From: Lachnospiraceae bacterium
GTDB lineage: Bacteria > Bacillota > Clostridia > Lachnospirales > Lachnospiraceae
Assembly: GCA_910574885.1 (NCBI GenBank)
Contig: CAJTDD010000002.1
Span: 62,001 to 126,000, forward strand
Direction of reading: 5' to 3'
Length of the DNA: 64,000 nt
Shown piece after piece: positions 1-64,000 of the stretch. The notes under the pieces were generated by a model that did no database searches, was not told the DNA's origin, and saw nothing but the letters and a program-made list of their open reading frames with translations. The position numbers and the translations under genes are program-made. How positions within the stretch are numbered: position 1 is the stretch's first letter; each line of letters begins with the position of its first letter.

Positions 1-237
1 AGAGTCCGCAATAGCAATCCCAATGGGACCGATAATCAAATCCGCCCTTCTGCATCCAACAATCACTGCATTCTCCCCTGTCGCCGCATGATCTGCGCCT
101 GCTTTCAGCATATTAGATGACGCCAAGGCATTCGTGCCTACGGCCGTAACTTCCACCTGTGGGAATTCCTTTTTTACAGAAGTGACAAGCTGTCTTCCCA
201 TGCCGCCCCCCTGGGCGTCAATAATTAATATGTTCAT
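1..237 (-). CDS. DUF3842 family protein (3' part cut by window edge)
   Basis: Reading from the ATG at 237 gives 79 residues beginning MNILIIDAQGGGMGR and continuing open past the window edge. The N-terminus is a beta strand followed by a Gly-rich turn, like a Rossmann-type nucleotide-binding start. The visible part includes NALASSNMLKAGADHAATGENA and ends in a hydrophobic IIGPIGIAIADS stretch. I recognise this as the DUF3842 family, a small clostridial protein of unknown function. A GAGGTG ribosome binding site precedes the start. It is divergent from the MATE gene. No function can be assigned; family call is from memory of its conserved N-terminus. Confidence 0.75.
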   Translation of the reverse strand, partial: MNILIIDAQGGGMGRQLVTSVKKEFPQVEVTAVGTNALASSNMLKAGADHAATGENAVIVGCRRADLIIGPIGIAIADS

Positions 238-323
238 AAAAGCACCTCGTCTTCACAAACTTTTTTAGCATTCTATTTGCTTGTACTTTGTATTTTAACA
301 TATTTGGCATAAAAAAGAAATCT

Positions 324-360
324 TTTTACGCAAGCGAGCTGCTCTACCAACACATGAACT
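324..360 (-). other. tRNA D-arm-like remnant (weak)
   Basis: On the minus strand this stretch contains GTTGGTAGAGCAGCTCGCTT, which reads like the D-loop, D-stem 3' side and start of an anticodon stem of a bacterial tRNA. No acceptor stem, T-arm (GGTTCGAATCC) or CCA follows. It may be a relic of a tRNA or chance. It lies in the promoter region between the DUF3842 and MATE genes. Confidence 0.2.
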
Positions 361-371
361 TCCCAGACAGC

Positions 372-400
372 TTGTCTTATTTTCCCAAATATGATATAGT
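372..400 (+). promoter_or_regulatory. sigma-A-type promoter of the MATE gene
   Basis: A TTGTCT -35 box (372-377) and TATAGT -10 box (395-400) are separated by 17 bases. They lie just upstream of an AAAGGAG ribosome binding site and the ATG at 424. Confidence 0.6.
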
Positions 401-423
401 CGGTACAAAGGAGCGGGTATAAC

Positions 424-1776
424 ATGACAAATGAAGCAACAGCAAAAAACCAGATTACCGAAGGCGTTATCTGGCGGCAATTATTAATCTTCTTTTTTCC
501 AATCGTAATAGGGACTTTATTCCAACAGCTATACAACACGGTAGACGCCGTCATTGTGGGCAGGTTCGTAGGGAAACAAGCCTTAGCGAGCGTGGGCGGT
601 TCGGCCGCCGTTCTGTCCAATCTGATTATCGGATTTTTTACCGGGCTTTCCGCCGGGGCGACCGTCATCATTTCCCAGCATTACGGCGCCAAAAATGAAC
701 GGAACCTCCACGAGAGCTTACATACAGCCTATGCATTTTCAATCATTGCAAGCCTGGCAATCGCTGTTCTCGGCTGGTTTTTGACCCCCTGGCTTTTGAC
801 TGCCCTGAAAACACCTGCAGACGTACTGACCGATTCCATCCTGTATCTCAGGATTTATTTTCTGGGAATGATTTCTGTGCTGATTTTCAATATGGGTTCC
901 GGAATCATGCGGGCAATCGGGGATTCCAGACGTCCCTTGTACTACCTGATTATCTGCTGCCTGCTGAACATTGTTCTGGATATCGTCATGGTTCTGGTCT
1001 TCCATCTCGGCATCGCCGGCGTCGCAGTTGCAACCGTAATCTCCCAATCAGTCAGCGCTGTTTTGGTCACGCGGGCATTGATGACCAGTTACGACGCGCT
1101 GAAACTGTCCCTTCCCGCTATCCGCATCGCTCCCGTCATGCTGAAATCCGAGCTTCGCATTGGATTCCCCAGCGGGCTTCAATCCTGCATGTACGGTATT
1201 ACTAATATCATTATTCAGGCAGCGGTAAATGGACTTGGGACGGATACCGCCGCGGCATGGGCGGCATACGGCAAACTGGACGCCATTTTCTGGACGGTAT
1301 GCGGGGCTTTCGGTATCGCAATCACCACATTTTCCGGCCAGAATTACGGAGCAAGGCGGTACGACCGGGTATTCAAGAGCGTCCGCGTCTGTCTCGGCAT
1401 GTCCCTTGGCATATGCGGGCTTTTGCTGGTATTCCTGATGGTCTTCTGCAGACCGCTGTACCATATATTTACGACGGACTTAAATGTGGTTGACATCGGA
1501 GTCTATATGCTGCGCTATATAACGCCCAGCTATATTGTTTTCGTATTCGTCGAAATTCTTTCCGGGGCGCTGCGCGGAATCGGCGACGTGCTGTTTCCAA
1601 CCCTGATTACGCTGGGCGGCGTATGCTGTGTGCGCCTTCCCTGGATTCTGCTGGTTGTTCCCCGGTGGCACGATCTGTCGGCAATACTCGTCAGCTATCC
1701 CATGTCATGGATAGCTACGGCAGTTCTGCTGATACTCTATTATTTTTACAGGAAAAAACATCTGAAACTCATTTAA
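424..1776 (+). CDS. MATE family efflux transporter
   Basis: A 450-residue, strongly hydrophobic protein of the size and layout of MATE (multi antimicrobial extrusion) transporters: about 12 membrane helices in two similar halves. The N-terminal helix carries the family signature around FPIVIGTLFQQLYNTVDA, and a second-half match lies near residue 270 (AAWAAYGKLDAIFW, FSGQNYGAR). Such proteins export cationic drugs or metabolites in exchange for Na+ or H+. The substrate cannot be told from sequence. The start has an AAAGGAG site and a good upstream promoter. It is monocistronic: the next gene converges only 10 bases after the stop. Confidence 0.93.
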   Translation: MTNEATAKNQITEGVIWRQLLIFFFPIVIGTLFQQLYNTVDAVIVGRFVGKQALASVGGSAAVLSNLIIGFFTGLSAGATVIISQHYGAKNERNLHESLHTAYAFSIIASLAIAVLGWFLTPWLLTALKTPADVLTDSILYLRIYFLGMISVLIFNMGSGIMRAIGDSRRPLYYLIICCLLNIVLDIVMVLVFHLGIAGVAVATVISQSVSAVLVTRALMTSYDALKLSLPAIRIAPVMLKSELRIGFPSGLQSCMYGITNIIIQAAVNGLGTDTAAAWAAYGKLDAIFWTVCGAFGIAITTFSGQNYGARRYDRVFKSVRVCLGMSLGICGLLLVFLMVFCRPLYHIFTTDLNVVDIGVYMLRYITPSYIVFVFVEILSGALRGIGDVLFPTLITLGGVCCVRLPWILLVVPRWHDLSAILVSYPMSWIATAVLLILYYFYRKKHLKLI

Positions 1777-1786
1777 ACAATGCTTT

Positions 1787-2803
1787 TCACGCAGATATAC
1801 TGCCGCAAATCTCCTCTATTGCCCTCAACTCTTCCTGCGTAAAGTCTGCCCTGTACGCAGCGGAAATATTTTCTAAAATCTGCTCCGGCTTCGATGCGCC
1901 GATCAGAACCGAACATACTTCATCATCCTTCAAGACCCAGGACAGCGCCATCTGCGCCAACGTCTGCCCTCGCTGTCCTGCCAGCTCATTGAGCCTTTTA
2001 ATCTGGTTCAGCCGCTCTTTTGTCAAATCACTTTCATGAAGAAACCTGCCGTCCCGGGCAATCCGGCTGTCCCCAGGGATTCCATGGAGATATCTGTCCG
2101 TCAGAAGTCCCTGTGCCAACGGGCTGAACGCAATAATCCCGACTCCATTCTCTTTACAGAATGATTTCACCCCGTCCTCCTCGATTTTTCTGTCGAATAT
2201 GGAATACCTCCTCTGGTTCACAATAAAGGGACAATGCAGTTCCCGCAAAAGATGCAAGGCTTTTTCCGTATATTCCTTATCATAGTTGGACACTCCCACA
2301 TAGAGCGCCTTCCCGCTCCTTACGATATCCGCAAGCGCAGTCATGGTCTCCTCAAGCGGCGTCTCCGTGTCCATCCGGTGATGATAGAAAATATCCACAT
2401 AATCCAGTTTCATCCGCCTCAAACTCTGGTCAAGGCTTGCCATCAGATACTTTCTGCTCCCAAAATCTCCATAAGGTCCTTCCCACATATGATATCCTGC
2501 CTTTGTGGTAATCAAAAGTTCGTCCCTGTAGAGCCTGAAATCGTCCTCCATCAGCCTCCCCAAATTTTCCTCCGCGCTGCCGCTGTCAGGCCCATAATTA
2601 TTTGCCAAATCAAACTGGGTGATGCCGTTGTCAAAAGCAGTCCTGCACATTGCCCGCATATTATCATAGGAGTCCCCAGAGCCAAAATTGTGCCAAAGCC
2701 CCAGCGAAACTGCCGGGAATTTTAATCCGCTCCTGCCTACTCTGTGATATTCCATTTTCTCATAACGTTCCTGTTTTGCCGCATACATGTTTAAATGATT
2801 CAT
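1787..2803 (-). CDS. aldo/keto reductase (YghZ/Gpr-like L-glyceraldehyde-3-phosphate reductase)
   Basis: A 338-residue member of the aldo/keto reductase TIM-barrel family using NAD(P)H. The N-terminus (YHRVGRSGLKFPAVSLGLWHNFG) and the FDLANNYGPDSGSAEENLGR segment match the E. coli YghZ (Gpr) subgroup closely. The catalytic tetrad can be placed as Asp in FDLANNYG, the Tyr of NNYG, Lys in TTKAGY and His in FYHHRMD. The C-terminal VLIGASKPEQILENISA binds the cofactor phosphate. YghZ reduces L-glyceraldehyde 3-phosphate and methylglyoxal-type carbonyls; the same reaction here is inferred. The start follows AGGAGG with 4 bases spacing. Confidence 0.9.
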   Translation of the reverse strand: MNHLNMYAAKQERYEKMEYHRVGRSGLKFPAVSLGLWHNFGSGDSYDNMRAMCRTAFDNGITQFDLANNYGPDSGSAEENLGRLMEDDFRLYRDELLITTKAGYHMWEGPYGDFGSRKYLMASLDQSLRRMKLDYVDIFYHHRMDTETPLEETMTALADIVRSGKALYVGVSNYDKEYTEKALHLLRELHCPFIVNQRRYSIFDRKIEEDGVKSFCKENGVGIIAFSPLAQGLLTDRYLHGIPGDSRIARDGRFLHESDLTKERLNQIKRLNELAGQRGQTLAQMALSWVLKDDEVCSVLIGASKPEQILENISAAYRADFTQEELRAIEEICGSISA

Positions 2804-3000
2804 TTCTCCTCCTTATTTTCGTCCATACGCTTTACCTTTCACTATCTATTATAAAAAACAAAAGAACATAACGCAATATTTTTACAGCCGCAAAGTTGCA
2901 AAACACAGGGAAAAGATTTATGATAGAAAAAGCAGAAATGATATCAAAAGATACCGATAATGCCACTGATATTACAGAATCGAAAAAAGGAGTCGATACA

Positions 3001-3663
3001 ATGAAACATTTACAGATTGATCCGAATATGAAAGCGCTCTGGCCTGCAACAAGGGTAGGCTGCTTTCAGTACAGCGTTCAAGTGGAGAAGAAGAACGAAG
3101 AGATGTGGAAATACCTCAAGAAGGAAATTTTCAAAAAAGTGAAGGACGCAATTTTTGACTACGGTGTCAATGAGATTCCCAATATCAAGGAATCCCGCCA
3201 GGCTTACAAGGCGTTCGGGAAAGACCCCAGCCGTTACCGCGTTTCCTCCGAGGCTCTGATTCGCAGAATTGGACAGGGGAAAGGGCTTTATGAGGTAAAT
3301 ACGGTGGTTGACGTCAACAACCTAATTTCTATTCAGTCCGGGTTCTCGGTGGGTTCGTATGACGCAGGCAAAATCGGGGCTGAGCTAATTTTCCGTGTGG
3401 GCAGGGACAATGAGACTTATAAGGGCATCGGAAAGGATGAAATCAAGATTGGCGGGCTTCCCGTGCTGGCAGATGACGAAGGGGCAATCGGAAGCTCTAC
3501 CAGCGACTCTGAACGCGCCATGATTACGGAAGAGGCAGCCGAAGTCTTAACCCTTATCTATTCTTTCTCAGAGAATCAGGATTTGGAGCAGGCAATGGAA
3601 TACGGGAAGAAATATCTGGAAAAATATGCCGGTGCAAAAGATATCCAGCGCTGGATTGTGTAA
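3001..3663 (+). CDS. B3/B4 tRNA-binding domain protein
   Basis: A 220-residue protein consisting almost wholly of a B3/B4 domain. This is the fold found in the beta subunit of phenylalanyl-tRNA synthetase, where it takes part in amino-acid and tRNA recognition and editing. The conserved ESRQAYKAFGKDPSRYRVSSEALIRRI and VDVNNLISIQSGFSVGSYD segments are visible. Free-standing forms are common in Firmicutes and are suspected, not shown, to edit or bind mischarged tRNA. I chose the ATG at 3001 because AAGGAG (2987-2992) lies 8 bases upstream; an in-frame ATG at 2896 has no good site and would add 35 low-quality residues. Confidence 0.85.
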   Translation: MKHLQIDPNMKALWPATRVGCFQYSVQVEKKNEEMWKYLKKEIFKKVKDAIFDYGVNEIPNIKESRQAYKAFGKDPSRYRVSSEALIRRIGQGKGLYEVNTVVDVNNLISIQSGFSVGSYDAGKIGAELIFRVGRDNETYKGIGKDEIKIGGLPVLADDEGAIGSSTSDSERAMITEEAAEVLTLIYSFSENQDLEQAMEYGKKYLEKYAGAKDIQRWIV

Positions 3664-3766
3664 GTTTCCGCCGACGGATTCAGCCCGCTGAGCCAAGCAG
3701 CGGGCTACGCTGAGGCTTTTCGGCATGTACCATTGGCGGAAACAGACAAGTATAACCTAAGGTTAT
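3664..3766. repeat. nested inverted repeats between convergent genes (probable two-way terminator region)
   Basis: Three inverted repeats sit between the convergent stops. GTTTCCGCC (3664-3672) pairs with GGCGGAAAC (3735-3743). Inside it AGCCCGCT (3682-3689) pairs with AGCGGGCT (3699-3706). After it ATAACCT-A-AGGTTAT (3752-3766) is a perfect palindrome that overlaps the acetyltransferase stop codon. Termination in one or both directions is likely. The outer 70-base repeat is longer than a usual terminator. Confidence 0.55.
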
Positions 3767-4272
3767 TTCGTGTCTAGAATTCTTTCAGCCAGAATCACCT
3801 CGTCTGCCGCATTACTCGTCGTTTCCCTTAACCGAATGAAACCGTTTTTCATCCAAAAATGTTCCGACTGCGGATTTCCCTTTACCCATGCAAGACGGAC
3901 AGAACGATATCCTTGTTCTGCAAGATAACCGCACAGCTCTTCAATGATTGCGGTTCCGACGCCTTCGTTCTGCCGCAAAATATCTGTCATGAAAAATCCG
4001 ATATACGCAATGTCATTTTCAGGATATCCGTCTATCAAATCCATAACTGCAATCAACTTTTCATTCTGATAAAATCCGACATAATATTTGTCCTTACCGT
4101 CCTTTCCGGGCGGCAAAGTTCTCATGTCTTCACGAATGGAATCCCGCGTAACAAAGGGCGGGCAATATTCATAGTATAAGACATTTTTACTGAGCAGCCC
4201 ATATATTTCATCCACGTTCCGGTCGGCAAGCCTTAGGACTTTATATTGATTTGAAAATAATTCTATCTGCAT
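3763..4272 (-). CDS. GNAT family N-acetyltransferase
   Basis: A 169-residue single GNAT (Gcn5-related) domain. The acetyl-CoA-binding motif A region is DILRQNEGVGTAIIEELCGYLAEQGYRSVRLAWVKGN, with the usual Q/R-x-x-G-x-G/A turn in the form RQNEGVG. Motif B is the WMKNGFIRLRE segment near the C-terminus. It transfers an acetyl group from acetyl-CoA to an amine; the substrate is unknown. It follows the methyltransferase by 12 bases on the same strand, and its GGGGAG ribosome binding site overlaps that gene's stop, so the two are probably co-transcribed and translationally coupled. Confidence 0.88.
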   Translation of the reverse strand: MQIELFSNQYKVLRLADRNVDEIYGLLSKNVLYYEYCPPFVTRDSIREDMRTLPPGKDGKDKYYVGFYQNEKLIAVMDLIDGYPENDIAYIGFFMTDILRQNEGVGTAIIEELCGYLAEQGYRSVRLAWVKGNPQSEHFWMKNGFIRLRETTSNAADEVILAERILDTK

Positions 4273-4284
4273 GAAGTTTCTCCC

Positions 4285-4884
4285 CTATTGCTTTGTAATG
4301 ACGGCTACGGCACAAGGTATTCTTCCGTCAATGATAGAATATTCAACATTTTTATACCCTGCATCTCCAAAAAATTTTCGGTAGGAATCGATGTTAAACT
4401 GTCGCTTAAAATTTACGCCCGCCGCCTCAAGCAGACGCACTGCTCTTTTATTTCCCCCGTCAGACATATTAATATATGTGGGAATAATGATTTTACCGCC
4501 CGGCTTACATACTCTCTCCAGCTCTTTGACTGCTCGATAGGGGTCTTCCAACAAATGAATCACATTTCCTGCGATTACTTTATCAAATTTATTATCATAG
4601 CAGTTGAGCCGTGTCATATCTGCACATTTTATTTTAATATTTTGATATTTCCTGCATTTTTTTGAAGTTTGCTTTAACATTCCTTTGGATAAATCCGTTG
4701 CAATCATTCGCTTACATTTCGGTGCAATATATCTGGTGATTGCGCCTGTCCCACAGGCACATTCCAAGACAATGTCGTTTTGCATAATTTCCTCTGCCAC
4801 TTTTTTACCTAATCCACGGTACACCTTACGGTTATACACTGTTTCAAAAAAATCATAAAATCCAGATACTTTATCCCAAAACAT
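4285..4884 (-). CDS. class I SAM-dependent methyltransferase
   Basis: A 199-residue Rossmann-fold methyltransferase. Motif I is VLECACGTGAITRYIAP, followed by the acidic ribose-binding end of strand 2 (MIATDLSKGM) and the ADMTRL and VIAGNVIHLLEDP motifs of the UbiE/Methyltransf_11 group. These enzymes methylate small molecules or quinones using S-adenosylmethionine. No substrate clue exists here. The start is preceded by AAGGAG at 9 bases. It is the first gene of a two-gene unit with the acetyltransferase and is divergent from the regulator at 5069. Confidence 0.85.
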   Translation of the reverse strand: MFWDKVSGFYDFFETVYNRKVYRGLGKKVAEEIMQNDIVLECACGTGAITRYIAPKCKRMIATDLSKGMLKQTSKKCRKYQNIKIKCADMTRLNCYDNKFDKVIAGNVIHLLEDPYRAVKELERVCKPGGKIIIPTYINMSDGGNKRAVRLLEAAGVNFKRQFNIDSYRKFFGDAGYKNVEYSIIDGRIPCAVAVITKQ

Positions 4885-5017
4885 AAGCGCCTTCTCCTTT
4901 CAAAATTCGCGTTCCTGTGTACGCTTACAGAACTTTACGGTTGCTACGTAAACATATTATATTCCTTACGATTCATATTATCAAGCACACCTTTGAGCAT
5001 TCTCTACGGAACGTTTA

Positions 5018-5045
5018 TTGAAATTAAAAGTTTCTGTATTATAAT
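5018..5045 (+). promoter_or_regulatory. promoter of the HTH-desulfoferrodoxin regulator
   Basis: TTGAAA (5018-5023) and a perfect TATAAT (5040-5045) with a 16-base spacer. They are followed by GAGGAGG and the ATG at 5069, giving a leader of only about 20 bases. Confidence 0.65.
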
Positions 5046-5068
5046 GGTATGAGGAGGAGCAAAATAAG

Positions 5069-5653
5069 ATGGATAATGTAAAAATCGGGCAGCTCATTTA
5101 CAGGCTGCGGAAAGAGAATCGGCTGACTCAATTGCAGTTGGCAGAACAATTGGGCGTCAGTGACAAGGCGGTTTCAAAATGGGAGCGGGGCATGGGCTGT
5201 CCGGATGTTTCTTTGCTTACGGATTTGTCGAATATATTTCATGTGGATTTGGAAAAACTGCTTTCCGGGGAGATGGATGAAAATGAGATTTTAGGAGGGA
5301 ATATGAAGAAAATGAATTTTTATATCTGTCCGGCTTGTGGTAATATGATTACCGCAATGACAGATACGAACGTTTCTTGCTGCGGCAAAAAGCTAAGTCC
5401 TCAGCAGCCAATAAAAGCAGGTGAGGACGAGAAACTGAATGTAGAAATGATTGATGATAACTATTTTATTACAAGCAATCATCCGATGACGCGGGAACAC
5501 TATATTGCGTTTACGGCGCTCTTGACGGGCGACAGCATTATGCTTCGCAAACAATATCCGGAATGGGATCTTCAGGTGCGGATACCTGCATTTGCACATG
5601 GAAAACTGCTATGGTATTGTACGAAGCATGGGCTGTTTTATCAATACGTGTAG
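5069..5653 (+). CDS. XRE-family regulator fused to a desulfoferrodoxin-like iron module
   Basis: A 194-residue protein. Residues 6-60 form an XRE/Cro helix-turn-helix (LTQLQLAEQLGVSDKAVSKWERG). Residues 83-108 carry CPACGN...VSCCGKKL (Cys87, Cys90, Cys104, Cys105), the C-x2-C...CC pattern of the rubredoxin-like desulforedoxin centre. Residues 138-187 resemble the superoxide reductase domain: HPMTREHYI (His138, His144) and WYCTKHGLF (Cys184, His187). The His normally found in the KHVP motif of superoxide reductases is absent; DEKLNVEM occupies that place. I infer a DNA-binding redox or iron/superoxide sensor rather than an efficient reductase. A single-gene unit with its own promoter. Confidence 0.85.
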   Translation: MDNVKIGQLIYRLRKENRLTQLQLAEQLGVSDKAVSKWERGMGCPDVSLLTDLSNIFHVDLEKLLSGEMDENEILGGNMKKMNFYICPACGNMITAMTDTNVSCCGKKLSPQQPIKAGEDEKLNVEMIDDNYFITSNHPMTREHYIAFTALLTGDSIMLRKQYPEWDLQVRIPAFAHGKLLWYCTKHGLFYQYV

Positions 5654-5678
5654 CGAATTGATTTTTCAGTTGGGACGG

Positions 5679-5711
5679 GGCTGCTGATACCCTTTACATT
5701 TTGCAGCAGCC
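5679..5711. terminator. stem-loop between the regulator and spoIIID
   Basis: GGCTGCTG (5679-5686) and CAGCAGCC (5704-5711) form an 8-bp stem with a 17-base loop between convergent stops. T-tracts are weak on both sides, so it may serve either or both genes. Confidence 0.5.
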
Positions 5712-5715
5712 TCCT

Positions 5716-5973
5716 TTAGCTGTGTTCCAGATGGAGATATTTCTCCCGGGTAGCAAGTCCACCGCGGATGTGACGCTCGGACTTGTTGAGATCCAGTATT
5801 TTACGGGCTTCCGCCGCTAAGGACGGATTGACTTGGAGGAGACGTTCTGTTACATCTTTATGTATAGTACTCTTACTAACTCCAAACGCCTTCGCCGTCT
5901 GCCTCACCGTCGCCTTATTTTCAATAATATAATACGCAATCTCTACTGCCCTTTCCTCAATATAATCCTTCAT
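5716..5973 (-). CDS. spoIIID: sporulation transcriptional regulator SpoIIID
   Basis: An 85-residue protein, the normal SpoIIID length, with the expected helix-turn-helix at residues 21-43 (ATVRQTAKAFGVSKSTIHKDV). It also has the basic C-terminal helix with the HIRGGLATREKYL segment, which is strongly conserved in endospore formers. SpoIIID acts in the mother cell with sigma-E to switch gene sets before sigma-K. Its presence implies an endospore-forming host. The start has an AGGGG site. A truncated duplicate of its 5' end lies at 9707-9838, carried along with the downstream nuclease-gene duplication. Confidence 0.95.
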   Translation of the reverse strand: MKDYIEERAVEIAYYIIENKATVRQTAKAFGVSKSTIHKDVTERLLQVNPSLAAEARKILDLNKSERHIRGGLATREKYLHLEHS

Positions 5974-6150
5974 TTATAAACCCCTGCACTCATTGTTTTT
6001 ACAATGTATGCAGAGGTCTATTTTCATATTCCTTTTTTCACTGCTTCATAGCCTCATCTTACTACCTGACCAAATCTATACTTCATTTTCCAAATTACCA
6101 ATAGCATTTAGTAGGTTTTGTCTCTGCCCTTCCCAAACCGAACCTCACAA
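5859..6150. repeat. direct repeat unit A1 (spoIIID 5' end and flank)
   Basis: Bases 5859-6150 recur at 9724-10015 with a constant offset of 3865 and only a few substitutions. The unit covers the first 38 codons of spoIIID, its upstream region and the 3' end of the first ATPase-nuclease gene. This marks the flank of a segmental duplication. Confidence 0.85.
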
Positions 6151-7820
6151 TCCTTCCGATAGAACGCTATTCCGTAACAATCAATCTTCCGATACCCTTC
6201 TGTACGCAATTCTTCCATATATCTTTTATCATATATTTGCTGCAACGCCTTTTGGGCGTCATTTTCCAACTCGTCCACAGAATCCGAAACCTTCACTTCC
6301 ACAATAAACGACCTGCCCCGCAGCGACGGGCTTTTCACCATTATGTCTAAACGCCCATTCCCCGATTCACGATTCGATTTCACCAGATAATTCTCACTCT
6401 GGCTCAATATCCCTGTCAGAAAACCATGATAAAAGTTTTCCGCGCTGTCATAAAAACTAATGGTCCGGAAAAGCTGGCCGTTTAATATATCCGTCATCCT
6501 CTGGGCGTCCCCCTCCTCCATTGCACGGTACAAGTCATGAAAATCCTCCTTCTTTATAGCGGCTTTCATCCAGTTCAGAATCGTATTTTCATAGATGGTC
6601 ATAACTTCTGTGTTAGGGATACGCACCTTTAAAAATATATACTTCCCTCTAAAGTATTCACTATCTTTCGTCAGATACCCTGTAAAATAGAGAAAATTCC
6701 ACAGGTTCTCCCCATTACTGTACATATCCCCATAGGTAACTTCTTCATGAACCTGAACGTCTAAAGTTCCACCGCCTAAAAGTGTTTCAATCTGCCCTTT
6801 TGTTTCCCGGTCTGCCCTGGCAATTAAATCCTTTATAATATCATTAGAACTAGTATTAATCCAATATGAGTGTGGGAAGGCATTGACATCTGCATATAAA
6901 TCATACAGAAAATTAATGACACTCCACGGGTTATAGACCGCCGTGCCGCCAAATGTGTATCCGTCATACCATTCTTTCATAACCGGGAAACGGCTCTCTA
7001 CACCATAGTAAGCCATCATTTGCCGCACTTCCGCTTCTGTAAAACCAAAATGTTCACTATATCTCTGGTCAAGTACAGATATAATATTGAGATGATTCAA
7101 TCCGGTAAATATACTCTCCTTTGAAATCCTCAGACACCCCGTAATTACTGCAAACTGCAGATAATCATTCGTTTTCAGCGCAGCCTCAAACAATGAACGG
7201 ATAAATCCCACCATCTTTTCATAAAAACCTCTAAAATATGCATTTTCTAAAGGCACATCATACTCATCAATTAAAATAACTGTATTCTTTCCTGTAATCT
7301 TATACATACATTGACAGAAAAGCTGCAGCGAATTTCTTATATTTTTTTCCTCTGCCTTTCCATCTGCAATAGCAGTATACCATTCATATTCTCTGGATGT
7401 CAGACGTTCTTTTCCCCTTTCTATCGTGTCTCTGTGCCGTTCAAATTCCATGATAACCGCATTCTCAATCATATAATATGCCATATCATAGTCTTCCTGC
7501 TTTGCTGACTTCAATGTCAGTTCAAATACAGGATACATTCCCATCTGACTTGTATAATTTTCTCCTGCTTCTATAATCTTCATTCCCTGAAACAGACTTT
7601 TATTCTGTTCATTTCTTTTTTCATGCCCAGTATCTTCAAAAAAATATCGGAGCATACTCAAATTCAATGTCTTTCCAAATCTTCTTGGACGAAGAAACAG
7701 ATTTACTTCTCCTTTCAAATCCAGCAGTTCCTTGATAAACATAGTCTTATCTATATAGCAGTAACCTTCTTTTATTATTTTTTCAAAATTATCAACACCG
7801 ATTGGCAATGGTTTCTTCAT
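6108..7820 (-). CDS. AAA-ATPase-like/PD-(D/E)XK nuclease fusion (DUF1703 type), copy 1
   Basis: A 570-residue protein. The N-terminal AAA-ATPase-like domain has an unusual P-loop in [13 protein letters not shown] (about residues 43-55) and a Walker [13 protein letters not shown]. The C-terminal domain has [12 protein letters not shown] and [10 protein letters not shown], fitting the D...ExK core of the PD-(D/E)XK nuclease superfamily. The family is abundant in gut Clostridia and Bacteroidetes and its role is unknown; defence or mobile-element function is only speculation. I start at the ATG at 7820, which lies 6 bases after GGAGGG and matches the start of copy 2. It follows copy 2 by 29 bases, so the two probably form one transcript. 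Confidence 0.88.
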
Positions 7821-7849
7821 TATCATCCCTCCATCTAATTCAGAACTCT

Positions 7850-9547
7850 TTACTTCTGCCCTTCCCCAAACCGAACCTCGCAATCCTTACGGAAAAATGA
7901 TATCCCATAACAATCAATCTTCCGATACCCTTCTGTACGCAGTTCTTCCATATATCTTTTATCATATATTTGCTGCAACGCCTTTTGGGCGTCATTTTCC
8001 AAATCATCTATCGAATCCGAAACCTTCACTTCCACGATAAATGACCTGCCCCGCAGCGATGGGCTTTTCACCATTATGTCGGAACGCCCATTCCCTGATT
8101 CACGATTCGATTTCACCAGATAATTCTCACTCTGGCTCAAGATTCCTGTCAAAAAACCATGATAGAAGTTTTCTGCACTGTCATAAAAACTAATCGTCCG
8201 GAAAAGTTGGCCATTTAATATATCCGTCATCCTCTGGGCATTTCCATCCTCCATTGCACGGTACAAATCATGAAAATCCTCTTTCTTTATCATATCTTTC
8301 AGCCAATTTAAAATTGTGCTCTCATAGATAGTCATTACTTCTATATTGGGAATACGAACCTTTAAAAATATATACTTTCCTTTAAAATATTCACTCTCTT
8401 TCGTCAGATATCCCGTAAAATAAAGAAAATTCCACAGATTCTCCCCATTACTGTGCATATCCCCATAGGTAACTTCTTCATGAACCTGAATGTCTAAAGT
8501 CCCACCGTCTAACAATGTTTCAATCTGTCTTTTCGTTTCCCTGTCTGCTCTGGCTATTAAATCCTTTATAATGTCATTGGAACTGGTGTTAATCCAATAT
8601 GGGTGTGGGAAAGCATTGACATCCGCATATAAATCATACATAAAATTAATGACACTCCATGGATTATAAACCTCTGTGTCGCCAAATGCATACCCATCAT
8701 ACCATTCTTTCATCGTCGGGAAACGACTCTCTACGCCATAGTAAGCCATCATCTGCCGCACTTCCGCTTCTGTGAAACCAAAATGTTCGCTATATCTCTG
8801 GTCAAGTATAGATACAATTTTCAGATGATTCAGCCCGGTAAATATACTCTCCTTTGAAATCCTCAGACATCCTGTAATAACTGCAAACTGCAGATAATCA
8901 TTCGTCTTTAACGCAGATTCAAATAATGACCGGATGAAATCTACCATCTCCTCATAAAATCCTCGAAAATAAGAGCTTTCCAGCGGCACGTCATACTCGT
9001 CTATCAAGATAACCGTCTTTTTCTCCGTCGCCTGATAAAGACATTTACTCAAAAACTCCAACGCCCCTGAATAATCATCATATTCCGCCTTCCGGTCAGC
9101 AATCTTTTGATATAGCTTCTTATCTTCTTCATTTATTTTTCCGTTCGCCAGTATATATTGATGTCTTTGGAATTCGTCTGCGATTGCTTTCCTAAGCTTA
9201 CTATATGCGGATTCAAAACTAGGCTGCTTCGCTGATTTCAGTGTCAGGTTAATAACCGGATAGTTTCCCATATGTTCCGTATATGTTTCACCTTGTTCCA
9301 TAATCTTCAAGCCATGGAAAAGTGATTTGTGCTCTTCATTTTTCTTCATATCTCCCGTATCCTCATAAAAGTATCTAAGCATACTAAGATTTAGCGTCTT
9401 TCCAAAACGCCTTGGACGGATAAATAAGTTCACTTTTCCTTTCATATCCAATAATTCTTTTATAAACAATGATTTATCTATATAGTAATAACCAGATTCC
9501 ATGATATCCTTAAAGTTTTCTACCCCAATCGGTAACGCTTTTTTCAT
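7850..9547 (-). CDS. AAA-ATPase-like/PD-(D/E)XK nuclease fusion (DUF1703 type), copy 2
   Basis: A 565-residue paralogue of copy 1. It starts [12 protein letters not shown], has the P-loop RPRRFGKT at residues 44-51, Walker [13 protein letters not shown] near residue 210, and the nuclease core [12 protein letters not shown]...[10 protein letters not shown] near the end. The C-terminal two thirds are almost identical to copy 1, while residues about 55-190 differ clearly, pointing to gene conversion of the C-terminal part. An AGGCAGAG-type site precedes the start. Function unknown; inferred to bind ATP and possibly cleave DNA. Confidence 0.88.
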
Positions 9548-9632
9548 TGCTCTGCCTCCTTCCGATACTGTTTCACATATTATACCCTATCTCCCTCTGT
9601 TTCACAATTAATTTCCATTGAACAGCAGCAAA

Positions 9633-9671
9633 GCCACCTCTAAGAATACCTTCCGTATTCCCAGAGATGGC
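9633..9671. terminator. 17-bp stem-loop upstream of copy 2
   Basis: The arms 9633-9649 and 9655-9671 pair over 17 positions with a few G-U pairs around a 5-base loop. It lies between copy 2 and the duplicated spoIIID fragment. No clear T-tract follows on either strand, so a terminator or other RNA hairpin is possible. Confidence 0.45.
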
Positions 9672-9706
9672 TTATGATATCTATTTGATTCTCCATATCA
9701 ACCGTT

Positions 9707-9838
9707 CTATTTTGTTACTACCGTATGTATAGTACTCTTACTAACTCCAAACGCCTTCGCCGTCTGCCTCACCGTCGCCTTATTTTCAATAATATAATAC
9801 GCAATCTCTACTGCCCTTTCCTCAATATAATCCTTCAT
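9707..9838 (-). pseudogene. truncated duplicate of spoIIID (43 codons)
   Basis: The ATG at 9838 begins a 43-residue frame identical to SpoIIID through residue 38 (ending SKSTIH). It then runs into unrelated codons (TVVTK) and a TAG. The whole recognition helix-turn-helix is kept but the C-terminal basic part is lost. The upstream region is also duplicated, so the piece could still be transcribed. Most likely it is a by-product of the segmental duplication; a short dominant-negative or partial DNA-binding peptide cannot be excluded. Confidence 0.75.
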
Positions 9839-10015
9839 TTATAAACCCCTGCACTCATTGTTTTTACAATGTATGCAGAGGTCTATTTTCATATTCCTTT
9901 TTTCAATGCTTCATAGCCTCATCTTACTCCCTGACCAAATCTATACTTCATTTTCCAGATTACCAATAGCATTTAGAAGGTTTTGTCTCTGCCCTTCCCA
10001 AACCGAACCTCGCAA
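9724..10015. repeat. direct repeat unit A2 (copy of 5859-6150)
   Basis: Second copy of the 292-base unit. At 10015/10016 the alignment to copy 1 jumps by 101 bases (next match is 6252). This 101-base deletion shifts the reading frame of the third ATPase-nuclease copy. Confidence 0.85.
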
Positions 10016-11488
10016 TTGGGCGTCATTTTCCAAATCATCTATCGAATCCGAAACCTTCACTTCCACAATAAACGACCTTCCCCGCAGCGATGGGCTTTTC
10101 ACCATAATGTCTGAACGCCCATTCCCTGATTCACGATTCGATTTCACCAGATAATTCTCACTCTGGCTCAAGATTCCTGTCAAAAAACCGTGATAGAAGT
10201 TTTCTGCACTGTCATAAAAACTAATCGTCCGGAAAAGTTGGCCATTTAATATATCCGTCATCCTCTGGGCATTTCCATCCTCCATTGCACGGTACAAGTC
10301 ATGAAAATCCTCTTTCTTTATCATATCTTTCAGCCAATTTAAAATTGTGCTCTCATAGATAGTCATAACTTCTATATTGGGAATACGAACCTTTAAAAAT
10401 ATATACTTTCCTTTAAAATATTCACTCTCTTTTGTCAGATATCCCGTAAAATAAAGAAAATTCCACAGATTCTCCCCATTACTGTGCATATCCCCATAGG
10501 TAACTTCTTCATGAACCTGAATGTCTAAAGTCCCACCGCCTAACAATGTTTCAATCTGCTTTTTCGTTTCCCTGTCTGCTCTGGCTATCAAATCCTTTAT
10601 AATGTCATTGGAACTGGTGTTAATCCAATATGGGTGTGGGAAAGCATTGACATCCGCATATAAATCATACATAAAATTAATGACACTCCATGGATTATAG
10701 ACCTCTGTGCCGCCAAATGCATACCCATCATACCATTCTTTCATCGTCGGGAAACGACTCTCTACGCCATAGTACACTATCATCTGCCGCACTTCCGCTG
10801 CTGTGAAACCAAAATGTTCACTATATCTCTGGTCAAGTATAGATACAATTTTCAAATGATTCAGCCCGGTAAATATACTCTCCTTTGAAATCCTCAGGCA
10901 CCCTGTAATTACAGCAAACTGCAGATACTGGTTTGTCTTTAACCCTGCTTCAAACAATGAACGGATAAATCCCACCATCTTTTCATAAAAACCTCTAAAA
11001 TATGCATTTTCTAAAGGCACATCATACTCATCAATTAAAATAACTGTATTCTTTCCTGTTATCTTATACATACATTGACAGAAAAGCTGCAGCGAATTTC
11101 TTATATTTTTTTCCTCTGCCTTTCCATCTGCAATAGCAGTATACCATTCATATTCTCTGGATGTCAGACGTTCTTTTCCCCTTTCTATCGTGTCTCTGTG
11201 CCGTTCATATTCTATGATAACTGCATTCTCAATCATATAATATGCCATATCATAGTCTTCCTGCTTTGCTGACTTCAATGTCAGTTCAAATACAGGATAC
11301 ATTCCCATCTGACTTGTATAATTTTCTCCTGCTTCTATAATCTTCATTCCCTGAAACAGACTTTTATTCTGTTCATTTCTTTTTTCATGCCCAGTATCTT
11401 CAAAAAAATATCGGAGCGTACTCAAATTCAACGTCTTTCCAAATCTCCTTGGACGTAGTACCCTATCCCCCTCTATCCCACAATCCAT
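9941..11488 (-). pseudogene. AAA-ATPase/PD-(D/E)XK (DUF1703 type), copy 3, truncated mosaic
   Basis: A 515-codon open frame that is missing both ends of the gene. Upstream it begins in flanking DNA ([10 protein letters not shown]) and joins the family only at [13 protein letters not shown], so about 42 N-terminal residues, including the conserved PIGVDNF start, are gone. At the 3' end a 101-base deletion after ENDAQ shifts the frame into [11 protein letters not shown]. From about 11455 to 10950 it matches copy 1, and from there to 10016 copy 2. The P-loop, Walker B and nuclease core remain. Very probably non-functional. Confidence 0.8.
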
Positions 11489-11601
11489 TTCCCAAAAACA
11501 ATCGTTTCAGTTGTGCCAGGAGAAAATCGAGTAGGGGAAAACTCGCCGCGCGCCCCGTGCGCCGCCTTATCGGCATATTTCCTCTGCACAGAGCTGTGCA
11601 T

Positions 11602-11630
11602 AAAAAGAGAAGGACTAAAGTTCAGTCCTT
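11602..11630 (-). terminator. rho-independent terminator of the DAHP synthase gene
   Basis: On the minus strand AAGGACT (11630-11624) pairs with AGTCCTT (11616-11610), followed by CTCTTTTTA. It stands about 40 bases after the stop codon. Confidence 0.7.
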
Positions 11631-11667
11631 CCCGCCTCGTTTGCAGCCGTAGTTATACTATTTATCT

Positions 11668-12699
11668 TTAACATTTCTGTGCAATGTCATACAACAGCCT
11701 TTTTGTATCCTCCCACCCAATGCACGGGTCTGTAATAGACTGCCCATAGGTCAGGTTCTCCGTAATATCCTGCCTTCCTTCCACCAGATAGCTTTCAATC
11801 ATGACGCCCTTCACCAGTTTCCTAAGCTCCGGGTTATAGTTCCTGCTGTGCATAACCTCGCTGACAATACGTATCTGCTCTTTGTACTGCTTGCTGGAAT
11901 TAGAATGGTTCACATCCACGACCACCGCAGGATTCCTAAGTTCCCATTTTCCATACATTTCCGCAAGTCGGGCAAGATCCTCATAGTGGTAGTTCGGGAT
12001 ATTCTTCCCGTACTTGTCCACGCCGCCCCTCAAAATCGTATGGGCAAGCTCATTTCCCTGGGTTTCCACGTCGCAGCCCCGGTATATGAATCGGTGGGGG
12101 TGCTGCGCCGCCGTCACGGAATTCAGCATTACCGACAAGTCGCCGCTGGTGGGGTTCTTCATTCCCACTGGGATGTCCATGCCGCTCGCCGTCAGGCGGT
12201 GTTGCTGATTCTCTACCGACCTGGCGCCCACAGCCTCGTATGACAACACATCATCCAGATAACTCCGGTTTTCCGGGTACAGCATCTCGTCTGCCGCAGA
12301 CAGGCCGGTTTCCTCCATCACCCTTATATGCATCTTACGGATTGCAATGATACCCGCCAGAAGGTCTGGTTCTTTCTCCGGGTCAGGCTGGTGCAGCATC
12401 CCCTTGTACCCCTCTCCCGTCGTCCTTGGCTTGTTCGTGTAGACCCTCGGTATCACCATCAGGCGGTCTGATACCTCATCTGCCACCGTTTTGAGACGTC
12501 TCACATATTCACATACGGACTCTTCATTGTCCGCAGAACACGGTCCTACAAGAACAACGAATTTATCCGATTTTCCCATAAATATATCCCGGATTTCTTC
12601 ATCCCGTTTCCGCTTCATCTCCCGAATCTGTTCCGAAAGCGGATATTGCGCCTTCAACGCCTCTGGAGCAGGCAGTTCATGGTTTATCTTCATTGACAT
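11668..12699 (-). CDS. 3-deoxy-7-phosphoheptulonate synthase (DAHP synthase, AroFGH type)
   Basis: A 343-residue class I DAHP synthase, which condenses phosphoenolpyruvate with erythrose 4-phosphate in the first step of the shikimate pathway. The VVLVGPCSADNEESV motif, RVYTNKPRTTGEGYKG, the GMKNPTSGD substrate loop and VVDVNHSNSSKQ are all typical of the E. coli AroF/G/H group. The feedback amino acid cannot be decided from sequence. I start at the ATG at 12699, seven bases after GGAGG; a longer frame to 12735 lacks such a site. A hairpin terminator follows. No other aro gene is nearby. Confidence 0.93.
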   Translation of the reverse strand: MSMKINHELPAPEALKAQYPLSEQIREMKRKRDEEIRDIFMGKSDKFVVLVGPCSADNEESVCEYVRRLKTVADEVSDRLMVIPRVYTNKPRTTGEGYKGMLHQPDPEKEPDLLAGIIAIRKMHIRVMEETGLSAADEMLYPENRSYLDDVLSYEAVGARSVENQQHRLTASGMDIPVGMKNPTSGDLSVMLNSVTAAQHPHRFIYRGCDVETQGNELAHTILRGGVDKYGKNIPNYHYEDLARLAEMYGKWELRNPAVVVDVNHSNSSKQYKEQIRIVSEVMHSRNYNPELRKLVKGVMIESYLVEGRQDITENLTYGQSITDPCIGWEDTKRLLYDIAQKC

Positions 12700-12780
12700 T
12701 TCTCTTCCTCCTCGAATATTTGAAACTCTGGCCATCCGTCCGGATACTGCATCCGCAAGCGACGCTCAATGTCTGGATAA

Positions 12781-13245
12781 TTACAATAGATTCTGGCTCT
12801 CCAGATAATTCAGGAATCCCTCGCATCCTTCCAGGATATCGTCATACGTCTTGTCAAAATTCCCTGTATACCATGGATCTGCAATATCTCTCGGATTCCC
12901 GGTAAAATCAAGGAGCATGGACACCTTATGCTCCGAATCAGAGCCGATGATCCGTTGAATGCCCCGGATGTTCCGGTACTCCATGCCAATCAGGTAATCA
13001 TATTCCTGATAGTCCTTCTTTTTGAGCTGGACGGCATATTTACCTTTCGTACTGATCCCATATTCCTTTAGTTTTTCTGTCGTTCCGCGATGAACCGGGT
13101 TGCCCAGCTCCTCGCTGCTCGTGGCAGCGGACGCTATGTGGAAGCGGTCTGCCAGCCCCCGTTTCTGGACCATGTCACGGAACACAAACTCCGCCATAGG
13201 GGAACGGCAGATGTTTCCCAGACAGATAAAAAGTACCTTAATCAT
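12781..13245 (-). CDS. low-molecular-weight protein-tyrosine phosphatase
   Basis: A 154-residue LMW-PTP. The P-loop FICLGNICRSPMAE near the N-terminus has the C-x5-R signature with the catalytic Cys and Arg. The acid loop DPWYTGNFDKTYDDI near residue 125 provides the general-acid Asp and the usual Tyr. It hydrolyses phosphotyrosine; in Firmicutes such proteins act on kinases of polysaccharide synthesis or other targets, but no kinase is nearby. The GGGAG site lies 7 bases before the start. It is separated from the DAHP synthase by about 80 bases and may share its transcript. Confidence 0.92.
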   Translation of the reverse strand: MIKVLFICLGNICRSPMAEFVFRDMVQKRGLADRFHIASAATSSEELGNPVHRGTTEKLKEYGISTKGKYAVQLKKKDYQEYDYLIGMEYRNIRGIQRIIGSDSEHKVSMLLDFTGNPRDIADPWYTGNFDKTYDDILEGCEGFLNYLESQNLL

Positions 13246-13324
13246 AACACTTCTCCCTTTTATGAATTAGTCACAATCATAACTCCTGTGGTTCTTCTCC
13301 CCAATCATCCCATATGGAATCTTA

Positions 13325-14254
13325 CTAATTCAAAAAATTATCAATAATAACACCTTCCGCCTCTTCCTCCGTCATGCCCAACGTCCTAAGCTTCACCAAC
13401 TGCTCGTCATTAATCCTCCCAATCGCCGCTTCATGGATAATGGCAGCATCCAGATGCCTTGCATTGATCTCCGGGATAGAGCTTACCTCAGCATGATCCA
13501 TAATAATCGAGTCACACTGCACATGCGCATGGCATCCCGCATTCCCCACGGCCTTTGGATGGAACACCTGCCGGGAACGCCCTTTCGCCACCGACCTTGA
13601 TATAATCTGCGCCGAGCTTCCCTCCCCGTTCATCCGGACTTCCATATTAGACTCTGCCGTCTGAGCATCATGGGTCATCAGCTTCTCCACCACATACAGT
13701 TTAGAATTACGTCCCATCTCCACATCCGTTTCCCGAAGGGTCGAATCCACCCCTTTAATCTGCGCCGTATCCAAAGTAAATACCGCATCCTCATCCAAAT
13801 AAATCTTCGTGACCGGATTCAGCACCTTGGCGCCGGTTCCTTCTCCTTCCCCGTAATGCTTCTCCTCATAGCGGACGTTCGCGCCCTTACCCACATGGAA
13901 GGAATGTATCCCGTCATGGCGGCTCTCGTTACACCCGCTGTTGTGGATTCCGCACCCCGCAACAATCGTCACATCCGCGCCGTCAGCGATATAAAAATCA
14001 TTATAGACCACATCCATCATCCCGGAGGCGTCCACCACCACCGGAATATGCACCTGCTCCCCCTTCGTCTCACCGTCTATGAAAATATCAATTCCCTGTT
14101 TTTCTTCCTTCTTCTTAATCTTCACATGCTCGCTGTCGCCATGGCAGAGCGCAATGCCGTTATGACGCAGGTTAAACGCGCCCTTCTGCTCGAATCCTGC
14201 GCCGTCAATCTGCCTTAAAATCTTTTCCGTAATCCTGTCCAACACTTCTCCCAT
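13325..14254 (-). CDS. SufB/SufD-like Fe-S cluster scaffold protein (short form)
   Basis: A 309-residue SufBD-family protein, shorter than E. coli SufB (about 495) or SufD (about 423). The repetitive beta-helix core is visible, with GNAGCHAHVQCDSIIMDHAEVSSIPEINARH and then EAAIGRINDEQLVKLRTLGMTEEEAEGVIIDNFL, the conserved C-terminal SufB/D tail. It forms a scaffold with the ATPase encoded 16 bases upstream. No SufS, SufU or second SufB/D gene is present here, so this looks like a minimal two-gene SUF unit. Supply of sulfur would have to come from elsewhere. Confidence 0.88.
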   Translation of the reverse strand: MGEVLDRITEKILRQIDGAGFEQKGAFNLRHNGIALCHGDSEHVKIKKKEEKQGIDIFIDGETKGEQVHIPVVVDASGMMDVVYNDFYIADGADVTIVAGCGIHNSGCNESRHDGIHSFHVGKGANVRYEEKHYGEGEGTGAKVLNPVTKIYLDEDAVFTLDTAQIKGVDSTLRETDVEMGRNSKLYVVEKLMTHDAQTAESNMEVRMNGEGSSAQIISRSVAKGRSRQVFHPKAVGNAGCHAHVQCDSIIMDHAEVSSIPEINARHLDAAIIHEAAIGRINDEQLVKLRTLGMTEEEAEGVIIDNFLN

Positions 14255-14270
14255 CGTTTCGCGCCCCTTC

Positions 14271-14993
14271 CTACTCCCGGTTCATACAGGTACAGCTTCC
14301 GCCCTTATCCAACAACTTGGGCAAAATCTCATCTCTTACGCCAACCGCTCCAATCGTCCCGTCCTCAATCACCATAATTCTGTCCGCCATCCCGATAATC
14401 CTCTCCTGATGGGAAATCAAAATCAGGCTTTCCGCTTTTTTACTGTGAATCTTCTCAAACTCCTGAATCAGCATCGAAAAGCTCCACAGGTCAATCCCCG
14501 CCTCCGGCTCGTCGAAGATACAAAGCTTGTGGGACTTTGCCAACACTGTGGCAATCTCAAGCCGTTTCATTTCCCCGCCGGAAAGCGTTCCGTCCACTTC
14601 TCTGTTCACATACTCCTGGGCGCATAACCCAACCCTGCTCAACAGGCCGCAGCATTCCGATTCCAAAAGCTTCCGCCCTGCCGCCAGAGATAACAGCCGG
14701 ATCACCGTCATTCCTTTGAATCTGGGGGGCTGCTGGAACGCAAAGCCAATCCCCGCATTTGCACGGTGGTTGATATCATAAGCCGTGATATCTTCCCCAT
14801 CCAGTAGAATCTGTCCCTCGTCCGCCGCCTCGATTCCCATCAGCACCTTGGCAAGCGTTGACTTCCCGCCGCCGTTTGGCCCCGTAATTACGAGCATCTC
14901 TCCGTCTTCCACACGGAAGCTGATATTTTTAACAATACTTTTTTCTATTCCATTTTCATTCACCTTGAACGTCAGGTTCTTCACTTCCAGCAT
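14271..14993 (-). CDS. sufC: SufC-like ATPase for Fe-S cluster assembly
   Basis: A 240-residue ABC-type ATPase. Walker A is ITGPNGGGKSTLAKVL, the signature motif is VDGTLSGGEMKRLEIATVLAK, and Walker B is LCIFDEPEAGIDLWSF, where SufC proteins characteristically have EPEAG or DEPDSGLD instead of a transporter's form. There are no membrane partners nearby; the partner is the short SufB-like protein downstream. I start at the ATG at 14993, 8 bases after GGAGG. The energy of ATP hydrolysis drives rearrangement of the scaffold during cluster building. Confidence 0.9.
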   Translation of the reverse strand: MLEVKNLTFKVNENGIEKSIVKNISFRVEDGEMLVITGPNGGGKSTLAKVLMGIEAADEGQILLDGEDITAYDINHRANAGIGFAFQQPPRFKGMTVIRLLSLAAGRKLLESECCGLLSRVGLCAQEYVNREVDGTLSGGEMKRLEIATVLAKSHKLCIFDEPEAGIDLWSFSMLIQEFEKIHSKKAESLILISHQERIIGMADRIMVIEDGTIGAVGVRDEILPKLLDKGGSCTCMNRE

Positions 14994-15020
14994 ATCGGCG
15001 TCCTCCCTTTCTCTCATCAA

Positions 15021-15779
15021 TTAAAGACTGCGCAATTCGTTGCCCTGAATGTCATAAGAATCTTGAATCCCCAAAAACACCTTTGCAATCTCCAAATCCT
15101 CCGGCGTTGTAATCTTCATATTCTGATAAGAGCCTTCAAACATCCTGACCGGGACGTTCATCATCCGCTCCACAGCCATCGCATCATCCGTCACGTCCCC
15201 ATGTTCTGTCTCCATCATTCTGTCATACGCCTCCATAATCAGAGATTTTTCAAAAATCTGCGGCGTCTGGACAACCCACACATTTCTGCGTTTCGGCGTG
15301 TTTACTGCAAAACCACCCTCATCTACCACCTTGACGGTATCCTTACTGGGCATGCCCGCGACGCACGCCCGGAATTCCTTTACCGTCTCATATCCCCGCC
15401 GCAGGATTGCCCCGTCCACAAACGGACGCGCCCCGTCATGAATAAATATATAATCAATCTCCTGGACCGATGTTACCGCCTTTAAGCCACGCCATACAGA
15501 ATCATAGCGTTCTTTCCCGCCCTCAACAACCGTACACACTTTGGAAAAGCCATATTTCCTGACAATTTCCTGTTCCGCATATGAAATCTGTCCTTCTCCC
15601 ACCACGAGCGCCACTGTGTCCACAATCTCCGATTCCTCAAAAGCACACAGCGCATAGTAAATCATCGGTTTTCCGCCAAGCTCAATATACTGCTTGCTGA
15701 CAGAGGTTCCCATCCGCTTTCCCTGTCCCGCCGCAAGGACAACTGCCCCACACCGCTTCTTATCCTTCCCATCTGCCAT
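15021..15779 (-). CDS. ispD: 2-C-methyl-D-erythritol 4-phosphate cytidylyltransferase
   Basis: A 252-residue IspD, which makes CDP-methylerythritol from MEP and CTP in the non-mevalonate isoprenoid pathway. The nucleotide-binding N-terminus is VVLAAGQGKRMGTSVSKQYIELGGKPMIYYAL. The family marks IFIHDGARPFVDGAIL, PSKDTVKVVD and TPQIFEKSLI, and the C-terminal GSYQNMKITTPEDLEIA are all present. The start codon directly abuts the tsaD stop (15780), so the genes are translationally coupled. No other isoprenoid gene lies here. Confidence 0.95.
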   Translation of the reverse strand: MADGKDKKRCGAVVLAAGQGKRMGTSVSKQYIELGGKPMIYYALCAFEESEIVDTVALVVGEGQISYAEQEIVRKYGFSKVCTVVEGGKERYDSVWRGLKAVTSVQEIDYIFIHDGARPFVDGAILRRGYETVKEFRACVAGMPSKDTVKVVDEGGFAVNTPKRRNVWVVQTPQIFEKSLIMEAYDRMMETEHGDVTDDAMAVERMMNVPVRMFEGSYQNMKITTPEDLEIAKVFLGIQDSYDIQGNELRSL

Positions 15780-16808
15780 CTATCTTTCCCCCAGTTTCAG
15801 GTTCGGCACGGCGTTCAAATCCCACCCATGCCTCGTACCATTGATGTATTCATAATAAGCCGCAGCCCCGATCATCGCCGCATTATCCGTACAGTACACC
15901 GGCGACGGGTAATAGAACCGGACGCCTCTTTTTTCGCATGCATCCTTCATCGCCAAGCGCAGCGCACTGTTAGATGCAACGCCCCCCGCAATCGCAAACC
16001 TGTCCACATGGTACTCTTCCACGGCATGCATCGCATGTTCCACCAACACTTCCGTAACCGCCTTCTGAAATGACGCCGCCACGTCCGCCTGGCTGTATTC
16101 TTCCCCCTTCATCCGGCATCCGTTGATATAATTCAGCACCGCGGACTTTACTCCGCTGAAACTGAAATCATACGGGGCGTCCGCCACATGGGCCCGCGGG
16201 AACACAACCGCATCCGGATTGCCTTCCTTTGAAACTTTGTCAATCTTAGGGCCCCCGGGGTATCCAAGCCCGATTGCCCGGGCCACCTTGTCAAATGCTT
16301 CCCCGGCAGCGTCGTCCCTTGTACGCCCGATGATATCGAACTTCCCGTAATCCTTCACCCGCACAAGATGGGTATGTCCCCCGGATACCACCAAACAGAA
16401 GAACGGCGGCTCCAAATCCGGATGCTCAATAAAATTTGCCGCAATATGCCCCTCGATGTGATGGACTCCAATCAATGGCTTCTTCGCCGCATAGGCGATT
16501 GCCTTCGCCTCTGCAACGCCTACAAGGAGCGCGCCCACCAGGCCCGGCCCATAGGTAACGCCTACAGCGTCGATTTCGTTAAGCGTGACCTCTGCTTCTG
16601 CCAGCGCAGCCTCGATTACCTGATTAATCTTCTCAATATGCTTTCTGGATGCGATTTCCGGGACAACGCCCCCATAGAGCGTGTGGAGCGCAATCTGTGA
16701 AGAAATGATATTCGATTTTACTTCACGCCCATTCTTAACGACTGCTGCCGCCGTCTCATCGCAGGAACTCTCAATCGCCAGAATCAGGATATCTTCTTTT
16801 CCGCACAT
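15780..16808 (-). CDS. tsaD: tRNA N6-adenosine threonylcarbamoyltransferase TsaD
   Basis: A 342-residue Kae1/Qri7/TsaD protein that transfers the threonylcarbamoyl group to A37 of ANN-decoding tRNAs. The ASKHA ATP-binding N-terminus is [15 protein letters not shown]. The metal ligands are in [13 protein letters not shown] (H-x3-H). Further family motifs are [30 protein letters not shown] and [13 protein letters not shown]. Its partners TsaB and TsaE are encoded 3-5 kb upstream in the same run of genes; TsaC is not in the window. A GGGG-type site precedes the ATG. Confidence 0.97.
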
Positions 16809-16865
16809 AGCTATCCCCTCTTTCTATTCTTTTGATAATTCTTCTTTCATACCCGCCTTCATATC

Positions 16866-17774
16866 TCACTCCGAGAAAACCAGCTCCACCGACCTGCCGT
16901 CCTTCGCCGCCACCGACTGCGGGAAAATCTGACGTACCTCGTCCATATACTCTTCCGGCCTTGTAAGCGACGGGCTGTAATGGGTCAGCCACATCTCGCC
17001 CACCTCCGCTTCCTTCGCAAGCTGCGCCGCCTCATAAAATGTCATATGCTTATATTCCTTCGCCTTCTTCTGCTTATCCTTCTCCCCGTACATACCCTCG
17101 CAGACGAACAAATCAGAACCCATGGCATTTTCCCGGATGGAATCCGTCGGCCTTGTATCCGTACAATATGCAATTTTCAGCCCTTTTCTCGCAGGTCCAA
17201 GCACCATGTCCGGCGTATAAAGATTGCCTTCAATCTCCACCGTCCCGCCCTTCTGCAGAGTCCCCCAGTATCTCTTAGGAATCCCGGCTGCATTGGCGCG
17301 CTCCACGTCGAACCTCCCCGCCCGGTCAATCTCCAGCGTATAGCCGTAGCATAAAACATTATGGTTGACCCGAAATGCTTTAAGCCGGTAGCCATTCATC
17401 TCGAATGTCTGCTCCGGCTCGGTAATCTCCAAATATTTGATAGGGAAAGGCAGCTCCGGGGCAATCACCCTTAGCGCCTTCACCACACGTTCCAGCCCCT
17501 TAGGGCCAATCAGCGTCAGCGGCTCCGTCCGCTCTGCGTTTCCCATGGTAAGCAAAAGCCCCGGAAGGCCGCTGACATGGTCGCCGTGATAATGGGTAAA
17601 GCAAATCACGTCAATCGGCTTAAAACTCCATCCCTTCTCCTTAATCGCAATCTGCGTCCCTTCCCCGCAGTCAATCAACACACTGCTGCCATTATACCGT
17701 ATCATGAGCGCAGTGAGCCACCGATACGGCAGCGGCATCATTCCTCCTGTCCCTAACAAACATACATCTAACAT
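16866..17774 (-). CDS. rnz: ribonuclease Z (tRNA 3' endonuclease)
   Basis: A 302-residue metallo-beta-lactamase-fold nuclease that removes the 3' trailer of tRNA precursors. The zinc motif is CFTHYHGDHVSGLPGLL (HxHxDH), further ligands are in NHNVLCYGY, CTDTRP and LTHYSP, and the flexible exosite region follows residue 150. The length fits the short bacterial form. It follows the zinc-ribbon gene by 8 bases and precedes tsaD by about 57 bases, placing tRNA maturation and tRNA modification in one transcription unit. Confidence 0.95.
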   Translation of the reverse strand: MLDVCLLGTGGMMPLPYRWLTALMIRYNGSSVLIDCGEGTQIAIKEKGWSFKPIDVICFTHYHGDHVSGLPGLLLTMGNAERTEPLTLIGPKGLERVVKALRVIAPELPFPIKYLEITEPEQTFEMNGYRLKAFRVNHNVLCYGYTLEIDRAGRFDVERANAAGIPKRYWGTLQKGGTVEIEGNLYTPDMVLGPARKGLKIAYCTDTRPTDSIRENAMGSDLFVCEGMYGEKDKQKKAKEYKHMTFYEAAQLAKEAEVGEMWLTHYSPSLTRPEEYMDEVRQIFPQSVAAKDGRSVELVFSE

Positions 17775-17782
17775 ATCCTACC

Positions 17783-18010
17783 TCATATCTTAATCAGAAA
17801 GCTTCTCACCAGCTCGTCGTAGCAATCCTCGCACAGATCGAACTGGTCTACCTGGTTGTCCTTTCTGGAATGATATCCCCAGCGCTTCTCCACTTCCAGT
17901 ACATCCTCCTGGGGAACCCCTCTTTGTACCAGAATTTCCTTACCACATTTATTACAAATAATCTTCTCAACGTTCTTTGTTCTCTCTAACTCTATCCTAT
18001 ACTGGCGCAT
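17783..18010 (-). CDS. small zinc-ribbon protein of unknown function
   Basis: A 75-residue protein starting MRQYRIELERTKNVEKI. It has two C-x2-C pairs, CNKCGKEI near residue 18 and CEDCYDEL near residue 62, likely to bind one zinc ion. Its C-terminus, YDELVRSFLI, is common to a small conserved clostridial family. I start at the ATG at 18010 because AGGAGG is 6 bases upstream; the frame extends upstream to 18100 without a better site. It lies directly before rnz. Role unknown. Confidence 0.75.
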   Translation of the reverse strand: MRQYRIELERTKNVEKIICNKCGKEILVQRGVPQEDVLEVEKRWGYHSRKDNQVDQFDLCEDCYDELVRSFLIKI

Positions 18011-18164
18011 ACAATTCCTCCTGTCGGTATCCTGCGATCTACGAAATAATCCCAGATACTTCTTCTTTCTTGTTACGCCTATATTATAACGTCTTCCCAA
18101 TCTGCTTTCCAGTGGGAACTACTGTCATACCTGCCATGGTTCTTCCATAACTCCAAAAATCTTC

Positions 18165-18680
18165 TTACATGTCCTTACTCATCAGGACCGCGTCTTCGCA
18201 AGGCTCCGTATAATAAGCCTTGCGGATTCCATCCACCGTAAATCCACATTTCCGGTAGAAAGAAACCGCCGCCTGATTGCCCTGCCTGACCTCAAGCATC
18301 AGCCTGCCAATCCCTTTTTCCTTGCATATCACCGCCAGCTGCCCGAACAGAGCACGGGCAGCCCCTTGGCGGCGATATGCCGAATCTACGGCAATCCTTG
18401 CGATTTCCCCCTCATCCAACACGTAATACAGAATCACATATCCGGCGAAGGATTCTCCTTTCCATATGCCAAGCGCCAACGTATGGTTCTGGCGCAATGT
18501 CTCACGGATTCCGTTTTCCGTCCATGCATCTGAAAATATCCGTCCCTCCAAAGCCGCCAAATCGGAGAGTTCCTTCTCCTGCCCATATTGAATCTCACAA
18601 ATGCGCCATTCTACCGATTTATCCTGAATCCTGCGCAGGTTCTCCTTCTCCTGCCCATACCGCTCCTCTTGAATTCTCAT
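18165..18680 (-). CDS. rimI: ribosomal-protein-alanine N-acetyltransferase RimI
   Basis: A 171-residue GNAT protein. The IARIAVDSAYRRQGAARALFGQL acetyl-CoA motif, MLEVRQGNQAAVSFYRKCGFTVDGIRKAYY and the final DAVLMSKDM are standard for RimI, which acetylates the N-terminal Ala of ribosomal protein S18. The usual start would be near the CEIQYGQEKELSDLAALE segment. About 25 residues lie before it and include a short repeat (RYGQEKENLRR and QYGQEKELSD), so the true start may be internal. In many bacteria rimI is clustered with tsaB and tsaD, as here. Confidence 0.9.
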   Translation of the reverse strand: MRIQEERYGQEKENLRRIQDKSVEWRICEIQYGQEKELSDLAALEGRIFSDAWTENGIRETLRQNHTLALGIWKGESFAGYVILYYVLDEGEIARIAVDSAYRRQGAARALFGQLAVICKEKGIGRLMLEVRQGNQAAVSFYRKCGFTVDGIRKAYYTEPCEDAVLMSKDM

Positions 18681-18686
18681 TACCTC

Positions 18687-19721
18687 TCATAACTCCTCAA
18701 TATCACGGATCAGCTCCTCCACTGCCGACTCCTGCGTCGCCCAGCTGGTACAGAAACGCACCGCGCTATGGGAATCATCCACTGCCTCCCAAAATGCAAA
18801 GGTATACTTCTCCTTTAACCTCTCCATATGGTCATTAGGCAGAATCGGGAACTGCTGGTTCGTATACGAATCGAACCTAAGCCCGTACCCTTTCTTTGTA
18901 AATGCATCCTTTAACCGCATGGCAAGCCCGTCCGCCCGTTTCGCAATCTCAAAATACAGCCCGTCCGTAAAAAGGGTATCGAACTGAATCCCCAAAAGCC
19001 GTCCCTTGGCAAGCATTCCTCCATGCTGTTTGATAAAATACCGGAAATCCTTCCGAAACATCGGATTCGCAATCACCACCGCCTCACCGAACAGCGCACC
19101 GACTTTCGTCCCGCCAATATAAAACACATCCGTAAGCTTTGCAATGTCTTCAAGCGTAAGGTCGTTCGCCTCCGACATCAATCCATATCCCATCCTCGCA
19201 CCGTCCAGAAACAGAGGAAGCGACAATTCCCGGCACACGTCATGCAGCGCCTGAAGCTCTTCCTTACTGTAAAGCGTCCCATTCTCCGTCGGCTGGGAAA
19301 TGTACACCATCCCCGGCTGTACCATATGCTCGTGATCCTTATCATTCCAATGGGCCTCATAAGCCATACGCACCTGACCCGCACGAATCTTGCCGTCCTC
19401 GCTTGGAAGCGGAAGCACCTTATGACCTACCGCCTCAACCGCCCCTGTCTCATGGACATTGATATGCCCGGTAGACGCTGCCAGAACGCCCTGATGGGGA
19501 CGGAGCATGGCGCTGATAACGGTAAAATTGGTCTGTGTGCCGCCCACAAGGAAATGTACCTCCACATCCGCGCCGCCGCACGCCGCACGAATCTTCTCCC
19601 TGGCCCCGGCGCAGAACGGATCTTCTCCGTACCCTGCCGTCTGTAGGAGATTTGTCTCTCCCAACCTCTTAAAAATCAGAGGATGCGCTCCCTCCAGATA
19701 ATCACATTCAAATCGAATCAT
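18687..19721 (-). CDS. low-specificity threonine aldolase family protein
   Basis: A 344-residue PLP enzyme of the beta-eliminating lyase/threonine aldolase group. The PLP lysine is in FYIGGTKVGALFGE, the HINVHETGAVEAVGHKV segment stacks the cofactor, and LFLDGARMGYGL holds the Asp that binds the pyridine nitrogen. It would split L-threonine or allo-threonine to glycine and acetaldehyde. It sits between rimI and tsaB; its first 14 bases overlap the end of tsaB. Since t6A is built from threonine, the position is curious, but there is no evidence of a direct link. Confidence 0.88.
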   Translation of the reverse strand: MIRFECDYLEGAHPLIFKRLGETNLLQTAGYGEDPFCAGAREKIRAACGGADVEVHFLVGGTQTNFTVISAMLRPHQGVLAASTGHINVHETGAVEAVGHKVLPLPSEDGKIRAGQVRMAYEAHWNDKDHEHMVQPGMVYISQPTENGTLYSKEELQALHDVCRELSLPLFLDGARMGYGLMSEANDLTLEDIAKLTDVFYIGGTKVGALFGEAVVIANPMFRKDFRYFIKQHGGMLAKGRLLGIQFDTLFTDGLYFEIAKRADGLAMRLKDAFTKKGYGLRFDSYTNQQFPILPNDHMERLKEKYTFAFWEAVDDSHSAVRFCTSWATQESAVEELIRDIEEL

Positions 19722-20439
19722 TCCCTAATCTCTCCCTTCTCTCACGTTCCGCCTGGGAAACTCGGAGATAGTCCGGCTGATGCTCCGCCGCAGACTCCAT
19801 CTTTCCCGCCCGGTAATACTGGATAGCAAGGGTGCCGATTGCCGCCGCCCTCTGCCGGTTCATGTGCGCCGGTGCAAACGATATCCTAACCCCCGCCATA
19901 ATCCGCTCCACAAGGGCTTCACAAAATACCGGTACGCCGTCGCCTAAAAATACGACCTCCCTGTCATACGCACAGAGTTTCCCGCCCAGCTCCTCGATAC
20001 TGACCGCCATCTGATCCTCTATGACCACAAGTTCATTTCCCTCAAACTCATAAATCCCCGTATAGACCTGCCCTCTTCTTGCATCCATGATTGGGCAGAC
20101 AATCTTGTCCGAGCCGCATAGATTGTACGCAAGCCCGTGTAGAGTAGGCACATGGATTAACGGTTTTGAGAGTGCAAGCCCTAGCCCCTTCGCCGTAGCC
20201 GACCCAATCCTCAGCCCGGTAAACGAACCTGGCCCTGCCGCTACCGCAATCGCATCTATGGTATCCAAATCAAGCTCTATCATCTTCGCCACATCATCCA
20301 GCATGGGAAGCAGCGTCTGGGAATGGGTCTTCTTATAATTCACCGTATACTCCGCAACCGTCACTTCCTCAATCGCCCCTGTCTCCACTACCGCTACGCT
20401 TGCCACAAGCCCGGAGCTGTCCATTGCTAGTATTCGCAT
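19708..20439 (-). CDS. tsaB: tRNA threonylcarbamoyladenosine biosynthesis protein TsaB
   Basis: A 243-residue TsaB, an inactive paralogue of TsaD that holds the t6A synthesis complex together. The N-terminus MRILAMDSSGLVASVAVVE and the AIAVAAGPGSFTGLRIGSATAKGLGLAL signature are unmistakable. It lacks the metal-binding H-x3-H motif, as expected. The start overlaps the tsaE stop by 13 bases and the stop overlaps the threonine aldolase start, so translation of the three is coupled. Confidence 0.95.
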   Translation of the reverse strand: MRILAMDSSGLVASVAVVETGAIEEVTVAEYTVNYKKTHSQTLLPMLDDVAKMIELDLDTIDAIAVAAGPGSFTGLRIGSATAKGLGLALSKPLIHVPTLHGLAYNLCGSDKIVCPIMDARRGQVYTGIYEFEGNELVVIEDQMAVSIEELGGKLCAYDREVVFLGDGVPVFCEALVERIMAGVRISFAPAHMNRQRAAAIGTLAIQYYRAGKMESAAEHQPDYLRVSQAERERRERLGNDSI

Positions 20440-20918
20440 ATGCTAATCCTCCGATAATCGAATCCCTTCTCCAAATCCTTCTCAATCTTAATCTCCGTAT
20501 AATGTTCCGGCAGAATCTCCCGGATTAAATCCGCCCACTCAATCAGGCTCACGCCCCCGCCGTAAATATAATCCTCAAAGCCAATCTCCTCCATCTCTTC
20601 TGCGTCCCCAATTCGGTATACGTCAAAATGGTAAAAGGGCAGCCGCCCCTCCTCGTAAACCTGCACAATGGTAAACGTAGGGCTGCTGACAGGTTCCATA
20701 ATTCCAAGTCCTGCGGCAAACCCTTGGGTAAATACAGTCTTCCCGACTCCAAGATCTCCCACCAGCGTATACACCTGTCCTGCCAAAGAGCGCTTTCCCA
20801 TCCGAACACCCAGTTCATAGGTTTCACGTTCGGCTTTCGTCTCAGTCACTACAAGAGCTTCCTCTCTATTCGCTTTTGTCTCCTCAAGAACTTTCTCCCT
20901 ATTCGCTTCTGTCTCCAT
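20427..20918 (-). CDS. tsaE: tRNA threonylcarbamoyladenosine biosynthesis ATPase TsaE
   Basis: A 163-residue P-loop ATPase that recycles the TsaBD complex. Walker A is LVGDLGVGKTVFTQGFAAGLG, followed by VSSPTFTIVQVYEEGRLPFYHFDVYR and the ISLIEWAD-type motif (VSLIEWADLI). Before the domain there are about 25 extra charged residues with an imperfect repeat (EANREKVLEE, KANREEALVV), not usual for TsaE. The start is supported by GGGGAG, so the extension appears real. It is the first gene of the minus-strand maturation cluster. Confidence 0.94.
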   Translation of the reverse strand: METEANREKVLEETKANREEALVVTETKAERETYELGVRMGKRSLAGQVYTLVGDLGVGKTVFTQGFAAGLGIMEPVSSPTFTIVQVYEEGRLPFYHFDVYRIGDAEEMEEIGFEDYIYGGGVSLIEWADLIREILPEHYTEIKIEKDLEKGFDYRRISICEY

Positions 20919-21054
20919 AGAAACTCTCCCCGATATTCTCTCCTTCTATATCCCGGCATTTCTTCCCGCCGCCCCGTCATTATAACATATCTTTTCTTCT
21001 TTCGCTACTCATGATATACTTATTTTGCAAACATACTCAAAGGAGGAAGTCTAC

Positions 21055-21423
21055 ATGAAATTTACATTTTACCACAACAATATCAATGTACTGGATCTTG
21101 GAAAATCAATCGAATTCTACAAAAAAGCGCTCGGGCTTACGGTCACAAAAAAGGTGGAATCCGAAGACGGCAGTTTCAAACTGGCGTTTCTTGGCGACGG
21201 GACAACCCCGCACCTTTTAGAGCTCACGTGGCTTAGGGACATGGACAGGCCCTATAACCTTGGGGACAACGAATCCCATCTTGCAATGCGGGTAGACGAT
21301 ATGGACGCTGCTCTGGCGCTCCACAAAGAAATGGACTGCGTATGCTTCGAGAATCCCGAGATGGGTATTTATTTCATCAATGACCCTGACGGATACTGGA
21401 TTGAAATCTGTCCGGCTGAATAA
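21055..21423 (+). CDS. VOC family (glyoxalase I-like) protein
   Basis: A 122-residue vicinal oxygen chelate domain. It begins FYHNNINVLDLGKSIEFYKKALGL and ends GIYFINDPDGYWIEICP, the paired beta-alpha-beta-beta-beta modules of lactoylglutathione lyase and its relatives. Metal ligands are probably His59-region, Glu and the final Glu (IEICP). It could isomerise the hemithioacetal of methylglyoxal, or act on another small molecule. The ATG at 21055 follows AGGAGG by 8 bases. A hairpin at 21528 closes the unit. Confidence 0.85.
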   Translation: MKFTFYHNNINVLDLGKSIEFYKKALGLTVTKKVESEDGSFKLAFLGDGTTPHLLELTWLRDMDRPYNLGDNESHLAMRVDDMDAALALHKEMDCVCFENPEMGIYFINDPDGYWIEICPAE

Positions 21424-21527
21424 ACATGTATGCAAGATAAGCTTTGTCCGTCTGGCTAAACGTATAAAGCGCAGGGCAGCTTCCTGACATCCCCGCCAAG
21501 TAACCACGTCACATTTGATACAAAAAT

Positions 21528-21568
21528 AATAAGGCGTTTCCCCCGTTTTAAAGGGTGGACGCCTTATT
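21528..21568. terminator. bidirectional hairpin between VOC and RibD_C genes
   Basis: AATAAGGCGT (21528-21537) pairs with ACGCCTTATT (21559-21568), with further CC/GG pairs inside. It sits between convergent genes, with short A/T flanks on both sides. Confidence 0.65.
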
Positions 21569-21614
21569 TGGTGCTTGATATCAGTCCGGTTCTTCTCAAA
21601 GTTCTCGCAAATCG

Positions 21615-22298
21615 TCAGTGAATTACCCTATAACGCAATCTAAGATACGAGTTTTCCAAAACTACACATTCTTGCAATTTCAACACACCTAATCTTGATA
21701 ATTCGCTTTCTGACAATAAGGATTTTCCATCAATTAAAGTAGAGGTATCTTTACCGCCAACTAATACAGGCGCTACAACAATATCAAGATAATCTATCAG
21801 CTTTTCACGGAGAAACAGTTCATTTAATGTACCGCCAGTTTGTATCGTTATTCTCTCACAACTATATTGTGATTTGAGTTTTGTAAGAACATCTTTCAAC
21901 GATAGTTGTTCATTTTGATAAATGATATGGAGATTATCTTCTTCTATTTCAAATGCCGGATGTTTTGCGTTGGATGTAACCAACACAAATTGTTTTGATA
22001 AAGCACAAAGATAACGTACCCCATGTTCTTTTAAATGACTATTATCAATTACAACAAAAGAGACGGGCGTTTTATTTGGCATGTCCGCTGAGTTAATACC
22101 GATTTTGGCTTGCACTCTTCCAGAATTAAGCGACCATAAATCTGTTGTCTGTTCTATTTCATAATATTGATGCAATCCTTCTTTAACTCCTGCAATTTTA
22201 GGAAAATCCTTATCCACATCTAAATGATCTGATGCTCCAGTGCTGATTTTACCATCAACAGACATTAGCATAAATAGTGTTGTAATAGGTCTGTCCAT
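21615..22298 (-). CDS. RibD C-terminal-domain reductase (dihydrofolate reductase-like fold)
   Basis: A 227-residue protein consisting of the RibD_C reductase domain: FMLMSVDGKISTG at the start, ITIQTGGTLNELFLREKLIDYLDIVVAPVLVGG at the NADPH-binding end and a LGVLKLQECVVLENSYLRLRYRV close. In riboflavin synthesis this domain reduces the ribosylamino-pyrimidine; stand-alone forms have varied substrates. The deaminase half of RibD is absent. The codons are much more AT-rich than those of the neighbours, suggesting later acquisition. It lies next to the riboflavin transporter gene ribU, so a flavin-related role is possible but not shown. Confidence 0.82.
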   Translation of the reverse strand: MDRPITTLFMLMSVDGKISTGASDHLDVDKDFPKIAGVKEGLHQYYEIEQTTDLWSLNSGRVQAKIGINSADMPNKTPVSFVVIDNSHLKEHGVRYLCALSKQFVLVTSNAKHPAFEIEEDNLHIIYQNEQLSLKDVLTKLKSQYSCERITIQTGGTLNELFLREKLIDYLDIVVAPVLVGGKDTSTLIDGKSLLSESELSRLGVLKLQECVVLENSYLRLRYRVIH

Positions 22299-22379
22299 TT
22301 GCTCCCTCCGACTTCATTCTCCGCTTTTTTAGCACAACAGATATAAGCTGCTTAAAAGAATTCTTTTCTCCATCGGGCA

Positions 22380-23009
22380 TTACATGCCATGTTTCAGAAT
22401 TGGACTAATCTTCTTATAAATCAGAAGCACAATCACAGATACCAAAAATCCTTTCAGCAGGTTAAAAGGCGCCACCGCAAATACGGCAAATGTTCCAAGC
22501 CCCGTAATATGGCTGTTCACAGCCGAACCCATCCCAATCAGCGCATCCATCGGCATCCCAAAGGCTTTTGCATAGGCAGGAAGCAGCACGAACGCATTTA
22601 AAAAGCACCCCACGGCCGTCATAAATAACGTCCCGATAACCATCCCTAAAACCGCCCCGGATTTGGTCCGTTTCTTCTTATAGATTATTGCCGCCGGAAC
22701 CACCATGGAACAGCCAATCAGGAAATTCGCAAATTCCCCGACTCCTGCCGTGTCTGTCCCGTTAATAGCAAAGTTCAGCAGGATTTTCAGAAACTCTATC
22801 ACTGCTCCCGCAGCAGGCCCCATGGTAAAACATCCCACCATAACTGGGACTTCACTGAAATCAATCTCGTAAAATGCCGGTGCAAAAGGCAGAGGGATCT
22901 CAAAAAGCATCAGCACCACCGATATAGCAGCAAGCATCCCCATCTGCGCCATCCGCCTTACATTCGTCTTTTGCCTTGCATTTGCAGGCGTTACTGTATC
23001 CATATTCAT
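22380..23009 (-). CDS. ribU: riboflavin ECF transporter S component RibU
   Basis: A 209-residue membrane protein with about six helices. The conserved EIPLPFAPAFYEIDFSEVPVMVG loop and the EFLKILLNF and GEFANFLIGC segments are characteristic of RibU, the substrate-binding subunit that captures riboflavin for the shared ECF energy-coupling module. The EcfA/A'/T genes are not here. The ATG at 23009 (or 23003) follows GGAGGG. I looked for an FMN riboswitch in the short upstream region shared with the divergent gene and found none. Confidence 0.9.
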   Translation of the reverse strand: MNMDTVTPANARQKTNVRRMAQMGMLAAISVVLMLFEIPLPFAPAFYEIDFSEVPVMVGCFTMGPAAGAVIEFLKILLNFAINGTDTAGVGEFANFLIGCSMVVPAAIIYKKKRTKSGAVLGMVIGTLFMTAVGCFLNAFVLLPAYAKAFGMPMDALIGMGSAVNSHITGLGTFAVFAVAPFNLLKGFLVSVIVLLIYKKISPILKHGM

Positions 23010-23101
23010 AACACCCTCCCCCGAAGAACTCATTTATTTTGCAGAATCATTATAGTCCATTCTATATATGATTTCAAGCGATTTCTTCTTGACTTTTTCA
23101 C

Positions 23102-23130
23102 TTGATTTTGTCTACTAAAATAGATATACT
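23102..23130 (+). promoter_or_regulatory. promoter of the methyltransferase gene
   Basis: TTGATT (23102-23107) and TATACT (23125-23130) with a 17-base spacer, about 45 bases upstream of the ATG at 23175. Confidence 0.55.
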
Positions 23131-23174
23131 AAATCAGTAATTAAGAAGGTTCAGATAAGAAAGGAATTTCAGAC

Positions 23175-24032
23175 ATGTGGATTGCAGATAAATGGAAAGA
23201 TTATGAAATCATAGATTGCAGCAAAGGCGAGAAATTAGAACGGTGGGGCAGTTACCTCTTGGTTCGCCCAGACCCCCAGGTCATCTGGGATACCCCCAGA
23301 ACTGACGACGGCTGGACGCACAGGAACGGACATTACCACCGGAGCAAAAAGGGCGGCGGGGAATGGGAGTTCTTCCAGTTGCCCAAGCAGTGGCAGATCC
23401 ATTACCAAAGCCTTACGTTTAACCTAAAACCTTTCAGCTTCAAACATACGGGGCTGTTCCCAGAGCAGGCGGCAAACTGGGACTGGTTCTCAGAAAAAAT
23501 CCGCAATGCGAAAAGACCGATAAAGGTGCTAAACCTGTTTGCCTATACAGGCGGAGCCACCCTAGCCGCCGCAGAAGCCGGGGCAAACGTTACCCATGTA
23601 GACGCCTCAAAGGGCATGGTCGCCTGGGCGAAAGAAAACGCCGCTTCTTCCGGGCTGTCGGACAAGCCAATCCGCTGGCTGGTAGACGACTGTGTCAAAT
23701 TTGTAGAACGTGAAATCCGCCGCGGAAACCATTACGACGCCGTGATTATGGACCCTCCTTCTTACGGACGTGGACCTAAGGGCGAGATCTGGAAGATTGA
23801 GGACTCCATCCATCCGCTAATCAAGCTGTGTGCAGGGATTTTGCCGGATGAACCACTATTTTTCCTGGTCAACTCCTACACTACCGGGCTTGCCCCTGCC
23901 GTGCTGACTTATATGCTGAGTACGGAACTTAAAAAGTACGGCGGCGCAGTGGCCTCCCAGGAGATTGGGCTTCCCGTCAGCCGCACAGGGCTATGCCTTC
24001 CTTGCGGTGCTTCCGGGAGGTGGGAAATCTAG
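23175..24032 (+). CDS. class I SAM-dependent methyltransferase (RlmI-like, rRNA type)
   Basis: A 285-residue protein. The C-terminal two thirds form a Rossmann methyltransferase: VLNLFAYTGGATLAAAEAGANVTHVDASKGMVAWAKENA is motif I and the ribose-binding Asp, and YDAVIMDPPSYGRGP is motif IV with the DPPSYG catalytic loop typical of cytosine- or guanine-N2/C5 methyltransferases of the RlmI/RlmK group. The N-terminal 90 residues probably bind RNA. It most likely methylates 23S rRNA; the position is not known. The gene has its own promoter and ends just before a very long palindrome. Confidence 0.85.
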   Translation: MWIADKWKDYEIIDCSKGEKLERWGSYLLVRPDPQVIWDTPRTDDGWTHRNGHYHRSKKGGGEWEFFQLPKQWQIHYQSLTFNLKPFSFKHTGLFPEQAANWDWFSEKIRNAKRPIKVLNLFAYTGGATLAAAEAGANVTHVDASKGMVAWAKENAASSGLSDKPIRWLVDDCVKFVEREIRRGNHYDAVIMDPPSYGRGPKGEIWKIEDSIHPLIKLCAGILPDEPLFFLVNSYTTGLAPAVLTYMLSTELKKYGGAVASQEIGLPVSRTGLCLPCGASGRWEI

Positions 24033-24046
24033 TATAACCCTCGCCA

Positions 24047-24114
24047 AATGAACTCCCTTCCGGATAGACAAGTGTACCCTTGGGTATACTTGTCTATCCG
24101 GAAGGGAGTTCATT
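24047..24114. repeat. 33-bp-arm near-perfect palindrome
   Basis: Arms 24047-24079 and 24082-24114 are inverted repeats with a single mismatch around a 2-base centre. It lies between the convergent methyltransferase and kinase genes and probably ends transcription from both sides. The arm length is well above that of ordinary terminators, and no U-tract follows. Confidence 0.8.
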
Positions 24115-24177
24115 CGTTCCGTTATATATTCGCCACCGTCTATGGACGGGCCTATGAATGGGCGTCAAACCAAGCTT

Positions 24178-25299
24178 CTAGCCGATTCCCTGGTATTTCT
24201 TAACAATCCCCTGCATCGTCTCCCATTTTGTTTCCATATCCGCAACCAGCTTAAACTGTGTACGGCATCGGTCAAGATTATGTCCTTCCCTGTGAATCTT
24301 GAAATACCGATCCCCCTGGAGATAATCCGTAAGGAAACGCATACCGCACTCAAAGGTCATAACCTTTGCCCCCATCGGAAGCAATTCAATCTCTTTACTG
24401 GTCAGCCTTCCCGCACATCCTTCAATAAATCCCTTTGCATACAAGTCAAACAAGTCCATACTGCAAGATACCTTGGATAAATCTTTCTCATCCTCCGCCG
24501 CAGTGCTGGCGCCGAAACGGATAGAATCGCCGAAATCATTCATTGCAAGCCCTGGCATAACCGTATCCAGATCGATTACGCAGATTCCTTTTCCCGTCTT
24601 ATTGTCAATCATGATATTATTCAGCTTCGTATCATTGTGGGTAACGCGAAGCGGCAGTTCTCCCTTATCCTGAAGCTCGGAGAAATAATTGGCAACATCT
24701 TCCCTATCCAGCACAAACTGAATCTCTTCTTTTACAGAAGCAGCTCTTCCCAATATATCCTCTTCCACTGCTTTCTTAAATACGCCAAACCTTGCACGCG
24801 TGTCATGAAATCCAACAATTGTCTCATTCAGCGTATCCGCCGGATAATCCGCCAGCATACACTGGAAATTACCGAATGCAACTGCGCTCTGGTAAAAATG
24901 CTCCGGCTTCTCTACCACATCATAACTGGTAGCATCCGTAATAAACTTATAAGAACGCCAATAGTCTCCATAAGAATCACGGTAATATGGCTTGCCATCA
25001 TATGCAGGAATCACATTCAGCGTCTCCCGCTCCGGATCTCCGCCATTCTTAATGATCTGCTCCCTGAGATACGCCGTAACACCCATGACATTCTCCATCA
25101 GTTCCGTTGGCTGCTTAAATACATCTTTGTTCATCTTCTGCAAAATTACCTTGATGTTACCCATACCAGAAATCTGGAATGTCAGAAGATATGTGTCGTT
25201 AATATGCCCGTTTCCATAGGCGCAGCCTCTCATAAGTCTTCCGTTATACTGAAAATTTCCAATTACTTCTGCTATCTGAATTGGTGATGCTTCTCCCAT
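24178..25299 (-). CDS. N-acetylhexosamine 1-kinase-like phosphotransferase (NahK/LnpB)
   Basis: A 373-residue protein of the aminoglycoside-phosphotransferase fold. The catalytic loop is LRVTHNDTKLNNIMID and the metal-binding segment is CVIDLDTVMPGLAMNDFGDSIRFG. Length and motifs match NahK of bifidobacteria, which phosphorylates GlcNAc or GalNAc at C1 after GH112 cleavage of lacto-N-biose or galacto-N-biose. The ATG overlaps the uridylyltransferase stop (TAATG) and is preceded by GGAGGA, so the two are coupled. Together with the phosphorylase about 2 kb upstream this supports the NahK assignment over other kinases of the fold. Confidence 0.85.
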   Translation of the reverse strand: MGEASPIQIAEVIGNFQYNGRLMRGCAYGNGHINDTYLLTFQISGMGNIKVILQKMNKDVFKQPTELMENVMGVTAYLREQIIKNGGDPERETLNVIPAYDGKPYYRDSYGDYWRSYKFITDATSYDVVEKPEHFYQSAVAFGNFQCMLADYPADTLNETIVGFHDTRARFGVFKKAVEEDILGRAASVKEEIQFVLDREDVANYFSELQDKGELPLRVTHNDTKLNNIMIDNKTGKGICVIDLDTVMPGLAMNDFGDSIRFGASTAAEDEKDLSKVSCSMDLFDLYAKGFIEGCAGRLTSKEIELLPMGAKVMTFECGMRFLTDYLQGDRYFKIHREGHNLDRCRTQFKLVADMETKWETMQGIVKKYQGIG

Positions 25300-26225
25300 T
25301 ATACTTCCTCCCACAGGTGCTCCGGATAGAGCCCTTCTTCTTTCATTTTCTGAATTGCCGCTACAACCACCGGCTTATCCTCTTTATAAGTTACTCCATA
25401 CCATTTATCCGCAGATTTAAGAACAGCCACAGTCGCACGTCCCTCTCCTAAAAGATCGCTCACAACCGCAGGAAGGAAATACTCACATTTCATCGGATTG
25501 CTCTTAATTCCCTGGTCCAAAAACGCAGGAAAACGGTCGCGGATCTCTTTCAAAATGCTGTGTGTGAATCCCCACATGTTCATGGAAACGGTGGTGTCAC
25601 TGGCAACAGGCGTCCATGTCTCGCCGTCATCCTCCGTGAATGCAATCCCGCCGTCGCGCTTCTCAATCTTGGTTCTCTCGGTAATGCCGACCAGTTCGCC
25701 CTCCTTGTTCATCTCACAGATTCCCCGCGCCACATGTCCATTGTCCGTCACGGTGTTGGCAAGCAGGTAGCCCACCATCGTATAACGATACTTCTCATCA
25801 TCCTGATGCGCCGCCAGATAGTTGTATATCAGCTCAAACGCTTCCCTTCCATAGTAATCGTCTGCATTGATTACTGCAAAGGGACCGTCAACCTGGTCGA
25901 TACAGCTAAGCACCGCATGGGCCGTTCCCCATGGCTTCACACGGCCTTCCGGAACAGAGTATCCCTCCGGGATATTTCCAATCTCCTGAAATGCATAGGA
26001 AACCTCCATATATTTCTCTACACGGTCGCCAATCGCTTCTCTGAAATCGGCTTCATTTTCCCGCTTAATGATAAAGATTACTTTCTCAAAACCTGCCTTC
26101 CTGGCATCATACAGGGAAAAATCCATGATAATATGACCTTCGTCATCCACTGGGTCAATCTGCTTGAGACCTCCATAACGGCTCCCCATTCCTGCCGCCA
26201 TGATTACTAATACCGGTTTATCCAT
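25299..26225 (-). CDS. UTP-hexose-1-phosphate uridylyltransferase-like nucleotidyltransferase (LnpC-like)
   Basis: A 308-residue nucleotidyltransferase. The start is VLVIMAAGMGSRYGGLKQIDPV (nucleotide-binding loop), with the AVINADDYYGREAFELIYNYL metal-binding Asp and FTHSILKEIRDRFP later. It resembles UTP-glucose-1-P uridylyltransferases but is of the group seen next to NahK in lacto-N-biose loci, where it makes UDP-GlcNAc/GalNAc or UDP-Gal. The ATG at 26225 follows GGAGGT. It is first in a two-gene unit with the kinase and divergent from the AraC regulator. Confidence 0.82.
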   Translation of the reverse strand: MDKPVLVIMAAGMGSRYGGLKQIDPVDDEGHIIMDFSLYDARKAGFEKVIFIIKRENEADFREAIGDRVEKYMEVSYAFQEIGNIPEGYSVPEGRVKPWGTAHAVLSCIDQVDGPFAVINADDYYGREAFELIYNYLAAHQDDEKYRYTMVGYLLANTVTDNGHVARGICEMNKEGELVGITERTKIEKRDGGIAFTEDDGETWTPVASDTTVSMNMWGFTHSILKEIRDRFPAFLDQGIKSNPMKCEYFLPAVVSDLLGEGRATVAVLKSADKWYGVTYKEDKPVVVAAIQKMKEEGLYPEHLWEEV

Positions 26226-26411
26226 TTTCTTACCTCCATAATTCTGATATCCGTATATTGATTGCTTCATCTGTATTTATTGTAGTACAACAAGGCCGGA
26301 AAATCTTTGTACTATATGATTCTTGATTTGCACAATCGTCATTTACGCTCTTTTCTTTTTCCGAAATATACGATAAAATATCTTATAGACTAAGTATACA
26401 GAGGTTAAGTT

Positions 26412-27326
26412 ATGGGCTACAACGGAGTTATTTTAAAAAAATCAATATCAATCAACAAAATATACAGCATTCACTATTTTGAATATATGAGCAATTTTTC
26501 TTTTGAGGGAGAAACCCATGATTTCTGGGAGTTTATCTGCGTAGACAAAGGAGAAGTGAACGTAACCGCAGGCAGTGAGACTACCGTACTGAAACGGGGA
26601 GATATCGCATTTCACCAGCCAAATGAGTTTCACAGCGTACAGGCAACCGGAAAGATTGCCCCGAATCTGGTCGTAATTTCCTTCCACTGCGAAGACGAAG
26701 CCATGACATTTTTTCGCAAGAAGACGCTCAAAATCGACGAGACAGAGCGCAATATTCTTGCCAGCATCATTATTGAGGCAAGACGCTGTTTCGACTGCCG
26801 GCTGGACGACCCCTATCTCCAGAATATGCCGCGCAAAGATCCGGACATGTTCGGCGCCGAACAGTTAATCTGTCTCTATCTGGAACAGCTCTTAATCCAC
26901 CTGGTCCGCCGCTACTCCAATCCCCTTGCCATTCCCAAGGAAATTGCGAAGGCCGCCCCCCTCAAGTCCACCAAGAGCAAGAGCGACGCCGAGATATTCA
27001 GCCGTGTGACCGACTATCTTGCCCTTAGGATTAACGCCGCCGTCTCCATCGAACAGATTTGCCGGGACAATCTGGTTGGGAGGTCACAGCTGCAGAAGAT
27101 TTTCAAAGAACGGTGCGGCATGGGAATTATCGAATATTTTACCCTGCTGAAGATCAACGCTGCAAAAGAAATGATACGGACGGGACACCTGAACTTCACA
27201 CAGATTTCTGAGCAGTTAGGGTATTCCTCCATCCACTATTTTTCACGGCAGTTTAAGAAATCAACCGGTATGACTCCCTCTGAATATGCCTTGTCAATCA
27301 AAGCAATGGCAGAGGGGAGCTTCTAA
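26412..27326 (+). CDS. AraC family transcriptional regulator
   Basis: A 304-residue regulator. The N-terminal 130 residues form a cupin-like sugar-binding domain (THDFWEFICVDKGEVNVTAG, RGDIAFHQPNEFHSVQA). The last 100 residues contain two AraC helix-turn-helix motifs (SIEQICRDNLVGRSQLQKIFKERCG and QISEQLGYSSIHYFSRQFKKSTGMTPSEY). It lies between the kinase/uridylyltransferase pair and the phosphorylase, so it is a good candidate to control both halves of the locus in response to host-glycan sugars. No operator could be identified. Confidence 0.9.
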   Translation: MGYNGVILKKSISINKIYSIHYFEYMSNFSFEGETHDFWEFICVDKGEVNVTAGSETTVLKRGDIAFHQPNEFHSVQATGKIAPNLVVISFHCEDEAMTFFRKKTLKIDETERNILASIIIEARRCFDCRLDDPYLQNMPRKDPDMFGAEQLICLYLEQLLIHLVRRYSNPLAIPKEIAKAAPLKSTKSKSDAEIFSRVTDYLALRINAAVSIEQICRDNLVGRSQLQKIFKERCGMGIIEYFTLLKINAAKEMIRTGHLNFTQISEQLGYSSIHYFSRQFKKSTGMTPSEYALSIKAMAEGSF

Positions 27327-27335
27327 GCTCCCCTC
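27312..27335 (+). terminator. terminator overlapping the AraC stop codon
   Basis: GAGGGGAGCTT (27312-27322) and AAGCTCCCCTC (27325-27335) form an 11-bp stem with a 2-base centre. The TAA stop (27324-27326) is inside the hairpin. It may also end the convergent phosphorylase transcript. Confidence 0.65.
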
Positions 27336-27357
27336 CTTCACATTGTAATTGAATCAA

Positions 27358-29565
27358 TTAAATCTCATACCAGATAATCTCATTTGCCTGCATGTCAAGT
27401 TCAAAACTTGACCCGTCGCCCTTATACACCGTTGTACTCTGAGGCTCATAAGTATTATTCACCACGCAGTACTTCCCGTTCTTAATATAAGCATGAACCT
27501 CCACGTTATAATTACTGGAAAACCATTGCTTCAGTTCATCTTCCGCACCAGAAGCCCACAAAATCGCCCGATACAAAAGCCTGCTGTTCTCGAAACTGTA
27601 CGGAAGCCCGCTGATATACACGCCGCGCCCTTTGCCGAAGGTATTCGCCGCAAGCTGTACTTCCTTATCCCGCTGGCAGATTACGGTTGTCCCGTCCAAT
27701 GCGAAGATATTCTTCTTGCCCTCGCCAAAGTCAATCCGCCCCTTACAGTCCTCGGTAATAAAATGGGCATGCTCGTCCCAGTTATACTTATCCACATTCA
27801 GCGTAAATCCCGTCTCTTCCTCCACGCCAAGGACTCCCGACAACTGGAAGAATCTTCCCTGCCACTGGTACGCCGCCGGTTCACCGACTCCGATGAAACC
27901 GCCTCCTTGATGTACAAACCGCTTCACAGCCGTCAGGATTCTTTCATCCTTCCAATTCTCTCCGCCCGTGTACGCAGTATATGCGTCCCCAACATTCAGG
28001 ATTACATCTATATCATCCAGCACAGCCGGGTTCGTCCGGATATCGTCAAAACTAATGAACTTCACGTCAAAGGGCGCGCCGCTCAACGCCTCAATAATCC
28101 CCGCATAAGAATAATTCTGCTTATAATACAAAGCATGATGGACCATATGGTTGCCCCATGCCCGCATGCGTCCCCAACTGTTCAGAACCGCTACCTTCTT
28201 GACGCAGTGAGGCGTCGTCCCCTTGATATTCTCGTACAGGACACGGAATTCCTGACAGACCTCCTCCACATAATCGATAAACTCCGGGAACTCCATGGCC
28301 AGCTTCAGATACCCGCCGTAGCCAATCCGGTCAATCGGCTTGCGCAGGATTGCGCGTCTCGCCGTCACCCAATTCACCTTCGCCTCTTTCACCGGATCGC
28401 CTCCCTCATGGAACGTATCCGGGAAGAAATAAGGCAGGAAACGCCCTTCCGTGTATTTAACCCCTTCAATATCACTGATCAGCCTAAGGGTGGCCCCATT
28501 GCCCACACTTCCGACCACCGCGTCCAGCCCGATACTCTTGAATTCATCCATAAACGGCTCCATGCCAATCCAGTGATCCCCAAGGAACATCATCGCTTCT
28601 TTCCCGCACTCATGGGTGATATCCACCATCTCTTTCGCCAGTTTCGCAACTTCCCTTCTCTGGAAATTCTGGAAATCACGGAACTCTTTCGACGGCACGC
28701 GGTAGGTATTATTCATATATCCCTGGTCAATGATATACTCCGGACGGAACGGGTATCCCACTTCCCGCTCGAACTGCTCTAAAATATAGGGGCTTACGGA
28801 AGCAGAGTATCCGTACCAGTCCACATACTTTTCACGGGCAAACTCGTCAAAAATCAGGGTAAACTGATGGAAAAACGTGGTGTAACGGATTACGTCAATA
28901 TGCGGGTTCGCCGCAATATATTTCCGCAGACGCTCCATGGAGAACTCTCTCGTCTTAGGCTGACGTACATCGAAGGTAATCTGCTTCTCCACACCCTTCC
29001 AGTCGTTCGTTACCGCATTGTACATATGCACCGGGTCCCACATAATATAGGCAAGGAAACTCACCGTATAATCATGGAACGCCTTCGCGCCCGTAATCAC
29101 CACGTCGCCGGTTTCCTCTTCGTAATGCCACTCTTCTTCCGGGATAAGCTCTCCCTCTCTGCCGCCGCAGCAAGCCCCTTGTGCAGGCACCACATCCCCA
29201 GTAGTACGGTCAATGACTTCCCACCATTTCTTAATATTGTCTCTGGAATTCACGGCAAGCATATCCGGATATAGGTGGTTCATCAAATGAATCCGCAGAT
29301 TCTCCTCCGTGGCATTGTAGAACGGAGTCATGATATACATCTGCTGGATCTCTTCCGGGTGCGCCTTCGCCCACTCATTGTCTTTCCTGGTCGTATAGTA
29401 TGTGGAATAAACCTTCGCATCCACATTCCTCAATTCTTCCGGGTACTCCGTCCCGTCACAGTCACGGATTGCGTCCGCCCCCCAGCGTCTCACAAGCTCA
29501 AGAGTCTCCGGAACTACATCTACATCCGTCGGGATTGTAACCCGACCTCTCAAACGATCGCTCAT
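27358..29565 (-). CDS. 1,3-beta-galactosyl-N-acetylhexosamine phosphorylase (GH112)
   Basis: A 735-residue glycoside hydrolase family 112 enzyme, also called lacto-N-biose/galacto-N-biose phosphorylase. It splits Gal-beta-1,3-GlcNAc or Gal-beta-1,3-GalNAc with phosphate into galactose 1-phosphate and the N-acetylhexosamine, inside the cell. The N-terminus GRVTIPTDVDVVPETLELVRRWGADAIRDCDGTEYP and the YTTFFHQFTLIFDE and SYAGIIEALSG segments are hallmarks of the family. There is no signal peptide. It follows nagB by 47 bases. The preferred acetylhexosamine cannot be predicted here. Confidence 0.93.
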   Translation of the reverse strand: MSDRLRGRVTIPTDVDVVPETLELVRRWGADAIRDCDGTEYPEELRNVDAKVYSTYYTTRKDNEWAKAHPEEIQQMYIMTPFYNATEENLRIHLMNHLYPDMLAVNSRDNIKKWWEVIDRTTGDVVPAQGACCGGREGELIPEEEWHYEEETGDVVITGAKAFHDYTVSFLAYIMWDPVHMYNAVTNDWKGVEKQITFDVRQPKTREFSMERLRKYIAANPHIDVIRYTTFFHQFTLIFDEFAREKYVDWYGYSASVSPYILEQFEREVGYPFRPEYIIDQGYMNNTYRVPSKEFRDFQNFQRREVAKLAKEMVDITHECGKEAMMFLGDHWIGMEPFMDEFKSIGLDAVVGSVGNGATLRLISDIEGVKYTEGRFLPYFFPDTFHEGGDPVKEAKVNWVTARRAILRKPIDRIGYGGYLKLAMEFPEFIDYVEEVCQEFRVLYENIKGTTPHCVKKVAVLNSWGRMRAWGNHMVHHALYYKQNYSYAGIIEALSGAPFDVKFISFDDIRTNPAVLDDIDVILNVGDAYTAYTGGENWKDERILTAVKRFVHQGGGFIGVGEPAAYQWQGRFFQLSGVLGVEEETGFTLNVDKYNWDEHAHFITEDCKGRIDFGEGKKNIFALDGTTVICQRDKEVQLAANTFGKGRGVYISGLPYSFENSRLLYRAILWASGAEDELKQWFSSNYNVEVHAYIKNGKYCVVNNTYEPQSTTVYKGDGSSFELDMQANEIIWYEI

Positions 29566-29612
29566 ATTTTTCTCCTCACACGATTGGACGACAGTCCGTC
29601 CCCATCTCCAAA

Positions 29613-30344
29613 TTACTGTGGAATCTTAGACAGAGCAGCCGCATCCGCTACAATGGTCACGTCATTATGCATCTGAAGAATAGACGCCGGAACAGACGGC
29701 GTTACCGGCCCAAAGAATGCCTTCGCCACAATATCCGCCTTATCTTCCCCGCTTACGACAACCAGAACCTTCTTCGCCCGCATAATCGTACCGATTCCCA
29801 TGGTATACGCCTGCTTAGGCACATCATCCGCAGAAGCAAAAAATCTCTTATTCGCCTCAATCGTGCTCTCCTGCAAGTCTACACAGTGCGTCTCCTTGTC
29901 AAATGCATCCGCCGGCTCATTGAAACCGATATGCCCGTTGTGCCCCAGCCCTAAAAGCTGCAGATCAACCCCGCCGAGAGAGCGGATTACTTCCTCATAC
30001 TCCGCACACTCTTTCACACTGTCTTCCTTCGTCCCATCCGGCAGATGTGTATTCTCCGAATCAATATTCACCTTGTCAAAAAGATGTTCATGCATGAAAT
30101 AATAATAACTCTGATCATTGGTGCGTGGAAGTCCCTTATACTCGTCCAGATTCACAGACTTCACGGCAGAAAAATCCAGATCCCCCGCCTTATACTTCTC
30201 AACCAGCTGTTCATAAGTACCAATCGGCGTTGACCCCGTCGCCAGCCCCAGAACACAATCCGGTTTCATGATCACCTGCGCCGCAATCACATTTGCCGCC
30301 TTCCTGCTCATCTCATTGTAGTCTGCTGCTTTGTAAATCTTCAT
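29613..30344 (-). CDS. nagB: glucosamine-6-phosphate deaminase
   Basis: A 243-residue NagB that converts glucosamine 6-phosphate to fructose 6-phosphate and ammonia. The phosphate loop LGLATGSTPIGTYEQLV, VNLDEYKGLP (catalytic Asp), LGLGHNGHIGFNEP (catalytic His) and VVSGEDKADIVAKAFFGPVTPSVPASIL are all standard. It lies upstream of the GH112 phosphorylase on the same strand, giving the route into glycolysis for amino sugars. NagA is not in the window. Confidence 0.96.
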   Translation of the reverse strand: MKIYKAADYNEMSRKAANVIAAQVIMKPDCVLGLATGSTPIGTYEQLVEKYKAGDLDFSAVKSVNLDEYKGLPRTNDQSYYYFMHEHLFDKVNIDSENTHLPDGTKEDSVKECAEYEEVIRSLGGVDLQLLGLGHNGHIGFNEPADAFDKETHCVDLQESTIEANKRFFASADDVPKQAYTMGIGTIMRAKKVLVVVSGEDKADIVAKAFFGPVTPSVPASILQMHNDVTIVADAAALSKIPQ

Positions 30345-30449
30345 CGAAATACCTCCTGATCATCTTTTTATCTTTATATCTACCCTCTGCCGAGGGAAAT
30401 ATACACCATAATATACCTGCCTTTTACACACTCCTTCCAAGGTGTGCGT

Positions 30450-31073
30450 TCAGACGCTTTCTCCGCCAGCAATCACTGCCTCCCCAAAGTACTCCGGCAT
30501 ATGAAAACTTGGAATTTCTGAGCGGATAGGAAAACATGCCGCGTAATGTTCAATCTCCTTCGACTCGGATATTTTATAAAAATTACAGGTAAACCTGCTT
30601 CCCCGTTTCATATCCAAAGTCCCATAGACCTCATCCAACACCCACAGCGGTATATGCATCTGAAAACTCCACTGCCCCTCTTCTACTGCGGCAGCGCATC
30701 CAAATGCGTCCAGCTCTTCCCTGTTAAATTGTGTCCGAAATGCCCGCCCGCTCCCATATTCCGCCAGCAGCGCACCGTTGGCATTCACCTCGAAATTCAG
30801 GTAAACCGCCGACCCGCGGCCTTCCCGCTCCGGCTCAAACTGAAAAAAAGCCTCCATCGCACTGTCCCGGTAGACCGGGTCCAGAACATTCTCATAGGTA
30901 CGGAGAGGTTCTTCCTCCTCGCATACCATTTTCAGATAAAACCCCTCCTTTGGGACAAATCCCAGATATCCATACGTCTTTGGAATAGATTTCGTCCCCC
31001 ACAGAAGCTCTTCCACAAAAAACGGTTCCACCTCTTCCAGCTCCAGCTGACTCCCAATCACTTCAACTACCAT
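30450..31073 (-). CDS. carbohydrate-binding family 9-like protein
   Basis: A 207-residue protein resembling CBM9-like/DUF1083-type domains. Marks include the LWGTKSIPKTYGYLGFVPKEGFYLKMVCEE opening, the DSAMEAFFQFEPE strand, YLNFEVNANGALLAEYG, and the final SRFTCNFYKISESKEIEHYAACFPI pattern. No signal peptide or membrane anchor follows from the chosen ATG at 31073, so it may be cytoplasmic; the frame runs upstream with a hydrophobic stretch but without a good start site. It precedes nagB and the phosphorylase and may bind host glycans, which is inference from location. Confidence 0.7.
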   Translation of the reverse strand: MVVEVIGSQLELEEVEPFFVEELLWGTKSIPKTYGYLGFVPKEGFYLKMVCEEEEPLRTYENVLDPVYRDSAMEAFFQFEPEREGRGSAVYLNFEVNANGALLAEYGSGRAFRTQFNREELDAFGCAAAVEEGQWSFQMHIPLWVLDEVYGTLDMKRGSRFTCNFYKISESKEIEHYAACFPIRSEIPSFHMPEYFGEAVIAGGESV

Positions 31074-31387
31074 AAATAATCCTTTCGTATACCATCCTGC
31101 CATTCTCCTGCGGGCAGTCCGTTTCCCCAATACGGAAATGCCCGGATAACTTAGCGAACTCCACACACATACACATTTCTTGCCGCCTATCGTAATCCCT
31201 ATACATAATGTACCAAAAAAAGGGTGGGAAAGCAAGGTTATGTATATGCAAATATACAATAATACAAGAAAAATCAACAATTATATCCGGCACATTCCTC
31301 TCCATATCCATACCGCTAAAAAGGCTGCCGAACAGCCAATATCCATCAGCTAGTACGACAGCCTATTATACTCATATCTATGAACGA
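31074..31387. other. intergenic region between the CBM9-like gene and rpsR
   Basis: About 310 bases. It holds the rpsR terminator (31318-31337) and AT-rich DNA before the CBM9-like gene where a promoter is expected; I see only weak -35/-10 candidates. No convincing small gene. Confidence 0.5.
31318..31337 (-). terminator. rho-independent terminator of the rpsF-ssb-rpsR operon
   Basis: On the minus strand GGCTG-TTCGG-CAGCC is followed by TTTTT, about 50 bases after the rpsR stop. Confidence 0.75.
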
Positions 31388-31654
31388 TTACTCCTGCACA
31401 TACGGCATCAAAGCAATATGACGCGCTCTCTTGATTGCTACTGTAAGAGCCCTCTGGTGCTTTGCACAGTTACCGGTAATCCTTCTCGGGAGAATCTTCC
31501 CTCTCTCAGAGATATACTTCCTTAACTTCGCTACATCCTTGTAGTCAATCTCGTTATTCTCCTTGCCGCAGAATACACATACTTTCTTTCTTCTGCGTCC
31601 GCCGCCTCTTCTCTTGAAGCCGCCTTCCGGACGATTGCCTTTATCGTAAGCCAT
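31388..31654 (-). CDS. rpsR: 30S ribosomal protein S18
   Basis: An 88-residue S18. The [48 protein letters not shown] core is standard; four cysteines (two in CVFC, one in GNC and none nearby) are partly of the zinc-binding type. It binds S6 in the platform of the small subunit. It is the last gene of rpsF-ssb-rpsR. RimI, which acetylates S18, is encoded elsewhere in this window at 18165-18680. Confidence 0.98.
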
Positions 31655-31676
31655 GATATTCCTCTCCTTTCAATCC

Positions 31677-32129
31677 CTAGTTAAACGGTAATTCTTCATC
31701 GATTCCATCTGGAATATTCATGAAGCCGTCACCCGCATCCGATACAGGAGCCGGAGCTGGCGCCGGTGAGGGAGCCTGACGGTAACTTCCGGCGTTGGCG
31801 TCGCTCACAGCCTTGCTCTCGGCAAATTCCTGCTCTTCAACCACAACCTCCGTCGTATAGACCTTCACGCCGTCCTTGTTCGTATAACTTCCCGTCTGAA
31901 TACGTCCGGTGATTACGACTTTAAGACCCTGACGGTAAAACCTCTCGGCATGCTCTGCCGCCTTCCCAAATGCCACGCAGTTGATAAAGTCGGCAGTCGC
32001 TTCCCCGTCCCTCTTAAATCTGCGGTCAACGGCAAGCGTATATCTCGCAATCGCCAATGAGTTCTCTCCCTGAGAGTATCTCACTTCCGGATCTCTTGTT
32101 AAGCGTCCCATCAAAATTACTTTATTCAT
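31677..32129 (-). CDS. ssb: single-stranded DNA-binding protein
   Basis: A 150-residue SSB. The OB fold begins MNKVILMGRLTRDPEVRYSQGENSLAIARYTLAVDR and includes DFINCVAFGKAAEHAERFYRQGLKVVITGRIQTGSY. A Pro/Ala-rich linker follows, then the acidic tip IDEELPFN that recruits replication and repair proteins. Placed between rpsF and rpsR as in most Firmicutes. Confidence 0.97.
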   Translation of the reverse strand: MNKVILMGRLTRDPEVRYSQGENSLAIARYTLAVDRRFKRDGEATADFINCVAFGKAAEHAERFYRQGLKVVITGRIQTGSYTNKDGVKVYTTEVVVEEQEFAESKAVSDANAGSYRQAPSPAPAPAPVSDAGDGFMNIPDGIDEELPFN

Positions 32130-32150
32130 ATAATTACCTCTACTTCCTGC

Positions 32151-32438
32151 TTATGCTTCCTGTCTAACGCACAAATACCGGATTACGTTGTCCATAATGC
32201 GGATTCTCTGTTCAATCTCGCCCGGAACATCAGCTTCGGCATCGAAGTGGATGAAATAGTAGTATGCTTCTCTCATCTTCTGAATCTCGTAAGCTAACCT
32301 TCTCTTACCCCATTCATCGACATCGGAGATCTGGCCGCCGAAGCGCTCTACTAACGCCTTTACCTTCTCGACTACCTGTGCTCTCTCGTCATCTTCGATC
32401 TTTGCACTGACAACAACAGCTAATTCATACTTGTTCAT
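32151..32438 (-). CDS. rpsF: 30S ribosomal protein S6
   Basis: A 95-residue S6 with the ferredoxin-like fold: MNKYELAVVVSAKIEDDERAQVVEKVKALVERFGG and YEIQKMREAYYYFIHFDA. The final RIMDNVIRYLCVR motif is conserved. First gene of the operon, preceded by AGGAGG and a structured leader. Confidence 0.97.
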   Translation of the reverse strand: MNKYELAVVVSAKIEDDERAQVVEKVKALVERFGGQISDVDEWGKRRLAYEIQKMREAYYYFIHFDAEADVPGEIEQRIRIMDNVIRYLCVRQEA

Positions 32439-32535
32439 GTCGTCTCTGCACCTCCTTCTGGTCTTTTGGCCCCCGTCCCTTTACGGGAGCAAGGATATCT
32501 GCCGTCTCAAACCGGCAGATTCATTGTATCACGGA
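32439..32535 (-). promoter_or_regulatory. structured leader of rpsF (candidate S6:S18 autoregulatory element)
   Basis: The roughly 95-base 5' leader holds an 8-bp stem (ATCTGCCG at 32497-32504 with CGGCAGAT at 32513-32520) and a second 5-bp stem (CCCGT 32472-32476 with ACGGG 32483-32487) before the ribosome binding site. In many Firmicutes the S6:S18 complex binds such an rpsF leader to repress its own operon. The match here is by location and stems only. Confidence 0.45.
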
Positions 32536-32540
32536 TTACT

Positions 32541-32569
32541 ATGATATCATAATCCACGGCTTGTTTCAA
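32541..32569 (-). promoter_or_regulatory. promoter of the rpsF operon
   Basis: On the minus strand TTGAAA (32569-32564) and TATCAT (32546-32541) with a 17-base spacer. The -35 box overlaps the stop of the DUF951 gene. Confidence 0.65.
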
Positions 32570-32760
32570 GCCTTTTTCCGCAAATCCTTCGTGTTTTTTT
32601 CGACAAGCTTACGGGCAATCATAATCTGATGCCCGCAGCCAAGGCATTTGAGGCGGAAATCCGCCCCCACCCGTAAGATCTCCCACTCCTTGCTTCCGCA
32701 GGGATGCTGTTTCTTGAGCGTCACGATATCACCGACTTCGTATACATAATCATTTCTCAT
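32566..32760 (-). CDS. DUF951 domain-containing protein
   Basis: A 64-residue protein of the DUF951 family: YEVGDIVTLKKQHPCGSKEWEILRVGADFRLKCLGCGHQIMIARKLVEK. The HPCGS and CLGCGH segments (Cys and His) suggest a small metal-binding beta barrel. Function is unknown; it is widespread in Firmicutes next to rpsF or chromosome-segregation genes. It lies 4 bases after the sortase stop and ends inside the rpsF promoter. Confidence 0.9.
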   Translation of the reverse strand: MRNDYVYEVGDIVTLKKQHPCGSKEWEILRVGADFRLKCLGCGHQIMIARKLVEKNTKDLRKKA

Positions 32761-32764
32761 CCCT

Positions 32765-33925
32765 TTACTCCCTCACCTTCACGCCCCGGACTACAAACCG
32801 ATGGTCATTATTCGCACTTGTACAGGTAGACAGGGTAACGATGGTGTCGCCTGTCGTCACCTCGATTCCCGTGTCATACATTGCAACTTCTTTCGTCATG
32901 TTCAGGAACTTCTGGTAATCGTCATTAGTCGGGAAATCTGTCAGATACGTATCCGACGTATCCAGCACCTCTCCCACAGAATAGATATGGTAAACCAATT
33001 CCTGTCCGTCCGGCGTGTAGATGTAAAAATACGGATTCGCCTCCCAGAACGCCTTGTCTTTATAATCCTCCAAATGGCGGAACATAGAGCCGTCGTTCAT
33101 ATAATGCCCGTACAGGATGGAATTCTCATCCAGGAAATTCGCATTGTTATCCACATTCAGGAAAATGGTCCCCAGCGTATTCTCATTTGCAGAAAACGTC
33201 TTGTGGAGATATTCGTCATTATCCTTTCCCTGCACCACCGGGTAATTAATGACTTTGGGTTCGGGGTCGAACCTTAACCATGCGATGGTGTCCGGATTCA
33301 GCGCGCGCAGCTCGTCAAAATTCACCTGGAATCTGGGGCCGTCTTTCGTATCCTCTGAAATCGCAAGTTCCCGGATTTTTTCATACTCGCTTCTGCCGTC
33401 ATAGTAACCCTTACCGATACGGAACAACTGGAAAGCGGATACGCAGAATACGGCAACCGCCACCACCAGAATAATATTCGTCAGAAGGCTATTCTTCTGT
33501 TTCTTCTTTCTTCTGCGTCCTCCACGTCTGCCTCCAGGCCTTGTCTCACCGCCGCCGCCCTCTTCTTCACGAGGCGGCCGCCGGTGATGAATACTCTTTC
33601 CGTCCGCCCCCCTCTGGCTTATACTTTTTCCGTCCGCACCCCTCTGGCTTATGCTCTTTCCATCCGTGCTCCTTTGGCTTGCGTTCTTTCCGCCGTCCGG
33701 TCTTCTGCTGCGGATTTTCCCGCCGTCTGCGTCCCTTTGGCCTGCGCTTTCCCGGCCCGCACTGCCGCTTCTTCTAACGCTCCTGCCGCCTGTGCCGTCC
33801 GAACTTCTGCTTCGGATGCTCTTCCCGTCAGACGCCCTTTCCGTACCGCTTTGGCGGCTGATACTTTTGCCGTCCGGCCTTCTGCTTCCTGCGCTTCTGC
33901 TGCCTTTATTCTTAATTTCTTCCAT
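32765..33925 (-). CDS. class B sortase with long basic repeat-rich N-terminus
   Basis: A 386-residue membrane-bound transpeptidase. Residues 1-145 are Arg/Ser/Gly-rich with decapeptide repeats of the type DGKSISQRGA (residues about 88-117). A membrane helix spans about 147-168. The sortase domain follows with SILYGHYMNDGSMF (catalytic His), TIVTLSTCTSANNDHRFVVRG (catalytic Cys and Arg). It would link surface proteins with a PKTG-like motif to peptidoglycan; the protein at 38997-42368 ends in APKTGD and is a likely client. The start at 33925 follows GAGGAG. The cytoplasmic repeat region is unusual for sortases. Confidence 0.92.
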   Translation of the reverse strand: MEEIKNKGSRSAGSRRPDGKSISRQSGTERASDGKSIRSRSSDGTGGRSVRRSGSAGRESAGQRDADGGKIRSRRPDGGKNASQRSTDGKSISQRGADGKSISQRGADGKSIHHRRPPREEEGGGGETRPGGRRGGRRRKKKQKNSLLTNIILVVAVAVFCVSAFQLFRIGKGYYDGRSEYEKIRELAISEDTKDGPRFQVNFDELRALNPDTIAWLRFDPEPKVINYPVVQGKDNDEYLHKTFSANENTLGTIFLNVDNNANFLDENSILYGHYMNDGSMFRHLEDYKDKAFWEANPYFYIYTPDGQELVYHIYSVGEVLDTSDTYLTDFPTNDDYQKFLNMTKEVAMYDTGIEVTTGDTIVTLSTCTSANNDHRFVVRGVKVRE

Positions 33926-33959
33926 ACCTCGCTCCTCTATATTAAAATCTCCTGCCGCC

Positions 33960-35261
33960 TCACTTCTGCTCCATAATCTCCACAATCGTCTTCTCCGTCC
34001 CGGTCATCCCCGGGGAGGCAATCATCCCCATATGCCGCATGGTATCCTCCGGCGTTCTCCCATTGATTCCGTGGATTCCATCAATACACACGCCTTCCAT
34101 CGCCATATAGACGGCACGGAATGCCGCATCCACAGCAACAATTCCTTTCATGGTACAGCCATGGTTTCCGCCGTCACAGATCATCCCTGTCAGCCCGCTT
34201 GCCATATTCTGAATCACCCTGCCCATCGTCTCCTCATCTGCACCTTTCATAAATGCAAGCCCGCAGGCCATTCCTGTTCCTGCCGCAATCCCACAGCCAC
34301 AGAATGCCGACAGCCTTCCCGAGTATTCCTTGATATACATGGTAATCAGGTAACTAAGCGCCGCCGCCCTCAACAGACGCGTCTCATCCCCTTCACTTCC
34401 TTCTGCACGAAACTGGGCCATCAGCGGCATCGTCGCAATAATTCCATGGGCCCCGCTCCCGGTAATGCTCATTGCCGGCCGTGAAAGCCCAAGCACCCTG
34501 GCCTCAATCGCCCCGTTGCACAATAACTGCGCCGTTTTTAGCACATTATCTGAAATGACCTTGCCGCCGTTCTCTCCCAATAAAAGTTTCGTTATCACTG
34601 CCCGTTCGGATGCCATTCCTTCCTCCAAAAGTTCCATATTCATCGAAAAAGCTTCTCTGATAAAAGAAATCTCCTCCTTTGGAACCTCCCGGACATATTC
34701 CATAATTTCATGCAGCGAGTATTGATGTACCACAGGAATCTCACCGTCTCCACTGGCATCACCGCCCCCATTATCCATTTGGCGCAAATATGCTTCATCC
34801 GCATAGATCTGTACGCCATTCTTCTCTATGGAGACAATATGCGTATGGCTGTCCCGGATATGTACGGTACAAATGTCCTGTTCCGTCTGGACCGTTGCGT
34901 CTATCGTAATCTCAGAGCCGATATGATCCAGAACCGCCTCCACCATGCCACTCTCCACCATCGCCGCCGCTTTTGCATCATCCTCAGGCGTGATATCCCT
35001 CAGGGATTCCAGCCCCTTCTCGGCGTCTGCCGCAGCCGCGCCTAACGCCGCCGCATACAGATTCCCGAAATTCGACGAATTCGGTATTCCGCAGGTATAA
35101 GCATTCTTGTACATCCCTGAGTTCAAAGCCACCCGCACCTTCCTGACCTCGCCCTGCACATGCGCCCTGGCGCTGGCGACCGCAAACGCAATCGCCCCCG
35201 GCTCCGTGACGCCAAGAGCCGGCCTCATATCTTCTTTTATCAATCTGGTCAATTCATTCAT
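33960..35261 (-). CDS. CyuA/UPF0597 family protein (L-cysteine desulfidase or serine dehydratase-like)
   Basis: A 433-residue UPF0597 protein. It starts with EDMRPALGVTEPGAIAFAVASAR, and has MSITGSGAHGIIATMPL, SAFCGCGIAAGTGMACGLAF and MICDGGNHGCTMKGIVAVDAAFRA. The conserved Cys residues (CGCG, CDGGNHGC) resemble the 4Fe-4S ligands of iron-sulfur L-serine dehydratases. Relatives such as CyuA degrade L-cysteine to pyruvate, ammonia and sulfide. The sortase follows by 34 bases. Confidence 0.88.
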   Translation of the reverse strand: MNELTRLIKEDMRPALGVTEPGAIAFAVASARAHVQGEVRKVRVALNSGMYKNAYTCGIPNSSNFGNLYAAALGAAAADAEKGLESLRDITPEDDAKAAAMVESGMVEAVLDHIGSEITIDATVQTEQDICTVHIRDSHTHIVSIEKNGVQIYADEAYLRQMDNGGGDASGDGEIPVVHQYSLHEIMEYVREVPKEEISFIREAFSMNMELLEEGMASERAVITKLLLGENGGKVISDNVLKTAQLLCNGAIEARVLGLSRPAMSITGSGAHGIIATMPLMAQFRAEGSEGDETRLLRAAALSYLITMYIKEYSGRLSAFCGCGIAAGTGMACGLAFMKGADEETMGRVIQNMASGLTGMICDGGNHGCTMKGIVAVDAAFRAVYMAMEGVCIDGIHGINGRTPEDTMRHMGMIASPGMTGTEKTIVEIMEQK

Positions 35262-35405
35262 TTTCTGTATTCTCCCCTGTCCGGACGAATCTTCAAAACA
35301 ATATCATCTCTCATCTAATAGCATATTATATCACGAACCTGCCTTCTATGAAAGCATTTAAAAAAACAGGATTAAAAACTTTATATATTTTTAATCGGCA
35401 ATTTA

Positions 35406-35433
35406 TTGACTTTCCCTCTATACAGCGTATGAT
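35406..35433 (+). promoter_or_regulatory. promoter of the zinc-ribbon/DUF5685/DnaJ/flavodoxin run
   Basis: TTGACT (35406-35411) and TATGAT (35428-35433) with a 16-base spacer, followed by AGGAGG (35447-35452) and the GTG start at 35462. Confidence 0.7.
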
Positions 35434-35461
35434 GGAACATATATTTAGGAGGTTGATATAC

Positions 35462-35857
35462 GTGAAAGAAAAATTTATCCGATTTATGTACGGCCGTTAC
35501 GGTATGGATTCTCTGGGAAAATTTACGATTATCGCCGGGCTTATCGCCATGATTCTTGCCGGCTGGAACAACAACCTGATCCTTTCCCTTGTGTCCTGGG
35601 CATGCATCATTTACACTTACTTCCGTATGTTTTCCAGAAACGTCTACAAACGTTCTTCGGAAAACCAGTGGTATCTGAATAAGACTTACAAGCTGCGGAC
35701 TGCTTTTTACAAACAGAAAAACCTGATGGCGCAGCGCAAGACCCACCATATTTATAAGTGTCCTGCCTGCCGCCAGAAAATCCGCATTCCCCGGGGCAAG
35801 GGACGGATTGAAATCCGGTGTCCGAAATGCAGCGCAACATTTATTAAGAACAGTTAA
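35462..35857 (+). CDS. membrane protein with C-terminal zinc ribbon
   Basis: A 131-residue protein. A GTG at 35462 is chosen since AGGAGG lies 9 bases upstream; an ATG-started frame from 35348 would overlap the promoter. Two hydrophobic segments (about residues 19-50, GKFTIIAGLIAMILAGWNNNLILSLVSWACIIYTYF) are followed by a basic stretch and a zinc ribbon YKCPACRQKIRIPRGKGRIEIRCPKCSATF with two C-x2-C pairs. It is the first of four collinear genes. Role unknown. Confidence 0.78.
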   Translation: MKEKFIRFMYGRYGMDSLGKFTIIAGLIAMILAGWNNNLILSLVSWACIIYTYFRMFSRNVYKRSSENQWYLNKTYKLRTAFYKQKNLMAQRKTHHIYKCPACRQKIRIPRGKGRIEIRCPKCSATFIKNS

Positions 35858-35871
35858 AGACGAGGTTTCTA

Positions 35872-36708
35872 ATGTTTGGATATATTGCAATCAACAAGGC
35901 AGAGATGAAATTCAAAGATTATGAGATGTACCACTCTTACTACTGCGGTCTTTGCAAATGCCTGAAAGAGCGTTACGGCATCCGCGGGCAGGTGACGCTG
36001 TCCTTCGACATGACATTTTTAATCGTCCTCCTGACCGGTCTTTACGAGCCTTTGGAAGAGAAGGAAGTGGTGAACTGTATTGCGCACCCTCTGGAAAAAC
36101 ATATTGCCCGGACGAATGAATTTACAGAGTACGCCGCTGCCGTCAACCTCATTTTGTCCTACTATAAATGCAAAGATGACTGGGAGGACGACCACAAGCG
36201 TAAGAGCTATATCGCGGCAAAACTTCTTACTCCTAAGATGAAGGACATCTGCCGGCAGTATCCTTCCAAGGTCGCCGCCGTTTCTTCCAATCTAAGACGT
36301 CTTTCTGTCCTGGAGCGGGAAAATGAACAGAACATTGACCTGGTGGCAGGGCTTTTCGGCAATATCATGGCAGAGCTATTCGCATACCGTAAGGATGAAT
36401 GGGAAGCGTCCCTTAGGAAGATCGGTTTCTTTCTAGGCAAATTCATTTACCTGATGGATGCCTTTACGGATGTGGCCGAGGATATCCGAACCCATAATTA
36501 CAATCCTTTCAAGGATGCATACCAAAATGATTCCCAATTTTCAGAAAACTGCCGGAAAGTGATGACACTGATGATGGCGGAATGTTCCCGTGAATTTGAA
36601 AAACTGCCAATCCTCTTGCATACTGACATTCTTCGTAATATACTATATTCTGGTGTCTGGCAGCGTTACACAGACAATACTAATTCAGATTCAGGAGAAG
36701 AAAAATGA
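35872..36708 (+). CDS. DUF5685 family protein
   Basis: A 278-residue protein, mostly alpha-helical. It begins [36 protein letters not shown], where YYCGLCKCL is a conserved Cys cluster of the DUF5685 family. It also has [20 protein letters not shown] and [27 protein letters not shown], an Asp-rich helix reminiscent of all-alpha prenyl-synthase-like folds (weak impression). It lies 14 bases after the zinc-ribbon gene, and its last codons overlap the DnaJ gene start. Function unknown. Confidence 0.75.
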
Positions 36709-37376
36709 CAGATCCATACGGCGTTCTTGGCATCCCACAGAGCGCATCTGACGAAGAGATAAAGAAAGCATACCGCACCCTGAGCCGGAAATATCATCCG
36801 GATGCGAATATCAACAATCCCAACAAAGACCAGGCGGAAGCCCGCTTCAAAGAGGTACAGCAGGCTTATCAGCAGATTATGCAGGAACGGGAATATCAGG
36901 ATTCCGGTTCTTACGGCGGTTTCGGGAATTTCCGTGGTTTTAACGCACAGTACCAGCAGGCGGCGTCCGGCGGCGAGACGGAAGAAGACCTCCACATGAA
37001 AGCTGCTTCAAACTTTATTAACAGCCGCCATTATCAGGAGGCGCTGAACCTTCTGAACAGTATCCGCGGGCGGAACGCCCGTTGGTATTATTACAGCGCC
37101 CTTGCCAACTCCGGCGCCGGGAACAATGCGATTGCCTTCCAACATGCACAGGAAGCCCTCCGCCTTGAACCCGATAACCTGCAATATCAGTTTCTTGTCC
37201 GTCGTTTCGAGAGCGGCGGAACATGGTATCAGCAGCAGCAAGGGTCTTATCAGACTACGTTTATGGGCGGAGGAGACTGGTGTACGAAGCTGTGCATCGC
37301 AAACATTATCTGCAATATGTGCTGCGGCAGTGGTTTCTGCTGTGGAGGAGGCGGAATACCCGGCGGATATATATAA
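36705..37376 (+). CDS. J-domain (DnaJ-like) co-chaperone
   Basis: A 223-residue protein. Residues 1-65 form a J-domain with the HPD tripeptide ([10 protein letters not shown]) that stimulates the Hsp70 ATPase. The middle region contains TPR-like helices ([50 protein letters not shown]), and the C-terminus is Cys/Gly-rich ([21 protein letters not shown]). It lacks the DnaJ zinc fingers and client-binding domains. The ATG overlaps the end of the DUF5685 gene by 4 bases, implying coupling. The Cys-rich tail may bind metal. Confidence 0.88.
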
Positions 37377-37400
37377 CGTTCAAGAAAGGAGGCGTCATCC

Positions 37401-37928
37401 ATGCTGGAATATCTCGTATTATATCAAAGCGAGTCTGGGAATACGAAGAAGATAGCTGCAACCATCTTTTCCCACCTTCCCGGGACTTCCAAGGATTTAA
37501 TCGACATTATGACGGACAAGCGGATTCCGGAAGCCCATATTTATTTCATAGGGTTCTGTGTGCATCAAGGTTCATGCAGCATGGCAGTCAGCGATTTTCT
37601 GAACGATTTGAGCGGAAAACGGATTGCCTTGTTCGGGACATGCGGCATGGGCAACTCCCCGGAATATTACAGTGCGATTGAACACAGCGCAAATGTGTGG
37701 ATTGAGTCTGACAATGAATATCTGGGAGCATTTATCTGCCAGGGCAAGATGCCTCAGCGTGTGCGCCAAAAATACGAGGCTATCAGGACGAAAGAGAATG
37801 CCGCGCAGATTAATTTGTGCCTGCGGAATTTCGACGAGGCGCTGACCCACCCCGACAGCCTTGATTTGGAACATGCAAAAGTATTTGTGGAAAAGATATT
37901 GAAGAAAATAGAGGCAGAGGAATTTTAG
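37401..37928 (+). CDS. flavodoxin family protein
   Basis: A 175-residue flavodoxin-like domain. The phosphate-binding loop is LVLYQSESGNTKKIAATI (T/S-x-S-G-N-T), and the ring-binding loops lie near FCVHQGSCSM and FGTCGMGNSPEYY. It would bind FMN and transfer electrons. The partner is unknown; related flavodoxins accompany oxidoreductases in clostridia. It follows DnaJ by 24 bases with an AAAGGAGG site. A hairpin overlaps its stop codon. Confidence 0.83.
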   Translation: MLEYLVLYQSESGNTKKIAATIFSHLPGTSKDLIDIMTDKRIPEAHIYFIGFCVHQGSCSMAVSDFLNDLSGKRIALFGTCGMGNSPEYYSAIEHSANVWIESDNEYLGAFICQGKMPQRVRQKYEAIRTKENAAQINLCLRNFDEALTHPDSLDLEHAKVFVEKILKKIEAEEF

Positions 37929-37939
37929 TTCCTCTGCCT
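37912..37939 (+). terminator. terminator overlapping the flavodoxin stop
   Basis: AGGCAGAGGAA (37912-37922) pairs with TTCCTCTGCCT (37929-37939). The TAG stop (37926-37928) lies in the loop. Confidence 0.7.
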
Positions 37940-37962
37940 TATTCATGTAACAGATAAGCCCC

Positions 37963-38376
37963 CTATATGGGAAGTTCCAGATAGATGTCTTTTCCTTCTT
38001 TGATGGAAATGACTACCTTGCCGCTCTTAACCGTTGTCACCGCGCCCTGCACGTTCATCTCGACTGCCGCGGCTTTAGCTTCCTTTTCCCCTTCTGCCGG
38101 CTCCTCTGGCGCACTCTCAGATGCGTCCTTGAACCCCTCCACATTGTCAACGGTCAGTGGACAGAGTGAATCGCTGGTCTTCGTAAGTTTTGCCCCCAAT
38201 ACCTGTCCGATTGTCAGGCATCCGTCAAGGTTCAATAATCCGGAATCCACCAGTTCATCGAAGATTGCCGGATCTTCCAGATTCGCTGCCTCGATGGTGA
38301 TTCCTCCTTCTGCCCTGCAGCACAGGACTGCCGGGTCGTTCGCATGGGCTTTCGCGGTTTCCGCTGTAATAGACAT
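37963..38376 (-). CDS. PrdA-like N-terminal domain protein (orphan proline-reductase-type fragment)
   Basis: A 137-residue protein. Its first 75 residues (MSITAETAKAHANDPAVLCCR..., NLEDPAIFDELVDSGLL, CLTIGQVLGAKLTKTSDSLCPLT) strongly recall the N-terminus of the D-proline reductase proprotein PrdA. The rest is an acidic linker (ESAPEEPAEGEKEAKAAA) and a short beta segment. Full PrdA is over 600 residues and is processed to a pyruvoyl subunit; none of that region is present, nor any prdB, prdC or racemase gene. It may be a stand-alone regulatory or carrier domain. The start follows AGGAGGT. Confidence 0.6.
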   Translation of the reverse strand: MSITAETAKAHANDPAVLCCRAEGGITIEAANLEDPAIFDELVDSGLLNLDGCLTIGQVLGAKLTKTSDSLCPLTVDNVEGFKDASESAPEEPAEGEKEAKAAAVEMNVQGAVTTVKSGKVVISIKEGKDIYLELPI

Positions 38377-38484
38377 TGTGATTACCTCCTCTTTCTGTTG
38401 TAGATACTGATTTAAGTATATCTGTCCTGGGCTGTGAATTCCAATCACTTTTTCTCATGTATAGGAGGTAATTATTGATATTTT

Positions 38485-38670
38485 CTATTCGTTTGGTTCG
38501 GCTTCCAGTTCTTCCGTTGGTATGCCGAGAATCTGAAGCTCTACCTTTGCGGCTCTCTTCTGGAAATTAAATTCTTCCTTTCCATACCTTTCAATCCTTA
38601 AAAGATTCATGTACTTATCAATAGCTACTTTCTTTTGCTCGTTTTCATTCATCTGTTCCGTTACCTCCAT
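38485..38670 (-). CDS. small charged protein, unknown
   Basis: A 61-residue acidic, probably helical protein (MEVTEQMNENEQKKVAIDKY ... EELEAEPNE). The ATG at 38670 is preceded by AAAGGAGAA at 8 bases, which supports translation. I do not recognise a family. It lies upstream of the PrdA-like gene on the same strand, separated by about 110 bases. Confidence 0.55.
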   Translation of the reverse strand: MEVTEQMNENEQKKVAIDKYMNLLRIERYGKEEFNFQKRAAKVELQILGIPTEELEAEPNE

Positions 38671-38996
38671 TGTATTATTCTCCTTTCATTCAGATTTACT
38701 TGCCACATCAGCTAATCCTCTATCAAATCATGCTCTACCAGTTTTGCCTTGCCGCTTTTAAGCTCTGATATCTAGATATTTCATATTACTTTCTGAATAA
38801 AATGGGTCTGCATTTATCTCAAATGGTATTCGTTTTTCTCTGCTGACTTTCGTAGCAAACATATTTCTTTGTTAAATAAAGTATATGTTTTCGTAAAGCA
38901 TTTGTCAACGTCTTGCTTTATACAATATCATACTATGCAAATACACATAAATATAACAGATTCAAAAAACAGAGGAGCTTAAAGCTCCTCTGTTTT
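38671..38996. other. non-coding region before the surface-protein terminator
   Basis: About 325 AT-rich bases without a credible gene. It holds the upstream region of the small charged-protein gene and a strong terminator at 38969-38992. A TTGTCAAC stretch near 38907 resembles a -35 box, but no matching gene follows. Confidence 0.5.
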
Positions 38997-38997
38997 T
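38964..38997. terminator. strong terminator of the surface-protein gene
   Basis: ACAGAGGAGCTT and AAGCTCCTCTGT (38969-38992) form a 12-bp stem flanked by A6 and T6. It works in both directions and directly follows the stop codon at 38997. Confidence 0.9.
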
Positions 38998-41900
38998 TAC
39001 CGCATTGTCCTGCGCTTCACACTATATCCAATGCCTGCAACTCCCAACATCATAAAGAGAACATAGAGCATCATTGTATTTGCGTCGCCAGTCTTAGGCG
39101 CTGTGGATTTTTTCGGGAAAGAGCCTGACTCAGTATTCTCACCCGTTGTTCCGCCTTCTGTCTTTTTCACTTCTTTCCAGCCCAAAGCGATTGGCGACAG
39201 GCTAGTTACCTTAAACTGAATTGCATCACCCTTTACTGCAGCCGGATATTCGATATCTCCTGGCTTATACCCATTCATTTCCTCGGTAAACATATGCACT
39301 ACCTCGAAATCGTGAGTATCTTTTCCGGTTCCTTCCGGGTATGACATGGTAACAGTAATTCCACCCTTAGGGAAATTATCCTTATCTACCTTAACCCAGT
39401 TTCCGTTTTCATCCTTAACCTTCAGGACTACGTCGTAAACTTCAAAGCTATTGCTTCCGTTCGGCAGCTTCTTCTGAATCTCATTCTCCATCTTTCCTTC
39501 AATCTTTGACGGAGTGTTTAATCCAATCTGAGCCAATGTTTCCGGAACTACGGAGATTCCGTTCTCAAATTCCAGCCTGTACTCTACCTCAGCCGTTGAT
39601 TCCGGTACATTCGGCTGTACGCTTACCGCATTGATTCTTCCGGTAAGAACCGGTAATGCTGCGGGCATTGTGTAATTATCAATCTTGGTTCCGGTAAGAA
39701 CTGCTACATAATTCGGGTCTTCCCATGCAAGTGTTACCTTCTGCTCGCCTGGCGTAGTCGCCCCATAGGTTCCGACTAACTTGCTCTCTGGCATAAACCG
39801 TACGTCGGCTGCGTCGGCCGGAAGAATACCGGCTACCCGTAACTCTCCGTAAAGAGTCGCATTGTTGCCGCCATTCAGGCTCTGCTCGCTGTCTACTGCC
39901 TCTAAACCGCTGACATCCCATGTCAACGCCTTCTTAGCAACCGTCACAACGCCGCTGCAAACGACCTGATCCTTAAATTCCTTGCCGCCCACGGTTCCGT
40001 TGTATAATACACGGAATGCCTGTCCTTCTCCTGCCAGCGGCATACCGCTGACGTCAAGCGTAAAATGGCTTGCGTCGTTGTCGCTCTCGTCACCGACTTT
40101 TGCCGTAATCTTCGCAATCTTCACAATGTCAGCCCATGTATCGCCGTATGTCGGGTTCTGCTTAACTGTTACTGCGTTATCAAGAGTAGCCTGTGCATCG
40201 CCTACGACAAATTCAATATCTCTGACCGTAAATTTGATAGTACCTTGTCTGCCAATATAGTTTCCGCTGCCCGGAACAAACGTATAGCCAATCTCTCCGG
40301 TGTCGCCTACGACCAGCTTCGCAAGCTCAGCCACTACCTCGTCATATTTCATACCGGTAACATTGTTGTAGGTATAAGCAACAGAACCAGAAATTACTTC
40401 ATCATTCATTCCGGTAAATACAGGCTCCGTAAACTTTCCGATTTCGGCTACGACGTTCTGCTCAGCCACTGCGCTGACCATGTACTTATCTGTCGGCTTA
40501 ATCGTAAGGACGCTGCCTAAAGCGAATGTAATCTCATAATTCGGATTGGACTCCGGCAATGTTCCTACATTGATCGCATATCCGCCCTCTTTCACGTTTT
40601 CACCTGCTTCACGCCCTAATGCACCCGCAAGAGTTTCACCCGCAACCAGAGGTGTACTGCTGTCAACAATAACCTTAAACTCCGGATCATCCTGACCGTA
40701 CTCTTTCTCGGCTGACTGAGTTGTAATCGTAATCGGTTTACGTTTTACATTGACTTCTACCGTAAATGCTTGTACCGCATATGTTTCTAAATCAGTTGGT
40801 ACGAATAGAGCCTTCAATGTATTTTTCCCGGCAGCTCCATAGGAATCACCCTCAATCGCCCAGCCAACCTTACCGGCAACCGGATTCCCATTCTTATCTG
40901 CCGCCGTTACGGCCGCTAATAACTCATTGCTTACTTTATCGCCATATGTAACGCTGATAGCCGGCGCGGTAATCGTAAGCTTTTCTTTCTGGATGTAATT
41001 TGTCTCTGACAGAGTCAGGACATCCTTGCCAAACAGACTCCACTGATCATCATCATAGATGAAATTAATATCTTCGCCCCAAATATTAAATGTGTAGCTT
41101 CCATCTGTATTCGCTTTTGTTCCTGCCAAAAACAGTTCGCCACCAGAACCAATTGTACCTTCGTCACTGTTCGTCACGTCAACCAGATAATTCTTACCCT
41201 CTAATGTAACAATATTCCACATATGGCCGCCGGCGCCGGTTCCGCCGCCCATCTCTCCGCATATAGTATAACAAACTGCGTCTTTGAAGGTTGACATATC
41301 ACACAAATATTGGAATGCCTTTGCATAGCCTTCACATACAACGTTCGTTGTCGGATCGCCGTCAAACACCCAGACCATCTGCCATGGATTGCCGTAAGGC
41401 ATATAAGCGTCTTCAGCCGCCTCGTCGTAGTAAGATACCAGATCACAAATCTCTTGACAATATGCGGCAAGTTTCTCATAGTCTGATTTTCCTTCATGTT
41501 TTGTTACAATAGCTTTTGCATTATCAGCCGCCTTTTTCACACCGCCGACTTTTGCAGCATCAACCGTGAACATATCTGCCGCACGATACTCTGACGCAAC
41601 TACAAACTGGAATGACAACCGGCTGATGCTATAGGTTTCTCCCCGCTGAACAAAATCATAACTGAATTGATAACCTATGGTCTTATCAAACCAGTATAAT
41701 TCATAGGGGCAATCCATCAACAGATAAGATATCACAGGATCTACAGCTTCTAAAATCTTATCTCCCGCAATATCTGCAGCCACCTTAAAATCAGATCCCA
41801 GCTCGGCCGTAGTCCATGTCATAGCATACGGCACGGCAATATCTTTCGTAGACGTTCTCGTTCCTGCCGCCACTTCTTCAATGACCTTCTTCAACTCTGT

Positions 41901-42368
41901 ATATGCAGTTTTCAGTTTCGGGTCTGTCAGCTTGTCCGCGCCGACATTTCCAAGCGTCGCAATTCCATCGTTGAAACCTTCGTAGAAAAGCTGCTCTACG
42001 TAACCCGCAAATAATTCGTCACTATCCGGAAGATCTTCATCCAGATTCTTCACCTCTACGGTGAATTCCTGACTTCTCTCCGCCGGGCCTGCATCATCCT
42101 GATTCTCTCCGCCACCCGGCTCGGTTCCCTGTCCGTCTGGCGCACCCGGTGTACCCGGTGTCCCCGGCTCGGTTCCCGGCTCATCCGGCGTGTCCTGCTC
42201 GGTTCCCTGACCACTCGGATCATTCGTCCCTGCGACCGTAGCCCCGCTGCTGTCTGTATCATCCTCCGCAAGCGACGTCAGAACAGGCAAATTCACTGAA
42301 CCTCCAATCACCACAAGGGATAACGCCACAGCCAGTAACCGCTTTAGCTGTTTTTTCCGCTCCTTCAT
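38997..42368 (-). CDS. large cell-wall-anchored protein with transglutaminase-like domain and MBG repeats
   Basis: A 1123-residue surface protein. Residues 1-36 form a signal peptide (KKQLKRLLAVALSLVVIGG...). A Pro/Gly/Glu-rich linker follows. A transglutaminase-like domain carries the triad Cys (VVCEGYAKAFQYL), His (GGHMWNIV) and Asp (YLVDVTNSD). Several MBG-type immunoglobulin-like repeats (ISVTYGDKVS, SAEKEYGQDDPEF) come next. Residues 1090-1095 are APKTGD, then a membrane helix and a basic tail (KRRTMR). It is probably attached by a class B sortase such as that at 32765-33925. It may adhere to or cross-link host or cell-wall material. The ATG at 42368 follows AAGGAG. Confidence 0.88.
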   Translation of the reverse strand: MKERKKQLKRLLAVALSLVVIGGSVNLPVLTSLAEDDTDSSGATVAGTNDPSGQGTEQDTPDEPGTEPGTPGTPGAPDGQGTEPGGGENQDDAGPAERSQEFTVEVKNLDEDLPDSDELFAGYVEQLFYEGFNDGIATLGNVGADKLTDPKLKTAYTELKKVIEEVAAGTRTSTKDIAVPYAMTWTTAELGSDFKVAADIAGDKILEAVDPVISYLLMDCPYELYWFDKTIGYQFSYDFVQRGETYSISRLSFQFVVASEYRAADMFTVDAAKVGGVKKAADNAKAIVTKHEGKSDYEKLAAYCQEICDLVSYYDEAAEDAYMPYGNPWQMVWVFDGDPTTNVVCEGYAKAFQYLCDMSTFKDAVCYTICGEMGGGTGAGGHMWNIVTLEGKNYLVDVTNSDEGTIGSGGELFLAGTKANTDGSYTFNIWGEDINFIYDDDQWSLFGKDVLTLSETNYIQKEKLTITAPAISVTYGDKVSNELLAAVTAADKNGNPVAGKVGWAIEGDSYGAAGKNTLKALFVPTDLETYAVQAFTVEVNVKRKPITITTQSAEKEYGQDDPEFKVIVDSSTPLVAGETLAGALGREAGENVKEGGYAINVGTLPESNPNYEITFALGSVLTIKPTDKYMVSAVAEQNVVAEIGKFTEPVFTGMNDEVISGSVAYTYNNVTGMKYDEVVAELAKLVVGDTGEIGYTFVPGSGNYIGRQGTIKFTVRDIEFVVGDAQATLDNAVTVKQNPTYGDTWADIVKIAKITAKVGDESDNDASHFTLDVSGMPLAGEGQAFRVLYNGTVGGKEFKDQVVCSGVVTVAKKALTWDVSGLEAVDSEQSLNGGNNATLYGELRVAGILPADAADVRFMPESKLVGTYGATTPGEQKVTLAWEDPNYVAVLTGTKIDNYTMPAALPVLTGRINAVSVQPNVPESTAEVEYRLEFENGISVVPETLAQIGLNTPSKIEGKMENEIQKKLPNGSNSFEVYDVVLKVKDENGNWVKVDKDNFPKGGITVTMSYPEGTGKDTHDFEVVHMFTEEMNGYKPGDIEYPAAVKGDAIQFKVTSLSPIALGWKEVKKTEGGTTGENTESGSFPKKSTAPKTGDANTMMLYVLFMMLGVAGIGYSVKRRTMR

Positions 42369-42466
42369 GTTTTTCACTCCTTGATCTTGAATCATTTATG
42401 TTATTTCCTCACCATTCTATCACAGATTCCTATTTAAAAAAAGTATTTTTTAAATAATTCTTTTCC

Positions 42467-43144
42467 CTAAATATTCTCCGTATACCTGCACGCCGGATAC
42501 CCGCTGCATCCCCAGAATTCTCCAAATTTTCCGCTGCGTTTCTTTAGAAACTGCCCGCATCTGGGACAGACCTTCATATTCGCCGTAACCGCCGGATTCG
42601 CCAATTCTTCTCCCAGCTTCTCAAACACCTTCTGGTTCATGCTGCAGTCTGCAAGGGCACGATGCGCCCCGTCTGTGGAAATATGATAATGCGACGCCAA
42701 ATCCACCAGCTTATAATGGGATAGCTGGGGTAGACATTGTCTGGCAAGGGATAATGTGTCTATGTAGTCATTTGCAATCGTCCTTCCCCAGTAATACTCT
42801 GCATCCCTCCAGATAAATTTCATGTCAAAGGTATGGATATTATGCCCTACCAAAAATCCTTCGCCAACAAATGCATCAAAATCCGCCAGCGCCTTCTTAA
42901 ACACAGGCGCGTCTTTTACCATGTCGTCATAGATGTGATTCACCTCCGACGCCCGAAAAGGAATAGGTCTTTCCGGGTTTACCAGGGTGGAAAAGGTATC
43001 CACAACCTTGCCTTTCTCCACTTTAATTGCGGAAATCTCGACTACCGCGTCGCTTGCCCAGCTAGTCCCTGTCGTTTCCAAGTCAAAGACAACATAATCT
43101 CCAACGTATTTATCGATTTTTCTTCCTCTTTTATCTCCAAGCAT
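42467..43144 (-). CDS. DnaQ-like 3'-5' exonuclease with C-terminal zinc finger
   Basis: A 225-residue protein. The exonuclease motifs are Exo I YVVFDLETTGTSWASDAVVEIS, Exo II GHNIHTFDMKFIW and Exo III HRALADC (DEDDh class). The last 35 residues are a topoisomerase-type zinc finger, CPRCGQFLKKRSGKFGEFWGCSGYPACRY. It may trim DNA or RNA 3' ends in repair, or act as a stand-alone proofreading nuclease. I start at the ATG at 43144, 8 bases after GGGAG. It is 34 bases downstream of the ATPase-nuclease gene and probably co-transcribed. Confidence 0.88.
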   Translation of the reverse strand: MLGDKRGRKIDKYVGDYVVFDLETTGTSWASDAVVEISAIKVEKGKVVDTFSTLVNPERPIPFRASEVNHIYDDMVKDAPVFKKALADFDAFVGEGFLVGHNIHTFDMKFIWRDAEYYWGRTIANDYIDTLSLARQCLPQLSHYKLVDLASHYHISTDGAHRALADCSMNQKVFEKLGEELANPAVTANMKVCPRCGQFLKKRSGKFGEFWGCSGYPACRYTENI

Positions 43145-43178
43145 ATTCTTTCTCCCTTGTATTTTCTCATTTCCTACC

Positions 43179-44777
43179 TTATACAACTGCCTCAACTAAC
43201 ACCTTATCTCCCGCCGCAATCTCACGGACGCCAATCTGTTTCTTCTTATTGAAATTAAAACTGAGCATATATCCTTTATTTATGTGATAATCATCCAAGT
43301 ATCTGACGAGCTGTTCCTCACCGCGCATATGGTATTCATTTCCTCTCCATATTTTCATCTCAATCACAAACTGCTCCCCACGGTAATCTACAATCACATC
43401 CGTCCGCCCCATGCTTCTTGTCCTTGATTCAATATAGTAATTCCCTGTTCCGTTAATAATTGGGCGGAGATAAAGCAGAAAATATTTTCTCCCCTCATCC
43501 TCAACAAATGACTCATCACAATCCTGATACAATTCATGGAAATGCACCACGAATTTTTCAAGAACCCTTTTCATATCCAAACGCCCGTCCACCACAAACA
43601 GATTTTTTTCTTGTTTGGACAGCCTGCATATATCCAACCCTTCGATTTCTGAATTAGAGAGGTAATAATTATAAAGCCTTGTCTCAAAAATGCGGTTTGC
43701 AATCGCCACCATTCCCTGTCTATTTTTTACAAATCCAAACATAGCGGCGTCACGGATTGCCAGATTATCGGAATTATATCCCGTATTCTCTCCCGAAAAC
43801 AAAAGAGAGCTCAGTATACGGTTCAATTCAGGATAGTCTGCCAATTTCCCGGTCAATGAATCAAACAAAGTATTTTCTTCTGTCACAATCAGGCGTACAG
43901 CCTCGTAAAACCCGTCTCGCGTCCATGCCGCCTTCTTTCCCGGGAATGAATCTTTCTTTGCAACCTTCTCATCAATCAGTTTACACAGTCTGGACACCAG
44001 ATAAGGATATCCGGACGTATAATCATACAGCAGAGCCGCCGTCTCCTCAATATTCATTCCCACGCCATAGTCGTCCTCATATTCCCGGAGCATCCCGGCA
44101 ATCCCCTCGCTTGAAAGGCTCATATTTACATCAAAATCTGCCGCAATATTCCACGGGCTGTTAAGCTTGTGTTCCTCCAGCGGCCGGATTTTTCGCCTAA
44201 GCGTCCTGACATCATAAACCCCGGCTAGGATAACTGACTGAAATACAGTAAGAGCCTTCAATTCCCTGTCCAGATAACCATTCCTAAGCTGCGACAAAAA
44301 ATCCAGAAACACTTGGTTATTCGACGCACTGTCTACTTCATCAATCATCAAAACTACAGGCTTGTCCAGACTGCCGCAAAACTGCCACAATATTTCAAAC
44401 ATCCGCATTAGATTAAAATTGCCGTCTTTCTTCTGTATGGATAACTCTTCCAGTTGTTGCCTTCCCTCTGCCGTTTCCGGGAGGATTCTGTTGATTTCAC
44501 TGGCAAATGCCGCCGCAAACGCATAGCAAAATTTCCATTCATTTTCAAAACACGACTGGCTGAACCTCTGAAAATCTATGCTTACAACCAGAATTTCCTT
44601 AGAAAGCTGCTTGGCCAACGCCGCCAGAGTCGTGGTCTTCCCATACTGTCTCGCACAGTTTATTGTAAAATACGCGCCATCATCGACCAACTCGCGAATC
44701 TGCTCCAGACGTTCTTTTAAATCTACCATATAATGCTTTTCCGGGATACACGGCCCTGTCGTATTAAATCGTTTCAT
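43179..44777 (-). CDS. AAA-like ATPase with C-terminal PD-(D/E)XK domain (AAA_35 type)
   Basis: A 532-residue protein. The P-loop lies in FTINCARQYGKTTTLAALA, a form without the usual GxxxxGK start. Walker B is VVLMIDEVDSASNN. A winged-helix-like middle follows. The C-terminus (TRSMGRTDVIVDYRGEQFVIEMKIWRG) has the D...ExK pattern of PD-(D/E)XK nucleases. Family members are abundant in gut bacteria; role unknown. The start overlaps the stop of the HD gene upstream by 4 bases (ATGA), so both are made together. A frameshifted homologue follows at 45589-46933 on the other strand. Confidence 0.85.
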   Translation of the reverse strand: MKRFNTTGPCIPEKHYMVDLKERLEQIRELVDDGAYFTINCARQYGKTTTLAALAKQLSKEILVVSIDFQRFSQSCFENEWKFCYAFAAAFASEINRILPETAEGRQQLEELSIQKKDGNFNLMRMFEILWQFCGSLDKPVVLMIDEVDSASNNQVFLDFLSQLRNGYLDRELKALTVFQSVILAGVYDVRTLRRKIRPLEEHKLNSPWNIAADFDVNMSLSSEGIAGMLREYEDDYGVGMNIEETAALLYDYTSGYPYLVSRLCKLIDEKVAKKDSFPGKKAAWTRDGFYEAVRLIVTEENTLFDSLTGKLADYPELNRILSSLLFSGENTGYNSDNLAIRDAAMFGFVKNRQGMVAIANRIFETRLYNYYLSNSEIEGLDICRLSKQEKNLFVVDGRLDMKRVLEKFVVHFHELYQDCDESFVEDEGRKYFLLYLRPIINGTGNYYIESRTRSMGRTDVIVDYRGEQFVIEMKIWRGNEYHMRGEEQLVRYLDDYHINKGYMLSFNFNKKKQIGVREIAAGDKVLVEAVV

Positions 44778-45361
44778 ATCTTAAACTCATCCTTCCCCAC
44801 AACAGCATAGATCTCTTTTCCCATCTTCTCTTCAAAATGCTGTTTCAGCCTTATATTATTATCCCATTTTTCCTGAGGATAATATCCGTAACGCTGCTTT
44901 ACGTCATTCATGCGTTCCTCAATATCCAACACACTTTCCGAACCTGCCAAAGCATCGCATAACTGAATCAGCCTGTCATATTCATCCGGTACAATCGTCT
45001 GCAGAGCATCCCTGATTATCCCCAGCTCTTCCTCTGTCGTATCGAATCTTCCGATATACCCATCCGTAGTCTGGTCATGAAAGGAATGAGTCAGGCAAAC
45101 TCGGGCAACTTCGTCATATCCCAGAGACATCATGTATGAATAACCGTCTGACACATGTCCCAGATGCCTTACGCCAAACCTCCTGCCAATATCATGCAGT
45201 AAACCTAATATATATGCCTTGTCGGAATTAAGCTCCACACACTCCTTCCCAATCTTTTCCGCACAATGGGCAGCTATGCGGCTATGGTTTCCCCATGGAC
45301 CCGGATTACATTGTTCCGCTTCTTTGAGCAGCGTTTCGGCATTTTCTCTTGTCGGCAGCAT
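44774..45361 (-). CDS. HD-domain phosphohydrolase
   Basis: A 195-residue protein with an HD metal-dependent phosphohydrolase domain: SRIAAHCAEKIGK (His), LLHDIGRRFGVRHLGHVSDG (HD pair and further His) and QLCDALAG (distal Asp). Such enzymes hydrolyse nucleotides or cyclic nucleotides; the substrate is unknown. The ATG at 45361 follows GGAGG by 6 bases. Its stop overlaps the ATPase-nuclease start (ATGA). The pairing recurs near 47.9 kb with another HD protein, which suggests a functional link. Confidence 0.82.
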   Translation of the reverse strand: MLPTRENAETLLKEAEQCNPGPWGNHSRIAAHCAEKIGKECVELNSDKAYILGLLHDIGRRFGVRHLGHVSDGYSYMMSLGYDEVARVCLTHSFHDQTTDGYIGRFDTTEEELGIIRDALQTIVPDEYDRLIQLCDALAGSESVLDIEERMNDVKQRYGYYPQEKWDNNIRLKQHFEEKMGKEIYAVVGKDEFKI

Positions 45362-45588
45362 ACCATACCTCCCCTCCCATCCTTTTCCTTCAATTATGCT
45401 TAAATCCACTTTCTCTTTTCAATTAATATAGCAGAAACCTCCCCTACAATCAATCTAATGCATCTCATAATTTATTAGAAAAATCAAGTTGAAGCAAATG
45501 ACTTTTCTCATAACTTATGATATAATTTTTTACAGAGACGCTGAAAGGTTTTGAAGCAACCGCTTCGGAAAGGATTACATGGTATAGA

Positions 45589-46933
45589 ATGGCAAAATAT
45601 TTTAATGTGAACGGCGCCTGCCGGCCGGGCATACATTATATGGTTAATCTCGAACCAAAACTGAAAGAAATCCGTACAATGATAGAAAACGGGCAATATT
45701 TTACCATCAACAGGGCAAGGCAGCACGGTAAGACTACCACATTACGTGCGTTAGCGGACTATTTAAAGACCGATTATACGGTAATAAGCCTCGACTTCCA
45801 AAGGATGAGTTCCCTTGATTTCGAGAACGAGTCTGCTTTTGTCAATGCACTTGCAAGAGAAATCAGCAGGCGTATCCAAAGAATGGGCGACGTACCAGAC
45901 GACACCAAAATGAAATTACTTGAACTGGCGGCTGGCGGGACTCCCCACAAAACCAGACTTGCGGAAATATTCGATTGTTTCTGCGACTGGTGCGGATGTT
46001 TCCCAAAACCAATCGTCCTTCTTATCGACGAAGCCGATACTGCAACAAATAACCAAGTATTCCTTGATTTTCTTGCACAGCTTCGGGCCGCCTATCTGGA
46101 TAACGACGTAACCCCAACATTCCAGTCGGTAATCCTTGCAAGTGTCTATGATATCCGTAATATTAGGGGAAAACATGAGACAAAAGCAGCCCTTAGAACC
46201 AACAGCCCTTGGAACATTGCGGCCAGTTTCCGCGTTGATATGGGGTTTTCTTCTGGGGAAATCGCTGGAATGTTGGAAGAATATGAGCAAGACCATCTCA
46301 CGGGAATGGATATCCAAGAACTGGCAGAAGCCATTTATAACCGCACTTCCGGGTATCCCTATCTGGTTTCCGGTTTATGTAAATATCTTGACGAAGAAAT
46401 CTGCGGGACAGCAGATTTCCCTGACAGAAAACAAGCTTGGACAAAAGACGGGGTAATTGAAGCAGAGAAGCTGCTCACAACGGAAAATAATCCTTTATTC
46501 CAGTCACTTACCGGAAAACTAACAGATTATCCGCAGCTTCGCTCCGTAATATACGAACTCCTATTCACAGGCAAACCTATTCCATATGTTCCGCAGAACC
46601 CATATATTGACGTTGCCGCAATGCTTGGTTTTATAAGAAATGATAATGGAACCGCTGTTATTTCTAACCGGATTTTTGAATCTGTACTATATAATCTTTT
46701 TATTTCAGAAGAATTTTCCGAAAGCATACCGCGGCGAACAATTCATCATCGAGCTAAAGGTGTGGAGAGGTAATGCCTATAACGAACGGGGCGAGCAACA
46801 GTTATCAGATTACCTTGATTATTTTCATTTGAAAAAGGGATACATGCTGAGCTTTAATTTTAATAAGAAGAAAACTGTCGGAGTAAAAGAAGTTATATTA
46901 GGAAATAAGTTGTTAATAGAAGCTGTTGTATAA
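45589..46933 (+). pseudogene. frameshifted, internally deleted AAA_35/PD-(D/E)XK gene
   Basis: Homologue of the gene at 43179-44777. The frame from 45589 gives 394 residues with P-loop ARQHGKTTTLRALA and Walker B IVLLIDEADTATNN. It continues in family-like sequence to LYNLFISEEF, then leaves the family and stops at 46773. A second frame supplies the end, YRGEQFIIELKVWRGNAYNERGEQQL...LIEAVV, up to 46933. About 100 residues, including the nuclease D-motif, are missing at the junction near 46720, so it is broken by a deletion with frameshift. Confidence 0.8.
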
Positions 46934-47003
46934 CAATCAGCTATACATTCTTTTATTTTTGTATAAACCGCAAAATACTGTTTAAAAAGTAATAAGACGC
47001 ACT

Positions 47004-47044
47004 AAAAAGGGGCTTCCGGGAAAGCTGACAATTCCCAGAGTCCC
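47004..47044 (-). terminator. probable terminator of the 47062 gene
   Basis: On the minus strand GGGA...GGGAA and TTTCCC...CCCC pair imperfectly and are followed by TTTTTAGT. Confidence 0.45.
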
Positions 47045-47061
47045 TTCGCCTTATCCTGCCG

Positions 47062-47406
47062 TTAATGAGCTCTTTTTCTGACAACCCCTGAAATCACTGC
47101 CGCAAGCATCCCCAAAACAAGATAACTGAATGCATACATAATGAATGCACTGTCAATCGTTTCAAAAAACACCCCTATGCCAATCAAGAATAATACCGAT
47201 GTCACGGCTGGCTGATACCACAGACTCTTTATATTTCTTCCTGCAGCTACGCCTACAGTCACGGCGTAAATCGGGTTCACAATAAAGAACAGAAGAAAAC
47301 ACACCGTCAGCCCCGCCTGGGCGCTTACAAAATTCACCGCCATCCAAGGTAATACTAACATAATGATTATCGCTGACACTGCCCATAATAGCAAAGTCTT
47401 TCTCAT
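47062..47406 (-). CDS. small integral membrane protein, unknown
   Basis: A 114-residue protein with about four membrane helices (WAVSAIIIMLVLPWMAV, GLTVCFLLFFIVNPIYAVTVGVAAG, PAVTSVLFLIGIGVFFE, FIMYAFSYLVLGMLAAVISGVV) and a short basic tail. No family motif recognised. The ATG at 47406 follows GAGGAGGAAG. It lies 55 bases after the HD gene on the same strand. Confidence 0.75.
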   Translation of the reverse strand: MRKTLLLWAVSAIIIMLVLPWMAVNFVSAQAGLTVCFLLFFIVNPIYAVTVGVAAGRNIKSLWYQPAVTSVLFLIGIGVFFETIDSAFIMYAFSYLVLGMLAAVISGVVRKRAH

Positions 47407-47461
47407 AACTTCCTCCTCTCTGCCACATTCCCATATCAAATATATATATTCTTTCGTTAAA

Positions 47462-47950
47462 TTACGGCAAATAAATCGCCTCCAAAAGCATCCGGCCCGT
47501 TTCTGTCTTAAAAATATTTTTCAACATATTCCTTATATTCTCTTCTGAATAACCGTTTTCTTCCACATTCACCAGATAATCTGCTTCTATCAAAATCTGG
47601 TAATCCAACCCGTCAATATCCGTCAAAGTATGGTGATGTCCCACCAGATAGGCAACCCGATCCACCGTTTCTGGTTCTATTCCGGTTTCTTTCAGAAAAT
47701 CGTATACAAGAGGAATCCCCTCTTCTTCCTGCCTCTTTCCGTCTGTATTCCCATATTTTTCTCGGCACAGCGGGCAGGCAATATCGTGCAGAATTGCTGC
47801 AATCTCAAGAATCTTCTGTTCCTTAGAAGCCAAATGCTCACATTCACCAATCATCTTTGCATAACCGTATACTTTAATGAAATGATTAATGTCATGTATA
47901 TTCTCCTTAGAATAAAGAACCATTTTTTTCATAATTTCCTGTACTGTCAT
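47462..47950 (-). CDS. HD-domain protein (YfbR/yqeK-like phosphohydrolase)
   Basis: A 162-residue HD domain: INHFIKVYGYAKMIGE (His), EIAAILHDIACPLCREKYG (HD) and VGHHHTLTDIDGLDYQILIEADYLVN (further ligands). Substrate unknown. Its start is uncertain: an ATG at 47950 has a weak site; earlier in-frame ATGs at 47995 and 47974 follow GGAAG. In any case it overlaps the ATPase-nuclease gene (stop at 47907) by at least 44 bases. This mirrors the HD/ATPase arrangement at 44.8 kb. Confidence 0.8.
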   Translation of the reverse strand: MTVQEIMKKMVLYSKENIHDINHFIKVYGYAKMIGECEHLASKEQKILEIAAILHDIACPLCREKYGNTDGKRQEEEGIPLVYDFLKETGIEPETVDRVAYLVGHHHTLTDIDGLDYQILIEADYLVNVEENGYSEENIRNMLKNIFKTETGRMLLEAIYLP

Positions 47951-49562
47951 CGTATTTCTCAATAATACACTCATGCACATCTTTCTTCCTTTCATAATTA
48001 ATCGCTACAAGTAGAATATTCCCAGTATAACCCTTGACCCAATCTGCATATTTTCTATCCTTAATCTGAGCGATTGCCCCCTGAGCAGACTTATCCCATT
48101 TTAATTCAATCAACAGCGCCGGTCTGTCCACACCCCTTTGGGGAAGATAAACCACATCGGCAAATCCTCTCCCGCTCGGAAGCTCCCTAATCGGTTTCAT
48201 ATAATAAACCTGCGCGCTAAAGTATGCCGCATAGACCGCACAAGCCAACGAATTCTCATCATTATATTGAATAATCGAAGCCGTATCCCTGCGTGCCTGT
48301 TCCACTCCCTTCGCCACTGCGGCAGCGTCCATTGCCCACGTACTTTTCAAAAGTTCCTCCGAACGGTTTAGAGCCTCCATGAGACTGCCCCATCCACCAA
48401 CTTTTATCGCCCTTACAAACTCCTGCGATATTTCCTGATTGGGAATAGAAACCTTGCCCGTCTGCTCGTCATATGTCAGATATCCCAGATGAACCAAGAG
48501 GGTCAGCACGTCATCCTTCGTATAAAATGTGGTCATATCATTTTGAAATATGGTTGTATCCAGTTTACACTGACCGCCGCCTAACATCTCCACAACCGCC
48601 TCTTTAAGCCCGTCAAAATTCCTCTCAATATAAACCTTCAATGCTTCATACGTCTCCGTACCTGTCCAATAACTTTGGAACTTTCTCCATGTTAATGCAT
48701 CTGTGACCGATTTCGGATTATAGATATGGTAATCTCCCAAAGTATACCCGTCATACCACTTTTTCATCTCTTGAAAAACAACGTCGTATTTTGCACATTG
48801 TTCCCGTACTTCTTTTTCCGTAAATCCAAAATACGCTCCAAGACCTTTGGAATCCGTCACAGAATACTCGTCAAACATGTTAATTGCAGAATGTTCCCCA
48901 TACTTTTTTATAGGAAGGATTCCGGTCATATATGCCAAATCCACATATTCAGAGCCTTTAAAAAGACCTCTTAAAAAGTCAAGATATTTCTTCTGTATCT
49001 CCACATCCTCTTTTGCAAGTCGGAATACACAGTCCCACTCATCAATTATAAAAACGAATCCCTGGCCCGTATGTGCATAAATCTGCTCTAATACTCCCGG
49101 CATACCATATAACTCATCCCCACCGTCGAAGCACCCGCCAAACTCATCCCGTAATTCTCTGATAATTACATCCTGTATCCTCTTGATAAAAACAGGTACG
49201 TGTGATTCGTCAAATAGAAATCTCTGGACGTCAAAACGAATCACGTTATGCCGGTTTAAGTTTGCCTTATATGACTCTAGCCGTTTCGCTGCCTGCTCCC
49301 CGGCTGAAACATCCCTATTTTCATCCGATACTTCCAGATTCTCAAACAATCCTTTTGAATCACAGCCCTTGCTGTAATATGCCGCCAGCATATCTGCCGC
49401 CATCGACTTGCCAAAACGCCGTGGACGGCTGACGCAAATATTTTTTCTCTGTGTTTTCAGTATGCTATTTGTATAATCGATCAGCCCACTCTTATCCACA
49501 TAGATTGGAGAATGCACTGCTTCCTCAAACAACCGATTCCCTGGATTTACATAAATGCCCAT
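47907..49562 (-). CDS. AAA-ATPase-like/PD-(D/E)XK nuclease (DUF1703-related)
   Basis: A 551-residue protein distantly related to the triplicated genes at 6-11 kb. It starts MGIYVNPGNRLFEEAVHSPIYVDKSGL, has P-loop CVSRPRRFGKSMAADML and Walker B FVFIIDEWDCVFRLA, and ends with a PD-(D/E)XK region GRGFADVVYLPQRGVDRPALLIELKW. Role unknown. It lies 19 bases after the AAA_14 gene and overlaps the HD gene, forming an operon of three. Confidence 0.85.
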   Translation of the reverse strand: MGIYVNPGNRLFEEAVHSPIYVDKSGLIDYTNSILKTQRKNICVSRPRRFGKSMAADMLAAYYSKGCDSKGLFENLEVSDENRDVSAGEQAAKRLESYKANLNRHNVIRFDVQRFLFDESHVPVFIKRIQDVIIRELRDEFGGCFDGGDELYGMPGVLEQIYAHTGQGFVFIIDEWDCVFRLAKEDVEIQKKYLDFLRGLFKGSEYVDLAYMTGILPIKKYGEHSAINMFDEYSVTDSKGLGAYFGFTEKEVREQCAKYDVVFQEMKKWYDGYTLGDYHIYNPKSVTDALTWRKFQSYWTGTETYEALKVYIERNFDGLKEAVVEMLGGGQCKLDTTIFQNDMTTFYTKDDVLTLLVHLGYLTYDEQTGKVSIPNQEISQEFVRAIKVGGWGSLMEALNRSEELLKSTWAMDAAAVAKGVEQARRDTASIIQYNDENSLACAVYAAYFSAQVYYMKPIRELPSGRGFADVVYLPQRGVDRPALLIELKWDKSAQGAIAQIKDRKYADWVKGYTGNILLVAINYERKKDVHECIIEKYDDSTGNYEKNGSLF

Positions 49563-49580
49563 ACTCTGCCTCCTTCTTTT

Positions 49581-50873
49581 CTATATGCAGAACGCCGCAT
49601 ACAATGGCACTGATTTTATCTCGTCCGCCATCCCGAAATTCCTTGCAGATATGCGGATGCTGTACGCAGGATGATATTTTTCCCGATAGACCGCAAGGCT
49701 TCTGGATTTTACATGGTTTCCTGATTTACACTCCACCGGAATCACATGGTCATCTTTGATAATCAGGAAATCAACTTCTGCAGTGCCGTCAGATTCCCAG
49801 TAAAGCAGTTCATACCCATTGGCCCTTAGAACACAGGCAACATAATTCTCCGCAAATATCCCCCGGAACCGCTCTGCCTCCTCACCCATCAACCTCACCA
49901 GATTCATGCCCGTCCTTGCCGACATAATGCCCGTATCGCTATAATATAGCTTAAATGCTGTCAAGTCCAAGAATGCAGAGGGCGGCATAAAGCCTTGCGT
50001 ACATTTTACGCATTTATTCACAATGCCCGCACGAATCAGCCAGTCTATAGAGTCTCCGTACTGGGATGCGCGTGCCCCGCTCTTTATCAGTTTGTACTGG
50101 AACTTCTTGGAATCTTTCGCAAGCTGAGACGGCAGTGAATCATAGGTGGCAAATATCTTGACCGTTTCACTTGGCAATGCGTATTTTGCCATATCCGCAA
50201 TATAAGAATCCAGCAGCATATGCCTGATTTCTTCTTGTGTCAGTGTTGCATAAGGCATAGTCTCAGCCGCTATCGCAGCGGGCATACCGCCTATAATACA
50301 GTAATTATAATACTCTGCCAATGCCTCCTTGTGCATTCCCTCTCCTAATGCCTGATTCTTCTCATAGTGGGTACGAATCATATCCGCAAGCAATTCTTTG
50401 CCCTTTGCCCACAGATACTCTTCAAAATCCATTGGATACATATTCTCCATCTGAATCTTGCCCACAGGGAAGGAGAACTGCTCCCGCTTCAATGCCACAC
50501 CTAACAGGCTTCCGGCAGCAATCACATGATATTCTGGCGCCTCTTCCGCAAAATATTTGAGAGAGGCAAGCGCCCTTTCGCACATCTGTATCTCGTCAAA
50601 TATAATTAACGTCTCGTCCGGAATGATTCTCGTGTGATAATATCTCTCTAAAATTCCAAGAACCGCTTCCGCGTGGATTTCATTTTCAAAAAAATCCCCG
50701 ATTTTACGGTCCGCTTCAAAGTTCACATAAACGGTATTTTTAAAATAGTCTGCGCCCAGTTCTTGCATAACGTAAGTTTTTCCTACCTGACGCGCTCCAT
50801 AGAGTAACAAAGGCAGACGTGAAGCAGCGGTGTTCCTCCATTTTACGAGCCGGTCTGTTATCTTCCTTTTCAT
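49581..50873 (-). CDS. AAA_14 ATPase with DUF4143 domain
   Basis: A 430-residue protein. The AAA_14 N-terminus has P-loop LLLYGARQVGKTYVMQEL and Walker B LIIFDEIQMCERALASL. The DUF4143 C-terminus ends with EVDFLIIKDDHVIPVECKSGNHVKSRSL, again a D...ExK-like nuclease core. These proteins are common in gut bacteria and archaea, with unknown function. The start at 50873 follows GGAG by 8 bases. First gene of an operon with the DUF1703-related and HD genes. Confidence 0.88.
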   Translation of the reverse strand: MKRKITDRLVKWRNTAASRLPLLLYGARQVGKTYVMQELGADYFKNTVYVNFEADRKIGDFFENEIHAEAVLGILERYYHTRIIPDETLIIFDEIQMCERALASLKYFAEEAPEYHVIAAGSLLGVALKREQFSFPVGKIQMENMYPMDFEEYLWAKGKELLADMIRTHYEKNQALGEGMHKEALAEYYNYCIIGGMPAAIAAETMPYATLTQEEIRHMLLDSYIADMAKYALPSETVKIFATYDSLPSQLAKDSKKFQYKLIKSGARASQYGDSIDWLIRAGIVNKCVKCTQGFMPPSAFLDLTAFKLYYSDTGIMSARTGMNLVRLMGEEAERFRGIFAENYVACVLRANGYELLYWESDGTAEVDFLIIKDDHVIPVECKSGNHVKSRSLAVYREKYHPAYSIRISARNFGMADEIKSVPLYAAFCI

Positions 50874-51129
50874 ACACATCACTCCGTTATCTTCTATCAT
50901 AATTCTTTCCCTTTTCTAATCATAGTATACCTTATCTGCAAACGTAAGTCAACTTTAATACAGAAATTCACATTTTAATCAACTTATTATTGCTGCTAAT
51001 TACATTAAACAGCATTTCAACAGTAAATCTATGGCCAAAGTACTAATTGAAATGTGACAATAAAAGCGTTACAATTATATTAATAAAAGGGGAATGCATA
51101 CATTTCTGAAACAGGAGGATAAACGAAAG

Positions 51130-52074
51130 ATGAACCTTGAATTACTCGAAACTCTACAGAACAATATTTCCAGAGTCATGATTGGAAACGAAAGAACGCT
51201 GAAACTCATCCTAACCGCCATTCTTGCAAAAGGCCACGTCCTTTTGGAGGACGTCCCTGGAACCGGCAAGACCGTACTTGCCAAATCCCTTGCCAAGTCT
51301 GTCTGCGCACAGTTCGGAAGAGTTCAGTTCACCCCCGACCTGCTCCCGTCAGACGTGACAGGGCTAAACTATTTTGATTCTAAAAAAGGCGAATTTGTAT
51401 TCCGGGAAGGTCCTGTTTTCTGCAACATTTTGCTTGCGGATGAAATCAACCGGGCCACACCTAAGACACAGAGCAGCCTGCTCGAGTGCATGGCAGAGAG
51501 CCAGGTAACGGTAGACGGAAAGACCAGGGGATTAGAAGCGCCTTTCTTTGTCATTGCGACGCAGAACCCGCTGGAAACATTGGGTACATTTCCCCTTCCG
51601 GAGGCGCAGATGGACCGTTTCCTGATGCGGATCAGCATGGAGGATATGACACCGAGCCAAGAGTTTTCCATGGTAGAACGTTTTCTTGTAGACGAGCCTC
51701 TCGCAGCGCTTGAGAGCGTGTGCGGGAAAGAGGAACTTGTGAAGCTTCAGGCACAGTGCCGTGAGATTTATATCCACAGAGATTTGCTGAAATACATGAT
51801 CGAGACAGTCCACGCCACCAGAAAGCATCCTAAGATTATGCAGGGCGTAAGCCCCAGAGGTACGTTGGCTTTTGTACGTGCCGCACAGGGTTTCGCCATG
51901 ACGGAAGGGCGGGAGTATGTCGTACCGGAAGATATTAAGAATGTGGCGGTTCCGGTCCTCTCCCACCGGCTCACCCTGTCCGTTCCCGCCGAGGGCGTAA
52001 GATATGAGGAAGAAATCATACGGGAAGTCCTAAGCCTTGTACCGGTTCCGGTGGAAGATTGGGAAAAACGGTAA
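51130..52074 (+). CDS. MoxR family AAA ATPase
   Basis: A 314-residue MoxR-type chaperone ATPase. P-loop VLLEDVPGTGKTVLAKSLAKS, then FTPDLLPSDVTGLNYFD, Walker B ILLADEINRATPKTQSSLLECMAE and sensor FVIATQNPLETLGTFPLPEAQMDRFLMRI. It works with the downstream DUF58 protein, probably in assembly or stress handling of envelope enzymes. I take the ATG at 51130 following AGGAGG; an upstream ATG at 51094 is possible. First gene of a three-gene operon. Confidence 0.92.
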   Translation: MNLELLETLQNNISRVMIGNERTLKLILTAILAKGHVLLEDVPGTGKTVLAKSLAKSVCAQFGRVQFTPDLLPSDVTGLNYFDSKKGEFVFREGPVFCNILLADEINRATPKTQSSLLECMAESQVTVDGKTRGLEAPFFVIATQNPLETLGTFPLPEAQMDRFLMRISMEDMTPSQEFSMVERFLVDEPLAALESVCGKEELVKLQAQCREIYIHRDLLKYMIETVHATRKHPKIMQGVSPRGTLAFVRAAQGFAMTEGREYVVPEDIKNVAVPVLSHRLTLSVPAEGVRYEEEIIREVLSLVPVPVEDWEKR

Positions 52075-52089
52075 AGGAGACTTTCGATT

Positions 52090-53193
52090 ATGCTGTTATT
52101 ACTGTTTGCCGGAGCCGGGGCATTTTATCTGCTCCAGCACATTATTTACAAGAAATACTGGAATACCGGGCTTGGCATTGAAGCTGAATTTGAAGCGCGT
52201 TCCGCCTATGAAGGGGATGTCTCTTATCTCAGGGAAGAAATCACCAACGATAAGCCCCTCCCCCTGCCCGCGCTGGAGGTCAACCTTGCCATGGACCGGG
52301 CGCTACAATTTTCCGGTGAGGCGAAAGAAAATGCAAATGTCACTGACCAGAGTTACCGCAGAGACATCTTCTCTCTTTTTATGCGCCAGCGCGTTATCCG
52401 GAGGCTTCCGTTCGTGTGTGAAAAGCGGGGTTATTACGAGATTACAAAAGCCGATGTAATCGGATATGATTTCTTTTTCCGCCGAAGCTTCCACGACGAC
52501 CGGAAGGTAGCGACTGCCCTATATGTGTATCCCAGGCTTTTAGATACCCATCGGCTCGTCTTGCTTTGCAAGGCTGTGTCCGGCATGATCATCACGCAGA
52601 ACCGGCTGTTTCCCGACCCGTTCTGTTTTTCGGGAATCCGGGATTACCACCCTTCCGACCCGATGCACCATATCAACTGGAAGGCTTCTGCGAAAGGACA
52701 GGGGCTTCTGGTAAATCAATTCGACTCCACGACGAATATCCGGATGAGGATGATTCTGGACACAGAGGATTCCGGCATCGTCCGCCGCGAGGAGTTAACG
52801 GAGGAGGGAATACGCATCGCGGCGTCTCTGGCGTCCCGCATCGTGAAACAGAAGATGGAACTTACGGTCATTGGAAATGGAATGCAGCCAATCTACTTAA
52901 AGGATGGCGCCGGACAGATACAGACGTTGTATCAGGAACTTTCCCGTATTGATATCCGCATGCCTGCGAAGCGGCTCTTCGAGACATTGAAGAAGGAAAA
53001 AGAAAAAATCCAGTCAGGAGTCGTCTACGTCGTTATTTCCATGAACCAAGATCCGGAGACCGTGAAAGCCGTTGCCGCCATGGCAGAGAACGGATGCCCG
53101 GTCTTGTGGGTAATACCAGTGCAGGTATCTACGGAAAATACACCCGAAAACATAAGGGGCGTCAATATTTTTAAATGGGAGATGAATGGATAA
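52090..53193 (+). CDS. DUF58 domain-containing protein
   Basis: A 367-residue protein. An N-terminal membrane segment (LLLLFAGAGAFYLLQHII) is followed by a beta-rich region (LPFVCEKRGYYEITKADVIGYDFF) and then the DUF58 core FSGIRDYHPSDPMHHINWKASAKGQGLLVNQFD, which precedes a von Willebrand A-like fold with a metal-site DTEDSG. The usual partner of MoxR ATPases in envelope assembly. It starts 15 bases after moxR; its stop overlaps the next start (TAATG). Confidence 0.9.
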   Translation: MLLLLFAGAGAFYLLQHIIYKKYWNTGLGIEAEFEARSAYEGDVSYLREEITNDKPLPLPALEVNLAMDRALQFSGEAKENANVTDQSYRRDIFSLFMRQRVIRRLPFVCEKRGYYEITKADVIGYDFFFRRSFHDDRKVATALYVYPRLLDTHRLVLLCKAVSGMIITQNRLFPDPFCFSGIRDYHPSDPMHHINWKASAKGQGLLVNQFDSTTNIRMRMILDTEDSGIVRREELTEEGIRIAASLASRIVKQKMELTVIGNGMQPIYLKDGAGQIQTLYQELSRIDIRMPAKRLFETLKKEKEKIQSGVVYVVISMNQDPETVKAVAAMAENGCPVLWVIPVQVSTENTPENIRGVNIFKWEMNG

Positions 53194-54542
53194 TGAAAGA
53201 AAAAAGCCGCGCAATGATTCTGCTTTCCTGGATACACGATATCCTGCTTTTTGAGGGAATCTATGTGCTTGCAATCGCCATATGGAACATCCGGGGACAG
53301 GAAGTAATTGTTTTCCTTTTGAATGGGCTTTTTATGATTTTTCCGGTGAGCCTTTCCTATATCATCATATATAAATGCCGGAGCCTTTGGATTTTCCTCG
53401 CATTTTCCCTAATCATGGTCTGGGGAATGCACACGCTCAGCGGAAATATGATTACCACTTGGCTCACTGTTTTTGTCTTCCTTTTCCGTTTTTATGTGAA
53501 GATGAAACAAGGTGAAATCCGAAGGAAGATGAAGGAAATGCCAAACGAGGCTGGCGCGCAGGAAGATCAAGAGATGTGGGAAGTACCGACTCTTCTCGAT
53601 GCTCCCAGAGTACTGTACTGCCTGTTTCCCGCAGGCATGTATCTATACCTGCTTACTTTTGGCCGCCACGGACTTCTGTATCTGATGCTGGGAATCCTTG
53701 CATCGGAGTTCTGCGTCTGTCTGGCATACTGTTATCTGGAAAGCCTTGAGGGATTTGTAAAGAAAAATATCCGCGTCGCGAACCTTCCCGCCGGCGCTAT
53801 GAAAAAAATCGGGAATGCAATTCTTCTTACAGGAATTACGGCGCTCATGCTGTTTATGCTGCCCGCCGCCATTTATCACAAAGAACCCTTGGCAGACATT
53901 CGGTTGAAACCACTTAACATGGAAGGGCAGATGGAAGACCTTTATCAGGGAAATACAGAACCTGATTATCTGATGGAAGAACTGCTGCGTTTGAAGTCCC
54001 AGGCAAAAAAAACGCCCGAGTGGCTTCTGATGGCTTCTGACCTTCTCTATATCATCACATTAATCGGACTTATCTTCGTGGTAATAAAGCTTATTATCAT
54101 AGCAATCCGAAAGGCGATGGATTCCTTTTCAGAGGACGGCGACGGCGACGACGAAATCATATTTCTCGGGAAAGATGACAACAGCATGACGGAAAAGAGA
54201 AGCCTGTGGAAGCCAGGCAAGAAGGAAGGAGTCCGTTCTCCTGAGCGGAAGATACGGCGGCTATATAAAAAACTGATTCGGCGTTCCTTAAAAGAAACGC
54301 CTTACGGGTGCGAAACGCCGCTGGAACTGGAACAGAAAGCCGGGCTTTATCGTGCTCCAAAACAAACTGACGCAGTTAGATACCGTCGTGCAAATCCGGG
54401 ACAAGACGACGCAGATATATGCCGGATTCACGAATTGTATGAAAAAGCACGGTATAGTAAGGATGCATGTACACAAGATGATGCCAGGCTGTGTGGGCAA
54501 ATTCTTTCGGATTTTAAATTTTCTCGGAATCACCAATCATAG
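53193..54542 (+). CDS. multi-pass membrane protein with DUF4129-like C-terminus
   Basis: A 449-residue protein. The first 230 residues contain about seven membrane helices; one more helix lies near 290 (LLYIITLIGLIFVVIKLIIIAI). The C-terminal cytoplasmic tail has IRRLYKKLIRRSLKE...CETPLELEQKAGLY...IHELYEKARYS, a DUF4129 pattern often seen at the end of membrane transglutaminase-like proteins. The transglutaminase domain itself is absent. It starts inside the TAATG overlap with the DUF58 gene. Likely works with MoxR/DUF58 in the envelope. Confidence 0.8.
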   Translation: MKEKSRAMILLSWIHDILLFEGIYVLAIAIWNIRGQEVIVFLLNGLFMIFPVSLSYIIIYKCRSLWIFLAFSLIMVWGMHTLSGNMITTWLTVFVFLFRFYVKMKQGEIRRKMKEMPNEAGAQEDQEMWEVPTLLDAPRVLYCLFPAGMYLYLLTFGRHGLLYLMLGILASEFCVCLAYCYLESLEGFVKKNIRVANLPAGAMKKIGNAILLTGITALMLFMLPAAIYHKEPLADIRLKPLNMEGQMEDLYQGNTEPDYLMEELLRLKSQAKKTPEWLLMASDLLYIITLIGLIFVVIKLIIIAIRKAMDSFSEDGDGDDEIIFLGKDDNSMTEKRSLWKPGKKEGVRSPERKIRRLYKKLIRRSLKETPYGCETPLELEQKAGLYRAPKQTDAVRYRRANPGQDDADICRIHELYEKARYSKDACTQDDARLCGQILSDFKFSRNHQS

Positions 54543-54553
54543 TACAACCCAAA

Positions 54554-54613
54554 AAGAGGCTGTTGCAAAGCAGTAGATACGTACAATATACATCCCTTTT
54601 GCAACAGCCTCTT
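54554..54613. terminator. long stem-loop between the DUF4129-like gene and chemoreceptor
   Basis: Sixteen bases (54554-54569) pair with 54598-54613 around a 28-base loop. It sits between convergent genes; A-rich and T-rich flanks favour terminator use. Confidence 0.7.
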
Positions 54614-54623
54614 CATCTTTATT

Positions 54624-54697
54624 CTTACGCTTCTCTAATCTTAAATTACTTAACCAGCTTCTTACGCTTCCCTAATCTTAAATTGCTTAACCAGACT
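54624..54697. repeat. 37-bp tandem duplication at the 3' end of the chemoreceptor gene
   Basis: Bases 54624-54660 repeat as 54661-54697 with three to four mismatches. The copy inside the gene codes for the last residues ([10 protein letters not shown] and stop). The other, just downstream, would code for KKLVK-stop-FKIREA. Confidence 0.85.
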
Positions 54698-56398
54698 CAT
54701 CAAGAACTGTGCCTGATTTGACAATTCCTGGCTCGCCGCCGCACTTTCCTCAGAAGTAGCAGAATTGGTATGTACCACACTGGAAATCTGATCGATTCCC
54801 ACTGTTACCTGTGCTATAGAAGCCGCCTGATCCTGTGATGCCTTTGAGATATCCTGAACCAGCTTCGCTGACTCTTCGGAAGAAAGGACAATCCGGTCAA
54901 GAGACTCTGCCGTCCGGTTAGCGATACCGGTCCCTTCCTGTACGGACTGAACGGTCGCTTCAATAAGAGCCGCCGTATTCTTAGACGCCTCGGCAGACTT
55001 GCTTGCCAGATTACGCACTTCATCGGCAACTACCGCAAATCCTTTTCCGGCCGCCCCGGCGCGCGCCGCCTCCACTGCCGCATTCAGTGCAAGAATATTG
55101 GTCTGGAAAGCAATATCCTCAATCGTCTTGATAATCTTACTAATCTCAGAGGAAGAATCGTTAATCTGATTCATCGCCGTGGTCATCTGCTCCATCTGCT
55201 TCTTGCCTTGCTCTAGTTCCGTTGCAGCCGTTAATGCCTGGCCGCTGGTCTGTTTCGCATTCTCCGCGTTGTTCGCCACATGGTTATGTATCTCAGTAAT
55301 AGTAGCCGCTAACTCTTCTACCGACGACGCCTGTTCCGTAGTTCCCTGGGCAAGAGCCTGCGCTCCGCTTGCCACCTGCTCCGAACCGCTCGCCACCTGC
55401 TCTGCACTCATGTTCAGTTTCCGGAACGTCTCATTCAGCTTAAACAGGGTATGCTGGAAGGAATCCTTGATTGGTGCAAAGTCCCCCACATAGTCCATCT
55501 CAATATCAAACTTAAGATTGCCCTTGTCAAGCTCCGCCAAACAAGAAGATATGTCTCCAATATAATCCCGCCAGGTCTGCACCGTCTTTGCCAAGGCGCG
55601 GGTCAAATCACCAATCTCGTCTTCTCTCTGGAACTCTTCCACCTCATCCCTGAGATTCCCTTGGCTGAGTTCAATCAAACGCTCTGACGCCGCCTTAATC
55701 GGATCTGCCATCTTTTTAGCAATGATAGACGTTACAATAATACCGATTACAAAAATAGCCAGGCCAAACAAGTATGTAACCGTCAACGCCATAAAACAGG
55801 ATCTATTGGCATCATCCAACTCTTCCTGAATAATGGGCAGCATATCTTCCTCATAATTCCCGGTTCCGATATACCATCCGTAAGGCTCAAACTTTTTAAC
55901 GAAGCCCCTCTTAGCTTTGGCCTCCGTCTCGCCGGATTTTGCGAAATAGAAATCGATAAAATCTCCGTCCGGCTTATCCCCTGCGGCAATCGTATCCTGC
56001 ACGAAATAATTGCCCTTTTCATCCTGCGTATTATATCGGTTCGTGCCTTCCACATCGGGATTGATATGTACCGCATTCGTGCCGTCTGCCATGTCTGCCC
56101 AGAAATATCCGGTTCCATCATTGTATCTGGTGGTACGGACGATATACTTGGCGTTCTCCATCGCTTCTTCCTCGGTAATCTCGCCGCTCTGAGACTTATC
56201 ATACTCTGCCTGCAATACTCCGATCATACATTCGACCTGACTCTGGATAATCTGCTCAAGCTTCTCCTTCTCTGCCTCAATATTCTTGTCATAAGCTCTC
56301 TGCAAAGCCACATATGACAAGGACGAAATCAGCAAGACCGCCACAAAGATAAGAATCCCCATACTTAAAATCAGTTTTCCCCGCAACTTCAGTTTCAT
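54662..56398 (-). CDS. methyl-accepting chemotaxis protein with single Cache sensor
   Basis: A 578-residue chemoreceptor. Membrane helix 1 ([22 protein letters not shown]), an sCache_2 extracellular domain (about 40-190: [29 protein letters not shown] ... [14 protein letters not shown]), helix 2 ([20 protein letters not shown]), a HAMP domain, and the signalling domain with the hairpin tip [39 protein letters not shown]. No CheR/CheB tether pentapeptide at the end. Single Cache domains of this type often sense small carboxylates. The ATG at 56398 follows GAGGAG. The 3' end is tandemly duplicated. Confidence 0.95.
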
Positions 56399-56476
56399 TA
56401 CAAAAACTCCTCTCATATTTTAAATAGACCTTTATTATTTTTCAACAAAAAAAGCCGAAAAAAAGTTACTAAATTC

Positions 56477-56505
56477 ATTATAATAGATAATATTCAAAAA
56501 GTCCA
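56477..56505 (-). promoter_or_regulatory. promoter of the chemoreceptor gene
   Basis: On the minus strand TGGACT (56505-56500) and a perfect TATAAT (56482-56477) with a 17-base spacer. No sigma-28 (flagellar) promoter is evident. Confidence 0.5.
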
Positions 56506-56557
56506 TGATACTATATGGTTTTTCGGGTTTTTTGTAAAAAACTGTCGTCTTTCTGTA

Positions 56558-58273
56558 TCACTCTACAATCAAAGGCACTACTGCCCCTTGTTTCACATCT
56601 ACAAGTCCCTTGTCCGTGAGCTTCAATGCCGGGCTTACCGGAAGCCCCAGCGTCCCCAGCGACATAATCGGATTATTATGCCGATAGCCCAGTTCTTCCA
56701 TGCTCCCGCGAACCGCCTTCAGTCCGGCCGCCGTCTCCCCGACTCCTTTTTCAGACAAAATACCGCATACGGGAAGCGCAAGCTCCGCAAGAACCCTGCC
56801 GTCACGAACGGTCAAAAAGCCGCCCTGCAATTCCTGGATCCGCCTTACTGCAAGAAGCATATCCTCCGGACTGTCCCCGGCTACAAATAGATTGTGATGG
56901 TCATGGAAATATGTGGTGGCTACCGTCCCTTTATCCAAGCATGAACCTGTGATAAAACCATATCCGATCTTACCGTTCTTGCCATGCCGCTCCAATACCA
57001 TCGCAAGCATACACCCGCTGTTCTCCCAGTCCAGCACGCGCTCCCGCACCGGCATTGTAACCAGCTTTTCCGTGGTCTGCGTCCGGTCAGGATGTACCTC
57101 GATTGCACGCACGGTAACTTTCTCTTTGTCCGTATCCGCCACCACCCGGAAATCACTCAATGTCACAGGCGGCAGACAGACGCTCTGATAAAAATCTGCC
57201 GGGAACTGATAGGAGACCCCAGTCTCCCGCCTGTCTTTGCGGCAGAATATCCGGACTCCGTTTTTATACACATACGCCGGACTTATCACTGCAGGATTTT
57301 CCAACAGTATAAAGTCCGCCAGCTTTCCCGGGGCAATCGCTCCCCGGTCATAGAGATGCATTCTCCTGCTTGGCGTGTAAGTGGCACAGTAAATTGCCAT
57401 TTCTAATGGAAATCCGGCTTCCACTGCCTTTTGGACCACATAATTTAGCTGCCCCTTTTCATAGAGGACATCTGCCATGGTATCGTCCGTCACGAATCCG
57501 CAGTACTCATAAAGCTGGTTCTCCTGAATGTAATGAAGTACCTCCGGCTTGAGCATTTTATCCTGAATCTCGAAGAACATCCCGTTTTCAATCCGCTGTT
57601 TCACTTCTTCCAGCGTATGCTCTGTATGGTCCCCGTCGATTCCAAGATATAAGAACTTGGCAAGGTCTAAATCCAAAAGGGACGGGCAGTGTCCTTCGAT
57701 TACATAGCCCGGGCGCTCCTTCCGGAGATAATCCAGAAACTTTGTAATCTCCAAATCATTTTCCCGGATAATCTGCCGGTAGTTCATAATTTCCCCGACA
57801 CAGACCACATCCTCTTCATTCAGAAGATGCTTCATCCCATTGCAGTCAATGATTCCCCCTGTGGTTTCCAGCCCCTCGTCCGTGGAGGGTACGCTGCTTG
57901 GTATCCCGTAAAATATGTCGATGGGCGCATTTTTTGCAGCGGAAATCATTTCTAGGATTCCCCGGATTCCCTTGACATTTGCCATCTCGTGAGGCTCTGA
58001 TACCACTGTGGTCACACCGTAAGAAGCGACACAGTTCCCAAAAGGCCCGGGCGTGAGCATGCTACTCTCGATATGCATGTGGATATCCACAAGTCCAGGA
58101 ATCATATACATCCCCTCGGCATCCAGCACGTTGTCTGCCGAAAAGGGCGTATCCTGCTTCCGGTCAATGTAATAGAATTTCCCGTCTTTCACAGAGACGT
58201 CTGCCAGAATAAATTTTTTCAGATATGTATTGAATACCTTTGCATTTTTTATAAATAAAGAAACGTTTTCCAT
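56558..58273 (-). CDS. ade: adenine deaminase
   Basis: A 571-residue amidohydrolase that converts adenine to hypoxanthine and ammonia. The metal motif is GLVDIHMHIESSMLTPG, with VVSEPHEMANVKGIRGILEMI, VIEGHCPSLLD, GIDGDHTEHT and VTDDTMADVLYEKGQLNYVVQKAVEAGFPLEMAIYCAT. The length and C-terminal domain match the large Ade form. It follows the NCS2 permease by 15 bases, so import and first catabolic step are joined in one operon. Confidence 0.96.
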   Translation of the reverse strand: MENVSLFIKNAKVFNTYLKKFILADVSVKDGKFYYIDRKQDTPFSADNVLDAEGMYMIPGLVDIHMHIESSMLTPGPFGNCVASYGVTTVVSEPHEMANVKGIRGILEMISAAKNAPIDIFYGIPSSVPSTDEGLETTGGIIDCNGMKHLLNEEDVVCVGEIMNYRQIIRENDLEITKFLDYLRKERPGYVIEGHCPSLLDLDLAKFLYLGIDGDHTEHTLEEVKQRIENGMFFEIQDKMLKPEVLHYIQENQLYEYCGFVTDDTMADVLYEKGQLNYVVQKAVEAGFPLEMAIYCATYTPSRRMHLYDRGAIAPGKLADFILLENPAVISPAYVYKNGVRIFCRKDRRETGVSYQFPADFYQSVCLPPVTLSDFRVVADTDKEKVTVRAIEVHPDRTQTTEKLVTMPVRERVLDWENSGCMLAMVLERHGKNGKIGYGFITGSCLDKGTVATTYFHDHHNLFVAGDSPEDMLLAVRRIQELQGGFLTVRDGRVLAELALPVCGILSEKGVGETAAGLKAVRGSMEELGYRHNNPIMSLGTLGLPVSPALKLTDKGLVDVKQGAVVPLIVE

Positions 58274-58288
58274 AAAGTTTCCTCCTGC

Positions 58289-59593
58289 TTAAATGATGGT
58301 GTAGAAATAGAGCAGGCACACCGCCACAAGGACGTACATCACAGGTTGAATTTCTTTGATTTTCCCGGCCCCAATCTTCATAATCAGGTACGCAGGAAGG
58401 GCGACGCAGATCCCGTTGGCGATATTATTTGCAAAAATCGTAAAGGTGACGCAGATAAACGCGGGTACGTATTCTGTGATATCGGAGTAATTCACGTTCC
58501 TCATTCCGCTTAACATATTGATTCCGATGAAAATGAGCACCGGGCCTGTCGCTGCGGACGGGATAATCAGCGCAAGGGGCGCAAGGAACAGTGACAAAGC
58601 AAAAAAGATGCTTGTAAAGACTACTGTCAGGCCGGTCTTCCCGCCTGCCTCCACCCCTGCGGAGGACTCCAGATAGGTAGTCATACTGGGCATCGTGAAC
58701 AGCGCTCCGAAGCTGGTAGCCACTGCGTCTACTTTGAAGCATTTATCAATGTCCGGAAGATTGCCGTCCTCATCCAGATACCCGGCTTTCGCGCCGACGC
58801 CCAGCACGGTTCCAAATGTGGAGAAAAAGTCCGGGACGAACAAAGCAATCAAAAACGGGATATATGCGAAATTCAAAGCCCCAAGGAAATCAACCTGTAG
58901 GAACTGTTTTCCGATATTTGCCGGAAGGGAGAACAGGCTTTCCGGAAGATGGGTCACGCCAAAGGGGATGCCAATCACAGTCGTAGCAAGGATTGCCAGA
59001 ATCATCCCTCCCGGAACGTTGCGCACCTTTATAATAAGAAGGATGATAAATCCAATGACTGCCACAATCACGGACGGGGAAGCCAAATCTCCGAATGCGA
59101 GATTGTTTTTGTCTGCATTTGCCACAATCAGCCCGCAGTTCTTTGCGCCTAACAGGGCGATGAACAGCCCGATTCCCGCGCTGACCGCATGCTTCATGCT
59201 TACCGGGATAACACGCACTACCGCCTCCCTAAGCCCTAAGAAGGAAATCACGATGAACAAAACGCCGCTCCAGAATATGACTCCTGCGGCGATTGGCGCG
59301 CTGATTCCTTCATTAGATATCATAGACGCTACGATCCCGACGCTTCCAAGGCCGGGCGCCAACGCAAAGGGACGGTTGGTGTACAACGCCATGGCGCAGC
59401 TCGTCAGGACAATCAGAAGAACCATAGCTGTGAGGACGACGTGTTTGTCCAACCCCGCCCCGCCAAGAATATTGGGGACGGTGGCAAGGACATACGCCAT
59501 TGTGACAAATGTGGTCATCCCAGCCAGAAGCTCTGTCTTGATGTCTGTTTGGAATGCTGACAGTTTAAATTGTTTTTCAAGCCAATCTTTCAT
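58289..59593 (-). CDS. NCS2 family purine permease (AzgA-like)
   Basis: A 434-residue transporter with about 12-14 helices. It begins EKQFKLSAFQTDIKTELLAGMTTFVTMAYVLATVPNIL, and has the purine-binding NAFALAPGLG-like segment (NRPFALAPGLGSVGIVASM), AVSAGIGLFIALLGAKNCGLIVAN and TYLESSAGVEAGGKTGLTVV, all typical of the AzgA-like group for adenine, guanine and hypoxanthine. Being upstream of ade, adenine is a likely substrate. I searched the 50-base gap upstream for a purine riboswitch and it is too short to hold one. Confidence 0.93.
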   Translation of the reverse strand: MKDWLEKQFKLSAFQTDIKTELLAGMTTFVTMAYVLATVPNILGGAGLDKHVVLTAMVLLIVLTSCAMALYTNRPFALAPGLGSVGIVASMISNEGISAPIAAGVIFWSGVLFIVISFLGLREAVVRVIPVSMKHAVSAGIGLFIALLGAKNCGLIVANADKNNLAFGDLASPSVIVAVIGFIILLIIKVRNVPGGMILAILATTVIGIPFGVTHLPESLFSLPANIGKQFLQVDFLGALNFAYIPFLIALFVPDFFSTFGTVLGVGAKAGYLDEDGNLPDIDKCFKVDAVATSFGALFTMPSMTTYLESSAGVEAGGKTGLTVVFTSIFFALSLFLAPLALIIPSAATGPVLIFIGINMLSGMRNVNYSDITEYVPAFICVTFTIFANNIANGICVALPAYLIMKIGAGKIKEIQPVMYVLVAVCLLYFYTII

Positions 59594-59645
59594 TTGTAAA
59601 ACTCCTTTTCTCTTAGTAATGATTCATTGTTTCCAATCTCTAGGG

Positions 59646-61127
59646 CTATAAGATCTCTACCCTGACTACCACCGGCATCTCTTTGGAGAGACTGCATTCC
59701 ACATGCAGCCCCTCTTCGTCCTGCCGCCAGTCCAGTGTTTCCTCCCCGGCTCCAAGTATCTGCACATCCTTAATCAAGCCATGGAACTTTGTCGTCTCTT
59801 CCACTTGTTTTGCCATGGAGCGGATAGAAACCTTCCCCTCCTTAGGCCATTGCATCACGATAGCATAAATCATTTTCCCCTTTGACATAAAGCGGATATC
59901 TTCACCCGTATATGGGATCTCGTCATTGTCTGAGAAAGGTCCCTCCGGAAGCTTTGCATTCCCTTCCGCCTGCTTACGCCACACGCCGGCTCCGTATATG
60001 GCTTCTCCATTCACCTGAAGCCATGCGCCGATTTCCCGTAAAATTCTTACATCCTCCTCCGGGATAGACCCGTCTCCCTTAGGGCCCACATTCAAGAGCA
60101 TATTCCCGTTCCGGCAGACTGTCTCCACCAAAGCACAGATAATCTGCCGGCTTGTCTTGTAGTCCAGATTATCCGTATAGCACCAGGAATTCTTTGCAAT
60201 CGCCGTATCCGTCTGCCACAGATATGGAACTGCCTCGTCCAGTCCTCCTCGCTCTACCTCCACAATGCCGCTGCCGAACGCCATGGCATCGTACTTATAA
60301 CAGATTCCTACTTCTTTTCCCCACTCAAGCCCCTTGTTATAGTAATAAGCCGCCATCTTCTTGAATACTTCACGGAATGCCTCATGCTGCACCCACCAGT
60401 CAAAATAAATCAAAGAAGGCTGATAGTTGTCAATAATCTCACACACTCTGAGCAGCCAGTCATTCAGGAATTCCTCGGTCGGGTATGGCTGGCTTCTAAG
60501 CTCCACAAAATTCGGCTCCGGCATCGCAGGCCAATAGAAATCCCCCCTCTTTAAGGGTTCTTTGATATCACTGTCAAATTCTTTCCCATGCCCCATAAAA
60601 AACCAGTGTTCCGCTCTGTGGTTTGAAGTGCAGAAATACACCCCCTGTCTTTCCGCTTCTTCTTTTAATTCGCCTAAAATATCTCTGCCAGGCCCCATAT
60701 CCCATGTGTTATACTTTGACAGCCCGCTTTTGTACATCTGGAATCCGTCATGATGCTCCGCCACCGGGAAAATATATCTGGCTCCCGCCTCTTTAAACAA
60801 CTGAATCCATTCCTTGGGGTTGAACCTGTCCGCCGTAAACATAGGAATAAAGTCCTTGTATCCAAAATCCTTCTGCTCGCCGTACGTCTTGCGGTGCCAC
60901 TCCCATTCTTCCTTCTCCTTTAGATACATATTTCTCGAATACCATTCACTGCCATGGGCAGGGATACTGTAAAGCCCCCAGTGAATGAATATGCCGAACT
61001 TGGCGCCATGGAACCATGACGGGGCGCTCCATTGGCACAAGGAATCCCAGTCTGCCTGAAATTGTCCCTCCTCTGCGACTCGATTAATTTCTTCCAGTCT
61101 TTTTTGCTCTCTTTCCAAATTTTCCAT
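59646..61127 (-). CDS. alpha-L-fucosidase (GH29)
   Basis: A 493-residue glycoside hydrolase family 29 enzyme. Marks: WFHGAKFGIFIHWGLYSIPAHGSEWYSRNMY, GARYIFPVAEHHDGFQMYKS, LIYFDWWVQHEAF (nucleophile Asp in YFDWW) and VCRNGNMLLNVGPKGDGSIPEEDVRILREIGAWL, then a beta-sandwich C-terminus. No signal peptide, so it is probably intracellular. It releases fucose from host glycans. A strong promoter lies upstream. Together with the GH112 locus it fits use of mucin or milk glycans. Confidence 0.94.
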   Translation of the reverse strand: MENLEREQKRLEEINRVAEEGQFQADWDSLCQWSAPSWFHGAKFGIFIHWGLYSIPAHGSEWYSRNMYLKEKEEWEWHRKTYGEQKDFGYKDFIPMFTADRFNPKEWIQLFKEAGARYIFPVAEHHDGFQMYKSGLSKYNTWDMGPGRDILGELKEEAERQGVYFCTSNHRAEHWFFMGHGKEFDSDIKEPLKRGDFYWPAMPEPNFVELRSQPYPTEEFLNDWLLRVCEIIDNYQPSLIYFDWWVQHEAFREVFKKMAAYYYNKGLEWGKEVGICYKYDAMAFGSGIVEVERGGLDEAVPYLWQTDTAIAKNSWCYTDNLDYKTSRQIICALVETVCRNGNMLLNVGPKGDGSIPEEDVRILREIGAWLQVNGEAIYGAGVWRKQAEGNAKLPEGPFSDNDEIPYTGEDIRFMSKGKMIYAIVMQWPKEGKVSIRSMAKQVEETTKFHGLIKDVQILGAGEETLDWRQDEEGLHVECSLSKEMPVVVRVEIL

Positions 61128-61176
61128 TTCTACTGTTTCCTCCCGGACTAATCTTGTATTACTTTAAGACATGTCA

Positions 61177-61205
61177 ATTATACTTGTTTTCTGATTCTTT
61201 TGCAA
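61177..61205 (-). promoter_or_regulatory. promoter of the fucosidase gene
   Basis: On the minus strand TTGCAA (61205-61200) and a perfect TATAAT (61182-61177) with a 17-base spacer, about 50 bases before the start at 61127. Confidence 0.6.
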
Positions 61206-61331
61206 TATCTGCCGTCTGCCAAGCCGACATCCTCCCTAGCCTTCCGCTCATTTTCTCTCATAGAAAAAAATGATCGACATTTCATAAAATAATCCCCATA
61301 ATTACTATTAAAAACCAAGGAGTATCCATTT

Positions 61332-62258
61332 ATGAACAAATTAGAAAAATTAGTTTCAAACTACATGAAAACCTGTGAAACCATGAAAAAGCTGGACAAG
61401 AAAACACTGAAAGCATATCGGATTGATTTGGCACAATTCCAGGCATTTATGCTGGGACGCCCTGATTTTGAAGATAAGGCAGCCATAAGCGATTATATTT
61501 CCTCTCTTCATAACCAGTATAAACCAAGGACTACCAAAAGAAAGATTGCCACTCTAAAGGCTTTTTTTCACCATTTGATTTATGAAGAAATCATCGCGGC
61601 AAATCCATTTGACAAAATAAACGTAAAATTCCGGGAACCTCAAATACTGCCGCGCACGATACCAGAAGCCACGATTGCTGACTTTCTCTCCGCAATGTAC
61701 CGGCAAAAGGCTCTCGCAGACACAGTATATCAATATAATGCGGTTCTTCGCGACATCACTATTATTGAGCTGCTCTTTTCTACAGGTGTTCGGATATCTG
61801 AGCTATGTGCATTGACACTGCGGCAAGTGGATCTTGTGTCCTATAAAATAATCATTTATGGAAAAGGCTCGAAAGAACGGTTGATACAAATCGGAAATGA
61901 TGATGTAAAAAAGGTAGTGTCTGAATATTATGCCGCTTTTCAGACAGATATTCATTCTACCGGGTGGTTCTTTATTAACCGGCTTCACCAGCGATATTCC
62001 GAGCAGTCCGTGCGGGCTATGATTGTAAAGTACTTAAAATTGGCTATGATTGATATGCATATTACGCCGCATATGTTCCGTCATTCTTTTGCTACTTTGC
62101 TGCTGGAAGCTGATGTTGATATTCGATATATACAAAAGATGCTTGGGCATAGCTCTATCAAAACAACGGAAATATATACGAGCGTGTCAATGGCAAAGCA
62201 GAATAATATTTTGACGACGAAACATCCGAGGAATTTTATGGAATTTAATGGATGTTAA
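61332..62258 (+). CDS. tyrosine recombinase/integrase (XerC/XerD-like)
   Basis: A 308-residue site-specific recombinase. The N-terminal SAM-like core-binding domain (YRIDLAQFQAFM ... YKPRTTKRKIATLKAFFHHLI) is followed by the catalytic domain with Arg (LLFSTGVRISELCAL), Lys (IYGKGSKERLIQI), H-x-x-R (HMFRHSFATLL), His (MLGHSSIKTTEIYTSV) and Tyr in YTSV. It may move a genomic island or act in inversion; its site is not visible here. The start follows AAGGAG. It marks the boundary between the normal chromosome and AT-rich DNA. Confidence 0.93.
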   Translation: MNKLEKLVSNYMKTCETMKKLDKKTLKAYRIDLAQFQAFMLGRPDFEDKAAISDYISSLHNQYKPRTTKRKIATLKAFFHHLIYEEIIAANPFDKINVKFREPQILPRTIPEATIADFLSAMYRQKALADTVYQYNAVLRDITIIELLFSTGVRISELCALTLRQVDLVSYKIIIYGKGSKERLIQIGNDDVKKVVSEYYAAFQTDIHSTGWFFINRLHQRYSEQSVRAMIVKYLKLAMIDMHITPHMFRHSFATLLLEADVDIRYIQKMLGHSSIKTTEIYTSVSMAKQNNILTTKHPRNFMEFNGC

Positions 62259-62669
62259 TGTGGCGTTTGTTTTCTGGGGTATTTGAGAGGGGAAGCAGCA
62301 AACGGAGATTTGGTGGGTGTTTGCTGCTTTTCGATTGTTGTTATAAATCTATTTCTTTAGCCAGATTTGACTCAGGATGCCTTGCCATGGGGTCTGCTTT
62401 ATTTACTATATTATCACGTTAAATATTCCCAGTTATCCTTTTGTGGGTTTAACAACAAAATATATATAATACCTGTAACCTCATTTTCTTTATATCACAG
62501 AGTCTCCATCAATTCAACCATGTTTTTATAAACAATCAAATATGTGCCACTTCTTATGGTTTAATTGGTATCATTCTATAATAAAACTTCTTATATTTAT
62601 TAACAGAGGATAATTTATAGTTATCTATTATTTATGTTATACTCTTATAGAAATCGGGAGGGTTTTAAC
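62259..62669. other. AT-rich intergenic region at island boundary
   Basis: About 410 bases without a credible gene. It holds the integrase terminator (62294-62331) and, at its end, a TATACT -10-like box (62638-62643) without a good -35 box, then GGGAGG (62656-62661). Base composition becomes markedly more AT-rich than the preceding 60 kb. Confidence 0.5.
62294..62331 (+). terminator. rho-independent terminator of the integrase gene
   Basis: AGCAGCAAAC (62294-62303) pairs with GTTTGCTGCT (62319-62328), followed by a short T-run (TTT). Confidence 0.7.
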
Positions 62670-64000
62670 ATGGATTGGTCTTGCATAACAAGTTCACGTT
62701 TTGAAGAACTGGCATGCTTATACACAAGAGATGTTTACAAAGAGTTCACTTGGATTCCAACAAAGAAAACACGAGATGGAAATAAAGATGGTGAATTCGA
62801 AGAGGAAATTGATACTTTAAAAATGTACTATAAAGGATGGTATGAAGCAAAATATACTATAGAACCATTGAAATCAATTCCTAAATCACATATGGATTCC
62901 ACTCTCGTTTCTGGTATTTTAGACGGATACGTTTGCTATATTATTTTTATAACTAATGGGAAAATAACAAAAGAGTTTCGCCGTAGGGCAAAAGCAATAT
63001 TAGCACCTCATAAAATAGATGTGGATTTTGTGGACGGTGAAATGTTAGAAGAATGGCTTTTCCGAACGCCTTCTGTTTATAATGTATTTTTTGAAGATCA
63101 TATTAATGATTTTTTACCAATAGTTCCCGTAATTGAAATAGACGATATTTGTTTTTTTGATGGATATATGACTCCATCAGCATTAATTGCACCTATATCC
63201 AAATTACAACAGGGAAACGAGTACTTTCTTTACATCAGTATACGTTCAAATATACACACCAATGTTGATATCAAATGGAATTTATCCTCTTTATATGTCC
63301 TTCCAGTGAGAGGGGCAGATAATGATTATCCCCTTACTCCAGGATTTAATTCATATATGATTAAGGTTTTGGCTAAAGAAGCTTTATCAGATTCATTCAC
63401 AGTCGAACTAATTAGTGATAAAAAAAAGGTCGCTAAGTATACCTTGCCACACTTTACTATTGAAGAAGATGATGAACCTCAATTATCTTATAGCAGTCAA
63501 ACTGCCATCATACAAGAAATATATAATTACACAATGATTGAAAAGTCTGATAATCTGGTCGTTTCTATTATTGGTAAAAGCGGAAGTGGGAAAAGTTATC
63601 TATTAAGAAAAATTGCAAAGAATTTATTAAACAAAAATATAAATTTGCTTTCATTGGAGTTATCAGATAAGACTGGCGAGAATGCGGTGGCTGTTTGTAA
63701 GTTGATTTTATTTCTTAATTTTGGAAATCTGTATACTATATCCAAAGAAGCATTTAATGAATTGATTCGGGATTCAGTAAATCTTCCATTAGAAATATAT
63801 TATCAGCTAAAAGAAGGAACTAATAACCAAATAGTAGCAATTAATATTGTCAAACAATTAAGCGAACTATTAGTTAATTCTCCTTATTCTTTAATAATGA
63901 AGAAAAATATTTTAGATAAAACGATAGCATATATAATTATCGATGATTTACATAAAGCAACCTCTGATATATATCCGATATTAAAAAATATTTTAGAAGA
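62670..64000 (+). CDS. Mrr-like nuclease fused to P-loop NTPase (candidate STAND/AVAST-type defence protein), 3' end cut
   Basis: From the ATG at 62670, 443 residues run open to the window edge. Residues 10-62 match the restriction-endonuclease (Mrr_cat-like) core: SRFEELACLY, then TRDGNKDGEFE (Asp40) and WYEAKYT (Glu59-x-Lys61), i.e. E...D...ExK. A beta-rich region (about 140-280) follows. A P-loop NTPase has Walker A GKSGSGKS (302-309) and Walker B YIIIDDLHKA (421-430). The same order of nuclease then NTPase is seen in AVAST-type STAND antiphage proteins. GGGAGG is 8 bases before the start. Very AT-rich codons suggest transfer; it lies just behind an integrase. The target is unknown. Confidence 0.72.
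   Translation, partial: MDWSCITSSRFEELACLYTRDVYKEFTWIPTKKTRDGNKDGEFEEEIDTLKMYYKGWYEAKYTIEPLKSIPKSHMDSTLVSGILDGYVCYIIFITNGKITKEFRRRAKAILAPHKIDVDFVDGEMLEEWLFRTPSVYNVFFEDHINDFLPIVPVIEIDDICFFDGYMTPSALIAPISKLQQGNEYFLYISIRSNIHTNVDIKWNLSSLYVLPVRGADNDYPLTPGFNSYMIKVLAKEALSDSFTVELISDKKKVAKYTLPHFTIEEDDEPQLSYSSQTAIIQEIYNYTMIEKSDNLVVSIIGKSGSGKSYLLRKIAKNLLNKNINLLSLELSDKTGENAVAVCKLILFLNFGNLYTISKEAFNELIRDSVNLPLEIYYQLKEGTNNQIVAINIVKQLSELLVNSPYSLIMKKNILDKTIAYIIIDDLHKATSDIYPILKNILE

Follow-up and report, generated by a model that had tools for sequence, protein, structure and literature searches.

A predicted phage-sensing nuclease-STAND gene on a putatively invertible two-unit cassette next to a tyrosine recombinase in a Lachnospiraceae genome

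In our study, a stretch of 64,000 nucleotides of a Lachnospiraceae draft genome with 7.9% contamination (G000:C2:62001-126000, here called the window) was analysed, and a tyrosine recombinase gene, an inverted repeat and a long open frame for a nuclease-STAND protein were found side by side at its right end (Table 1). The recombinase, already recognised upstream of the frame by the first-pass annotation, lies just left of the left inverted repeat and is oriented towards it. R154, K178, H247, R250, H273 and Y282 are present in 63 of 63 aligned homologues, and this R-K-H-R-H-Y set is taken by us to be the catalytic residues. Its XerC score is below the cut-off of 335 bits, and it is not of the IntI type (TIGR02249, 99.3 bits against a cut-off of 265). 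The gene is followed by a terminator-like hairpin with a loop of 15, which keeps it outside the listing of the terminator scan. The two inverted repeats are 30 nt long, 97% complementary and 5111 nt apart (2599-2628 and 7740-7769 of L002, the locus of the present window), and share the same spacer; their core presumably resembles a tyrosine-recombinase site with inverted arms.

The nuclease-STAND frame is open from 62634 or 62670 in the ORF list and passes the window edge at 64000, and the flanking genome DNA has placed its stop at G000:C2:127795, 1.8 kb beyond that edge. Counted from its first ATG the protein has 1053 aa, and from the MDWS start 1041; since most of the 36 aligned homologues start at or near MDWS, 62670 is the likely start. 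Beyond it, on the opposite strand, are found a GT2 glycosyltransferase gene (Pfam 6.7e-14) and then a nucleotidyltransferase-like gene without a Pfam match, named after a motif seen in it. The two units converge on a bidirectional terminator-like hairpin (the terminator scan found 4 sites, 2.2 being expected). Outside the right repeat, 32 nt from its core, a promoter TTGTCA-17-TATAAT points inward, and none of 300 shuffles was as good; the promoter score of the left outer flank was no better than that of shuffles (185/300). Both units have about 29% G+C against 46% for the window (the nuclease-STAND gene 28.8%, the window 46.1%), in agreement with the AT-rich setting described earlier. An invertible promoter between recombinase and gene was considered and rejected, as the mate repeat lies 5.1 kb off, behind the opposing unit.

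Table 1. Features of the locus; positions are those of the window unless a contig is given.
Feature	Position	Strand	Basis or remark
Tyrosine recombinase, 308 aa, predicted cassette invertase	61332..62258	+	Phage_integrase 2.6e-37; XerC 222.9 bits
11-bp perfect hairpin then TTTT, terminator-like, behind recombinase	62293..62329	.	inverted-repeat search
Left inverted repeat, presumed recombinase site	62598..62627	.	core GGATAAT-TTATA-GTTATC
Nuclease-STAND gene	62670..64000, on to window-equivalent 65795	+	1041 aa
Mrr-like PD-(D/E)XK domain, residues 1-125	62670..63044	+	conservation, model, hhalign
Conserved D36-D40	62775-62789	+	conservation in 36 homologues
E59-x-K61	62844-62852	+	conservation in 36 homologues
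Beta-rich domain, residues ~154-265	63129..63464	+	AlphaFold secondary structure
P-loop GKSGSGKS, residues 302-309	63573..63596	+	G307, K308 invariant (36 homologues)
Walker B-like strand 421-426, ends D425-D426	63930..63947	+	D425 invariant, D426 >=90% (36 homologues)
Right inverted repeat, mate, outside window	G000:C2:129739-129768	.	inverted-repeat search

The nuclease-STAND frame is not a chance one, because 45 homologues were found among the scored candidates and 43 of these match at least 98% of the query. In the search for close relatives, the gene was absent from 60 other genomes (E<=1e-3) and from 290 more drawn from the class (E<=1e-30); when 84,980 species genomes were scanned with a pattern, at least 4 loci were obtained, one of them a broken copy. 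A viral or plasmid origin was rejected, as no match was seen among viral contigs, phages and plasmids. Conservation was read from the 36 of the 45 homologues that were aligned. The restriction-like core proposed in the first-pass annotation (FEEL 11-14, DGNKDG 36-41, ExK 59-61) is present, with F11, E12, D36, G37, N38, D40, E59 and K61 each at least 90% conserved in these 36; in the C-terminal DPRIW, D1037 and W1041 are also invariant or at least 90% conserved.

The AlphaFold model used (P0001, pLDDT 86.6) is that of a database copy 99% identical to the nuclease-STAND protein, and it has shown an alpha/beta core, the predicted beta-rich domain (~155-265), the NTPase and helical repeats up to ~1013, in that order. 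The large C-terminal repeat was thus found on extending the sequence past 64000, and the P-loop NTPase called earlier is borne out by the GKSGSGKS motif and the Asp pair. The N-terminal core runs helix-strand-strand-helix-strand-helix-strand in P0001; modelled alone, from 5 sequences, the N-terminus reached a pLDDT of 62.6. The conserved D...ExK in an alpha-beta core, a feature of Mrr_cat PD-(D/E)XK nucleases, is present both in the alignment and in the P0001 model. No direct Pfam match to Mrr_cat was found in the protein at E<=1, and the tie to this family is indirect: its N-terminus aligns by hhalign (E 6.6e-5, probability 64%) with that of the L077 protein, which itself matches Mrr_cat above the cut-off.

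The NTPase is described here as STAND-like. Both expected features, P-loop and Walker B, are present, and ranks 1-3 of the Foldseek search are STAND proteins, including the STAND-TPR protein 6mfv and Avs4 (8dgf), with a best E of 6.1e-9 and a TM-score of 0.25 by target, such scores being low over so large a model. On the other hand, the Pfam STAND models stayed below their cut-offs (nSTAND_NTPase5 20.7/34, NACHT 16.9/26.7, NB-ARC 12.7/23.5); all Pfam NTPase matches were sub-threshold except ResIII (22.6 against 22.5), and the VIA matches, which barely covered residues 1-265, were TPR-type chains together with AAA+ proteins, Orc/Cdc6 among them, for the NTPase. A sequence search of solved structures gave nothing below E 0.1. 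Membership of AVAST/Avs was not borne out in PADLOC, where no Avs model matched at E<=1; the only matches were mad8, DpdH and mad3, inside residues 307-410, that is the P-loop region. The mad8-like (MADS) match is restricted to residues 309-410. The defence genes expected downstream were not recognised in the ORF lists, the next two genes being the PADLOC-negative glycosyltransferase and nucleotidyltransferase-like genes. A distant homologue, L006, does lie directly behind a SIR2-HerA pair.

Three such distant homologues (L004, L005 and L006, from one Erysipelotrichales and two Lachnospiraceae draft genomes) have the nuclease-STAND gene head-on to GT2, methyltransferase and nucleotidyltransferase-like genes. 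Inverted repeats were found in L004 and L006, and none inside the contig of L005. The cassettes of L004, which has only 38 nt outside, and L006 are alike from repeat to repeat (89% over 5.7 kb), and the far-side site is the contig end in L004 and L005. The repeat of L006 starts about 15 nt past the SIR2-HerA pair (PADLOC 1.5e-153 and 3.9e-195), and this cassette may be a phase-variable addition to the SIR2-HerA operon. No recombinase lies within the 23 kb of L006; one of 59% identity is found elsewhere in its genome record, and the records of L004 and L005 hold only distant ones. In L006:7109-16900, a dCTP-deaminase-like gene with a coiled-coil-like tail was also seen downstream of the cassette, with SIR2-HerA directly upstream.

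The recombinase is present in three copies in the same genome (100, 89 and 87% identity; next best 28%), each adjoining a cassette of its own. The 23-base site core, at up to 3 mismatches, occurs four times, twice here and twice at the second cassette (L012), the site of the third cassette being too different for this pattern. In L012, perfect inverted repeats of 59 bp enclose a pentapeptide gene that faces an ATP-grasp and aminotransferase unit, and a related promoter lies outside the far repeat (1 of 300 shuffles as good). In the third locus, C17, which was read from two pieces of a scaffold joined at an ambiguous base, a carbamoyltransferase (named from a reading of the sequence) faces a second nuclease-STAND frame of 1111 aa. 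This protein is a relative of the first in a profile comparison (E 2.2e-12, 829 columns) and matches Pfam NB-ARC above the cut-off (26.1 vs 23.5). It was also considered whether C17 holds both orientations in one assembly, with the start of the second nuclease-STAND gene by the recombinase flank and a whole copy at the right contig end; the arrangement was not taken as proof, as it is consistent with one orientation.

The layout was found to recur. A search of 397 family genomes at E<=1e-60 gave homologues of the recombinase in 52, among them the own genome; of the 56 matches listed outside it, the best 40 were fetched. Of the 31 loci with more than 1.5 kb behind the recombinase (the three own loci included), 19 have an inverted repeat that is exact over 17 nt or more and begins no further than 1 kb away; L012 is not among the 19, as its repeat begins 1.47 kb away. 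Ten shuffled sets gave 0-1 such loci, and 51 control anchors none. The site core was seen in 18 of these 19, the exception being L097. With the own genome excluded, more than 2.5 kb is available in 26 loci; 17 of these show the layout and 9 do not. In an order-level held-out set (20 of 30 new matches fetched), 10 loci reach that length behind the recombinase, and the layout was found in one and missing from nine, which argues that only part of the recombinase family is cassette-linked; a site core close to the recombinase was seen in 10 of the 20. Among viral contigs, one distant fragment of the recombinase was the only match. Inward promoters at p<=0.05 were compared for 19 cassettes (L002, L012 and 17 others) and were found on the recombinase-side flank in 0 of 19 and on the far side in 7 of 18 (Mann-Whitney p 1.2e-4).

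Similar two-unit cassettes beside related recombinases were found in 17 other family genomes, one order genome and three Aliarcobacter plasmids, the last with repeats of 17-19 nt. Twelve of these 21 further cassettes carry TIR, SIR2/Thoeris, STAND or nuclease-STAND genes, and four more carry pentapeptide genes. TIR genes were found in L083, L086 and L093, STAND-like genes in L066 (and, below the cut-off, in L064), nuclease-STAND genes in L077, L084 and L089, and pentapeptide genes opposite biosynthetic units in five cassettes (L012, L063, L067, L087 and L096). In L062 (12558-14912) a ThsA gene faces a TIR gene, as it does in L120 (10875-13024), and PADLOC has recognised ThsA in these two cassettes (1.1e-60 and 1.4e-103). 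The partner units are mostly of ATP-grasp, PLP-type, radical-SAM, carbamoyltransferase and GT2 glycosyltransferase content, with methyltransferases also seen; L059, L060, L068 and L075 have one unit of unclassifiable content.

The orientation of the cassettes is mixed. By our own classing, made where effector and partner could be distinguished, the effector is on the promoter side in nine cassettes (L063, L067, L077, L084, L086, L087, L089, L093, L096) and on the recombinase side in six (L002, L012, C17, L064, L066, L083). Four homologous unit pairs were found in opposite orientation across different genomes: carbamoyltransferase/nuclease-STAND in C17 versus L084 and L089 (47-50% and 28-29%), pentapeptide/aminotransferase in L012 versus L087 (24% and 27%), ThsA/TIR in L062 versus L120 (30% and 26%) and STAND/ATP-grasp in L123 versus L124 of Aliarcobacter cryaerophilus plasmids (27-30% and 39%). 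Matching orientation was seen in L063/L096, L086/L093 and L068/L125. A contig end lies within 250 nt of the recombinase on the cassette side in 18 of 60 loci and on the other side in 1 of 60 (Fisher p 2e-5); just behind the recombinase it is found in 11 of 40 family loci, 10 of them with the site core, and in 7 of 20 loci of the order-level set. Moreover, the longest contig is 4.9-6.31 kb, the size of a cassette, in 25 of the 45 nuclease-STAND homologue clusters. Mixed orientations in the sampled populations would produce such breaks and cassette-size contigs, and repeats common to several cassettes could contribute to the breaks.

The contents of the cassettes are found to differ between platforms with like flanks. 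The plasmids pM830MA and pAFAEC (L124 and L125) share 98% identity over the recombinase and as far as the left site, and 90% outward from a point about 20 nt inside the far (right) site; between the sites they hold ATP-grasp/STAND and GNAT/methyltransferase units respectively. In the present genome, L012 and L025 can be aligned for 4.7 kb at 90% identity, and the likeness of these two platforms ends at the promoter-side site. Such comparisons indicate that the whole cassette is exchangeable at the sites.

The recombinase, inverted repeats, convergent units, hairpins and inward promoter are elements read from the sequence; inversion, orientation-dependent expression, phage sensing and DNA cutting are steps that we infer. 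We consider it probable that a predicted phage-sensing Mrr-type nuclease-STAND protein is encoded on a 5.1-kb cassette which the adjacent recombinase flips, so that the outside promoter reads either unit. As assembled, the nuclease-STAND gene is probably off or low, because the promoter points at the glycosyltransferase unit, with the nuclease-STAND gene lying farther away. Inversion at the two repeats would let the promoter read the nuclease-STAND gene; its C-terminal repeats would then sense a phage product, and ATP-driven assembly would switch on the nuclease, leading to the cutting of the infected cell's DNA. The population would be split into two states: cells in the first would have an altered surface or small-molecule chemistry (the glycan unit probably changes surface chemistry), and those in the second an intracellular immune sensor. 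The nuclease-STAND gene is likely a defence gene, a role suggested by its domains, the neighbours and two Thoeris-like cassettes. With a little less assurance, and on balance, we favour the wider reading that these loci form a widespread immune class, in which a recombinase with a docking platform for one cassette carries an exchangeable effector against a biosynthetic or partner unit, and inversion allots one promoter between them.

Other explanations were weighed. The recombinase might form an integron-like insertion platform that inserts or swaps cassettes, orientation being set at landing and inversion having no regulatory role. The L124/L125 and L012/L025 pairs, with like flanks up to the site and different contents, would suit such a platform, and so would the cassette shared from site to site by L004 and L006. 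Like sites in inverted order lead to inversion in the case of tyrosine recombinases, and this is what the two like sites inverted around the cassettes predict here. The contig ends just outside the site, as from mixed orientations, and the convergence of two units, with a promoter pointing inward from one side, also speak against a platform of this type, which we regard as unlikely. A possibility that deserves somewhat more weight, though still doubtful, is that a single immune system is divided between the two units, as sensor or signal maker and as effector, and that inversion would shift their ratio or arm and disarm the system. ThsA and a ThsB-like TIR gene are split over the two units of L062 and L120, and in six loci (L062, L064, L067, L068, L075 and L083) no more than 30 nt separate the recombinase stop from the start of the repeat, so that the proximal unit may be co-transcribed with the recombinase. 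In the window, however, a hairpin stands between recombinase and repeat, and the presence of ATP-grasp genes opposite pentapeptide, TIR or STAND genes alike is a mixing unlike that of an obligate pair.

An ordinary Avs-like defence gene lying beside an unrelated phage-type integrase is very improbable, in spite of the nuclease-STAND-repeats order and of Avs4 among the best Foldseek matches: the recombinase, repeats and two-unit layout recur together, and PADLOC gave no Avs match. The recombinase is for this reason not a mere neighbour.

The proposed inversion has parallels in known systems. In the G segment of phage Mu, the C segment of P1 and Hin, a fixed element outside the invertible segment picks one of two gene sets, the inversion being the work of serine recombinases. 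Here also an outside fixed element would select between two gene sets, whereas the enzyme is a tyrosine recombinase, the choice is between an immune effector and a biosynthetic unit, and the whole segment appears exchangeable. In integrons, a recombinase stands beside exchangeable cassettes with an outside promoter, a likeness shared by the present loci; these differ in having one cassette with two opposing units between inverted repeats, and in the integron-integrase score (99 vs 265 bits cut-off). The L062 and L120 cassettes resemble Thoeris in their ThsA/ThsB-like content, and differ from it in that the genes lie head-on between inverted repeats and in opposite orientation in the two genomes. 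To our knowledge, Avs proteins have no beta-rich domain between nuclease and NTPase, as the nuclease-STAND protein does; its length of 1041 aa also sets it apart from the Avs4 chains (1534-1541 residues), as does the likely invertible cassette that carries it. The order of effector, NTPase and C-terminal repeat is, on the other hand, that of AVAST/Avs (Avs1-Avs4), which are described with an N-terminal nuclease-type effector, a central STAND NTPase and a C-terminal sensor (PMC12931631). The serine recombinase PinQ of E. coli is described as affecting phage infection by inversion via adsorption (PMC12529663); the present cassette is instead proposed to control whether an immune gene acting inside the cell is expressed. 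In Bacteroides intestinalis, phase variation of the capsule alters sensitivity to crAss001, and a glycosyltransferase partner unit may act alike; the abstract of that paper speaks of alternate capsules, with no mention of an immune effector in the opposite phase (PMC8375218).

If the proposed inversion is true, immunity would be diversified in two ways, flipping acting inside a clone and the swapping of whole cassettes at the same sites acting between lineages. Intracellular immune systems are usually seen as constantly present, whereas the anatomy here predicts a two-position switch with an opposing unit, for the nuclease-STAND gene and elsewhere for TIR, STAND and Thoeris-like genes. Such a switch would account for a clone keeping a costly suicidal immunity, and it opens to test the question whether bacteria hedge between surface change and internal immunity. 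Among the papers listed by keyword searches of an open-licence library, none was recognised as describing invertible cassettes of immune effectors. This recombinase together with GGATAAT-N5-GTTATC-like repeats would be a new landmark for defence finders, and the signature could reveal new effectors, because several cassette units are without defence annotation. The pentapeptide-repeat proteins of the cassettes are possibly a new effector family.

Some further features of individual loci were noted. The pentapeptide-repeat protein of L012 (9513-10958) has, by eye, a hydrophobic stretch near its C-terminus, and it had no PADLOC match. L025 has a TraG-like gene, and both L025 and L012 have a LytTR-like gene by the promoter (named by eye); these two platforms may lie on conjugative-type elements. 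In L068, L086, L089 and L096 the repeats are 67-126 nt long, extend mostly inward from the site and show half-site-like motifs by eye, and the outer flanks diverge within 18 nt; both units therefore have the same leader. The broken nuclease-STAND copy of L007 (333-1431) has a site-like sequence upstream. In L061 (1-2026) a recombinase, a site core and a 625-aa gene are followed by the contig end, and this is probably a cassette cut off by that end.
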